From Candidatus Latescibacterota bacterium (lineage in GTDB: Bacteria; Latescibacterota; UBA2968): 42,458 nucleotides of DNA. Each line of letters starts with the position of its first letter. Position 1 is the stretch's first letter. The notes beneath the pieces are model-generated. The model was not told the DNA's origin and did no database searches. It saw only the letters and a program-made list of their open reading frames with translations. Location of the stretch: positions 1 through 42,458 of the forward strand of contig JAJEHL010000012.1 in the NCBI GenBank assembly GCA_022823725.1. The letters run 5' to 3'. The translations under genes and the position numbers were made by a program. Below are positions 1 through 42,458 of the stretch, in pieces.

Positions 1-33
1 TCAAAAAAATTTACTAATATTTTATTTGATAGA

Positions 34-65
34 CTGGATTGCGGCTTACACCCTGCCGCAATGAC
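34..65 (-). repeat. Dispersed palindromic repeat, copy 1
   Basis: Read on the minus strand this is GTCATTGCGGC, a 10-nt loop, then GCCGCAATCCAG. The arms ATTGCGGC and GCCGCAAT pair perfectly. It is the same element as the six other copies in the window but in opposite orientation, and it uses the ATTGCGGC/GCCGCAAT arm variant instead of ATCGCGGC/GCCGCGAT. Confidence 0.85.
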
Positions 66-80
66 AACCCCCGTTCGTCA

Positions 81-103
81 CGCCTGCATGTTTTAAGCAG
101 GCG
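81..103. repeat. Short hairpin next to dispersed repeat
   Basis: CGCCTGC at 81-87 pairs with GCAGGCG at 97-103 across a 9-nt loop. It lies between the palindromic repeat at 34-65 and the 28-bp repeat at 109-136, so it looks like part of one composite repetitive element. No T run follows on the plus strand. Confidence 0.5.
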
Positions 104-108
104 TCCAG

Positions 109-136
109 TGGTTTAAGTCAATAAACTTATTTGACA
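109..136 (-). repeat. 28-bp repeat, inverted copy of 38059-38086
   Basis: The reverse complement of this segment matches 38059-38086 at 27 of 28 positions. In both places it sits beside a copy of the 32-bp palindromic repeat, so the two form a larger composite element found in opposite orientation near each end of the window. Its end includes TTGACA (131-136), which could serve as a -35 box for the merC-like gene, with only a weak -10 (TTAGAA near 155-160). Confidence 0.7.
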
Positions 137-177
137 GACCATTGAGTGTATTTGTTAGAAATAAAAGGAGATAATAA

Positions 178-576
178 ATGGCGCGTTTGAGCTATCAAAC
201 CGCAGGTGACAAGATCGCCATTGTTCTTTCAACGATGTGTGCGATCCATTGTTTAACACTGCCTGTTGCACTTATTGCGTTTCCGTTATTGGCAACTACA
301 TTTGTCGGCGGTGAACATTTTCATGGGCTTTTGGTGTGGCTGATTCTGCCCACCAGCATTCTTGCTCTTGGGTTGGGATGTCGCCGCCATAAAGACCAGT
401 TTGTCATTGGTTTTGGTATTCTGGGGTTGTCCCTTATCGTCGTAATGGTTGTGGTTGGCCATGATCTTTTTGGGGAAATAGGGGAACGGGTGGGGACCGT
501 TTTAGGGTCGGGATTTTTGATCTCAGGCCATATTCGGAATCATCATTTATGTCGCAGAGATGATTGTGAAAAATAG
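178..576 (+). CDS. MerC-domain membrane protein
   Basis: A 132-residue inner-membrane protein with four hydrophobic segments (about 12-38, 46-64, 72-94 and 100-118). The N-terminal DKIAIVLSTMCAIHC and C-terminal GHIRNHHLCR patterns are those of the MerC family, which takes its name from mercury transport proteins; a Cys and a His lie together in the first membrane segment (CAIHC). In many diderms MerC-like genes sit next to TonB receptors for zinc, so a role in divalent metal handling is more likely here than mercury resistance: no merA or merR-type mercury gene is nearby. The start is supported by AAGGAGA at 164-170. The next gene follows after 28 bases. Confidence 0.8.
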   Translation: MARLSYQTAGDKIAIVLSTMCAIHCLTLPVALIAFPLLATTFVGGEHFHGLLVWLILPTSILALGLGCRRHKDQFVIGFGILGLSLIVVMVVVGHDLFGEIGERVGTVLGSGFLISGHIRNHHLCRRDDCEK

Positions 577-604
577 GATAAACACGCGAAAGGAGACGCA
601 ATAT

Positions 605-1057
605 ATGGAGAAACAAAATCCAATGCGGCTCAAAGTGATAAGTGTTATAGTGTTTGCGTTCTTTGTTTCTTGCCATGGAGAAAATAAAGAAGATGCACAC
701 TTCTTGCGGCAGGCGGTGGAGATTCACAAGGCGATGATGGAAATTGAAGCGCAATTTGAGAACCAACTGGATAGCCTGAAGTCATTTTCACATCATGCTG
801 TGGAAATACGCGATAGTCTTCAGGTTATCGAAAAAGACTTTGAATTGTGGGAAAAAAATGTGGTTGAAGTGCCGGGAGATGACTCGGCAGAGGCCCATGA
901 TCACGGTCATGAACACCATCACAAAAAAGAAAATCTACAGGTGACGCCCGAACAAATGGTCGAGATCCAGAAAGAGCTAAAATCAAATCTCGAAAAATTG
1001 CTTTTGCGATTGCAATCGATTAGACAATTGCAGGCGCGTTCCTCAGAGGACGAATAG
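605..1057 (+). CDS. His-rich lipoprotein
   Basis: A 150-residue predicted lipoprotein. An N-terminal hydrophobic stretch ends in a lipobox-like FFVSC (Cys about residue 20), followed by a long, charged, probably helical body. A histidine-rich patch AHDHGHEHHHKKE in the middle would bind Zn, Ni or Cu ions. The start at 605 is chosen over an upstream in-frame ATG at 560 because AAGGAGA lies just before it and 560 overlaps the MerC-like gene. The family is not recognised; position between a MerC-like protein and TonB receptors suggests a periplasmic metal-binding accessory protein. A second copy of only its last 20 codons survives at 4392-4451. Confidence 0.75.
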   Translation: MEKQNPMRLKVISVIVFAFFVSCHGENKEDAHFLRQAVEIHKAMMEIEAQFENQLDSLKSFSHHAVEIRDSLQVIEKDFELWEKNVVEVPGDDSAEAHDHGHEHHHKKENLQVTPEQMVEIQKELKSNLEKLLLRLQSIRQLQARSSEDE

Positions 1058-1102
1058 ACGTACTGGTAACCAACTACTCGAGATAATCCCATATTATTAA
1101 GA

Positions 1103-1402
1103 ATGAGTCTCTACACCAGACACCCGCTCGTTAAAACGCTGATCGTCATATTGCTCGTCGTCGCATTTGCCCTTGTCTTTGGGCATGCAGTTGACCATGT
1201 TGAACATGACACCCATTGCGTTGAACATGACACCCATTGCCTCGTTTGCCATTGGGTTTATAGCTTTAGTGGTCTTATCAGTGCTGTATTGATTTCTGGT
1301 GTATTATACGCCTGTTATTTTTTCGCTCTGCCGCCCCCCACATTTTTATCCCACCAGTTTTTCCTTTCACCTCAGAGCCGATCCCCCCCAGTAGTCTTCT
1401 GA
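1103..1402 (+). CDS. Small His/Cys-rich membrane protein, copy A
   Basis: A 99-residue protein with two hydrophobic segments (about 10-29 and 52-74) separated by a metal-ligand-rich loop: HAVDHVEHDTHC, a second VEHDTHC, then LVCHWVY. It is a paralogue of the 90-residue protein at 4568-4840, which has only one VDHDIHC unit. The extra seven residues come from a perfect 21-bp tandem duplication. No known family is assigned; the His/Cys loop and the neighbouring receptor point to metal binding at the membrane. The start lacks a strong ribosome binding site. Confidence 0.65.
   Translation: MSLYTRHPLVKTLIVILLVVAFALVFGHAVDHVEHDTHCVEHDTHCLVCHWVYSFSGLISAVLISGVLYACYFFALPPPTFLSHQFFLSPQSRSPPVVF
1199..1240 (+). 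repeat. 21-bp tandem repeat inside the gene at 1103
   Basis: GTTGAACATGACACCCATTG followed by C is present twice head to tail (1199-1219 and 1220-1240) with no mismatch. It adds one VEHDTHC unit in frame. The paralogue at 4568 has a single diverged unit, so the duplication is recent and specific to this copy. Confidence 0.95.
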
Positions 1403-1531
1403 ATACTGAATATCTTAATAATAAAGTTTGCATTATTTTTTTGCGTTTTTGTGCCTTTTTGTGCGGGCCTGAAATAAGAGGGGCTCCCTCTGCGTGTTCT
1501 CTGCCCGTGCGGGCTTATTCAGGAGACTATC

Positions 1532-2020
1532 ATGTTTTTTAGAAGAAACTCGTTTCAAGGCATTTTTGCCGCTGTGGCAGTTCTGGCTTTGTTTGTGATC
1601 GGTTGTGGTAGTGACGATCCAATGGCTCACCAGGAAGAGCATTTCGAACCCGAGGGGCTGGTTATCATAGATTCGGGCAATCGTTTTTTTCGCTATTATC
1701 GAGGACAGATTGATGCCAGCGGTGGTCGGGCAGATCATCTCGATGCCCCCCTCAATGAGGAAACACCGCACTGGAGCATCCGTTTTCTGGATGACCATGG
1801 CGATGAGATTCCCCCGCCAGATGATCCCGATTTCAAATTTACATGGGCGATTGCCGATAACACGGTTTTGGAAGTTGTTCAGGATGCCGACGATGTCGGC
1901 AAGTTTGATTTTCACCTGCGTGGTCTCAAGGCAGGCGAAACTACGATTGAGCTCCAGGTCACGCACGGCGATCATGTAGATTTTCGCACCATTCCCATTC
2001 CCGTGCATGTCGGAGAGTAG
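1532..2020 (+). CDS. Lipoprotein paired with TonB receptor, copy A
   Basis: A 162-residue predicted lipoprotein: signal segment about residues 9-24, lipobox VIGC, then GSDDP. The mature N terminus has HQEEHFEPEGLV, an acidic/His stretch that could bind metal, followed by a compact region rich in beta-strand-like sequence and ending in FRTIPIPVHV. GGAG just upstream of the ATG supports the start. The same gene is repeated at 4988. Position directly before a ZnuD-like receptor suggests a periplasmic or surface metal-binding partner of the receptor. No enzyme motif is visible. Confidence 0.7.
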   Translation: MFFRRNSFQGIFAAVAVLALFVIGCGSDDPMAHQEEHFEPEGLVIIDSGNRFFRYYRGQIDASGGRADHLDAPLNEETPHWSIRFLDDHGDEIPPPDDPDFKFTWAIADNTVLEVVQDADDVGKFDFHLRGLKAGETTIELQVTHGDHVDFRTIPIPVHVGE

Positions 2021-2030
2021 TAACTGCTTT

Positions 2031-2069
2031 GCCCTCACCCGGTCTTTCAGACACAGGGTGAGGGCTTTT
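2031..2069 (+). terminator. Hairpin with T-rich tail before TonB gene A
   Basis: GCCCTCACCC (2031-2040) pairs perfectly with GGGTGAGGGC (2056-2065) and is followed by TTTT. It lies only about 20 bases before the receptor start. A similar but weaker hairpin sits at the same place in the second copy (5488-5528), so partial termination or mRNA processing between lipoprotein and receptor is likely. Confidence 0.75.
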
Positions 2070-2088
2070 GGTTTATTGGAGGTTCATT

Positions 2089-4290
2089 TTGAAATTCACG
2101 ACTTCTATTCTAATTGTTGTGTTCTGCTTTTCCGCGATCAGCGCGTCGGATGGGACGCGTTTGATCGAGGGATATGTTTTTGATCACAAGACCCAACGCA
2201 CAATTGGCAATGTCGATATCAAACTCGATGATGGCGCGGTGGGTACGACAACCGATGAACGGGGCCGTTTTGTTTTGCGTCTGTCGGAGGGCGTTCATCG
2301 TCTGTCTTTTTTTCGTGTCGGCTATGGATTGGTGAGTCGGGAAGTAAGGGTCTCAGGTGCTAAATTGCCCATTTTGTACGTCGAAATAATTGCCCGGGAA
2401 ATTGTTATGGATACCATTGATGTGGTCGCTAAAAGTGTGGAAACGCGTTTTGAAGCATTGCACGAAGCCACGGGCGTGCTTTCGGGGGATGAACTTCAGA
2501 AGAAATACAGCCTCACACTTGCCGAGACGATGAAAAACGAGATTGGCGTCGCCATCCGCAGCATGGGGCCTGCACCTGCTCGCCCTGTTATACGCGGCCT
2601 CAGTGGCGATCGCGTGCAGATCAATATAGACGGTATCGAGTCCCATGATCTTTCCGCTACTTCTGCCGATCACGCGGTTACGCTTGAGCCTTTTAATGCG
2701 GAACGCCTCGAAATTATCCGGGGACCCCGCACGCTGCTTCACACGGCATCGGCCATTGGCGGGGTTATCAATGTGGTGAAACAGAAGATTCCGGAAGACC
2801 ATCCGCAGCGCGTTTTTGGCAGTGTTGGTGCTTATGGCGAGACGGCCAATCGGGGATATCTCTCTGCCGCTGGAATCACAGTGCCTGTGGGACCTCTCGC
2901 GCTGTATGCTGAAACGACGTACCGCAATACCCGGGATGTGCAAACACCCATTGGCAGGCTCGCCAATACACCTATTGACACGCGTACGCATCTGCTCGGT
3001 CTATCATATCCCACTGACCGGGGGTATATCGGTGCTTCTTTTGATCAGTTTGATACGCAGTACGGCATTCCCGGTGGATTTATAGGCGGGCATCCCAATG
3101 GCGTAGATCTGGATATTGATCGCCGGGTATTTGATGGCAAGGCGGCCTTCCATTTTGATCGCGAGGTACTCAGTAGTGTAGAGGTGGATTTGACCAGGAC
3201 CTTCTATCACCACTTCGAGTACGAATCCAGCGGCAGTATTGGGTCCGAGTTTTTGTTCCACGACTATCGCGGCGATCTCAAATTGTTTATGAACACACAG
3301 GGCCAGACGCGAAATACTGTGCTCGCCCTGGGCTTTGGTCATCATAACCTCAAATTGGGGGGGTTTGTTTTTACGCCGCCCACGCGAGAGCAATGCGCTT
3401 CATTAGGTCTTTACCACGAATTTATCTATCGCGACATTGAATTTCAGGCTTCTGCGCGTTATACTTATACCGACTTTGATCCGCGTCCGAGTACAAGGAG
3501 TATTGCGGCTCTCGGTGTAGATCGCACCTTTCACGCATGGTCCGCGGCGATTAGTCCGCTTGTGACCATTACCGACCGGCTAACCGGGGGTTTCAATTTC
3601 AGCCGATCCCAGCGCGTGCCCAGGATTGAAGAGCTTTACAACCATGGGCCGCATCTGGCTGCGTACACTTTTGAGGTGGGCAATATCGATCTCGAGGCCG
3701 AGACGAGCCTGGGCTTTGAGGTCTTTTTTCACTATTTGCAACCGGGGATTGATTTTGTTTTGAGTGGATATTGGAACGAGTTTGATACCTATATTGCCCC
3801 GCGCAATACCGGAGAGATCAATTTTGCCCAACTTCTGCCGATTTATGCTTCCGATGGTGTTGCTGCGCGATTTTTGGGTCTGGAGATGCATCTGGGGTGG
3901 CGTTTGAATACCCGTTTGAATCTGGAATTAAATGGCAGTTATGTGCGCGGCGAGAACAGGGATGAGGATTTGCCTCTGCCCGAGATGCCGCCGCTCAAGT
4001 TTGTTGGAAGTACAACATATCAGCATCCCTATCTTACGGTTGGCGGGACTGCGGAATTTGTCGCAGGACAGGAGCGCGTGGATATATTCGAAGAGCCTAC
4101 GGATGGCTATGCTGTTTTCGGTATCTATGCCCAGCGCGACATTAATACCGATCATACCCGCCATAGTATTATTATTTCTGTTGATAACCTTTTGGATACG
4201 GAATACCGCAACCATCTCTCTCGCATTCGGTCTGTGATGCCCGAAACAGGGCGGAGTATTAAAGTGCATTACAAGATGTTTTTCTTTTAA
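2089..4290 (+). CDS. TonB-dependent receptor, ZnuD-like, copy A
   Basis: A 733-residue outer-membrane receptor, probably for zinc or another metal. Signal peptide about 1-20; carboxypeptidase-regulatory-like beta domain about 25-100 (LIEGYVFD, GTTTDERGRF); plug domain about 120-240 with RPVIRGLSGDRV, SADHAVTLEPF and RLEIIRGPRTLL, which closely resemble ZnuD-family zinc receptors; then a beta-barrel ending in MFFF, as expected for an outer-membrane protein. The start is a TTG at 2089 behind GGAGG (2078-2082). An upstream in-frame TTG at 2068 adds seven residues that the paralogue at 5544 lacks. Substrate is inferred from the family and from the His-rich neighbours; it could also be another divalent metal. 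Confidence 0.85.
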   Translation: MKFTTSILIVVFCFSAISASDGTRLIEGYVFDHKTQRTIGNVDIKLDDGAVGTTTDERGRFVLRLSEGVHRLSFFRVGYGLVSREVRVSGAKLPILYVEIIAREIVMDTIDVVAKSVETRFEALHEATGVLSGDELQKKYSLTLAETMKNEIGVAIRSMGPAPARPVIRGLSGDRVQINIDGIESHDLSATSADHAVTLEPFNAERLEIIRGPRTLLHTASAIGGVINVVKQKIPEDHPQRVFGSVGAYGETANRGYLSAAGITVPVGPLALYAETTYRNTRDVQTPIGRLANTPIDTRTHLLGLSYPTDRGYIGASFDQFDTQYGIPGGFIGGHPNGVDLDIDRRVFDGKAAFHFDREVLSSVEVDLTRTFYHHFEYESSGSIGSEFLFHDYRGDLKLFMNTQGQTRNTVLALGFGHHNLKLGGFVFTPPTREQCASLGLYHEFIYRDIEFQASARYTYTDFDPRPSTRSIAALGVDRTFHAWSAAISPLVTITDRLTGGFNFSRSQRVPRIEELYNHGPHLAAYTFEVGNIDLEAETSLGFEVFFHYLQPGIDFVLSGYWNEFDTYIAPRNTGEINFAQLLPIYASDGVAARFLGLEMHLGWRLNTRLNLELNGSYVRGENRDEDLPLPEMPPLKFVGSTTYQHPYLTVGGTAEFVAGQERVDIFEEPTDGYAVFGIYAQRDINTDHTRHSIIISVDNLLDTEYRNHLSRIRSVMPETGRSIKVHYKMFFF

Positions 4291-4324
4291 TTTAGCGGTC
4301 AGATATGTTGACCCTTTACCTAAC

Positions 4325-4364
4325 GCCCCAGATTAGCAGACTGATCTGGGGCTTGCTCTTTTTT
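4325..4364 (+). terminator. Rho-independent terminator after TonB gene A
   Basis: GCCCCAGAT (4325-4333) pairs with ATCTGGGGC (4344-4352), followed by TTGCTCTTTTTT. The same terminator occurs after the second receptor gene at 7780-7818. Confidence 0.9.
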
Positions 4365-4391
4365 GGGCCAAGTCATATCTTCCGTTTTGGA

Positions 4392-4451
4392 CTCGAAAAA
4401 CTGCTTTTGCGATTGCAATCAATTAGACAACTTTCCTCAAAGGACAAATAG
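4392..4451 (+). pseudogene. 3' remnant of the His-rich lipoprotein gene
   Basis: Twenty codons, starting at a CTC codon, read LEKLLLRLQSIRQL then SSKDK and a stop. They match the last residues of the lipoprotein at 605-1057 (LEKLLLRLQSIRQL, QARSSEDE) apart from a three-codon gap and a few changes. There is no start or 5' part, so this is a non-functional fragment that marks the left edge of the duplicated segment. Confidence 0.85.
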
Positions 4452-4567
4452 ATACACGGGTAGCAAACACATTGTACCATTTCAAGACTTGCAATAAGAT
4501 GTGATATTTTGCATATTTATTAAGAGGTCACAAGGGCCGGTGTGACTGTTAAAGGTACAATATTGAG

Positions 4568-4840
4568 ATGAATCTCAAACATCCACTTATCAAAACACTG
4601 ATCGCCATATTGTTTATTGGCGCGTTTGCCCTTGCCTTTGGGCATGCATTTGACCATGTTGACCATGACATCCATTGCCTCGTTTGCCATTGGGTTTATG
4701 GCTTTAGCGGTCTTATCAGTGCCATCGTTGTTTTTGGTGTATTATACGCCTGTTGTTTTTTCGTTTCACCGAACGTCATATTAGTATCCCACCAGTTTTT
4801 CCTTTCGCCTCAGGGTCGATCCCCTCCAGTAGTTTCCTGA
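4568..4840 (+). CDS. Small His/Cys-rich membrane protein, copy B
   Basis: A 90-residue paralogue of the protein at 1103, with two hydrophobic segments and a shorter ligand loop, HAFDHVDHDIHC followed by LVCHWVY. It has only one of the seven-residue units that copy A carries twice. The C-terminal VSHQFFLSPQ is nearly unchanged between copies. Function unknown; membrane-bound metal binding is inferred from the conserved His and Cys and the context. Confidence 0.65.
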   Translation: MNLKHPLIKTLIAILFIGAFALAFGHAFDHVDHDIHCLVCHWVYGFSGLISAIVVFGVLYACCFFVSPNVILVSHQFFLSPQGRSPPVVS

Positions 4841-4987
4841 ATACTGATTTTTCCATTGCAGTAGTTTGTATTATTTTTCTTTTCTGTATCTTTAAGCCTT
4901 TTTTGCGCGGGCGCAGGCAAGAGGATCTCCCTCTGTGTGTTCTCTACCCGTGTGCTCTGTACAGGTTTTACCATTCAGGAGACTATC

Positions 4988-5479
4988 ATGTTTTTTGCAA
5001 GAAAATCGCTTCAACGCACTTTTGCGGCTGTGGCAGTGCTGGCTCTGTTTGTGATTGGTTGTGGTAGTGATGATCCCATGTCTGAACACGAAGAACATTT
5101 CGAACCCGAGGGTCTGGTTCTCATAGATTCGGGCAATCGGTTTTTCCGCTATTTTGAAGGGCAGATCGATGCCAGCGGCGGTCGGGCAGACCATCTCGAA
5201 GTTCCCAATGGTGGACTGACTGCCAAATGGACCATTATGTTCCTTGACCACGATGGTGACGAAATTGCCCCGCCAGATGATCCAGATGACAGCTTTACAT
5301 GGGAGATTGCCGATGCCACAGTTGTGGAGGTTCATCAGGAGCCTGCAGATGTGGGTAAGTTTGAATTCCAACTGCGCGGCCTCAAGGCAGGTGAGACCAC
5401 GATTGAACTCCAGGTCGCGCATGACGATCATATTGATTTTCGCACGATTCCCATTCCCGTGCGTGTCGTAGATCAGTAA
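4988..5479 (+). CDS. Lipoprotein paired with TonB receptor, copy B
   Basis: A 163-residue predicted lipoprotein and paralogue of the gene at 1532. Signal segment, lipobox VIGC and GSDDP are conserved, followed by SEHEEHFEPEGLV. The start at 4988 is chosen because it lines up with copy A and follows CAGGAGACTATC, whereas an upstream ATG at 4937 is unsupported. The central part differs more from copy A than the signal region does, suggesting relaxed or divergent selection there. Confidence 0.7.
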   Translation: MFFARKSLQRTFAAVAVLALFVIGCGSDDPMSEHEEHFEPEGLVLIDSGNRFFRYFEGQIDASGGRADHLEVPNGGLTAKWTIMFLDHDGDEIAPPDDPDDSFTWEIADATVVEVHQEPADVGKFEFQLRGLKAGETTIELQVAHDDHIDFRTIPIPVRVVDQ

Positions 5480-5487
5480 CTGTCTCG

Positions 5488-5528
5488 CCCTCACCCGGTC
5501 TTTCAAATACAGAGTGAGGGGTTTTTTC
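5488..5528 (+). terminator. Hairpin with T tail before TonB gene B
   Basis: CCCTCAC (5488-5494) pairs with GTGAGGG (5514-5520), followed by GTTTTTTC. It is the counterpart of 2031-2069 but has a shorter perfect stem and a longer T run. It ends about 15 bases before the TTG start of the receptor. Confidence 0.75.
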
Positions 5529-5543
5529 TGATAGAGATACGTT

Positions 5544-7745
5544 TTGAAATTCACGGCTCCTATTCTCTTTTTTGTGTTCTGCTTTTTCGCGATTGGCGCA
5601 TCGGATGAGACGCGTTTGCTCGAGGGATATGTTTTTGATCGCAAAACCCAACGCGCAATCGGCAATGTCGATATCAAACTTGAGGATAGTGCCGTGGGCA
5701 CGACAACCGATGAACGGGGCCGTTTTGTCTTGCATCTGCCGGAGGGCGTTCATCGTCTGTCTTTTTTTCGTGTCGGCTATGGATTGGCGAGTCGGGAAGT
5801 AAGGGTCTCAGGTGGGAAATTGCCGATTCTGTACGTGGAAATGATTGTTCAGGAAATCCTTCTGGATACCATTGATGTGGTAGGGAGAGATGCGGAGACC
5901 CGCTTTGAAGAATTGCACGAAGCCACGGGCGTGCTTTCGGGGGATGAACTTCAGAAGAAGTACAGCCTCACGCTTGCCGAGACGATGAAAAACGAAATTG
6001 GCGTTGCCATCCGCAGCATGGGACCCGCACCTGCTCGCCCTGTTATACGCGGCCTCAGTGGCGACCGCGTGCAGATCAATATAGATGGTATCGAGACACG
6101 AGATTTATCCGCTACTTCTGCTGATCACGCTGTTACTGTCGAGCCTTTTAATGCGGAACGCCTCGAAATTATTCGGGGACCCCGCACGCTGCTTTACACG
6201 GCATCGGCTATTGGTGGGGTTATCAATGTGGTGAAACAGAAGATTCCGGAAGACCATCCGCAGCGCGTTTTTGGCAGTGTTGGTGCTTATGGCGAGACGG
6301 TCAATCGGGGGTATCTCTCAGCCGTTGGGATTACAGTGCCCGTGGGGCCACTCGCGCTTTATGCCGAGACCACGTACCGCAATACCCGTGATGTGCAAAC
6401 GCCTATTGGCAGGCTCGCCAATACACCTATTGACACGCGTACGCATCTGCTTGGTCTGTCATATCCCACTGACCGGGGGTATATCGGTGCTTCTTTTGAT
6501 CAGTTTGATACCCAATACGGCATTCCCGGTGGATTTATAGGCGGGCATCCCAATGGCGTAGATCTGGATATTGATCGCCGAGTGTTTGATGGCAAGGCGG
6601 CATATTATTTTGATCGCGAGGTGTTCAGTAGTGTAGAGATGGATTTGACCAGGACCTTCTATCATCACTTCGAGTACGAATCCAGTGGTAATATTGGGTC
6701 CGAGTTTTTGTTTCACGATTATAGTGGCGATCTCAAATTGTTTATGAACACCCAGGGCCAGACGCGAAATACCGTTCTCGCCCTGGGCTTTGGTCATCAC
6801 AATCTCAAATTGGGGGCGTTTGTTTTTACGCCGCCTACGCGAGAGCTAAGTGCTTCCCTTGGTGTTTACCACGAGTTTACCTATCGGCATATCGAATTTC
6901 AGGCTTCTGCGCGTTATACGTATGCCGACTTTGATCCGCGCCCAAGAACAAAGAGTATTGCGGATCTCGATGTCGATCGCATCTTTCACGCATGGTCCGC
7001 GGCGATTAGTCCGCTTGTAAACATTACCGACCGGATAACAGGTGGTCTAAATCTCAGTCGATCCCAGCGTGTGCCTACGATTGAAGAGCTTTATAACGAT
7101 GGGCCGCATCTGGCTGCGTACACTTTTGAGGTGGGCAATGTCGAGCTCGAGGCCGAAACGAGTCTGGGCTTTGAGGTCTTTTTTCACTATTTGCAACCGG
7201 GTGTCGATTTTGTTTTGAGCGGCTATTGGAATGAGTTTGATACCTATATTGCCCCGCGCAATACCGGAGAGATCAATTTTGCCCAACTTCTGCCGATTTA
7301 TGCTGCCGATGGTGTTGCCGCGCGATTTTTGGGTCTGGAGATGCATCTGGGGTGGCGTTTGAATACCCGTCTGAATCTGGAATTAGACGGTAGTTATGTG
7401 CGCGGCGAGAATAAGGATGAGCAGGTGCCCTTGCCCGAGATGCCGCCGCTCAAGTTTGTTGGAAGTACAACATATCAGCATCCCTATCTTACGGTTGGCG
7501 GGACTGCGGAATTTGTCGCAGGACAGGAGCGCGTGGATATATTCGAAGATTCTACGGATGGCTATGCTGTTTTCGGTATCTATGCCCAGCGCGACATTAA
7601 TACCGATCATACCCGCCATAGTATTATTATTTCTGTTGATAACCTTTTGGATACGGAATACCGCAACCATCTCTCGCGCATTCGGTCCGTGATGCCCGAA
7701 ACAGGACGGAGCCTTAAAGTGCATTACAAGATGTTTTTCTTTTAA
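5544..7745 (+). CDS. TonB-dependent receptor, ZnuD-like, copy B
   Basis: A 733-residue paralogue of the receptor at 2089, of exactly the same length and domain order: signal peptide, carboxypeptidase-regulatory-like domain, plug (RPVIRGLSGDRV, SADHAVTVEPF) and barrel ending in MFFF. It also begins with TTG, but its ribosome binding site is weak (no GGAGG), so it may be made at a lower level. Changes from copy A are scattered in the N-terminal third and the barrel loops, for example around residues 420-480, and nearly absent in the last 100 residues. Two diverged receptors with slightly different ligand loops could widen metal or partner range. Confidence 0.85.
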   Translation: MKFTAPILFFVFCFFAIGASDETRLLEGYVFDRKTQRAIGNVDIKLEDSAVGTTTDERGRFVLHLPEGVHRLSFFRVGYGLASREVRVSGGKLPILYVEMIVQEILLDTIDVVGRDAETRFEELHEATGVLSGDELQKKYSLTLAETMKNEIGVAIRSMGPAPARPVIRGLSGDRVQINIDGIETRDLSATSADHAVTVEPFNAERLEIIRGPRTLLYTASAIGGVINVVKQKIPEDHPQRVFGSVGAYGETVNRGYLSAVGITVPVGPLALYAETTYRNTRDVQTPIGRLANTPIDTRTHLLGLSYPTDRGYIGASFDQFDTQYGIPGGFIGGHPNGVDLDIDRRVFDGKAAYYFDREVFSSVEMDLTRTFYHHFEYESSGNIGSEFLFHDYSGDLKLFMNTQGQTRNTVLALGFGHHNLKLGAFVFTPPTRELSASLGVYHEFTYRHIEFQASARYTYADFDPRPRTKSIADLDVDRIFHAWSAAISPLVNITDRITGGLNLSRSQRVPTIEELYNDGPHLAAYTFEVGNVELEAETSLGFEVFFHYLQPGVDFVLSGYWNEFDTYIAPRNTGEINFAQLLPIYAADGVAARFLGLEMHLGWRLNTRLNLELDGSYVRGENKDEQVPLPEMPPLKFVGSTTYQHPYLTVGGTAEFVAGQERVDIFEDSTDGYAVFGIYAQRDINTDHTRHSIIISVDNLLDTEYRNHLSRIRSVMPETGRSLKVHYKMFFF

Positions 7746-7779
7746 TTTAGTGGTCAGATATGCTGACACTTTACCTAAC

Positions 7780-7818
7780 GCCCCAGATTAGCAGACTGAT
7801 CTGGGGCTTGCTCTTTTT
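7780..7818 (+). terminator. Rho-independent terminator after TonB gene B
   Basis: GCCCCAGAT (7780-7788) pairs with ATCTGGGGC (7799-7807), followed by TTGCTCTTTTT. It is identical in its stem to the terminator at 4325-4364. Confidence 0.9.
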
Positions 7819-7897
7819 GAGGGCAAGCCCTATCTTTCGTTTTGGAAATGATGAAAGAATGCAAATTGTGCGGCTGAACACACAATGGAGGTATGAA

Positions 7898-8164
7898 ATG
7901 GCAACTGATCCCATGTTGGCAGAAATTTTGAATACAACGCGTTCGATGTCAGTTGAGGAGAAGATTCAATTGATTCGGGGTATGACCGATCAAGTGGAGC
8001 ATGATCTTAAAGGTATAAAGAAGGCTCAAAAGAGATCTCTACGAGGTATCTGGAAAGGACTGAATATCACGGATAGAGAAATACGCGAAAGCCGTAAGGA
8101 AATGTGGGGCAATTTTCCTAAAGATGAAAAAATTCAGCAATCGCAAGTAGCAACAATCTGGTAA
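7898..8164 (+). CDS. Orphan antitoxin-like protein
   Basis: An 88-residue protein with MSVEEKIQLIRGMTDQVEHD followed by RSLRGIWKGL and a C-terminal SRKEMWGNFPKDEK. The SLxGxW plus REMWxNFPxxD pattern is typical of small antitoxins that pair with PIN-domain toxins. GGAGG at 7887-7891 fixes the start; an upstream in-frame extension to 7760 only translates the terminator. No PIN gene follows: the next gene is a haem protein 30 bases on. It may be the survivor of a broken toxin-antitoxin pair. Confidence 0.6.
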   Translation: MATDPMLAEILNTTRSMSVEEKIQLIRGMTDQVEHDLKGIKKAQKRSLRGIWKGLNITDREIRESRKEMWGNFPKDEKIQQSQVATIW

Positions 8165-8193
8165 GTATCCTTTTGAAAATCAGGAGTCTGTAC

Positions 8194-8904
8194 ATGCATC
8201 ATCCCACTGAAGCAAAAGAAAAACTCGATATTCTCGAACACGGCGCGCCTGTTGATGGGAAACCGCAGACGAGCGATCGGCGGCTTTACATGCAGTTGCA
8301 GGTTTTTACGGGTGTCGGGGATGTCGGTGTCGTAGCTGAGGCTCTCGATGAAAGCGGTCTCGATGCCGTGCTCTATCTCGATGTGCAGGATCCCTATGGT
8401 ATTGGCATTGTTTTTTTAGCCGAATCGCCGGATTTATTTGTGACTGATATTCGCGCGTTGCTCAATAGCGATCCATTTCTTGCCTTTACACGTCGCCCTG
8501 AACTTACGATGCTCGGTCGCACGTATGCCACGGGTTACGAACCGGATCTCGAATACGCTCTTATTGATCGACCACGCGATAATGTGTTCAATCCCGAATG
8601 GCCCTGGGCGATTTGGTACCCGTTGCGGCGCAATGGGGCTTTTGCTCGTCTCGATCACAGGGAACAGCGCAAAATTTTGATGGAGCACGCTTCTATTGGA
8701 CGCGCTTATGGACGCGAAGATTACGCGCACGATGTTCGCCTGGCCAGCTATGGCCTCGATGTCGATGATAACGATTTTGTCATTGGTTTGATCGGCGCGG
8801 AACTCTATCCGCTCTCTCGCGTTGTGCAGGATATGAGAAAAACCCAGCAAACCGCACTTTATGTCGAGTCGCTGGGTCCTTTTTTTGTGGGAAAGAAAGT
8901 GTGA
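8194..8904 (+). CDS. Chlorite-dismutase-family haem protein
   Basis: A 236-residue protein of the chlorite dismutase/coproheme decarboxylase family. The C-terminal half is diagnostic: WPWAIWYPLRR, then EQRKILMEHASIGRAYG with H165 as the probable proximal haem ligand, DDNDFVIGLIG and ESLGPFFVG at the end. The family includes HemQ (ChdC), which makes haem b from coprohaem, and true chlorite-degrading enzymes. No other haem gene is nearby, so the exact reaction is open. The start at 8194 follows CAGGAG (8181-8186); an in-frame TTG at 8173 is less likely. Confidence 0.8.
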   Translation: MHHPTEAKEKLDILEHGAPVDGKPQTSDRRLYMQLQVFTGVGDVGVVAEALDESGLDAVLYLDVQDPYGIGIVFLAESPDLFVTDIRALLNSDPFLAFTRRPELTMLGRTYATGYEPDLEYALIDRPRDNVFNPEWPWAIWYPLRRNGAFARLDHREQRKILMEHASIGRAYGREDYAHDVRLASYGLDVDDNDFVIGLIGAELYPLSRVVQDMRKTQQTALYVESLGPFFVGKKV

Positions 8905-8989
8905 ATAGAGGTGGGAACAGAGGGCCAAGGGCTGGTGGCTGGTGAAAAGTGCGTATTTTTGAGGCAATGTGGTGTAAGGAGCAAGGTGT

Positions 8990-9328
8990 ATGAATTGGCT
9001 AAAAATCTATCCTTCAACGGTTGATATAATTCAACTGGGTTTCAATCTTGTCATCCGTACTGTTTTTCTTACACTCGTTTTGACCAGTTTTCTACTTATT
9101 GGTCTGGGCTTCAATTGGCTGATAAACTTCTCATTAGAGATATTGGAAGCCCCTGAAAGTGTTGAGAGGGTCTTGTCACAAATAGCTCTTGTATATATCT
9201 TTGTAGTAGGGATTGCGGCTACTTTAACCAGTACCCTGGTTGTGATTCATCTGACAACCGCCGACCTGCGTAATTTTTCTGCCCAGGCGTCAAGCGATGA
9301 GAATGGAGGCAATGATGGAAAAAATTAA
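8990..9328 (+). CDS. Small membrane protein
   Basis: A 112-residue protein with two clear membrane segments (about 20-45 and 63-88) and a polar tail. AAGGTGT lies just before the ATG. It overlaps the start of the next membrane-protein gene by 14 bases, so the two are translated together. No family is recognised. Confidence 0.65.
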   Translation: MNWLKIYPSTVDIIQLGFNLVIRTVFLTLVLTSFLLIGLGFNWLINFSLEILEAPESVERVLSQIALVYIFVVGIAATLTSTLVVIHLTTADLRNFSAQASSDENGGNDGKN

Positions 9329-9893
9329 ACTCCTTCTAATTAGAGACTTCAAAATGGCGATACTACACGCTACCATTTGGATACTTTTGTTCTGGGTTTC
9401 GAGACATCCGCTGGATGAGTGGGCTATGACTGCTGTTGTCCTGTACATATCTCTGTGGTTGGCAATAGAGATTGTTCTAAGACTGATATGGCTTACGGCA
9501 AGGCTTCTGTCCAATTATGTAATCCGCACCGCGCAGAGAATCGGGGTAGAACTTCCAGAGAGTCAGCCTGATAGCTTTTCCAACAAACGATTCCCTATCG
9601 CTGTGTTCCTGGTATTGTTTTCTATAATCATTGGTTTTTCATTGAGCATTGGCATACCCGTTACCGGGCTATTTGGACTCACACCGCTTTCGCCTTACTT
9701 TAGTTGGGTGGCATGGGGACTTCTCAGTGTCGGAGGGATAGGCTTGCTGCTGATTTTTGGTGTCATAGCAATCAGACTTGCTATAGTTAATGCTCTGCAT
9801 AGGAGCTTGGACACGAGAATCACCCACTCTCACACAATGACTCAGGATGTAGCCGCCGCCGCCGGGTTCTTTGGAGGGTCCATATCGGCTTAG
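9315..9893 (+). CDS. Polytopic membrane protein
   Basis: A 192-residue protein with four likely membrane segments (about 15-31, 37-60, 95-122 and 132-158) and a soluble C-terminal tail. GGAGG at 9305-9309 favours the ATG at 9315 over 9297 or 9312. It overlaps the preceding small membrane protein gene and presumably acts with it. No known domain is recognised. The stop lies 25 bases from the end of the convergent dehydrogenase gene. Confidence 0.65.
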   Translation: MEKIKLLLIRDFKMAILHATIWILLFWVSRHPLDEWAMTAVVLYISLWLAIEIVLRLIWLTARLLSNYVIRTAQRIGVELPESQPDSFSNKRFPIAVFLVLFSIIIGFSLSIGIPVTGLFGLTPLSPYFSWVAWGLLSVGGIGLLLIFGVIAIRLAIVNALHRSLDTRITHSHTMTQDVAAAAGFFGGSISA

Positions 9894-9917
9894 ATTCGCT
9901 TCCTCCAGTTTCCATCT

Positions 9918-10664
9918 TCACAATTTTTCCAGAATAACTTTACGCATCGCATACTCCATCAGGGGCGGGCACCATTTGCCCAGGAGGGCGAACATTCTGT
10001 TGGTAGCACCTGGTACGATCAGGTGCTTTTTCTTTTGTACGCCTCGAAAGATGTGGTGCGCCAATTTTTCGGGTGGCATGCGTTTTTCTTCGCGCGTGTT
10101 TTGCGGGCTGTGACGCCGTGCGTGGGCTGTGCGCGTTGGGCCGGGGAAAACGGTCATGACGTGAATATTCTGCGGTGCAAGGGCGATGGATAAACTGCGT
10201 GCATAGGAGGCTAATCCGCTTTTGGTCGCAGCATAAGTTGCAGCACCCGGATAGCTCGTGTAGTGGGAAAGGGAGGAAATGAAGACGATGGACGCGCCTT
10301 TTGCTATCCGATCGGCTTTGAGTAATGCCGCTGTGAGTAGCATCGGTGCGTAGAAGTTCACGGCGATTACGTGTTCATGATTTTCTATGCTTATGTCGGG
10401 AAATCGTCCCACGGCGTTGATGCCTGCGTTGTGTATCAATATATCAATCGGTTTTCCCTGGATTAGTTTGGGGAGAACTCGCGCGATGTCTGCTTCAGAA
10501 CGCAGGTCTGCGATGACAAATCGCGCATCCAATTCCCGCTCGACTCTCGCCGCGCCCGCGGTATCCATATCCACGCCCGTGATGGCATATCCCGCCTGTG
10601 CAAAGCGATGGGCAAGTGCTTTGCCGATTCCATGCGCTGCGCCTGTAATGACCGCGTGTTTCAC
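9918..10664 (-). CDS. Short-chain dehydrogenase/reductase
   Basis: A 248-residue NAD(P)-dependent oxidoreductase of the SDR family. Nucleotide-binding motif TGAAHGIGKA near the N terminus, HNAG at about residue 80, catalytic Ser in VFISSLSHY and the YAATK signature, followed by PGPTRT. Preceded by a GTG start at 10664 that overlaps the stop of the upstream SDR in a GTGA motif, so the two are translationally coupled. A much longer open frame reaching 11240 exists but its first 190 codons are the antisense-frame shadow of the upstream gene. Substrate unknown. Confidence 0.85.
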   Translation of the reverse strand: MKHAVITGAAHGIGKALAHRFAQAGYAITGVDMDTAGAARVERELDARFVIADLRSEADIARVLPKLIQGKPIDILIHNAGINAVGRFPDISIENHEHVIAVNFYAPMLLTAALLKADRIAKGASIVFISSLSHYTSYPGAATYAATKSGLASYARSLSIALAPQNIHVMTVFPGPTRTAHARRHSPQNTREEKRMPPEKLAHHIFRGVQKKKHLIVPGATNRMFALLGKWCPPLMEYAMRKVILEKL

Positions 10665-11392
10665 GTTGTACGTACCATGGCGTTGACTATGCCTTCGCAA
10701 TAGCGTCCCAAAAATCGCGCCCATGTGTTTCCCCATCCAATTGTCGCGACAAGACGCCGTCCATCTATCGCCTGTGTGATTTTTTGGGCGACCTTTTCTG
10801 CAGAGGGAAATTTTTTTGTCTTTTCGTTGTCCATGCCAATTTTTCGATGCAATCCTGTGCGCGTCGCACCCGGGTGAATGATCTGTACATTTATGTCGTT
10901 CTCGATTTTCAAATTGCGTCCCAGGGTGTTGAGGGCTTCTTTGCTCGCTGCGTACACGGCGTAATCGGGGCAGGGAAAGGCATGTGTGATTGAGCCGATT
11001 AGTACGAGTTTTCCATTGGCTTTTTTCAGGTATGGTATCAGGGCGTGTGTCAAGCGCAAAGGGGCCATGAGGTTGACTGCTGTGATCTCTCGAATGCTTT
11101 CCACGCTTTGTTCTGCGATAGGTCCAAAATATCCGGTGCCAGCATTTTGAATTGCCAGATCTATGGCGTCGATTTTTTGCGCGTTTAGAAATGCGCATAC
11201 CCGATCTGCACATTTGTCTTGCGATAGGTCTGCACGACAATATGTGTTTTTGGTGTACAACGGATTATTGAGTGTGTCCAGTGTGCGTCTGCCCACCAGT
11301 ATCAACCGGTCTCCGCGCGTCCAATAGATTTTTGCAAGTGCCCGGCCAATCCCATCTGTTGCGCCGGTGATTAATATTGTTTTCTTTTGCAT
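10661..11392 (-). CDS. Short-chain dehydrogenase/reductase
   Basis: A 243-residue SDR enzyme: TGATDGIGRA cofactor motif, QNAG, catalytic Ser in LIGSITH and the YAASK signature, then HPGATRTGL. It is the first gene of a two-SDR operon; its stop (TGA) overlaps the GTG of the following gene. It is transcribed away from the AICAR transformylase gene across a 70-base gap that must hold both promoters. Related in overall form to its neighbour but clearly diverged, so this is not a recent duplication. Substrate unknown. Confidence 0.85.
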   Translation of the reverse strand: MQKKTILITGATDGIGRALAKIYWTRGDRLILVGRRTLDTLNNPLYTKNTYCRADLSQDKCADRVCAFLNAQKIDAIDLAIQNAGTGYFGPIAEQSVESIREITAVNLMAPLRLTHALIPYLKKANGKLVLIGSITHAFPCPDYAVYAASKEALNTLGRNLKIENDINVQIIHPGATRTGLHRKIGMDNEKTKKFPSAEKVAQKITQAIDGRRLVATIGWGNTWARFLGRYCEGIVNAMVRTT

Positions 11393-11462
11393 TTGCGCTT
11401 GACGCCTTTCTTTCTGTCATGTAATATGCTTCTAACTTAACACATTTCAAAAGGATTGTCTT

Positions 11463-12638
11463 ATGTCTCAAGATGGACTGTCTCTGCGCTATGGTTGCAA
11501 CCCGCATCAATCTGATGCGCGTGCATATTCTCCCAGCGGCAAATTGCCTTTTGCGGTGCTCAATGGCGCGCCGGGTTATATCAACTTGCTCGACGCGCTC
11601 AATTCATGGCAACTCGTGCGCGAACTCAAAGAGGCGCTCAATTTGCCTGCGGCTGCGTCTTTTAAACACTTAAGCCCTGCCGGTGCGGCTGTCGCCGTTC
11701 CCATTTCCGACGCGCTGCAAAGGGCGTATTTTGTCGATGATCTCGATCTTTCGCCTATGGCTACGGCTTATGCCCGCGCTCGGGGTGCGGATAGGCTTTC
11801 TTCTTTTGGCGATTGGGTGGCTTTGAGCGATGAGGTGGATCAACCGACTGCGCGTTTGCTCAGCCGCGAAGTGTCCGATGGCATTATTGCTCCGGGGTAT
11901 CAACCAGAGGCGTTCGATATTCTAAAAAAGAAAAAGGGCGGTAGTTATCCCATTCTCCAGATGGATGAATCTTATGCACCTGCTGGTCCGGAGACTCGCG
12001 ATGTTTTCGGTGTTGTTCTGGAACAGACGCGCAATACCAAAGCTATTAATACAGACATTTTAACGAATATTGTGACAAAGAATAAAGAGATTTCGTCCGA
12101 AGCACAGCGCGATATGCTCCTGGCGACTATTGTTCTTAAGTACACGCAATCCAATTCGATGTGTTTTGCCTTTGATGGACAGGTTATCGGCAATGGTGCC
12201 GGGCAGCAAAATCGTCTGGCCTGTACGGATATTGCCGCGGGTAAGGCCGAAGCGTGGTATTTGCGCCAGCATCCGGATATTCTCAATTTCAAATTTAGAA
12301 GAGGTCTGAAACGCCCTGAAAAGATCAATGCTATTGAAGCTTATTTGCGCGGCAATATGACCGATGAGGAACATCGGATTTGGGAAAGTTGTTTCGATAC
12401 GGTACCTCTGTTTTTGAGCGAGGACGCGAGACGAGCGTGGATAGGACAGATGGACGATATTGTGCTCAGTTCCGATGCGTTTATCCCTTTTCGAGATAAT
12501 ATTGATCGCGCCGCTCGTACGGGTGTTAAATACGTGGTTGAGACCGGAGGTTCGGTGCGCGACGACGATGTTATCGCAGCCTGCGATGAATACGGTATGC
12601 TTCTGGTTATGACCGGGGTGCGTTTGTTCCACCATTGA
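11463..12638 (+). CDS. Stand-alone AICAR transformylase
   Basis: A 391-residue phosphoribosylaminoimidazolecarboxamide formyltransferase, the penultimate step of purine synthesis, using 10-formyl-tetrahydrofolate. RYGCNPHQ (residues 9-16), catalytic Lys-His pair K68-H69 in SFKHLSPAG, and SNSMCFAFDGQVIGNGAGQQ-like sequence near residue 230 are typical of the AICARFT domain. The usual PurH enzyme of about 520 residues carries an N-terminal IMP cyclohydrolase domain; that domain is absent here and the upstream gene is divergent, so cyclohydrolase must be encoded elsewhere. AAGGAT lies before the start. Confidence 0.88.
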   Translation: MSQDGLSLRYGCNPHQSDARAYSPSGKLPFAVLNGAPGYINLLDALNSWQLVRELKEALNLPAAASFKHLSPAGAAVAVPISDALQRAYFVDDLDLSPMATAYARARGADRLSSFGDWVALSDEVDQPTARLLSREVSDGIIAPGYQPEAFDILKKKKGGSYPILQMDESYAPAGPETRDVFGVVLEQTRNTKAINTDILTNIVTKNKEISSEAQRDMLLATIVLKYTQSNSMCFAFDGQVIGNGAGQQNRLACTDIAAGKAEAWYLRQHPDILNFKFRRGLKRPEKINAIEAYLRGNMTDEEHRIWESCFDTVPLFLSEDARRAWIGQMDDIVLSSDAFIPFRDNIDRAARTGVKYVVETGGSVRDDDVIAACDEYGMLLVMTGVRLFHH

Positions 12639-12653
12639 GACCGCTGATTCTCC

Positions 12654-12677
12654 AACCTTAACGTAACGTCAAAGTTT
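12654..12677. promoter_or_regulatory. Operator 1, upstream of -35
   Basis: AACCTTAACGT, a central A, then ACGTCAAAGTT: an imperfect 23-bp palindrome. It differs by one base from operator 2 at 12720-12743. It ends four bases before the -35 box of the merR promoter. Confidence 0.75.
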
Positions 12678-12681
12678 TTCG

Positions 12682-12710
12682 TTGACATTGATGTTGTGTT
12701 GAGGTATATT
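12682..12710 (+). promoter_or_regulatory. Sigma-70-type promoter of merR-sigma operon
   Basis: TTGACA at 12682-12687, a 17-base spacer and TATATT at 12705-12710: a near-consensus promoter. It lies exactly between the two palindromic operators, and transcription would start at about 12717, at the edge of operator 2. Confidence 0.8.
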
Positions 12711-12719
12711 TTTTCGTCC

Positions 12720-12743
12720 AACTTTAACGTAACGTCAAAGTTT
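12720..12743. promoter_or_regulatory. Operator 2, at the transcription start
   Basis: AACTTTAACGT, a central A, then ACGTCAAAGTT; 20 of 23 positions obey dyad symmetry. It is a direct copy of operator 1, 66 bp downstream. Placement over the likely start site points to repression, probably by the MerR-type protein encoded next. Confidence 0.75.
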
Positions 12744-12777
12744 GTCTGTTCCGCTCATGAAAACGAGGTGATTTGTC

Positions 12778-13284
12778 GTGTCAAAATGCAAAGATGGTTT
12801 GATGCATATTGGGAAATTGGCAAAAGAAGCCGGTACGACTACCCGCACAGTGCGCTATTACGAAGAGATGGGTCTGATATATCCCGAATGTCGAAGTAGC
12901 GGTGGTTTTCGGTGTTATTCCCACGAGCAACTTGCGCGGTTGCGCATGATCTTGAGTCTGAAAGAGATGGAATTTGATCTCGAACATATCAAGATCATTA
13001 TTGACAAGCGAGAGCAAAACAAAACCGCAGGCGAACTCGCGCATGATATTCTCGAAGATCTCAATGAACGCCTTAGTGAAGTTGAAGAACAGATTGAACA
13101 CTACAAGCATATACGCAAAACGCTGACCCAAACCATAGCCAGTATTTGCGCGTGTTTGCCCTGTGATCTCAGAGTTGAAGAGCGTCTCTGTCCAGCGTGT
13201 CAAACGCTCAACCAACCGACGTGTCAGTCCGTACCATTTTTTCACTCCCCATCAACTGCCGAGACACTGGAATTAAAGCTATGA
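12778..13284 (+). CDS. MerR-family regulator
   Basis: A 168-residue transcription factor. The N-terminal winged helix is clear: MHIGKLAKEAGTTTRTVRYY, then EEMGLIYPECRSSGGFRCY, followed by a long dimerisation helix (about 80-125). The C-terminal part has five cysteines in CACLPCDLRVEERLCPAC, which could hold a metal or an Fe-S cluster or sense redox stress. The GTG start follows GAGGTG at 12765-12770; an in-frame ATG at 12802 is possible. The gene sits behind a promoter flanked by two palindromic operators, so it very likely controls itself. Its stop overlaps the start of the sigma factor gene. Confidence 0.85.
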   Translation: MSKCKDGLMHIGKLAKEAGTTTRTVRYYEEMGLIYPECRSSGGFRCYSHEQLARLRMILSLKEMEFDLEHIKIIIDKREQNKTAGELAHDILEDLNERLSEVEEQIEHYKHIRKTLTQTIASICACLPCDLRVEERLCPACQTLNQPTCQSVPFFHSPSTAETLELKL

Positions 13285-14192
13285 AAAAAGAACAAAAAAA
13301 ATCAGCAGAATTCCCGTATAAAAACACTACGGGACAGGCCCGAACGGGAAGCGATTCCCCTTTAGGGGATTCTTCGCAGGCACAGCTCACAGATCTTTAT
13401 TTGCGCGATATTCGCAAATACACCCCTCTTTCCCGCGAAGACGAGGTCAAAGCTATAAATGCCGCGCGCAAGGGCGATCAAAAGGCGCTGAATCATCTCA
13501 TTACAGCCAATTTGCGTTTTGTTGTGCGCGTGGCTGGTGAATACACGGGGCGCGGGTTGCCCCTTTCCGATCTTATTGCCGAGGGCAATATGGGCCTTAT
13601 ACGCGCTACCCAAACCTATGATCCAGAGCGCGGGTACAAATTTATCACTTATGCGGTGTGGTGGATTCGTCAGGCCATGCTCTCTGCTCTCAATCGGCAG
13701 ACGCATCCGATTGCGTTTCCGGTCAATCAAATAGATGATCGCGATGTGCTCAACAAAGTGTCTGCCGCACTTTCACAAGCATACGGTCGCGTTCCCACGG
13801 TTGACGAGTTGGCTTCAGAAACCGACTTTTCAACTCGACGGGTGCGCAAGGCACTTCAAACGAGCCTGGCATCTGTCTCACTCGATAGGCCAGTATATGA
13901 AGATGGTGACCGTCAGTTTGCCGATGTTGTTCCCGACGATGCACCCCAGCCAGATGAGGATGTGCATGCCAACCGGTTGCGCGATCTTTTGCACAAGGGG
14001 CTGGCCGATTTGCCCGAACGCGAAGCCGAGATTATCAATCGCTATTTTGGCCTGGATGTTGACAACGCAGAATCGCTGGAGCAAGTGGGCAAGCGTTTTC
14101 ACATTAGCCGCGAGCGCGTGCGCCAGCTCAAAGACCGCGCGCTTGGGCGATTGCGCGAGCATATGGACATAGAAGAAGAAATTGTATTATAG
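13281..14192 (+). CDS. Sigma-70-family RNA polymerase sigma factor
   Basis: A 303-residue sigma factor of the primary/group 2 type. Region 1.2 begins at TDLYLRDIRKYTPL (about 37-50); region 2 has NLRFVVRVAGEYTGRGLPL and YKFITYAVWWIRQAM (about 77-133); region 3 has RVPTVDELASETDF; region 4 ends in LEQVGKRFHISRERVRQLK. It lacks the long region 1.1 of a housekeeping RpoD and is short, so it is more likely an alternative (stress) factor. The ATG overlaps the merR stop by four bases (ATGA), placing both under one operator-controlled promoter. The first 35 residues are low complexity and may be flexible. Confidence 0.85.
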   Translation: MKKEQKKSAEFPYKNTTGQARTGSDSPLGDSSQAQLTDLYLRDIRKYTPLSREDEVKAINAARKGDQKALNHLITANLRFVVRVAGEYTGRGLPLSDLIAEGNMGLIRATQTYDPERGYKFITYAVWWIRQAMLSALNRQTHPIAFPVNQIDDRDVLNKVSAALSQAYGRVPTVDELASETDFSTRRVRKALQTSLASVSLDRPVYEDGDRQFADVVPDDAPQPDEDVHANRLRDLLHKGLADLPEREAEIINRYFGLDVDNAESLEQVGKRFHISRERVRQLKDRALGRLREHMDIEEEIVL

Positions 14193-14203
14193 AGGAGAGA
14201 TGG

Positions 14204-15034
14204 ATGATTATCGATACGCATATTCATATTTACGATCCCACTCGTCCAGAGGGGGTGCCCTTTCCCGATCCCGATGACGAGATTTATCGCCGGGTTATGC
14301 CCGAAGACTACAGAGCACTGGTTGCGTCTGAAGGTGTTACGGGAGCTATTATTGTCGAGGCGAGTACATGGGTTGAAGATAACCAATGGGTGCTCGATGT
14401 GATTGAGGATGATCCGTTTATCGTGGGGCTGGTCGGCAATCTCGATCCGCGTGCTGAGGATTTTGGCGATCATCTCAATCGCCTGTCTCCCAATCCGCTC
14501 TTTTTGGGTATTCGCCCGCGCACCCATCCCTGGGAGCGCGAAGATTTGGGCAAGATGGCAGGTGCTTTTGAAAAGCTCGTCGAGCACGATCTCGAACTCG
14601 ATTCGGGGATCAACGATGCGGTTGTGGAGATCGCGCGTCGATTGCCCGATCTCCGCATTGTGATCAATCACTGCGGCAATGTTCCGGCAGATGGCAAGCC
14701 CATTGCGCCCGAGCATTTGGAGCTTATGCAAAAAGCCGCGGAACAGCCGAATATTTTTTGCAAGGTGTCGGGCCTGATGGATTTGCGCTGTCAGGTTGTT
14801 CCAGCGCCCACAGATCCCGATTTTTATGTCTATTTGCTCGATGCGCTCTGGCAGCTTTTTGGTGAAGATCGCGTGATTTACGGGAGTGATTGGCCGGTTC
14901 TCGAACGCAGCAAGCGCACCCCGGCTGAGGCGCAACGCCTTGTGTATGATTATTTTTCTCAAAAGGGTGATGCGGTGTTGGAGAAGTATTTTTGGAAGAA
15001 TGCAAAGGTCGCGTATAAATGGCCGGATAGATAA
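14204..15034 (+). CDS. Amidohydrolase (TIM-barrel)
   Basis: A 276-residue metal-dependent hydrolase of the amidohydrolase-2 family. DTHIHIYDP at the N terminus gives the HxH metal ligands, VINHCGN and IYGSDWPVLE the later His and catalytic Asp. Members act on lactones, decarboxylate aromatic acids or hydrolyse sugar lactones; the substrate here is unknown. GAGGAGA precedes the ATG and the gene begins 11 bases after the sigma factor gene, so it may be in the same operon. A dioxygenase gene follows after 13 bases. Confidence 0.8.
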   Translation: MIIDTHIHIYDPTRPEGVPFPDPDDEIYRRVMPEDYRALVASEGVTGAIIVEASTWVEDNQWVLDVIEDDPFIVGLVGNLDPRAEDFGDHLNRLSPNPLFLGIRPRTHPWEREDLGKMAGAFEKLVEHDLELDSGINDAVVEIARRLPDLRIVINHCGNVPADGKPIAPEHLELMQKAAEQPNIFCKVSGLMDLRCQVVPAPTDPDFYVYLLDALWQLFGEDRVIYGSDWPVLERSKRTPAEAQRLVYDYFSQKGDAVLEKYFWKNAKVAYKWPDR

Positions 15035-15047
15035 GGTGGTACGAACT

Positions 15048-15851
15048 ATGCAAGTCATACCTTCTGGCGGCGCACTGGGCGCGGAAATTCAGGGGCTTGA
15101 TCTTTCGCAGGCACTTGATGATGACACTGTCCAGGCTATTCGTCAGGCGTTGCTCGATTACTGTGTTGTGTATTTTCGCGATCAGGATTTGAGCGAGGAA
15201 GATCAGATTCGCTTTACCAATTATTTTGGTCGCGCGGTAGAACACGTTCGCAAACAACTCGACCGCGAACACAAAGAGATTTTTATTGTTTCCAATATTG
15301 AAGAGAACGGTCAGCCCATCGGTGCTTTGGGCGACGGGGAGGTTAGCTTTCACTCCGATTTGTCGTATCTCAAGCGACCGGGCACGATTTCCGTTCTCTA
15401 TGCGCTTGAGATTCCCAGTACAGGGGGCAATACCCAGTGGTGCAATTGTTATGCCGCGTATGAAGCGTTAGATAATGGTATAAAAAAACAGCTCACGGGA
15501 TTGCGAGCCGTACACCGTCATTATGTTGAGGAGCAAAATCCGCCCGAGCGCGTTGACCATCCGGTCGTGCGCACCCATCCGGAGACCGGGCGCAAGTCGC
15601 TCTATGCCGGTCCCCATCTGACCAAATATATTCTCGATATGCCCGCCGATGAAAGCGAGGCGCTTCTCAAGACACTTTTTGAGCACGCCGCCCATCCCGA
15701 GTTTTTGTGGACTCATATATGGCAGGTCGGCGATCTTGTGATGTGGGATAACCGCCCCACGATGCATCGCCGCGAGCCTTTTCCGCCATCGGAACGCCGC
15801 ATGATGAAACGCACGCAGGTTTTTAATGCGGATGATATTCCGTTTGAATGA
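15048..15851 (+). CDS. TauD/TfdA-family dioxygenase
   Basis: A 267-residue Fe(II)/2-oxoglutarate-dependent oxygenase. VSFHSDLSY carries the HxD iron ligands, and VMWDNRPTMHRREPF the distal His, with a downstream Arg cluster for 2-oxoglutarate. The start at 15048 follows AAGGTGG; an open frame to 14886 overlaps the amidohydrolase and is not needed. The family hydroxylates taurine, 2,4-D or other small acids; the substrate is not evident. Co-directional with the amidohydrolase and probably part of the same catabolic step. Confidence 0.85.
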   Translation: MQVIPSGGALGAEIQGLDLSQALDDDTVQAIRQALLDYCVVYFRDQDLSEEDQIRFTNYFGRAVEHVRKQLDREHKEIFIVSNIEENGQPIGALGDGEVSFHSDLSYLKRPGTISVLYALEIPSTGGNTQWCNCYAAYEALDNGIKKQLTGLRAVHRHYVEEQNPPERVDHPVVRTHPETGRKSLYAGPHLTKYILDMPADESEALLKTLFEHAAHPEFLWTHIWQVGDLVMWDNRPTMHRREPFPPSERRMMKRTQVFNADDIPFE

Positions 15852-15860
15852 CGTGGGACG

Positions 15861-16751
15861 TTATACCCGATGCAGATGGGTTCCCTTGCTCTCCCGCATG
15901 TCCGTTATCCACCGCGTACACCATTCGTCAAAGCTGTTTTGCACAGATGCGGGATTTTCTTTGCTCTGGACAATAAATTCGGGCCAGAATGGGCGTCCTG
16001 TAGGTGTGCCCGTTTTTTGGAATCGCAGGTCCATGCTCCAGCGTACCAGATTTGTGCGGTTTGGCTGACCTCTGTGCGGGGTGTACGCACTCATCATGAG
16101 TACGTCGCCGCGTTTCATGATGCAGTTTACGGGTTCGATTTCTGGCATGTACATGGGTTTGATCATGGTGCCACCTTCGCGCTGGTGTTCGAGCAGGCCC
16201 AGGGGTACTACGCCGGGCAGTACCTGTAGGCATCCGCGCTCTGGCGTTACATCTACGAGTGGTATCCAGCAGGTTATGATTTCCGAGATGTCCGCTTCTT
16301 CTTTTGTTACGCCCTGGTCCTGATGCCAGGGTACCTGTCCGGGTTGTGTTTCGCGCGCGGGCAGATAGGGGCGGAAATGCTGAATTGGACTCAGGGTTAT
16401 TTCTGGTCCTATGAGGCTTTCAACGGCGGATAATAATTGTTCGTTGAAGAAGATGTCGAACATCGGTTTTACACGCGCGCGCATGATGTCGAATCCACCT
16501 GCAAAACTGCGCAGCGCGTCATATCCCTCATTGTCTAATTCCTGAGCGATTGCAGCCAGCCGATGGCTGAAGGGCTTGTCTGCATGTACGGATGAGATCG
16601 CCCCTTCTTCCAATAGCTCTTGCGCCTTTTGGTTGATCAGTACGTCATAAGCGTGTTCAATCGGTTCAAAGGCCGCATCATCTAATACATTTTCCGCGAT
16701 CAAAAATCCCCTATCGCGATACTGATTAATTTGATCTTGTGTCAGTGACAT
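15861..16751 (-). CDS. Phytanoyl-CoA dioxygenase (PhyH) family protein
   Basis: A 296-residue Fe(II)/2-oxoglutarate oxygenase of the PhyH family. PWHQDQG holds the HxD ligands, and SAYTPHRGQPNRT the distal His and the Arg. CWIPLVDVTPERGCLQVLPG is the usual core strand. CCAGGAGAAAACACC precedes the ATG on the minus strand. Convergent with the TauD-like gene (9-base gap). It lies downstream of the fusion gene at 16792 with 40 bases between, so they may be co-transcribed. Bacterial members act on diverse small molecules, not necessarily phytanoyl-CoA. Confidence 0.87.
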   Translation of the reverse strand: MSLTQDQINQYRDRGFLIAENVLDDAAFEPIEHAYDVLINQKAQELLEEGAISSVHADKPFSHRLAAIAQELDNEGYDALRSFAGGFDIMRARVKPMFDIFFNEQLLSAVESLIGPEITLSPIQHFRPYLPARETQPGQVPWHQDQGVTKEEADISEIITCWIPLVDVTPERGCLQVLPGVVPLGLLEHQREGGTMIKPMYMPEIEPVNCIMKRGDVLMMSAYTPHRGQPNRTNLVRWSMDLRFQKTGTPTGRPFWPEFIVQSKENPASVQNSFDEWCTRWITDMRESKGTHLHRV

Positions 16752-16791
16752 GGTGTGTTTTCTCCTGGTAAAAATGGCGGGCTGACGTTGG

Positions 16792-17505
16792 CTACCTCAA
16801 TACGATTTCGACTCGTGCCACGCCTTTTACATTTGCACAGCGGTCGTCGTGTCCGGGTATGATCAGTCGCAGGGGGCCGCCATAGCTGGCGGGCAGGGGG
16901 TGTCCTTCCAGTCCGTAGATTAATAATCCTTGTTCTCTGACCAGAGCGAGATCGACTGTGGCTGAGAAACGGTCGGCGTCTGCGTAAAAGATTGCGTCTG
17001 CATTGGGTGTGTGGTCCACTACTTCGCGTACCCAAACGCCCTGTCCCTGACGGTCGGGGACGAGTGTGCTTATATCGGCGATCTGATTGGGCAGTGTGGC
17101 GAAGTTTTCAAAGTCGAGGATTCGAGAGGTATTCGGTGTTTCTATTGTCAATATAGGTGTGTTTTGCGTACTTTTTAGTGCGGCTGCCATGCGATCCTGG
17201 ATCATGTCGAATAAGCGGGGGTCACCGCCCAATGGGTTGGTGAGGAGGATGCGTATTTGCGGGTTTTCGTTTTGGAGAGATGCGATACGTTGCAATAGAT
17301 TTTCGCGCATTGCATCAGGCAGGGCGATCAGTGCGGGGAAGATGAGGATTTGGTCGATGCCTTCAGCGGTACGCACGCTTTCTTCCAATTTATCATAAGA
17401 TGTGGCTACTATCTGATCGGCAATTTTGGCGTCGGTTGCCGCGTTTATAAACTGGCGAGAAACTTGTACTTTGCTTTCAGCACAGATTAGGAGTAATGTT
17501 TTCAC
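16792..17505 (-). CDS. CbiX-like and sulfite-oxidase-like fusion protein
   Basis: A 237-residue protein of unusual make-up. Residues 1 to about 115 resemble a sirohydrochlorin chelatase (CbiX) fold: AEGIDQILIFPALI and LLTNPLGGDPRLFDMIQDRM echo the family's conserved strand and PLGxDPRL motif. Residues about 150-237 resemble the end of a molybdopterin-binding sulfite-oxidase domain: VWVREVVDHTPNADAIFYAD, then GLEGHPLPASYGGPLRLIIP. The molybdenum-ligand Cys region of a sulfite oxidase is not present, so it is unlikely to be a working oxidase. It starts with GTG (17505) behind AGGA. Function unknown. Confidence 0.55.
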   Translation of the reverse strand: MKTLLLICAESKVQVSRQFINAATDAKIADQIVATSYDKLEESVRTAEGIDQILIFPALIALPDAMRENLLQRIASLQNENPQIRILLTNPLGGDPRLFDMIQDRMAAALKSTQNTPILTIETPNTSRILDFENFATLPNQIADISTLVPDRQGQGVWVREVVDHTPNADAIFYADADRFSATVDLALVREQGLLIYGLEGHPLPASYGGPLRLIIPGHDDRCANVKGVARVEIVLR

Positions 17506-17564
17506 GATATTCGGTCCTATTTAGGCGACGCTCGGCAAAAACGATAATAACTGGTTGACCTATC

Positions 17565-17702
17565 ATGCATCCAATTATTCCATTTGAAAACCTGCCTTTA
17601 GGTGCCCAGATTTTCCTGGTTCTCACGTCCGCTTTCATCCTGGTCGGCATTGGATATATCTTGTGGCGGATGATCCGCGCAATTCGCGATAAAAGAGAAT
17701 AG
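17565..17702 (+). CDS. 45-residue single-span membrane protein
   Basis: A short open frame, MHPIIPFENLPLGAQ, then a hydrophobic segment (about 16-34) and a basic tail RMIRAIRDKRE. The positive-inside charge pattern and its place in an otherwise empty gap between two minus-strand genes make a real mini-protein plausible. No good ribosome binding site is visible. Function unknown. Confidence 0.4.
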   Translation: MHPIIPFENLPLGAQIFLVLTSAFILVGIGYILWRMIRAIRDKRE

Positions 17703-17727
17703 TGGTCGCTCTACCTATTACTTGCTT

Positions 17728-18567
17728 TCAAACAGCCATTTCCGCGCGGATGGTGTCGTGGTGCTGATAATTGATGAGTTCAAAGTCGTCCATTTCAAAA
17801 TGATCGATTTCGGTTTGTCCGCGGTCTTTTATCCGCAGCTTGGGCAGGGGATAGGGTTTGCGAGGTAGTTGTTTTTTTACGGCGTCGAGGTGGTTTAAGT
17901 AGATGTGCGCGTCGCCGAGAACGTGGATAAATTCACAGGGTACGAGGCCCGTGATTTTTGCGACCATGTGCAATAATACGGAATAGGACGCGATGTTGAG
18001 TGGTACGCCTAAAAACATGTCACAGGATCGCTGGTACATTTGTAGGGATAATTTGCCTTCTGCCACGTAAAATTGGAAGAAGTTGTGACACGGGGGCAGT
18101 GCTACGTCCAGCGAGCCTATTTCCGCTGCGTTCCAGGCATTGACCATGATGCGCCGAGATTCGGGGTTTTCTCGGATCAATTCAATCGCATTTTGAAGCT
18201 GATCAACCACTTTTCCGTTGGCGCCTTGCCATCGCCGCCACTGTACGCCGTAAATACGCCCCATGCTGCCGTCGTTTTTATCTCTTCCCAGGCGGTTCAA
18301 ATAGTCCTCGTAATTGCCATCCCACAGTCGATTGCTTTTCAAATAGGTTTTTAAGTCGTAGATGTTGTCGGATCCGGATATAAACCACAGGAGTTCCGAT
18401 AGTATCGATTTCCATACCAGTCGCTTGGTGGTAACAGCGGGAAATCCGTCTGCCATTGCATAGCGCGCATGCAGGCCAAAACACGAGATTGTGCCCACAC
18501 CCGTGCGGTCCCCCTTTTTTACGCCGTGGTCAAGGACATATTGCAGTTGATTGAGATATGTGTGCAT
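17728..18567 (-). CDS. thyA: Thymidylate synthase
   Basis: A 279-residue enzyme that methylates dUMP to dTMP using methylene-tetrahydrofolate. The N terminus (GVKKGDRTGVGTISCFG) has the phosphate-binding Arg, LPPCHNFFQFYV the catalytic Cys, QRSCDMFLGVPLNIASY the second phosphate-binding Arg and folate site, and HVLGDAHIYLNHLD the dUMP-binding end. Length is normal for ThyA. Dihydrofolate reductase, its usual partner, is about 1.9 kb upstream on the same strand, separated by a repeat cluster and two unrelated genes. Confidence 0.97.
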   Translation of the reverse strand: MHTYLNQLQYVLDHGVKKGDRTGVGTISCFGLHARYAMADGFPAVTTKRLVWKSILSELLWFISGSDNIYDLKTYLKSNRLWDGNYEDYLNRLGRDKNDGSMGRIYGVQWRRWQGANGKVVDQLQNAIELIRENPESRRIMVNAWNAAEIGSLDVALPPCHNFFQFYVAEGKLSLQMYQRSCDMFLGVPLNIASYSVLLHMVAKITGLVPCEFIHVLGDAHIYLNHLDAVKKQLPRKPYPLPKLRIKDRGQTEIDHFEMDDFELINYQHHDTIRAEMAV

Positions 18568-18648
18568 AAAGACCCCCAGTGGTAAAAATATAATAATAAA
18601 AGGGGGGAGATGTAAGAGATTAGACTATTGGTAGGGAGGATTGTCGTA

Positions 18649-18728
18649 GGGGCGGTGCCCCCGTATAAGCATATGCCGTAATGATTCTATACGGCAAGCA
18701 CTACGGGGCAAGCTCCTGTGCCCGCCCG
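18649..18728. repeat. Cluster of GC-rich hairpins upstream of thyA
   Basis: Three nested palindromes: GGGGCGGTGCCCCC (18649-18662), TGCCGTA (18674-18680) with TACGGCA (18690-18696), and GGGGCAAGCTCCTGTGCCCG from 18705. The GGGGC...GTGCCC type recurs at 24218, 26771 and 26836, always beside a copy of the 32-bp palindromic repeat. Confidence 0.7.
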
Positions 18729-18751
18729 TTTGTGGTGGCAGCCCTCGTGCC

Positions 18752-18783
18752 GTCATCGCGGCATGGTGTTAGCCGCGATCCAG
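18752..18783 (+). repeat. Dispersed palindromic repeat, copy 2
   Basis: GTCATCGCGGC, loop ATGGTGTTA, then GCCGCGATCCAG. Arms ATCGCGGC and GCCGCGAT pair perfectly. It lies 13 bases after the end of the dockerin gene (minus strand) and could act as its 3' mRNA end. Confidence 0.9.
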
Positions 18784-18796
18784 AGGTTTTGCCTAA

Positions 18797-19567
18797 TTAT
18801 CCATTTACAGGTTTGCCAAAAGCATTCACAAAGATGAGGAAGTCGGAAATGCCAACTCTGCCATTGCTGTCGAGGTCAAATTTTGAATCGAAGTTCTCCT
18901 GTCCACTGTGGGTTCCAAACGCATCAACAAATAACAAGAAGTCTGCAATCCCAACCTGTCCATCGCCATCAAAGTCACCAGTTAGCATACTCGGCGTCTC
19001 CGTATCTGTCGTTTTCGCAAAAGTGACCACGATCTTAATCGGATCATCTGGCGGTACGTATTGAGAAAGTGCGCTTATAGCCAGGGGTCTTACAGCTTCG
19101 GATAATGACTGCAATAATTCATCTAAAAGAAGCGGGCGTATGATCTTCAGTGAATCCGCCGTCGCTGTGTACGTATAATTGAGTGGGTCTTCATTTTCGC
19201 GGGTTATGGTGAGTCCATGGGTATCTGACGCTACCGTGTAATTGCCTGTATATTGGCTCGTATCGCGTACAGTGACCGAAAGAGAAACCAATAATACCGC
19301 AGAGACATCGGTTACGGTCCTGTAATCCGCTTGAATACTGCCATCTGAACCAAAAGTTATTGTGCCGTTGGTCTCGCCTTCAACTGTAAGAGGCGATACA
19401 GCCTGAACGAGCGCGGTCGGGACATAAGCGTTCAGTTCGACCTTCTCCGCTACCCAGGAGCCGATGAGATCGCCACCTTGAGGCTCAGGGGTTTCCGGTA
19501 GAACACCCGCGTCTGCCTGTCCAAATGATATGAACGCCATCATAAGTAGAACACAGTTTCTCAACAT
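18797..19567 (-). CDS. Secreted protein with C-terminal dockerin-like repeats
   Basis: A 256-residue exported protein. Signal peptide about 1-21 (MLRNCVLLMMAFISFGQADA). The middle (about 30-180) has lipocalin-like or copper-resistance-like spacing, GSWVAEKVELNAYVP and ITFGSDGSIQADYRTV, typical of small beta-barrel secreted domains. The last 60 residues hold two EF-hand-like dockerin repeats: GDFDGDGQVGIADFLLFVDA and FDLDSNGRVGISDFLIFVNA. The start at 19567 is preferred over 19600, which adds residues before the signal peptide and has no ribosome site. In this type of bacterium the repeats probably anchor secreted proteins at the surface; no cohesin partner is visible here. Confidence 0.75.
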   Translation of the reverse strand: MLRNCVLLMMAFISFGQADAGVLPETPEPQGGDLIGSWVAEKVELNAYVPTALVQAVSPLTVEGETNGTITFGSDGSIQADYRTVTDVSAVLLVSLSVTVRDTSQYTGNYTVASDTHGLTITRENEDPLNYTYTATADSLKIIRPLLLDELLQSLSEAVRPLAISALSQYVPPDDPIKIVVTFAKTTDTETPSMLTGDFDGDGQVGIADFLLFVDAFGTHSGQENFDSKFDLDSNGRVGISDFLIFVNAFGKPVNG

Positions 19568-19657
19568 CTTAAACCGCTCCGGGCCTGGGATAGAGGCCAT
19601 GTTTTTTACACTTCAAGCATTTTTCCATTGAGTGCTCGCTTTTGTTTAAAATGATGC

Positions 19658-20446
19658 CTACACTTCTTGCAGCGATTTGGCGGCAAAAATGGTCAAGCGC
19701 AATTCTTCGTCGAACAATTCATAAATAGGTGTTTGACCACTGAGGGTCTCGCTTTCGTTTAAGATGATACCTACGCCTTCTCCTCGTCGCTCCAAAAAAT
19801 GTCGCCGGATTACTTGTCTGCTCATGGTGTCATGCAAGGTGATTTCTGAGAGTAAGCGGGCGAGCAACTCATTGCGGGTGGCCTGTGCATAGCGCAAATT
19901 TTCTACTGTCACGGTGTTTGCCAAAGCGCCAGGCGAATAGAGTTCGAGTCTGTCTGAAAACATAAACAACCGAATTTTCGAGCCGATTTTTGAGTAATCT
20001 CTGTGTACAACAGCGTTCACCAGGGCTTCAAAAACGGCTCGCATGCTGTACTGTGGCCGTGCAATTCTGCCAATGTCTTTGCGCGCTGATACCTCATTGA
20101 ATTTTTCGACAAATTTGAAGGCGTCTATGATCTGTTGGTCTAGAGGCCCCTTAAAATCTTTGGCATCGATCTGGTAGTTCGCGTCCCTGTCCTTACTCCG
20201 ATAAAAAACAGCTTGAATGAAACTGTTGTAGAGGTACTCATCGGGATTGTCATGGCACATCAACACACCGGCGACCGATGCGCGGTATTCTCCCCCTTCT
20301 TTCACGAGCAAACGCCTTTTAAGCAGCAGGTCTTCGATCTCATTATCGGGAACTCCTTTGGGGAGAAATCGCTGATAGAGGTCGCGCCTTAGTGTGTCTT
20401 TATTGGTATTCGGTACGAACTGTCCTTCAAATCCTCTGAGCATATC
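19658..20446 (-). CDS. ATP-binding protein, lacks N-terminal AlbA-like domain
   Basis: A 262-residue protein matching the C-terminal half of the RecG-like/Schlafen-AlbA ATPase family. MRAVFEALVNAVVHRDYS is the histidine-kinase-type ATP-binding helix, followed by RLFMFSDRLELYSPGAL and a winged-helix-like end. Full-length members are about 400-480 residues and begin with an AlbA_2 DNA-binding domain, which is missing. The 5' end abuts the folA stop, so the gene looks truncated by a rearrangement. TGGAGA precedes the ATG at 20446; an in-frame start at 20473 would add nine residues. Confidence 0.7.
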   Translation of the reverse strand, partial: DMLRGFEGQFVPNTNKDTLRRDLYQRFLPKGVPDNEIEDLLLKRRLLVKEGGEYRASVAGVLMCHDNPDEYLYNSFIQAVFYRSKDRDANYQIDAKDFKGPLDQQIIDAFKFVEKFNEVSARKDIGRIARPQYSMRAVFEALVNAVVHRDYSKIGSKIRLFMFSDRLELYSPGALANTVTVENLRYAQATRNELLARLLSEITLHDTMSRQVIRRHFLERRGEGVGIILNESETLSGQTPIYELFDEELRLTIFAAKSLQEV

Positions 20447-20501
20447 ATTTCTCCAGATGAATACGCTTGTCACATGCTCAAACGCCTACACCAAGAAGAC
20501 C

Positions 20502-20966
20502 TTACTTCCTACGTTCATAATATACGACTGTGAATTGATCATACACCTCTTTTTTTGAGATGATCCATTCATCTTCGTCAAATTCGGGGAAGTATTCATC
20601 GCCTGCGTATTCTCTGTCAATGTATGATAGGATCATCCGGTCGGCTTTTGATAGTGTGGCGCGATATATTTCGCCGCCTCCACAGATGAATACTTTGCGG
20701 CGATAGGACCTGGCTTTTTTGATGGCTTTTTCGAGCGACCTGCACACATCTACGCCTTTTCTGTCGGGCATGGTTCGGCTTACGATTACATGCTGGCGGT
20801 TCGGCAGGGGTTTGCCTCCCCAGGATTGATATGTTTTGCGCCCTACCAATAAGGTGTGTCCGGTTGTTGTGCGCCGAAAGTGTTTCGTTTCTTCAGAGAT
20901 GTGCCAGGGCATTTTGTTGTCTCTGCCAATGACGCGGTTTTTGTCCATTGCAGCAATAATGGTCAT
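20502..20966 (-). CDS. folA: Dihydrofolate reductase
   Basis: A 154-residue enzyme reducing dihydrofolate to tetrahydrofolate with NADPH, needed to recycle the product of thymidylate synthase. MTIIAAMDKNRVIGRDNKMP and WHISEETKHFRRTT carry the substrate site, GHTLLVGRKTYQSWGGKPLP the cofactor loop, and VFICGGGEIYRATL the conserved GG. The start at 20966 follows GAGGAAA; the open frame to 21086 is not supported. It lies 76 bases after rimO on the same strand. Confidence 0.95.
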   Translation of the reverse strand: MTIIAAMDKNRVIGRDNKMPWHISEETKHFRRTTTGHTLLVGRKTYQSWGGKPLPNRQHVIVSRTMPDRKGVDVCRSLEKAIKKARSYRRKVFICGGGEIYRATLSKADRMILSYIDREYAGDEYFPEFDEDEWIISKKEVYDQFTVVYYERRK

Positions 20967-21042
20967 GATTTTTCCTCTGCGGGTGAGACGTGAGATGCAA
21001 GACGCGAGACGGTCATCCAACCAGCCCCCAGCCCCTTGCCTT

Positions 21043-22422
21043 TCATCTGTGTGTATCTGCGTCCATCTGCGGATGCTTTTCCCCATTTTTCACAGGCGCG
21101 ATATCCAACAGGGCGTTGGTTTTTAAGACGTGTCCGATGAGGTCGTGTTCGGTTGCGTCGGTGATTTCGACTTCGACAAAGTCGCCGACATTTGCAGGGC
21201 CTGTGAAGAATACGGCGCCGTCGATTTCTGGGGCGTCCATTCGCGTGCGGCCGATGTAGTGATATGCCGGGTCGTCTGAGGCTTCATCTACGAGTACTTT
21301 GAAGGTGCTTCCCACATGTGCGGCGTTCAATTCGCCCGATATTTGCGCTTGCAATGCCATCAGGTCGTTCAATCGTTCGCGCTTGATGTCTTCGGATACG
21401 TCGTCTTGCAGTGCGCCCGCTTGTGTATTTTCTTCGTGTGAATAGGTGAATCCGACGAGGCGGTTGAATTGCATTTCATCGACAAAGTCCATGAGTTCTG
21501 CAAAGTGCTCATCGCGTTCACCGGGGAATCCGGTGATGATTGATGATCGGATGGTTAAGTTTGGTATGCGTTCGCGCAAGGTGTGGATGAGTTTTCGAAT
21601 GCCCGCTTTTGTGGTGCCGCGGTTCATGGCTTTTAGAATGGGGTCCGAGGCGTGCTGGATGGGCAGGTCGATGTAGGCGCACAATTTTTCTTCGGTTGCC
21701 AGGAGGTCGATTAGTTCATTGCGCCAACCGGTTGGATAGGCGTATAACATCCGCACCCAGTCGAGTTTCTCGATTTGGATGAGTTCTTTTAAGAGGTCTA
21801 TCAGCCGGGGTTTGCCATACAGGTCTGCGCCATATCGCATGGTGTCCTGGGCGATGAGGGCGATTTCGCGCACGCCGTTGCCGACCATGCGATAGGCTTC
21901 GGCGATGAGGCGATCCAGGTTTTCACTTTTGTTTTTTCCGCGAAAGCTCGGGATGGCGCAAAATGCACATGTTCTGTCGCATCCGTCCGAGATTCGCAAG
22001 TACGCCCAGTGTTTTGGGGTGAGTAGATGACGCGCTTCCGCGTCTCGGATGGTGTGTATGCGCGATGTGCCCAACAGGTTGTCGCAGTGTGCGACAATGT
22101 CGCGTTCGCCGGCAAGGCCCACGATCATGTCTGCTTCGACGAGTTCGGTTTCCAATTCTGTTCGGTATCGCTCGGCCAGGCAGCCCGTGACGATGACGCC
22201 GCGACATCGTCCGTTTTTTTTGTATTCTGCGGCGTCCATTACTGTTGCTATTGATTCTTCTTTGGCTGGTTCGATGAATCCGCAGGTGTTGACGACGATG
22301 ATGTCGGCGTCTTCCGCGGCGTCCGAGAGGTCGTAGCCATTGCGCTCAAGAAGGTGGTGCATGCGCTCGGAATCGACGGTGTTTTTGGGGCAGCCCAGAG
22401 TGATGAGGTTTATTGTTGGCAT
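21043..22422 (-). CDS. rimO: Ribosomal protein S12 methylthiotransferase RimO
   Basis: A 459-residue radical SAM enzyme that adds a methylthio group to an Asp of ribosomal protein S12. N-terminal UPF0004 domain with ITLGCPKNTVDSE and VNTCGFI cysteines, radical SAM motif CDRTCAFC (about residues 147-154), and a C-terminal TRAM domain (about 375-440). ASGxCPKN-like start and the PIQHAS stretch distinguish RimO from MiaB. The C-terminal tail (GEKHPQMDADTHR) is slightly longer than usual. Confidence 0.93.
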   Translation of the reverse strand: MPTINLITLGCPKNTVDSERMHHLLERNGYDLSDAAEDADIIVVNTCGFIEPAKEESIATVMDAAEYKKNGRCRGVIVTGCLAERYRTELETELVEADMIVGLAGERDIVAHCDNLLGTSRIHTIRDAEARHLLTPKHWAYLRISDGCDRTCAFCAIPSFRGKNKSENLDRLIAEAYRMVGNGVREIALIAQDTMRYGADLYGKPRLIDLLKELIQIEKLDWVRMLYAYPTGWRNELIDLLATEEKLCAYIDLPIQHASDPILKAMNRGTTKAGIRKLIHTLRERIPNLTIRSSIITGFPGERDEHFAELMDFVDEMQFNRLVGFTYSHEENTQAGALQDDVSEDIKRERLNDLMALQAQISGELNAAHVGSTFKVLVDEASDDPAYHYIGRTRMDAPEIDGAVFFTGPANVGDFVEVEITDATEHDLIGHVLKTNALLDIAPVKNGEKHPQMDADTHR

Positions 22423-22444
22423 AGTGTATTTTTGGTTTTATGGT

Positions 22445-23350
22445 TTAATTTTTGGATATGGCTTGTACACCGAGTTGTGATCCTGTGAGGACCTGGACTT
22501 CGATGCCTGCTTGTGTGTCGCGGGTGAGGTCATCGTCAAAGATAATGCGCCCGGGTTCAAATAAGAGTACCAGAGTAGATCCTCCAAATTGGAAGTAGCC
22601 CTTTTCCTGCCCTCGTTCGACAGTGCCCGGCTGGTATGTTTGGACGATGCGCCCCACGCCCCAGCCCGCTACTTCCATGATCATGATGCGCCCAAAGTGT
22701 TCGGTTTCGAGGTATGTCACTTCGCGTTTGTTGTGGGCAAATAAGTCGGGTTTTACGTCGAGGGCAATGGGGTTGACGAGATAATAGCGGCCAGAGATTT
22801 TAGCAGACGCGGTTGCGATGCCGGATACGGGAAAGTGGTAGCGGTGGTAGTCAGACGGGGCCAATCGAATGACGAGTGCAGCACCATTTCTATAGGGGAT
22901 TGCGGATGTTTTTGATGATAGGAGGTGTGCAATATCGACATGGGATCCTTTGACGGGTAAACGGGTTTGTGCATCCAGTTTGGGATATGCGAGTATTTTT
23001 CCGTCGGCGGGTGAACAGAAGATGCGAGGGTCGGCGATAAAGGGGCGTGCGTCGGGTTTGAGTTTGCGCGAGAAAAAGGCGTTTAGATTTTTGTATTGGT
23101 TCAGGGGCAATTCGATTTCGTCCAGGTCGATGTCGTATTTTTTTATGAATGGTTGGATTTTTTTTTGCGATCCCGATAGGTCCATCCATTTGCCCAGTAG
23201 CCAGCAAAATGGGTATGTGTTCAGGAGGATGTTGTAAATAAATATCGCCACGCGAGATCGCACAACTGCATATTGAATGCGGGGCAATATGAGTGGTTCA
23301 GAGATCATTTCGTCTGTTTTGCGGTTGCGATAGATGACTTGCTCGGTCAT
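22445..23350 (-). CDS. psd: Phosphatidylserine decarboxylase
   Basis: A 301-residue membrane-associated enzyme that makes phosphatidylethanolamine. It has the LNAFFSRKLKPDARP and CSPADGKILAYP segments, VIRLAPSDYHRYHFP with the conserved Asp-His, and the self-cleavage site FGGSTLVLLFEPG, where the Ser of GGST becomes the pyruvoyl group (an LGST variant). It lies between rimO and an RluA-type gene on the same strand with 15-22-base gaps, so an operon is likely. Confidence 0.93.
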   Translation of the reverse strand: MTEQVIYRNRKTDEMISEPLILPRIQYAVVRSRVAIFIYNILLNTYPFCWLLGKWMDLSGSQKKIQPFIKKYDIDLDEIELPLNQYKNLNAFFSRKLKPDARPFIADPRIFCSPADGKILAYPKLDAQTRLPVKGSHVDIAHLLSSKTSAIPYRNGAALVIRLAPSDYHRYHFPVSGIATASAKISGRYYLVNPIALDVKPDLFAHNKREVTYLETEHFGRIMIMEVAGWGVGRIVQTYQPGTVERGQEKGYFQFGGSTLVLLFEPGRIIFDDDLTRDTQAGIEVQVLTGSQLGVQAISKN

Positions 23351-23365
23351 GGGTGTGCCTTAAAG

Positions 23366-24013
23366 CTATGCGAAAGATTTGGGCCAAAATTTTTCTGGCC
23401 GGGTTTCAAAGGTCATGTGTTCCTTTTTTGTCGGGTGTATTATGGTCAGGCTCTGTGCGTGGAGGGCGATGGCGCGGTTGGGAAATGGTTTGCGCGATCC
23501 GTACTTAAAGTCGCCCAATACGGGGTGGCCTATGTCCGCGAATTGTACGCGTATTTGATGATGGCGTCCAGTGGCGAGGTCCACGCGGACTGAGGATATG
23601 CCTTTGTGATATGCCAGTCGCTCGTAAGCGAGTTCTGCGCGCTGTCCATGAGGGGCGTTTACGATGCGGCTTTTTGTTTGTCGCCGCGCGATGTGGTTTA
23701 CGAGATGGCCGTTTTCAGGGGTTTTGCCGTGTACGAGAGCGATATAGCGTTTTTTTACGGTTCGCTCTCGAAATTGTTGCGATAAGCGGCGTGCCGATGT
23801 CGATGTGCGCGCAAAGACGACTACGCCAGATACGGGGCGGTCCAGTCGGTGTACGAGTCCGAGAAATACGTTGCCGGGTTTGTTGAATTTGACTTTGAGA
23901 TAGGCTTTGCCCATGTCCAGCAAGTTTTCATCGCGGGTGTGGTTGCCCTGTACGAGCATGCCCGCGGGTTTGCGTACGACCAGCAGGTGATTGTCGAGGT
24001 AGAGGATGTCCAT
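23366..24013 (-). CDS. RluA-family pseudouridine synthase
   Basis: A 215-residue RNA pseudouridine synthase. GLVHRLDRPVSGVVVFA carries the catalytic Asp (HRLDRxxSG), and ATGRHHQIRVQFADIGHPVLG the second conserved block. It is short for the family because it lacks an N-terminal S4 RNA-binding domain, as do TruC/RluA-like enzymes. The RNA target cannot be named from sequence. First gene of the pseudouridine synthase-psd-rimO run. Confidence 0.88.
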   Translation of the reverse strand: MDILYLDNHLLVVRKPAGMLVQGNHTRDENLLDMGKAYLKVKFNKPGNVFLGLVHRLDRPVSGVVVFARTSTSARRLSQQFRERTVKKRYIALVHGKTPENGHLVNHIARRQTKSRIVNAPHGQRAELAYERLAYHKGISSVRVDLATGRHHQIRVQFADIGHPVLGDFKYGSRKPFPNRAIALHAQSLTIIHPTKKEHMTFETRPEKFWPKSFA

Positions 24014-24149
24014 TGTGACTGAAATTTACAGGTTAAAGATTAAAAGCGCAACTGATGTGGGCATTTTGCGGTTGACCGCAGGATGTGAATGGGATAGCTT
24101 GCAGCGGTTGGTGGATGGTGTTGTATCTGATATGCAGGTTCATGCTATT

Positions 24150-24181
24150 GTCATCGCGGCAGGATTAAAGCCGCGATCCAG
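24150..24181 (+). repeat. Dispersed palindromic repeat, copy 3
   Basis: GTCATCGCGGC, loop AGGATTAAA, then GCCGCGATCCAG. It lies between the divergent pseudouridine synthase and pectate lyase genes and differs from copy 5 at no position in the core. Confidence 0.9.
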
Positions 24182-24217
24182 TTTTTGTAGAGGTGGTGCT
24201 CCCCTGCTGAAATCATA

Positions 24218-24241
24218 CAGGGGCAGGCTCGTGCCCGCCTG
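24218..24241. repeat. GC-rich hairpin repeat
   Basis: CAGGGGCAGGCTCGTGCCCG followed by CCTG. Same GGGC...CTCGTGCCC form as 26771-26794. It ends 20 bases before the pectate lyase start. Confidence 0.75.
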
Positions 24242-24261
24242 CGCTTCTTACGGGAGATGAT

Positions 24262-25695
24262 ATGAAAAGATTTTTTGTTTTGCTCATGATGGTCAGTGCG
24301 CCTCTCGGTGCAGATGAAAGTCTTCATCGGGCTGCGATTGATGCGATGGTTATGGCGACGCGCTATTTTCGCACCGATGTTGCGACTCATGGCGGTTATT
24401 TGTGGCGGTATAAGACCGATTTTTCTATGCGCGAAGGCGAGGGTACAGCGTCGCCTTCGACGATCTGGGTGCAGCCGCCGGGTACGCCTGCTGTGGGTAT
24501 GGCGTTTTTGGAGGCTTATGAGGCTACGGGCGATACGCTGTTTCTCAATGGTGCTGTTGAGGCGGCACGCGCACTTGTGTGGGGGCAACTCGCTTCTGGT
24601 GGTTGGGATTATCGCATTGATTTTGATGCTGAGGGAAGTAAGCGCTGGCACTTTCGGCACGATGTGGAACGGGGCGATGTGCATAGGGGTAACCGCCGCA
24701 ATCGCACGACGCTTGACGATAATAATACGCAGAGTGCGTTGCAGTTGCTGATGCGGGTCGATAAGGTGCAAAATTTTGAGGATAGGGAGATTCACGCGGC
24801 GGTGCAATTTGGTCTCGATGCGCTTCTCAAGGCGCAGTATCCAAATGGCGCGTGGCCGCAGCGGTTTGAGGTTTTTCCCGATCCAGAAAAGTTTCCGGTG
24901 AAGAAGGCGCGTTATCCCGAAACGTGGTCGCGGACCTATCCCAATACGCGGTATTTGGCGTATTATACGTTTAATGATAATGCAATTGCCGATGTGATCG
25001 AGACGATGGTTGAGGCGTACGATGTTTATGGGGATGTTCGCTATCTCGATGCGGCTAAGCGCGGTGGCGATTTTATTATTCTGGCGCAGATGCCCGAGCC
25101 ACAGCCCGCGTGGGCACAGCAGTACAATTTGGATATGGAGCCGGCGTGGGCGCGTCGGTTTGAGCCGCCTGCTGTTACGGGTGGCGAGAGTTTTGGGGTT
25201 TTGCAGATGCTTTTGTATTTGTATTTGGCGACTGGGGAGGCGCGTTTTTTGGATCCGATTCCCAGCGCGCTCGATTGGGCAAAACGCTCGCGTTTGTCCG
25301 ATGGTCGCCTGGCGCGGTTTTACGAGCTTCAGACCAATCGCCCGCTGTTTTTTACCCGCGATTATGTGCTTACGTATGACGATTCAGACCTGCCCACGCA
25401 TTATGCGTTTAAGGTGAGTGGGAATCGGATTGAGCGGGTTGAGGCGTTGTACAATCGCATCAGAACAGAGGGGCGCGAGAGGATTTTGTCTGAGCGCAGG
25501 CGCGTTACCAGCCCGGGTGCTGATCGCGTGAAGGAGGTTATTGACGCGCTCGATGACCTGGGTCGCTGGGTTGAGCAGGGGACGTTGAGAAATCCAGAGA
25601 ACAGACGTGAGCGCATTGAGGCGGAGATTTTATCGTGTCGCACGTTTATTCGGAATCTGAGCTTGTTGGCGCGTTATGTGAGAAGTGTGAAGTAG
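24262..25695 (+). CDS. Secreted pectate lyase, PL10-like
   Basis: A 477-residue exported polysaccharide lyase. Signal peptide about 1-17. The body is an alpha/alpha-toroid-type fold with repeated Trp- and Asn-rich segments: TPAVGMAFLEAYEATGD, LDDNNTQSALQLLMRV, YPNGAWPQRFEVFPDP and PAWAQQYN...PAWARRFEPP. The DDNNTQS and YPNGAWPQR motifs are those of the pectate lyase family 10. It would cut pectin-like acidic polysaccharide outside the cytoplasm. GGGAGATGAT precedes the ATG. No transporter or other pectin gene is adjacent. Confidence 0.85.
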   Translation: MKRFFVLLMMVSAPLGADESLHRAAIDAMVMATRYFRTDVATHGGYLWRYKTDFSMREGEGTASPSTIWVQPPGTPAVGMAFLEAYEATGDTLFLNGAVEAARALVWGQLASGGWDYRIDFDAEGSKRWHFRHDVERGDVHRGNRRNRTTLDDNNTQSALQLLMRVDKVQNFEDREIHAAVQFGLDALLKAQYPNGAWPQRFEVFPDPEKFPVKKARYPETWSRTYPNTRYLAYYTFNDNAIADVIETMVEAYDVYGDVRYLDAAKRGGDFIILAQMPEPQPAWAQQYNLDMEPAWARRFEPPAVTGGESFGVLQMLLYLYLATGEARFLDPIPSALDWAKRSRLSDGRLARFYELQTNRPLFFTRDYVLTYDDSDLPTHYAFKVSGNRIERVEALYNRIRTEGRERILSERRRVTSPGADRVKEVIDALDDLGRWVEQGTLRNPENRRERIEAEILSCRTFIRNLSLLARYVRSVK

Positions 25696-25716
25696 TTTGC
25701 GGTTTGAAACCGCAAA
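25696..25716. repeat. Perfect palindrome after pectate lyase
   Basis: TTTGCGGTTT, G, AAACCGCAAA: ten paired bases directly after the stop codon. There is no T run on the plus strand, so it may protect the mRNA end or act as a weak terminator. Confidence 0.7.
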
Positions 25717-25733
25717 AAGTGTGAAGGGGAGGT

Positions 25734-25765
25734 GTCATCGCGGTATGGTTAAAGCCGCGATCCAG
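25734..25765 (+). repeat. Dispersed palindromic repeat, copy 4
   Basis: GTCATCGCGGT, loop ATGGTTAAA, then GCCGCGATCCAG. The last stem base is T instead of C, giving a G-U-type pair in RNA, so the stem is kept. It sits 38 bases before the aldo/keto reductase start. Confidence 0.85.
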
Positions 25766-25803
25766 TTTTGTTTTTTGTCTTACCCTTTTCAAAGGAATTT
25801 TTT

Positions 25804-26724
25804 ATGCCCGAACTCGAAACGCGACGTCTTGGTCGCACTGAACTTAAACCCAAAGCGATTGGTCTTGGCTGTGCTTTTCTCGGTAGTCCGCAGCGGGTTT
25901 CCGATGATGAGGGGATTGCGACTGTGCGGGAGGCGATTGATCGGGGGATTAATTTTATCGATACGTCTGCGGCTTATGGCGGGGGCGAGAGCGAGCGGCG
26001 CGTGGGTCTCGCGCTTCAGGGGGGATACCGGGAGAAGGTTTATTTGCAGACTAAGGCGGGTACCCATCGGGATCGGCGACACGATTTTTCGGCGAAGTCG
26101 ATTCGGTGGACGGTTGAGAATAGTCTGAGGCAGCTCAAGACGGATTATATCGATGCGGTGCTTATCCACGATCCGAGGGATATAGAGAAGGTGTATTCGC
26201 CGGGGTATGCTTCGGATGAGCTTTTGAAGATGAGAGACGAGGGTCTGATCGGTTATACGGGTGTTGGCTGTCGTTCGCACGATTTTCACCGCTATGCGAT
26301 TGAGACGGGGGTTTGCGATATTGTTATTACGTTTCTCGATTATACGCTGCTGAGTCAGACGGCTGCACAGACGACGATTCCTCTCGCGCTTGAGCACGAT
26401 GTGGGTGTTATTCTGGCGAGTGTACAGGGTATGGGCGTCCTGGCAGGTCCCAGGCCCGATGTCGAGTTGACTGGTCGCCGGTATCCGGGACAGGCAGAGC
26501 GCGCTGTTGCGATGTGGGACTGGTGCAATGCGCGCGGGATTAGTATTCGTCGCTTTGCCTTACAATTTTGTCTTGCGGCGCCCTTAAATGGCAATGGTAT
26601 GCTTCTTGTGGGACCGGCTTCTCCCCGCGAACTCGATGAGGTCCTCTCCGATGCCACCGCCGATGTCGATCTCGATCTGTGGGGGGAATTTGAGAGGTCG
26701 TTTGGTGTGGGGTTGGAAGTGTGA
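25804..26724 (+). CDS. Aldo/keto reductase
   Basis: A 306-residue NADPH-dependent oxidoreductase with the (beta/alpha)8 aldo/keto reductase fold. The catalytic tetrad is visible: Asp and Tyr in FIDTSAAYGGGESERRVG, Lys in LQTKAGTH and His in VLIHDPRD. Typical N terminus LETRRLGRTELKPKAIGLGC. The start at 25804 follows AAAGGAA. Members resembling this one act on sugars such as L-fucose or D-threo-aldose; the substrate is not proven. Confidence 0.88.
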   Translation: MPELETRRLGRTELKPKAIGLGCAFLGSPQRVSDDEGIATVREAIDRGINFIDTSAAYGGGESERRVGLALQGGYREKVYLQTKAGTHRDRRHDFSAKSIRWTVENSLRQLKTDYIDAVLIHDPRDIEKVYSPGYASDELLKMRDEGLIGYTGVGCRSHDFHRYAIETGVCDIVITFLDYTLLSQTAAQTTIPLALEHDVGVILASVQGMGVLAGPRPDVELTGRRYPGQAERAVAMWDWCNARGISIRRFALQFCLAAPLNGNGMLLVGPASPRELDEVLSDATADVDLDLWGEFERSFGVGLEV

Positions 26725-26770
26725 AGTAAGATACAGGTGAGACGTTAAAGGCTGTCAAGTGTATAATTGT

Positions 26771-26794
26771 AGGGGCGGGCCTCGTGCCCGCCCG
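26771..26794. repeat. GC-rich hairpin repeat
   Basis: GGGCGGGC (26773-26780) pairs with GCCCGCCC (26786-26793) around CTCGT. It runs straight into palindromic repeat copy 5, forming a composite. Confidence 0.8.
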
Positions 26795-26825
26795 TCATCG
26801 CGGCAGGATTAAAGCCGCGATCCAG
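26794..26825 (+). repeat. Dispersed palindromic repeat, copy 5
   Basis: GTCATCGCGGC, loop AGGATTAAA, then GCCGCGATCCAG, identical to copy 3. It is flanked on both sides by GC-rich hairpins and separates the aldo/keto reductase from the accessory island. Confidence 0.9.
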
Positions 26826-26835
26826 TATTTGTTGT

Positions 26836-26867
26836 AGGGGCGACCCTTTGTGGTCGCCCTATTTTTT
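26836..26867 (+). terminator. GC-rich hairpin with T run
   Basis: AGGGGCGACC pairs with GGTCGCCCT (26852-26860), followed by ATTTTTTT. It is one of the GC-rich repeat hairpins and could also stop transcription entering from the aldo/keto reductase. The bases from here to the RloA start are AT-rich. Confidence 0.7.
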
Positions 26868-27000
26868 TCTATTACACTCGATAATTATGATAAAAAAAGG
26901 CATTTAAAGAGATTTTTTCTCTTTTAACCTTGCTATTTGGCTAAAATTCTCTAAATTTAATATGATACAAACCGAAAATACTACATTAGGAGGTGGTGAG

Positions 27001-28368
27001 ATGATAATCAGTTGCTCTGTAGAAAACTGGATGTCTTTCCGCGATCCAACTACCTTTTCGATGATTGCCAGTCGCGAGCGTCAGCATGGAGAACGTGTTT
27101 CAAGGCTGGGAAAGTACCAAACGCGAGTTCTTCCGATTGCGGCGATTTATGGCGGCAATGCCTCTGGCAAGACTAATTTTTTTAAGGCTTTGAATTTTGC
27201 CAAGACGCTGGTCGTGGAAGGTACCAGACCTGATAACCTGATTCCAATTGATACATTTCTTTTAGATGATGGGTGGAAAAAACGGCCTTCGCGCTTTGCT
27301 TTTGAGTTACTGATTGATGAGACCATCTACGATTTTACCTTTGCAGTGACCCAAGAGACAGTGCTGGAAGAGAGACTCGTGAGAATCACAAGTACCAGTG
27401 AAAAAGTGCTTTATGATCGTCGTGACGGCGATATCAGCTTTGACACATCGCTCAACAAAGACCCATTCTTCCCATTCGTTTTCAGGGGAACCCGGGACAA
27501 TCAGCTTTTCTTGACCAACTCCATATCCCAAAATATCGACAATTTCAGGCCAGTCTATGACTGGTTTAAGGATAAGCTTGTACTGGTGGCACCCGACATG
27601 CGATTTGGTCACGTCGAGCTATTTTTTGATGATGGACACCCACTATACAAGGCCATGAACGAGACGTTGCCATGGCTCGATACCGGAATTGCTCATCTTC
27701 GCAGCGAAGAAATTCCATTAGATAACATACCGCTTTCTGACCGAGCAAAAACCGAACTTCAGGAAAAAGTGAAGGAAGGTAAGAGTGCTCATCTGGAGCG
27801 AGAAAAAAATCCGGCTGATCGTATAGTGATTACCCGCAGGGATGGAGAGTTAATCGCAAATAGACTGGTCACATCCCACCTGAAATCGGATGGTAAAGAG
27901 GTTAGATTCGAGATTCATCAGGAATCGGATGGTACACAACGGATTATTGATCTCCTACCTGCCTTTCTTGATCTATCGGCGCAAGTGTCGCAGAGAGTCT
28001 ATATTATTGATGAGATTGACCGTAGTCTTCATCCTTTGCTGATTCGCCAACTGCTTGAGATGTACCTGAATAGTTGTTCTGAAGAGACTCGAACGCAATT
28101 GCTGCTGACGACTCATAATGTCATGCTGATGGACCAGCAGTTGTTGCGTCGAGACGAAATGTGGGCAATGGAAAGGGATGAGGCTGGCATGTCGAGTCTG
28201 TTTTCTTTTAGCGAGTACAAAGATGTTCGTTACGATAAGGATATTCGGAAGAGCTATTTACAGGGACGGATGGGGGGAATCCCGCGCGTCTCGCTGGGAG
28301 GGCCATTCACTAATCCTCATCGCATAGAGGAAATAGGGGAACGGACGGATGCCGACGAGAAGACGTGA
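27001..28368 (+). CDS. rloA: RloA-like AAA ATPase (AbiL-type defence)
   Basis: A 455-residue ATPase of the SMC/ABC-like AAA type. N-terminal [20 protein letters not shown] is the usual opening of AbiEii/RloA ATPases; Walker A is [10 protein letters not shown] (about 50-59), Walker [14 protein letters not shown], with a LLLTTHN switch. The start at 27001 is fixed by a strong AGGAGGTG (26988-26995). It overlaps the RloB gene by 20 bases. RloA with RloB forms the AbiL anti-phage system in lactococci and elsewhere. GC is lower than in flanking genes, in line with horizontal gain. Confidence 0.82.
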
Positions 28369-28945
28369 TTTTCGAAGACCACTTGGCAAGCGACGTTACC
28401 GGAAGCTATTTGTTATAGCGACAGAGGGAGTAAAGACTGAACCTCAGTATTTCGCCATTTTCAATGACCGTGATTCGGTTGTCCATGTAAAGTGTTTAAG
28501 AAGCAAACATCATAGCCCAACTCAGGTCCTGAAGCGTATGGAAGACCGCCTCGGGGAAGAAGCTCTGAAGAAGTCGGATGAAGCCTGGCTGGTGGTAGAT
28601 AAGGACCAATGGAAGGATGAAGAGTTGAAGCAACTTCACAAATGGTCTCAGGGTGCGGATAATTATGGATTCGCCCTTAGCAATCCCAGGTTTGAGTATT
28701 GGCTGCTGCTCCACTTTGAAGATGGTACTCAGATCGGTTCGTCACGCGAATGTGCCACACGGCTGAAGAGACATCTTCCCGACTACGACAAGAATATTGA
28801 TATCCGAAAGATCACGCCCGACATGATCCAAGACGCTGTCCGTCGAGCCAGAGTTCGGGATAATCCTCCCTGCGCGGATTGGCCGCGTAAATTCGGTAGT
28901 ACAACCGTTTACAAATTGGTTGAGAATATTCTCAATAGTACATAG
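28349..28945 (+). CDS. rloB: RloB-family protein (AbiL-type defence)
   Basis: A 198-residue RloB-family protein. [20 protein letters not shown] holds the conserved EGxxTExxYF, and [14 protein letters not shown] an acidic Asp-x-Asp patch; [14 protein letters not shown] is another family block. The acidic layout is like a TOPRIM nuclease, so it is probably the effector nuclease controlled by the ATPase. The basic N terminus ([16 protein letters not shown]) suits nucleic acid binding. Overlap with rloA shows the two are made together. Confidence 0.82.
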
Positions 28946-29092
28946 TTGAGCAAAGAAGTATATTTGTTGTAGATAAAAAAAGAAAAGAGTGTATCCTTTA
29001 ATATCCAAAACCCTAAAATCCATCAGGTGGGAGAGAAAGGACACGGTTACACTCTCGCAAGGCTTCAATTTTACATTTTAAGGAGGAGGCCA

Positions 29093-29893
29093 ATGAATGA
29101 TCCTCAGAAATACGTTGAGGACCTCAGAAAACTCTATGATGATCGAAAGATCGGAGTCAGTGAGAATAGTCCACCCTTTTCCTGCTGTCATTTGGAAAGT
29201 TGTAAAGCAGCAGCAAAAAATAGGGATCTATGCTTGGGAGCAGAGGCGCACGTTGGCGAGAAGTACGGCGATCCGATACGCTTGGTTGTTGTCTCGATGG
29301 ACACGGGGGGGGAAGCCGAGAGCGAGAAGGGAGAACACCTATTACAACGCCGAAGTACTATTCAAGGGGTAACTTATGAGGAAGAGAACCCGCACATGAA
29401 GGGGACAATACAGACTCTGCGGCATCTATACGGTTACGGGCAAAAACTTGACTGTGATCTTCTACAGCGATTTGCCATGATCAACAGTGCAAAATGTTCA
29501 GGGAAAGACAAAAGTGCGAGTAGTATGCCGTGGGAGTTATACAAGAATTGCTGGGATCATGGACATGTTGAACTGGAAAAATTAGATCCTGAACTCATTG
29601 TGGCTCAAGGCGCGTATGCGAGGGATCTCCTGAAACCTCAAGAGATCGACGAGGGCGAGATTCGGAGACATATTCCCAATTTGACGTGGGACAATGCAGA
29701 CGTAGGTGCGTGGATATGTACGCAGTCAAAGGAGTACTTGAAGTATTGGCAAAATGGGGACCGAACTATTCTGGTGCTCCAGATACCTCATCCTTCCGCT
29801 CGACAAGGGCAGTGGCAGCGATTTGAGAGGACTATGCTGCCTACCATTGCTCATGTTGTCCGACAATGGCTGCCCGCGCTCGAGTTCCATTAA
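29093..29893 (+). CDS. Uracil-DNA glycosylase superfamily-like protein, Cys-rich
   Basis: A 266-residue protein with the three landmark blocks of family 4/5-type uracil-DNA glycosylases: LVVVSMDTGG (about 64-73) in the water-activating position, FAMINSAKCSGK (about 127-138) followed by CW...ELEKLDPELIVAQGAYAR, and IPHPSAR (231-237) as the DNA-inserting loop. An N-terminal CCHLESCKAAAKNRDLC supplies four Cys that, with the Cys of AKCS or NCW, could hold an Fe-S cluster as in family 4. It starts behind AGGAGGAGG and lies 147 bases after rloB. It may excise modified bases, including phage ones, but the active residues differ from known members. Confidence 0.65.
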   Translation: MNDPQKYVEDLRKLYDDRKIGVSENSPPFSCCHLESCKAAAKNRDLCLGAEAHVGEKYGDPIRLVVVSMDTGGEAESEKGEHLLQRRSTIQGVTYEEENPHMKGTIQTLRHLYGYGQKLDCDLLQRFAMINSAKCSGKDKSASSMPWELYKNCWDHGHVELEKLDPELIVAQGAYARDLLKPQEIDEGEIRRHIPNLTWDNADVGAWICTQSKEYLKYWQNGDRTILVLQIPHPSARQGQWQRFERTMLPTIAHVVRQWLPALEFH

Positions 29894-30111
29894 GCTGTCA
29901 ATGGCCCGGCTACTGCCCTAATGATCTATTTGTCTTGCTTCCCATAGTCTAACATTGTGAACAATTTTATGCGGCAAGAGTGCCATATTCACGGTCAAAT
30001 AAACAGAAGAAGCTGATAGAATGGAGGGCCACCACATTAAAGCATATGTGAAAAAATTCGTGAAGTTCTACCTCTAAATAGTGCCATTTCAGAACAAAAA
30101 AAGGAGGACAC

Positions 30112-30771
30112 ATGGCAAGAGGAATTAAAAAAGGATGCAACGCATTTGATGATGTGGATTGCTCAACGTCCAAGCCTGTTGAGGAGTTCAATTGTAGTTC
30201 TAATAATAGAGGGCAAAGAGATTTGACTCTTAATGCTCTTGTTTCCAACTATATCGAAAAACCCAGGAACGGAATGAAGAGATACTTAAGATATTATGTT
30301 CAACACACTCTAAAGGATGCGATTGAAATTGCTGCACGCTGCAAATTGTATAACGGAAAATATCACCGCCACCAAAGAAGAATAAAAAAATTTTTACTTA
30401 ATGAGTCAGCAACGAAACTTTTGGGTATTCAGGATAAAATCAAAATGTGTAGAGATTTTGAAGATTTGAGAAGTCTTGTAGATAACACAATAAGGGTAAA
30501 GGGCATTGGTGATCTCACTATTTATGACATCTCACTGAGAATAGGCGCAAAACTTGGCTTATATCCCCAGGCTATCTATCTACAGGCAGGGGTGATTAGT
30601 GGCGCAAAGGCTCTTGGGATATATCACAAGCGAGAATCAATACCAATTAAGCATATACGAATTGAACACATACCAAAGCCAATCTCAAGTAGACTTGAGC
30701 CTCATGAGATTGAGGATTTTCTTTGTATCTGCAAGGGGGAGTTAGGGGATATAAGTCTCAAAAATACATAA
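30112..30771 (+). CDS. Hypothetical protein with HhH-like motif
   Basis: A 219-residue protein. A helix-hairpin-helix-like turn, VKGIGDLTIYDISLRIGAKL (about 125-144), is followed by LYPQAIYLQAGVISGAKALG, a pattern seen in small uncharacterised proteins of mobile and defence regions. HhH motifs bind DNA backbone. Other parts are basic and helical. AAGGAGG precedes the ATG. It lies 218 bases after the glycosylase-like gene, and that gap holds nothing recognisable. Low-GC, AT-rich codons resemble the neighbouring island. Confidence 0.6.
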   Translation: MARGIKKGCNAFDDVDCSTSKPVEEFNCSSNNRGQRDLTLNALVSNYIEKPRNGMKRYLRYYVQHTLKDAIEIAARCKLYNGKYHRHQRRIKKFLLNESATKLLGIQDKIKMCRDFEDLRSLVDNTIRVKGIGDLTIYDISLRIGAKLGLYPQAIYLQAGVISGAKALGIYHKRESIPIKHIRIEHIPKPISSRLEPHEIEDFLCICKGELGDISLKNT

Positions 30772-30866
30772 TCCTAATCCCCATAACCGCCTGCACTTTA
30801 TAGTCGTTGATAAGTTGCTACTGTAGTTGTATCTTGAGCGGGAATTTATTGCAGGGATCTAACAAC

Positions 30867-31088
30867 ATGGCAACCAGCAGAACCTTTTACAAATATCACT
30901 TTAAGTTGGGCAATCGTATTGTCCACACAGGCATCACCAGAGACATTGATCGCCGCGAGGCCGAGCATCAGCGTAAACCCGGCTGGAGCAGAGGCCACAT
31001 TTTTCAGGTCGGTTTTCGCACCACCCAAGAAGCCGCGCTACAATGGGAAGCGGAACAACGGCGACTGGGCAAGCCAACAGGGCCGTAA
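30867..31088 (+). CDS. GIY-YIG-like mini-protein
   Basis: A 73-residue protein: FYKYHFKLGNRIVHTGITRD, then IDRREAEHQRK and QEAALQWEAEQRRLG. The order of beta-hairpin, TGITxDxxRREAEH and helix is that of a minimal GIY-YIG nuclease fold in which the first Tyr pair is KYH. The catalytic Arg is present and a terminal Glu is possible. Start after AGGGA. It could be a tiny nuclease or nucleic-acid-binding protein; a longer frame to 30807 is not needed. Confidence 0.55.
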   Translation: MATSRTFYKYHFKLGNRIVHTGITRDIDRREAEHQRKPGWSRGHIFQVGFRTTQEAALQWEAEQRRLGKPTGP

Positions 31089-31119
31089 TGTCTGAGAAAA
31101 TCCCCCAATGGAGTATGCT

Positions 31120-31536
31120 ATGATATCGACCCTGAAGAAAATTCTGTTCCACCCGGGCGGACTGAAGCACCTTCGCACCCCGCAAGATGAAACGGCTGAA
31201 TTTCTGTTGCGATACCGCAATCTGGATGTGGGGCATCTCACGCTTCGAGGCGGAAAGTGGCATTTCGATTACACGGAAAGTTTCCGGGGAAAAAAAGACA
31301 TCTGCCCAATCATAGACTTCCCGCATCTCGATAAACACTACGAATCTGATGTATTGTGGCCGTTTTTCGTGATTCGCATTCCCGGCTTAGGACAACCGGC
31401 TATTCAGCGCGTGATCCGCGAGGAGAATCTCGACCCACACAATGAAGCCCAACTGCTCAAGCGTTTTGGCAAAACCACAATTGCCAATCCGTTTACCTTG
31501 ATCCCCAAAGACAATCCCGCCGAACCCGAAGATTGA
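31120..31536 (+). CDS. Stand-alone HipA N-terminal domain protein
   Basis: A 138-residue protein corresponding only to the N-terminal subdomain of HipA-type kinases: LDVGHLTLRGGKWHFDYTES, then PIIDFPHLDKHYESDVLWPF and FVIRIPGLGQ, ending in FGKTTIANPFTLIP. The kinase part is missing and no HipA or HipT kinase is in the window. In HipBST systems a separate HipS with this fold is the antitoxin. GGAG at 31110-31113 supports the start at 31120. It ends just before the terminator repeat at 31561. Confidence 0.65.
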   Translation: MISTLKKILFHPGGLKHLRTPQDETAEFLLRYRNLDVGHLTLRGGKWHFDYTESFRGKKDICPIIDFPHLDKHYESDVLWPFFVIRIPGLGQPAIQRVIREENLDPHNEAQLLKRFGKTTIANPFTLIPKDNPAEPED

Positions 31537-31560
31537 TCCTTCTGACCTCCTCCAAGCTAC

Positions 31561-31648
31561 TTGAAGTCCAACGGTGTCTTCCAAACCGTTGGGCTTTTTT
31601 ATTAGCGTATTACTGGCGGCTTCACAAGTGCTTTTGGTGTTGCTCATA
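31561..31648 (+). terminator. Terminator within direct repeat, copy 1
   Basis: TCCAACGGT (31567-31575) pairs with ACCGTTGGG (31585-31593), followed by CTTTTTT: a strong terminator after the HipA-like gene. The surrounding 85 bases, from TTGAAG to GTTGCTCATA, recur at 32695-32780. Confidence 0.85.
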
Positions 31649-31710
31649 ATTGACTGACGGGCTTTCTTTAATGAGGAAAAAAATCATCTGCTTCGTCATT
31701 GTGATAGCAT

Positions 31711-31739
31711 TTGACATTAATAACGCTGTGCGTTATCAT
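31711..31739 (+). promoter_or_regulatory. higBA promoter with embedded operator
   Basis: TTGACA (31711-31716), 17-base spacer, TATCAT (31734-31739). A perfect inverted repeat ATAACGC-TGT-GCGTTAT spans 31720-31736, inside the spacer and -10 box, and is a natural binding site for the HigA repressor. Transcription would start at about 31746, on the higB start codon. Confidence 0.7.
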
Positions 31740-31745
31740 GTGTAA

Positions 31746-32027
31746 ATGATAGAATCATTCCGCGATAGAGAGACCGAGAGGGTATTCCACCGTGAGAGAT
31801 CGCGGAAATTCTCGGAAATATTGGCTCGCTCGGCCTTAAAGAAGCTCCTGCTGTTGGACGCAGCCGATTCGATACAGGACTTGCGGTCGCCACCAGGTAA
31901 TCGTCTGGAGAGACTCACAGGAGACCGCAGAGGCCAGTATAGTATCCGCATAAACGAACAATGGCGTCTTTGCTTTGAATGGAAGGCAGGACGAGCGACC
32001 AACGTGGAGATCGTCGATTATCATTAG
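31746..32027 (+). CDS. higB: HigB-like toxin
   Basis: A 93-residue RelE/HigB-type toxin, expected to cut mRNA on the ribosome. Length and pattern fit: FRDRETERVFHRERSRKF at the start, PPGNRLERLTGDRRGQYSIR in the core, and NEQWRLCFEW, the typical HigB end. The order toxin before antitoxin is the usual higBA order. No ribosome binding site precedes the ATG, and the promoter predicts a leaderless mRNA. The antitoxin follows after nine bases. Confidence 0.88.
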   Translation: MIESFRDRETERVFHRERSRKFSEILARSALKKLLLLDAADSIQDLRSPPGNRLERLTGDRRGQYSIRINEQWRLCFEWKAGRATNVEIVDYH

Positions 32028-32036
32028 GAGGGATTT

Positions 32037-32348
32037 ATGCCTATAATGCCCCCGATTCATCCGGGAGAGATTTTGCTTGAGGAGTTTCTCCAGCCTCTGA
32101 GTATTAGCCAATATCGTCTGGCAAAAGACATCTCAGTTCCCCCTCGCCGGATTAACGAGATTGTTCACGGCAAGCGCGCTATTTCGGCAGACACTGCGCT
32201 TCGGCTGGCGCGCTACTTTGGAACCACAGATCGGTTCTGGCTCAATCTTCAGACACGCTACAATTTAGAGTTGGAGAAAGATCGCCTCGGTAAGCGGTTG
32301 GAGGCTGAGGTGCGAGTTTTAGAGCGTCAGGTGTTGACAGATGCCTGA
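32037..32348 (+). CDS. higA: HigA-like antitoxin
   Basis: A 103-residue HTH antitoxin. PPIHPGEILLEEFLQPLSIS, then QYRLAKDISVPPRRINEIVH and GKRAISADTALRLARYFGTT are typical HigA/XRE motifs. It neutralises HigB and represses the operon through the palindrome at 31720-31736. AGGAGGG precedes the ATG, so it is translated more strongly than the toxin, as expected. It ends just before the next small gene. Confidence 0.92.
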   Translation: MPIMPPIHPGEILLEEFLQPLSISQYRLAKDISVPPRRINEIVHGKRAISADTALRLARYFGTTDRFWLNLQTRYNLELEKDRLGKRLEAEVRVLERQVLTDA

Positions 32349-32388
32349 TAGGGGCTATATTTCTTTATCCTGCGCGGGAGAAGTAAAA

Positions 32389-32661
32389 ATGAACAAACCA
32401 AGAATATTCGCAGACTTTCACAACGCGGATGTAAAAGGCAGGGTGCGTTTGAACTGCGTTGGGACTGTGGAAGACCTCGCATGTCAGAAAATTTTTCTGG
32501 AAGAAGGGCAATCACTAATCCTTTATAGCGAAGATTTAGAAGTTGATGGTGTGGTTCGATACTCGCAAAAAGAAAATTTGTGGGTTGCTGTGATTGATTG
32601 GGATGCCATTCGAGAGGTAGCCCCTATAGTGTCTCAAACAGAACACCACAGCCCGGTTTGA
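32389..32661 (+). CDS. Hypothetical protein, higBA neighbour
   Basis: A 90-residue protein, MNKPRIFADFHNADVKGRVR, followed by LNCVGTVEDLACQ and GVVRYSQKENLWVAVIDWDA. The sequence has strand-rich spacing and no membrane segment or enzyme motif. GGGAG precedes this ATG; an in-frame start at 32341 overlaps higA and is less likely. Similar small proteins are common in cyanobacterial and candidate-phylum genomes but have no known role. It ends before the second terminator repeat. Confidence 0.6.
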   Translation: MNKPRIFADFHNADVKGRVRLNCVGTVEDLACQKIFLEEGQSLILYSEDLEVDGVVRYSQKENLWVAVIDWDAIREVAPIVSQTEHHSPV

Positions 32662-32694
32662 CAGCCTTCAAACCGTTCAATCAGACCTTATTTT

Positions 32695-32780
32695 TTGAAG
32701 CCCAACGGTCTCTTCCAAACCGTTGGGCTTTTTCTATTGGGGCTTCACTGATGGCTTTAGTAGATTTGTTGCTGAGCATA
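32695..32780 (+). terminator. Terminator within direct repeat, copy 2
   Basis: CCCAACGGT (32701-32709) pairs with ACCGTTGGG (32719-32727), followed by CTTTTTC. With copy 1 (31561-31648) it brackets the higBA cassette in direct orientation. Confidence 0.85.
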
Positions 32781-32895
32781 AGAACAGAGAACCACGAGCA
32801 AAATCGGTCTTGATAAATTCCGATTCTCAATGTATTCTGATTGATGGTAGATGTGATTTTAAAGAGAGGTGAAACGTTCAGGGAGGAATACTTTT

Positions 32896-33642
32896 ATGAA
32901 AAAAATTCTCATTACAGGCATGAGCGGGCTTATTGGCGGGGCTGTTCGGGAGCAGCTTGAGGGCAAGTATGAGCTTCGCGCGCTCAATCGCCGCGATGTG
33001 GCTGGCGTGGATTGTCGGCGGGCTGATATTTCGGATTTTGACGCGATTTGTCCGGCGTTTGAGGGGGTTGATACGGTTGTGCATCTGGCTGCTGCGATTA
33101 GAAGCGATTTTGAGGGGTTTGTCGCGCACAATATCGTGGGGACTTATAATGTTTTTGAGGCAGCGCTTCGCGCCGGGGTCAAGCGCGTTATTTTTGCCAG
33201 TAGCGGTTCGGTGACAGCGGGTTGGGAGAATGATCCGCCTTATGATGCGATTGTGGCGGGGCGATACGATGAGGTGCCCGAGTCATGGGATAAGTTTTCT
33301 CACAAGACGCCCACGCGCCCGCGCGGGATTTACGGTTGTACGAAGGTCTGGGGCGAGGCTTTGGCGCGGCATTATGCCGATAGTACGGATCTGTCTGTTA
33401 TTTGTCTTCGCATTGGTGCGGTGAATGCCGAGGATCGGCCCAATGGGACGCGCGGTTATTCTGTGTGGTGCAGTCAAAGCACGATTGCCGGCATGGTCGA
33501 GTCGTGTATTGAGGTGTCCGATGATCTCAAGTTTGATATTTTTTATGTGGTCTCGAATAATAAATACAGCTATCGGGATATGACGCATGCGCGCGATGTG
33601 CTGGGTTTTGATCCCGAGGGGAATGCGGAGGCGTATCGGTGA
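32896..33642 (+). CDS. NAD-dependent epimerase/dehydratase
   Basis: A 248-residue extended short-chain dehydrogenase. TGMSGLIGGAV is the NAD-binding loop, VVHLAAAI the NAD-contact strand, FASSGSVTAG the catalytic Ser strand and YGCTK the Tyr-Lys pair. It is a sugar- or uronate-type dehydrogenase/epimerase; similar proteins oxidise uronic acids. GGGAGG lies nine bases before the ATG. Its stop overlaps the GTG of the next gene (GTGA), opening a tightly coupled five-gene operon. Confidence 0.85.
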   Translation: MKKILITGMSGLIGGAVREQLEGKYELRALNRRDVAGVDCRRADISDFDAICPAFEGVDTVVHLAAAIRSDFEGFVAHNIVGTYNVFEAALRAGVKRVIFASSGSVTAGWENDPPYDAIVAGRYDEVPESWDKFSHKTPTRPRGIYGCTKVWGEALARHYADSTDLSVICLRIGAVNAEDRPNGTRGYSVWCSQSTIAGMVESCIEVSDDLKFDIFYVVSNNKYSYRDMTHARDVLGFDPEGNAEAYR

Positions 33643-34316
33643 ATTATACCACGATCTTTTTTGATGGGTATGGGACGCTTTTTGATAAGGCGTTTGACGC
33701 GCTGTATGATACGTGTCAGGTTATTGTCGATGATTTGCAGATCGATATGAACAAGGAGGCGTTTCTCGATCACTGGGACCGCTATTTCTTTCCTCTGCTG
33801 AGAGAGGGGGATTTTATTTCGTTTTGGGATGCGCATATTATCGGTCTGGAGAAGACGTTTGCCGATTTGAATGTGCGGGGGAATCCCGAGTCTTATATGA
33901 CAGGTCTTTTTGACGCTTTTGGCAGCGCGCCCTTGTTTTGCGATGTGAAACCGGCTATTGATGCTTTGTCCGATGTGAAAACCGGGGTGATTTCCAATGC
34001 GGATCACGGGCATCTTACTTTGGCTCTGGGCAATAATGAGCTGAGTTTTCCGGTTGTGATTAGTTCGGAGTCCGCACGGTGTTACAAACCGAATTCCGAT
34101 ATTTTCTTTTCTGCTTTTGAGGCTCTCGGTGCCGATCCCGATCAGACGCTGTATGTTGGGGATTCGCAGGAGGACGATATTGTGGGTGCAAGGCGGGCGG
34201 GTATTTCCATTGCGTGGCTCAACCGGGATGGGTCTGTTCGGCGGGATGATATTCCTGAGCCTGATTATGAGATTAGCAGTTTATCTGAGTTGTGCAATAT
34301 TCTTGAGGAGAAATGA
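33639..34316 (+). CDS. HAD-family hydrolase
   Basis: A 225-residue haloacid-dehalogenase-like hydrolase. Motif I is FFDGYGTLFD: the nucleophile Asp is followed two places on by Tyr, not Asp, as in true L-2-haloacid dehalogenases. Motif II TGVISNAD, Lys in ARCYKPNSDIF and VGDSQEDDIVGARRAG complete the fold. GTG start overlaps the epimerase stop; its own stop overlaps the PhyH start (ATGA). Reaction could be dehalogenation or phosphate release; the motif favours the dehalogenase subgroup. Confidence 0.85.
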   Translation: MNYTTIFFDGYGTLFDKAFDALYDTCQVIVDDLQIDMNKEAFLDHWDRYFFPLLREGDFISFWDAHIIGLEKTFADLNVRGNPESYMTGLFDAFGSAPLFCDVKPAIDALSDVKTGVISNADHGHLTLALGNNELSFPVVISSESARCYKPNSDIFFSAFEALGADPDQTLYVGDSQEDDIVGARRAGISIAWLNRDGSVRRDDIPEPDYEISSLSELCNILEEK

Positions 34317-35119
34317 TGCAACCGACTGAAATGGAAGAGTATCTTTTTGATTTGCGCGGCTATATTGTGCTCAAGAATGCCGTGGATGCCGGGCATCTCG
34401 TCGCGCTCAATGAGATTATCGATACGTATGACGATCTCGAACCCGATGGATGGCGGGGGTGGGTTCATCGGAGCGGGGGCGCACGACATTTGCACAATAT
34501 TTTTGAGATGGGTGAACCTTTTGAACGCTTGATTGACCATCCGTCGTGGGTTCACCACATGAGGCGTTTTGTCGGTGGGGATGATGGTCTTTTTATAGAT
34601 GAGTCATTTATCGATATTCGGTCTCAGGGCGGTGCGACGCGCATTCATTCGGGCGCGCATAAGCGGCGTATCCGCACGCAGTTTCGCTTTCATAATAATG
34701 AGTTTCGGTGTGGGCAGATTAATATTTTGCTGGCGCTTAACGATATAGGGGATGGCGATGGGGCGACGATGGCGATTCCCGGTTCGCATAAGTCCAATTT
34801 GCTTCATCCCGCATTTAATGATCCCAGGGGTACGGGTAGCGGGCATTCGCTGGATCGCGTTGAAGCGGCTGTTCAAATTCAGCTCGATGCGGGTGATGCG
34901 ATTTTTTTTGTGGATTGTATGGCGCACGGTTCGTCAGAACGCACGCGCCCCGGTGAACGGCGCGTTGCTATTATTCGCTATGGTCCGCACTGGGGCAATG
35001 ACCGATATGGCTATCAGCCTTCGCCCGAGTTGATTGCGCGTTTGACGCCCGAACGACGTAAAATTGTTCAGCCTCTGCCGCCCAGGATGCCGCCGGGTGT
35101 GCAGCGCGTAAGTTATTGA
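34313..35119 (+). CDS. PhyH-family dioxygenase-like protein
   Basis: A 268-residue protein of the phytanoyl-CoA dioxygenase family. The core is IRTQFRFHNNEF, GQINILLALNDIGDGDGATM and AIPGSHKSNLLHP; the distal His is in FVDCMAHGSSERT with Arg after it. The first iron-ligand position reads RIHSGAHKRR, so the usual HxD triad is HxG or shifted. It may still bind iron through another residue, or be inactive as an oxygenase. Start ATG at 34313 or 34316, coupled to the HAD gene. Confidence 0.78.
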   Translation: MMQPTEMEEYLFDLRGYIVLKNAVDAGHLVALNEIIDTYDDLEPDGWRGWVHRSGGARHLHNIFEMGEPFERLIDHPSWVHHMRRFVGGDDGLFIDESFIDIRSQGGATRIHSGAHKRRIRTQFRFHNNEFRCGQINILLALNDIGDGDGATMAIPGSHKSNLLHPAFNDPRGTGSGHSLDRVEAAVQIQLDAGDAIFFVDCMAHGSSERTRPGERRVAIIRYGPHWGNDRYGYQPSPELIARLTPERRKIVQPLPPRMPPGVQRVSY

Positions 35120-35134
35120 GGAGTTACTTGTGTT

Positions 35135-36322
35135 ATGAAAAATGGACATGCCCCTCTCGCCCGTTTTACTGTGCTCGATTTGACCCGCGTGCGTGCAGGC
35201 CCCACTGCTGTGCGTCAGCTCGCGGATTGGGGGGCGAATATTATCAAGATTGAGCCGCCCGAAAATATCGATGCGGCCAAGACTATGGGGGGACCGCGTC
35301 ACGGGCCAGATTTTCAGAATTTGCACCGGAATAAACGCGGGATGACCTTGAATCTCAAAGCCGATGCTGGGCGCGAGGCGTTTTTTCGCATGGTTAAGCG
35401 TGCGGATGTGGTTGTGGAGAATTTTCGGCCCGATGTCAAAGATCGTCTCGATATTGGGTATGAGAGGTGTAAGAGGGAGAATCCGGGTATTGTGTACGCG
35501 AGCATTTCTGGCTTTGGGCAGGAGGGACCGTACAGGTTGCGGCCGGGTTTTGATCAGATTGCACAGGGGATGGGGGGGTTGATGTGGATTACGGGTTTGC
35601 CGGGGCAGGGTCCGGTGCGCGTGGGCGTGCCGATTGCAGATCTCGCTTCTGGTTTGTACACCGCTATTGGTATTCTCACGGCTTTGCTTCAGCGCGAGGA
35701 GACCGGGGAGGGGCAGTGGGTGCATACGTCGTTGCTGGAAGCGCAAATTGCGATGCTGGATTTTCAGGCGGCGCGATGGTTGATTGCGAATGAGGTGCCG
35801 GAGCAGGCGGGCAATAATCATCCCACGAGTATTCCGACGGGTGTGTTTCAAACCCGCGATGGGTATATCAATATAGCATGTAGTGGGGAGCTTATGTGGC
35901 AGCGTTTGTGCGATGTGCTGGATGCTGGGGATTTGTACAGGGATGAGAGGTTTTCCAATGGCGAAGTGCGGTTGAAGAATCGGGATGTGCTAAACGAGTG
36001 TTTGCAAGCGCATTTTGCAAAGCGAGATAGTGTCCATTGGATTGATGCGTTGAATGATGCGGGTGTGCCGTGTGGGCCGATTTATCGCATGGATGAGATG
36101 TGGTCTGATCCACAGGTTGCGCATTTGAAGATGTCGCGTTCGGTGAATAACAGTGTTATGGGGGATTACGAGGTGGTGAGGAATGCGGCAAATTTGAGCA
36201 ATGCGCCAGACCTGCCCTACAGGGCGTCGCCCGAACGGGGTGAGCATACGGATGAGATTTTGCGCGAGTTTGGGTTTTCTGAAGATGAAATTGCAACTAT
36301 GAAAAAGGAGAATGTCGTTTGA
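35135..36322 (+). CDS. Type III CoA-transferase (CaiB/BaiF family)
   Basis: A 395-residue family III CoA-transferase that moves CoA between carboxylic acids. FTVLDLTRVRAGPTAVRQLA and DWGANIIKIEPPE open the protein; catalytic Asp is D169 in PIADLASGLYTAIGIL, the same number as in formyl-CoA transferase. GAGGAG precedes the ATG, which lies 15 bases after the PhyH stop. With the crotonase next door it would activate and then hydrate or isomerise an acid. Confidence 0.92.
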   Translation: MKNGHAPLARFTVLDLTRVRAGPTAVRQLADWGANIIKIEPPENIDAAKTMGGPRHGPDFQNLHRNKRGMTLNLKADAGREAFFRMVKRADVVVENFRPDVKDRLDIGYERCKRENPGIVYASISGFGQEGPYRLRPGFDQIAQGMGGLMWITGLPGQGPVRVGVPIADLASGLYTAIGILTALLQREETGEGQWVHTSLLEAQIAMLDFQAARWLIANEVPEQAGNNHPTSIPTGVFQTRDGYINIACSGELMWQRLCDVLDAGDLYRDERFSNGEVRLKNRDVLNECLQAHFAKRDSVHWIDALNDAGVPCGPIYRMDEMWSDPQVAHLKMSRSVNNSVMGDYEVVRNAANLSNAPDLPYRASPERGEHTDEILREFGFSEDEIATMKKENVV

Positions 36323-36342
36323 TGTTCTCTGTGGGGTATTCA

Positions 36343-37128
36343 ATGACAGATAAAATTATTGTGCAGAAAGATGGCGGTGTTGGACATATTCGCCTGAATC
36401 AGCCGGAGAAACTCAATGCCATTTCTTATGAGATGTGGCAGGGTATGACGCTGGCTCTTGACGATTTTGAATCGGATGATGCTGTTCGCGTTATTGTGCT
36501 TTCGGGCGAGGGTGGCAGGGCGTTTTCTGCGGGAGCGGATATTTCGCAGTTTGAGAAAAGACGCGCGTCGGCAGATGCGGTGGAGGTGTATAACGCGACT
36601 ATGGGGCGCGCTTATGAGAAGCTCGCGCAGGTGCTCAAGCCCACGATTGCAAAAATTGCGGGGTATTGTATTGGCGGGGGGCTTGCTACTGCACTGTGTT
36701 GCGATTTGCGGATTGCGTCCGATGATTCGTCTTTTGCCATTCCCGCCGCGAAGCTGGGTCTGGGGTATGGGTACGGTGCGCTCAAACCGCTCGTGGGTCT
36801 GGTGGGTCCGGCGAATGCGTGCGAGATTTTGTTCACGGCTCGGCGGTTCAATGCTTCTGAAGCATATCACATGGGTCTGATTAACCGGGTTTTGTCGCGG
36901 GATGAGTTAGACGCTTATGTGGATGATTATGCGGAGACTATTGCGGGCAATGCGCCGCTTACGATTAGCGCGAGTAAGCAGATTATTGCAGAGATTAGCA
37001 AAGATGCAGATGAGCGCGATCTCGATTTGTGTCAGCGGGTTACCGATGCCTGTTTTGCGAGTGAGGATTACAAAGAGGGCCGCGCGGCATTTATGGAGAA
37101 GCGCAAGCCGGATTTTCAGGGGCGATGA
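36343..37128 (+). CDS. Enoyl-CoA hydratase/isomerase (crotonase) family
   Basis: A 261-residue crotonase-fold enzyme. The first oxyanion-hole block is AFSAGADISQFE and the second GYCIGGGLATALCCDLRIAS. The catalytic Glu usual in the next block (QPE type) is absent: it reads FAIPAAKLGLGYGYG, so it is not a standard hydratase. Start at 36343 (MTDKIIV) is typical; ATG at 36322 is possible, closer to an AGGAG. Follows the CoA-transferase directly and ends two bases from the convergent metallophosphoesterase. Confidence 0.88.
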   Translation: MTDKIIVQKDGGVGHIRLNQPEKLNAISYEMWQGMTLALDDFESDDAVRVIVLSGEGGRAFSAGADISQFEKRRASADAVEVYNATMGRAYEKLAQVLKPTIAKIAGYCIGGGLATALCCDLRIASDDSSFAIPAAKLGLGYGYGALKPLVGLVGPANACEILFTARRFNASEAYHMGLINRVLSRDELDAYVDDYAETIAGNAPLTISASKQIIAEISKDADERDLDLCQRVTDACFASEDYKEGRAAFMEKRKPDFQGR

Positions 37129-37130
37129 TT

Positions 37131-38036
37131 TTATTCCCAGAGTGCTTTTAGGCGTGGGATCAAAATTTCTGTGTCGCGGTCGTGGACTTCGCCTTGCCAT
37201 ATCTGATTTGTTTTTACGGGCGAGCGGTCAAAGGAGGCTTGCATCAGGTCGGGCAGGTCCAGTGTGCGGAAGCGGGTTTTGAAATAGCCGTCTTCTGTGA
37301 GCCAGACTTCGCGGAAGCCCAGTGGGAAACCAATCAGGCAGGCGGTGTCAACGACGAGGAAGTCGCGATATGTACGGATGCGATTGATGTGTCTGTGTCC
37401 GGTAAAGATGGCGATGGCAGCGGGCAGATTTTTTACGGTTTCTATGAGTTGCTCGGCGTTGCCTACAATGCCACCCGGTACAAAGTCGGCCTGGGCTTCG
37501 TATTGGGGAAAGACCCAGGGGTGGATGAACAGGATGAGCGCGCAACGGTCGCTATAAGCTTTTGCGGCGGCTTCGCGCAGGATGCGGTCGTGCGCTTCTG
37601 TCCAGGTGCCCAAACTGTCTTCCAATGGGCTGACGGGATACACGTTGGCGAGCGCCAGGCGCAGGCGTGGCGCGGCTTCGACGATGTCCAGGGTTTCGGG
37701 GATTGGGAATTGTCTGGCAAAAGCTTCAAAGCTCCCTTCCTGGGCATCGCAGTCGTGATTGCCTGGGACGTAGTATGTGGGCGCGTGAAGGCCGTCAAAT
37801 GCCTTTTTGGCTTCGTCTATGGTTTGCAAGTAGATATCATAAGGCATTTCGAATGAGCCACCTCCGCAGACTACGTCGCCGCCGTGTACGATGAAGTCCG
37901 CGTTGCAGGTGTTGATGGCAGGTACCATTGCACGGTGTATTTCATGGCTGCGCGTTAGCATTTTGGGCGCGCCAAAGTCTTCTGCGGCTGCGGCGTGGTG
38001 ATGGCTGTCTGTGACAAAGACAAAATGTGAAGGCAT
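37131..38036 (-). CDS. Metallophosphoesterase
   Basis: A 301-residue calcineurin-like phosphoesterase. The metal ligands are clear: FVTDSHHH, VHGGDVV, VPGNHDCD, LFIHPWVF and FTGHRHINR in order. It hydrolyses phosphomono- or diesters in the cytoplasm; no signal peptide is visible. Convergent with the crotonase gene. The gap upstream of its start (38037 onwards) holds the 28-bp repeat and palindromic repeat copy 6. Confidence 0.9.
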   Translation of the reverse strand: MPSHFVFVTDSHHHAAAAEDFGAPKMLTRSHEIHRAMVPAINTCNADFIVHGGDVVCGGGSFEMPYDIYLQTIDEAKKAFDGLHAPTYYVPGNHDCDAQEGSFEAFARQFPIPETLDIVEAAPRLRLALANVYPVSPLEDSLGTWTEAHDRILREAAAKAYSDRCALILFIHPWVFPQYEAQADFVPGGIVGNAEQLIETVKNLPAAIAIFTGHRHINRIRTYRDFLVVDTACLIGFPLGFREVWLTEDGYFKTRFRTLDLPDLMQASFDRSPVKTNQIWQGEVHDRDTEILIPRLKALWE

Positions 38037-38058
38037 GGGGTCTCCTTGGGTCAGGGGG

Positions 38059-38086
38059 TGTCAAATGAGTTTATTGACTTAAACCA
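38059..38086 (+). repeat. 28-bp repeat, inverted copy of 109-136
   Basis: Matches the reverse complement of 109-136 at 27 of 28 positions. It starts TGTCAAATGAGTTTATTGAC and lies 22 bases upstream of the metallophosphoesterase start. With the palindromic repeat that follows it repeats the composite seen at the left end of the window. Confidence 0.75.
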
Positions 38087-38154
38087 GAAGGTTTTGGTTG
38101 TCGTTGCGGTCTGGTTCCCTGCTCAACACCATTCAGGGACATGGCCGAGCCGCC

Positions 38155-38187
38155 GTCATCGCGGCATGGTGTTGAGCCGCGATCCAG
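38155..38187 (+). repeat. Dispersed palindromic repeat, copy 6
   Basis: GTCATCGCGGC, loop ATGGTGTTGA, then GCCGCGATCCAG. It lies 40 bases before the hsdM start; an open frame running through it into hsdM is not real coding sequence. Confidence 0.88.
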
Positions 38188-38227
38188 TGATTTTGAGTCG
38201 TATGTAATATCAAGTACAGGGGTATCC

Positions 38228-40249
38228 ATGGCAAATAATTCGAGTGCCCGTGCGGATTTTGGTGAACATATCGGTTTTATCTGGTCTATTGCGGAACTTC
38301 TGCGTGGTAATTACAAGCAATCGGAGTATGGAAAGGTGGTGCTGCCGTTCACGGTTTTGCGACGGCTCGATTGTGTGTTGGTGCCGACAAAAGACGCGGT
38401 GCAGGCGCAGTTGGAAAGTTTGCCTGAGAATATTGACGAGACAATGCGCGAGACAATGCTCAATATGGCGAGTGAAAATAATTTTCACAATACCAGTCCG
38501 TTTACCTTTGAGAAGTTGCTGGACGATCCCGATAATATCGCTGCGAATTTGAATAATATGATTAACGGGTTTTCCTATGATGCGCGTGATATTTTTATTG
38601 ATCGATTTAATCTGCCCGAGCAGATTGCGCGGCTCGACCGGGATAATTTGCTCTATCTGATTGTCAGTCGCTTTGCACAGGCGGATTTGCATCCGGATCG
38701 CGTTTCCAATTTGCAGATGGGATATATTTTTGAAGAACTCATCCGCAGGTTTTCCGAGCAGAGCAATGAGACGGCTGGCGAGCATTTTACACCTCGTGAA
38801 GTTATCCGGCTGATGGTTAATCTTCTGTTTTTAGAGGATGAGGCCGCGCTTACCCAACGCGGTATTATTCGCAAGTTGTACGATCCGGCGTGTGGCACGG
38901 GGGGAATGCTTTCCATTGCGGAGGAGTATCTCAGGGAACTCAATCCAGAAGCCAGTCTGATTGTGTACGGGCAGGAGTTGAATGATGAGAGTTATGCGAC
39001 TTGTAAATCAGATATGATGATTAAGGGGCAAGATGCGAAGAATATTCATCCCGGCAATAGTTTTACAGAAGATGGCCTTCCCGATGAGCAGTTCGACTAT
39101 ATGTTGTCCAATCCGCCGTTTGGGGTCGATTGGAAGAAGGTCGCACCAGAGATTAAGGACGAAGCCAATCACCTCGGTTATAAAGGACGCTTTGGCGCGG
39201 GTCTTCCGCGTGTTAGCGATGGTTCTTTGCTTTTTGTGCAGCATATGATTTCAAAGTTTAATCAGAATGGCGATTTGTCCCGTTTGGCTGTTGTGCTCAA
39301 TGGGTCGCCTCTTTTTTCAGGTAGCGCGGGTAGTGGGGAGAGCGAGATCCGTCGCTGGATTATTGAGAATGATTATTTGGAGGCGATTATAGCCCTGCCT
39401 ACGGATATGTTTTACAATACGGGTATTGCGACCTATATCTGGATTATTACGAATCAGAAGACGCCGCAGCGCAAGGGTAAAGTTCAATTGATCAATGCCA
39501 CAGATTTTCACGTTGCGATGCGCCAGAGCCTGGGTAGTAAGCGCAAGCAGATTTCCGATCAACAGATCGCGGAGATTACGCAGTTGTTTGGCGATTTTGA
39601 GGTTGTAGAGGACCGGGTGAAGGTTTTTGACAATGTTGACTTTGGATATCAGCGCATTACTGTCGAGCGGCCGCTCAAACGCAATTTTCAGGTGTGTGAA
39701 GATCGCATTGAGATTCTCAAATCGGCGAGGAGCTTTGCCCGTTTGCCACTGGAACAGCAACAGCGCGTTCTCGAGGTTCTGGCTACGCTTAAGGGTGATT
39801 GTCTGTATAAAAATCGCGATGAGTTTATTGGCATTCTTACGGGTGCTTTTACAGAGGCGCAGGTGAATATTACAACGGCTCAGTTGAAATTGATTTATCA
39901 ATCCCTGAGCGAGTATGACGAGACCGCTGATGTTTGTACCAATCGCAAGGGCGAGCCAGAACCCGATACCGATTTGAGGGATTATGAGAACGTGCCGTTG
40001 CGAGAGGATATTGATGCGTATTTCGAACGCGAAATCCAGCCCCATGTGCCGGATGCGTGGATCGATTACAGCAAGACCAAGGTGGGTTACGAGATTCCCT
40101 TTAATCGGTATTTCTATACGTTCAAACCGCCCCGTGCATTAGATGAAATTGGTACGGATTTGATAGGTGTGACGGATAGTATTGTCGAGATGATTGAAGA
40201 CGTGACGGATGGTATTGTTGAAAAGGTTGGAGGGATTTTGAATGGGTAA
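38228..40249 (+). CDS. hsdM: Type I restriction-modification DNA methylase subunit
   Basis: A 673-residue N6-adenine methylase subunit of a type I system. N-terminal HsdM_N domain (about 1-150, GFIWSIAELLRGNYKQSEYG), then EHFTPREVIRLMV, SAM-binding KLYDPACGTGGML and catalytic LSNPPFGVDW. The C-terminal 150 residues are helical. AGGGG precedes the ATG at 38228. With HsdS it methylates the target sites. No hsdR is in the window; it may lie further downstream. Confidence 0.95.
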   Translation: MANNSSARADFGEHIGFIWSIAELLRGNYKQSEYGKVVLPFTVLRRLDCVLVPTKDAVQAQLESLPENIDETMRETMLNMASENNFHNTSPFTFEKLLDDPDNIAANLNNMINGFSYDARDIFIDRFNLPEQIARLDRDNLLYLIVSRFAQADLHPDRVSNLQMGYIFEELIRRFSEQSNETAGEHFTPREVIRLMVNLLFLEDEAALTQRGIIRKLYDPACGTGGMLSIAEEYLRELNPEASLIVYGQELNDESYATCKSDMMIKGQDAKNIHPGNSFTEDGLPDEQFDYMLSNPPFGVDWKKVAPEIKDEANHLGYKGRFGAGLPRVSDGSLLFVQHMISKFNQNGDLSRLAVVLNGSPLFSGSAGSGESEIRRWIIENDYLEAIIALPTDMFYNTGIATYIWIITNQKTPQRKGKVQLINATDFHVAMRQSLGSKRKQISDQQIAEITQLFGDFEVVEDRVKVFDNVDFGYQRITVERPLKRNFQVCEDRIEILKSARSFARLPLEQQQRVLEVLATLKGDCLYKNRDEFIGILTGAFTEAQVNITTAQLKLIYQSLSEYDETADVCTNRKGEPEPDTDLRDYENVPLREDIDAYFEREIQPHVPDAWIDYSKTKVGYEIPFNRYFYTFKPPRALDEIGTDLIGVTDSIVEMIEDVTDGIVEKVGGILNG

Positions 40250-40300
40250 TAATCGTAGGTGCAGGTTATCCTTTTTGAGCGACCCTATATTATAGCATCT

Positions 40301-40332
40301 GTCATTGCGGCAGGGTTTTAGCCGCAATCCAG
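40301..40332 (+). repeat. Dispersed palindromic repeat, copy 7
   Basis: GTCATTGCGGC, loop AGGGTTTTA, then GCCGCAATCCAG. Both arms carry the paired T/A change seen in copy 1. It lies between hsdM and hsdS. Confidence 0.9.
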
Positions 40333-40392
40333 TGGTTTTTAGCCTCGGTCCAGAGGTTTTTTGTCATTAGGTACAACGCCATTAATCCAAAA

Positions 40393-40411
40393 GTGTCATT
40401 ACTGATGACAC
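40393..40411. promoter_or_regulatory. Inverted repeat upstream of hsdS
   Basis: GTGTCAT (40393-40399), TACTG, ATGACAC (40405-40411): perfect 7-base arms in the 283-base gap before hsdS. It could be an operator for a separate hsdS promoter. No clear -35/-10 pair was found, so the role is tentative. Confidence 0.4.
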
Positions 40412-40532
40412 AAACCGCATGCTGTGCTTAACCGCCAAAAGTCTCACCAGTGGTGCGACAATTATATCCAGAAACCCGGGCCGTGCTTAATGATGCCTAT
40501 TCGCAATGCGAGTCCGCTGAGGAGAACGACAC

Positions 40533-41873
40533 ATGAGCTTTAAGAAGTATGAAGCATATAAAGAGAGTGGGGTTGAGTGGCTGGGAGAAGTGCCGAATCA
40601 TTGGGAGGTCTCCCTCCTCAAACGGCGGTATCAGGTCACATTGGGCAAGATGCTCAAGTCCAACCAAACGTCGCCCAACGAAACAGAAGAATTTTATCTG
40701 CGAGCAGCAAATATCCATTGGCGAGGTGTGGATACGATTGATGTTAAACGCATGTGGTTCACGCCAGAAGAAAAGAATAAACTGAAACTTTGTAAGGGGG
40801 ATTTGTTGGTCAGTGAAGGTGGGGACGTGGGCCGAAGTTCGCTTTGGAATAATGAGATTGAGGGATGCTATATCCAGAACTCGATCAATCGCATCAGAGC
40901 ACGCGAAGATGCAGACACGCGGTTTCTTTTTTACTGGATGTCTTTCATCAAACATGCGGACTACATAGATATGATCTGCAACAAGGCGACCATTGCACAC
41001 TTTACTGTCGAAAAGGTTGAAGCGACTCCGTGTGTATATCCGCCACTCGAAGAACAAAAGCAAATCGCCGCATTCCTCGACAAAGAAACGTCAAAGATCG
41101 ACACGCTCATTGACAAGCAAGAGCAATTGATCACACTGCTTCAAGAAAAGCGACAGGCGATTATTTCACATGCCGTTACCAGAGGATTGGACCCAAATGC
41201 AAAGATGAAAGACAGTGGGATTGAGTGGTTGGGGGAGGTGCCAGAGCATTGGATTGTTAAAAAATTAGGTTACATAGCAACTAAAATCGGTAGCGGTAAG
41301 ACACCCAGAGGCGGAAGTAAGGTTTATTTAGAAGAAGGTATCTTATTTCTCCGTAGTCAAAATGTGCATGATACAGGCTTAATTCTTAAGAAAACAGAGA
41401 CCGTCTATATTTCTGAGGAAATGGACTCTGAAATGTCCACAACCAGAGTTAGACCAGGTGATATCTTGCTTAACATAACAGGCGCATCCATTGGCCGCAC
41501 ATGCATAGTCCCAGCCGATTTCCAACCGGCAAATGTCAATCAGCATGTTTGCATAATTCGCGTACCCAAAGATCTGCAATGTTATCTTTCATATTTTTTG
41601 AAATCAGTATTTGTTAAATCTCAAATAGATGCTTTTCAGAATGGCGCATCCCGTGAAGGTTTAAATTTCGAACAAATTGCCCAAATTGTCCTCTGTCTTC
41701 CTCCTTCATCGGTGGAGATTCTGGAGATTGTTAATAGAGTACAAAACGATCTAAGGCTTATTGATCAGCTACTTGCAAAAACTGAGTCCGCCATTAACCT
41801 TCTCAAAGAACGCCGAACCGCGCTGATCTCCGCTGCCGTGACGGGGAAGATTGATGTGCGGAACGCAATATAG
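40533..41873 (+). CDS. hsdS: Type I restriction-modification specificity subunit
   Basis: A 446-residue specificity subunit with two target-recognition domains (about 15-165 and 225-385). Each opens with the same motif, ESGVEWLGEVPNHWEV and DSGIEWLGEVPEHWIV, and each is followed by a conserved helical spacer, PPLEEQKQIAAFLDKE and LLKERRTALISAAVTGKIDV. This is the usual circular arrangement. The second domain is more AT-rich and diverged than the first, as expected when recognition domains are swapped. GAGGAGAACGACAC precedes the ATG. Separated from hsdM by 283 bases. Confidence 0.95.
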   Translation: MSFKKYEAYKESGVEWLGEVPNHWEVSLLKRRYQVTLGKMLKSNQTSPNETEEFYLRAANIHWRGVDTIDVKRMWFTPEEKNKLKLCKGDLLVSEGGDVGRSSLWNNEIEGCYIQNSINRIRAREDADTRFLFYWMSFIKHADYIDMICNKATIAHFTVEKVEATPCVYPPLEEQKQIAAFLDKETSKIDTLIDKQEQLITLLQEKRQAIISHAVTRGLDPNAKMKDSGIEWLGEVPEHWIVKKLGYIATKIGSGKTPRGGSKVYLEEGILFLRSQNVHDTGLILKKTETVYISEEMDSEMSTTRVRPGDILLNITGASIGRTCIVPADFQPANVNQHVCIIRVPKDLQCYLSYFLKSVFVKSQIDAFQNGASREGLNFEQIAQIVLCLPPSSVEILEIVNRVQNDLRLIDQLLAKTESAINLLKERRTALISAAVTGKIDVRNAI

Positions 41874-41954
41874 CCCCTTGAAAGATGTATATAGAATCGC
41901 TATGTTTATAGTGCTTGGCAAATTGATGTGCGAAATAAAACAAAGGATCGTAGT

Positions 41955-42350
41955 ATGGGCAAGACTGCCGATTACTCCGAAAAGATTCGTGGATGGCCCT
42001 GGTTTATAGGGGTAATTATTCTTTGGGTAGTGTATTTGTCTATTATCTGGATCTCTAATTGGCCCCTTAAAGAGGATAAAGGAGAATTTGGGGATACGTT
42101 TGGGGCGCTTAATGCGCTGTTTGCTGGACTGGCTTTTGCCGGTGTCATTTATGCAATACTGCTTCAACAAAGGGAACTCAAGCTTCAACGGGAGGAACTG
42201 GAGCTTCAACGGAAGGAATTAGAGGATACACGGGTTGAAATCAGGGGACAAAAGGAAACTCTTCAGAAGCAGAACTTTGAGAGTTCCTTCTTTCAACTTC
42301 TTGGTCTGCACAGCGAGATTGTAGTGGTTCAAAGTAAAGTGGAATTTTGA
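41955..42350 (+). CDS. AbiC-like phage-resistance protein, C terminus missing
   Basis: A 131-residue membrane protein. Two membrane segments (about 14-34 and 54-75) flank FGDTFGALNALFAGLAFAGV, followed by a coiled coil (ELKLQREELELQRKELED) and QNFESSFFQLLGLHSEIVV. This order is that of putative AbiC-type abortive-infection proteins, which are normally 250 residues or longer. Here a stop follows shortly after LHSEIV and no other frame restores the family sequence, so it looks truncated. Position after hsdS fits a defence island. Confidence 0.65.
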   Translation: MGKTADYSEKIRGWPWFIGVIILWVVYLSIIWISNWPLKEDKGEFGDTFGALNALFAGLAFAGVIYAILLQQRELKLQREELELQRKELEDTRVEIRGQKETLQKQNFESSFFQLLGLHSEIVVVQSKVEF

Positions 42351-42458
42351 GAGTTGTCGTTAAGCTACAACTGGGTAACGGGTTTGATGCTTCTGAGTTG
42401 GGCACGCAAGCATTTTGCCTGCGCCAACTTGCGTTTTCGTTCTTTAACAATAAGTGGT
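42351..42458. other. Window end, no gene seen
   Basis: The last 108 bases carry no convincing coding sequence. An imperfect inverted repeat (AGTTGGGCACGCA near 42396-42410 with TGCGCCAACT near 42420-42429) is visible; it could be a terminator stem or part of a repeat that continues past the window. Confidence 0.3.

Follow-up and report, generated by a model that had tools for sequence, protein, structure and literature searches.

Close to the start of a contig from a Candidatus Latescibacterota bacterium, a block of genes around a putative metal receptor occurs twice in direct tandem, which raises the question of when the block was duplicated, whether the junction between the copies is the original breakpoint and what has kept the copies alike or apart. 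The window analysed here is the entire contig (C8, 42,458 nucleotides) and belongs to an assembly of 5.34 Mb in 51 contigs; its nearest named relatives are Latescibacterota MAGs. All units, genes, hairpins and repeats given below with window coordinates are on the forward strand.

Organisation of the tandem units

Repeat search, global alignment and blastn delimit unit a (989–4391) and unit b (4392–7846) as collinear direct copies. They are 87.4% identical over 3,372 aligned bases, and the global alignment continues as far as a TTTTGGA found at 4391 and again at 7846. The main blastn piece between the units is 3,197 bp long, with 88.3% identity (E = 0). In the repeat search, 1117–2378 and 4576–5833 are collinear direct repeats with a spacing of about 3.44–3.46 kb, and 989–1027 matches 4392–4430 at 95%. 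Each unit contains, in this order, a gene for a small His/Cys membrane protein, an Ig-like lipoprotein gene, a hairpin, a ZnuD-like TonB-dependent receptor gene and a terminator; the two receptors are 91% identical at the protein level. The tandem duplication of a receptor block described in a first-pass annotation of this DNA is thus borne out, with all the elements it named present twice.

These adjacent repeats are beyond chance. The genome is a MAG and the contig begins in a dispersed repeat, as might be expected of an assembly artefact or of a strain mixture merged into one contig; however, two tandem blocks are also present in four other MAG assemblies, making five assemblies of different species, and the sister species G005 shares the joint, with 99% identity. 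An artefact is therefore unlikely, and such a merger hardly credible.

The receptors and their putative substrate

The genes for receptor a (2089–4290) and receptor b (5544–7745) both have TTG start codons. Profile and structure matches, together with alignment, identify the PF07715 plug and the PF00593 beta-barrel, both over the cut-off, preceded by an N-terminal CarboxypepD_reg domain. The top PDB match of receptor b is neisserial ZnuD (4rdr, E=3.4e-39), and the ZnuD profile NF038289 is the top NCBIfam match of both receptors, yet the scores of 229 and 231 bits are far from its curated cut-off of 950. The buried zinc site of ZnuD consists of Asp99, His100, Glu340 and His499 (PMC4557270); these align with Asp194, His195, Glu377 and His522 of the receptors, which are invariant in 31 of 31 homologues (both copies and 29 others). 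Unlike in ZnuD, the similarity to which is confined to stretches, the His positions of the receptor sequence form no His/Asp-rich clusters in loop 3, and the Latescibacterota receptor adds the CarboxypepD_reg domain and a partner Ig-like lipoprotein. The plug of the predicted structure has a mean pLDDT of 65, too uncertain for claims about contacts.

The neighbouring genes also point to zinc. In relatives, the locus is ordered as BtuC-like permease, Fur, ABC ATPase, FtsX permease, DUF3299, MerC, His-rich lipoprotein, one or two blocks, toxin–antitoxin, Cld/HemQ-like gene and SDR genes. Some of these genes have been gained or lost locally: G007, for instance, is without Fur and MerC there, and G004 without MerC and the His-rich lipoprotein. 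The adjacent ATPase, FtsX-like permease and DUF3299 genes, found at L050 and other loci, correspond to ZrgC, ZrgB and ZrgE of the Zur-regulated zrgABCDE system of Vibrio; in Vibrio parahaemolyticus, zinc limitation raises expression of the genes for these three proteins 75- to 148-fold (PMC9817125). Unlike in Vibrio, ZrgA (DUF2796) has no match among the block proteins or the scanned neighbours, and a MerC protein, a His-rich lipoprotein and a ZnuD-like receptor are present instead. In the window, the single-copy gene for the MerC-family membrane protein (178–576; PF03203, E=3.4e-24) is the first of this series. The zrg-like genes and the Fur gene are probably directly upstream, on contig C35, because the 134 bases at the start of the window (1–134) recur at the end of C35. 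On this contig, the genes for DUF3299 and the FtsX permease and the one Fur-family gene recognised in the genome are arranged as they would be upstream of MerC; its FtsX homologue is 97% identical and is followed by the DUF3299 gene.

With ZnuD the best match by profile and by solved structure, its four ligands invariant and ZrgC-, ZrgB- and ZrgE-like genes upstream, zinc is the best-supported substrate of the receptors, and the assignment to ZnuD-type zinc import made from the DNA alone gains support from the conserved site residues. Transport of heme or of another metal (copper, nickel or a siderophore) is an unlikely alternative. The TIGR01785 hemin family is the second NCBIfam match, a chlorite-dismutase/HemQ-like gene lies downstream (8194–8904; PF06778, E=2.8e-13) and, in relatives, a BtuC-like ABC permease upstream, but these points are set against the better ZnuD matches, the invariant zinc ligands and the adjoining ZrgBCE-like genes, and ZnuD was itself annotated at first, wrongly, as a receptor for heme (PMC4557270). 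In Caulobacter, too, a single genome encodes at least two zinc TonB receptors, the Zur-regulated ZnuK and ZnuL, which are reported to be apparently functionally redundant (PMC4176598); unlike the copies described here, they are separate genes at different loci and not part of a tandem block with a lipoprotein.

Within the window, no Zur or Fur box was found near either block, and a palindrome scan of the upstream regions gave no motif common to both. The only Fur-like palindrome found is outside the window, in the promoter of the genome's one Fur-family gene; the Fur gene of G002 scores closer to PerR/Fur models than to Zur.

Lipoproteins, small proteins and hairpins

Upstream of the blocks, an open reading frame at 605–1057 encodes a His-rich lipoprotein (HDHGHEHHH) without a Pfam family; the gene is single-copy, with its tail duplicated at 4392–4451. 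The small His/Cys membrane protein a (1103–1402) has invariant H, H, CxxC and W positions and an RSPP tail, and is weakly DUF2946-like; its counterpart b is at 4568–4840. The leader of small gene b (4500–4567) resembles that of an extra small gene at the top of the zrg-like operon in the closed genome G007 (L041:3320-3380), while leader a differs.

Lipoproteins a (1532–2020) and b (4988–5479) share an invariant HxxHxDF motif, and the structure model of the b copy is predicted to be a generic Ig-like sandwich; a sequence search for relatives of solved structure found none. In most outgroups examined, one lipoprotein combines three Ig-like domains, and this tandem-domain form occurs in related genera and families (L053, L054, L055, L045 and L062). 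A derivation of lipoproteins a and b from outgroup domains 2 and 1 was considered and is not supported, as a and b group together; the alternatives, with AU p values of 0.06 and 0.09, are not firmly rejected.

A terminator-like hairpin followed by a T run separates lipoprotein and receptor in unit a (2031–2065); across 13 sequences 95% of the cells are paired, with two covarying pairs. At the equivalent position of unit b (5488–5522) the stem is weakened. Given its conservation, the covarying pairs and the T run, the hairpin may act as an attenuator, lowering receptor expression relative to that of the lipoprotein. Hairpin comparison also places terminators 3' of receptor a (4324–4361) and of receptor b (7779–7816). 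Rfam gave no match in the window, nor in 1–8000 at a relaxed threshold.

Age of the duplication

Eleven genomes of the genus were compared, the genome of the window being G000 and those of G005 and G009 being read from contig ends. Both one-block and two-block states occur among them: two blocks are present in five of the 11 (G000, G002, G005, G006 and G010) and one in G001, G003, G004, G007 and G008. G009, with a only, is cut by the contig end; its receptor gene (L065:5001-5609) skips from residue 160 to residue 540, through an internal deletion or a misassembly.

In the lipoprotein tree, the a copies form one clade (support 99/94) and the b copies another (100/100), the two uniting with 95/83 support to the exclusion of G008; trees of the small gene separate a and b for the most part. 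On flanking-gene trees G007 and G009 are sisters, with b only and a only, respectively, and in two of three such trees G002 (a and b) groups with G004 (b only), groupings that require losses of blocks. On this phylogenetic evidence there has been one duplication before these species arose, with losses since.

The first-pass annotation had proposed that gene dosage or diversification of metal uptake was selected. A recent, dosage-selected duplication within this species, with 4391/4392 as its original breakpoint, would agree with the clean joint, the intact genes and the collinear copies. It is nevertheless very improbable: synonymous divergence between copies a and b is 0.25–0.58, the joint recurs in G005 while other relatives have other pieces there, and, decisively, the a and b lipoproteins are two orthologous clades across the genus, making the duplication older than the species. 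Diversification fares better: it holds for the lipoprotein and the small protein, but support is weak for the receptor, the greater part of which has been homogenised by gene conversion.

The joint between the units

At 4391/4392, TCCGTTTTGGA is joined to CTCGAAAAACTGC, i.e., TTTTGGA to CTCGAAAAAC, with no microhomology left. As first described, sequence following the terminator of unit a meets the end of a His-rich lipoprotein gene; alignment and comparison with relatives identify the latter as a pseudogene remnant of a second copy (4392–4451; 19 codons plus stop), which aligns with the 22 codons plus stop at 989–1057 and has lost three codons.

G005 is the sole relative to share this joint. 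Between the blocks of G002 lies a MerC remnant (MerC codons 72–132); the 30 nt that precede this remnant in G002 recur in G010, followed there by a jump to the tail of the His-rich lipoprotein. In G006 a complete toxin–antitoxin pair and the first approximately 12 codons of the Cld-like gene are found between the blocks, these codons continuing in frame into the gene for the small His/Cys protein (L052). The single b block of G004 retains the His-rich lipoprotein remnant seen at the G000 joint, with the identical 9-nt deletion. As the relatives retain differing MerC or downstream toxin–antitoxin/Cld-like pieces at this point, the segment first duplicated was probably longer, running from MerC to at least the start of the Cld-like gene, and 4391/4392 is probably a secondary deletion scar; its reading as a visible breakpoint is probably wrong.

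The three kinds of joint (G000/G005, G002/G010 and G006) could also be taken to mean that the block was duplicated independently in each lineage, each time with its own breakpoint, and the receptors do cluster partly by genome. This is improbable, as the lipoprotein trees, and largely those of the small gene, unite all a and all b copies, and the clustering of the receptors is explained by conversion. For G000, G002 and G010 the a and b clades make it false; in G006, where the second lipoprotein is a-type, a separate duplication could have taken place.

Gene conversion between the copies

Sites fixed between copies and sites fixed between genomes were counted among G000, G002 and G010. The receptor has 11 copy-specific against 71 genome-specific sites, the lipoprotein 48 against one and the small gene 13 against none; the ratios of lipoprotein and receptor differ with a Fisher p of 7e-24, a nominal value since the sites are linked. 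In G010, tracts of 733 and 533 nt are identical between the copies. Trees of receptor segments reject copy a as one clade in the plug (p 3e-5) and in the C-terminus (p 1e-5), and recover it in the middle of the barrel (alignment positions 1201–1560) with 99/98 support. Copy-specific residues 425, 436, 470, 474, 502 and 504 are within or beside outer loops, as judged by strand counting in a medium-confidence model. These patterns indicate that the receptors have been partly homogenised by gene conversion and the lipoproteins have not. In G006, lipoproteins 1 and 2 are 99.6% identical, suggesting that conversion is able to reach this gene too. In comparisons between orthologues, the lipoproteins and receptors have dN/dS values below 1 in each copy, and each copy therefore appears to be functional. 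A literature search on gene conversion in tandem TonB receptors found no paper combining all these terms.

A tentative explanation, which we regard as possible and not as likely, is that the blocks are co-adapted receptor–lipoprotein pairs with different targets. Conversion would keep the transport core alike, and selection would block it in the lipoprotein, the small protein and the outer-loop barrel residues (about 425–504), leaving each lipoprotein its own matching receptor face.

A proposed history and function of the locus

We consider it quite probable that the locus serves zinc acquisition and that its block of small protein, lipoprotein and ZnuD-like receptor underwent a single tandem duplication in an ancestor within the genus, followed by spacer deletions, block losses and gene conversion. 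The duplication would have occurred in the ancestor of most species of the genus, after G008 had split off, and the copied unit would probably have run from MerC to at least the beginning of the Cld-like gene. Deletion of the redundant genes between the blocks would then have taken a different course in different lineages, giving the 4391/4392 joint in the window genome, and several species would have lost one block entirely. Gene conversion would keep much of the two receptors alike, the lipoproteins, the small proteins and the mid-barrel segment near the predicted outer loops staying copy-specific. Functionally, the surface lipoprotein and the receptor would capture Zn2+ or zinc chelates, and the receptor would pass zinc inward through its D-H-E-H site with energy from TonB; handling in the periplasm and at the inner membrane would fall to the small His/Cys protein, the His-rich lipoprotein, MerC and the ZrgB/C-like ABC pair.

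The tandem duplication in this ZnuD/Zrg-like locus, old and partly homogenised, represents fairly ordinary gene-family evolution, and is informative. The two-block, a-only, b-only and outgroup genomes form a natural series on the ageing of a tandem operon duplication, in which the decay of spacers, the loss of copies and mosaic gene conversion can be followed. The locus also brings a ZnuD-like receptor together with an Ig-like lipoprotein partner and Zrg-like genes in an uncultured phylum, a candidate two-part zinc receptor that can be tested.

Other repeats and rearrangements

The repeat at 1–134 contains two hairpins, is identical at the starts of C8, C35 and C48, and is scattered through the genome in dozens of diverged pieces; it sits between DUF3299 and MerC here, and is absent from this position in G002. 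Downstream of the blocks, an antitoxin-like gene and the final 14 codons of a PIN toxin gene form a fusion (7898–8164). The pair is intact in G005, in G004 and between the blocks of G006; the fusion arose by internal deletion, and other species are at various stages of toxin–antitoxin loss. A collapse of the locus in G003 by crossing over between blocks was considered and dropped, since a terminator-like direct repeat flanking the toxin–antitoxin pair explains the flank equally well. This repeat (L077:932-974; window 7795–7837) lies on both sides of the module in G005 and may be responsible for the recurrent deletion of the module.
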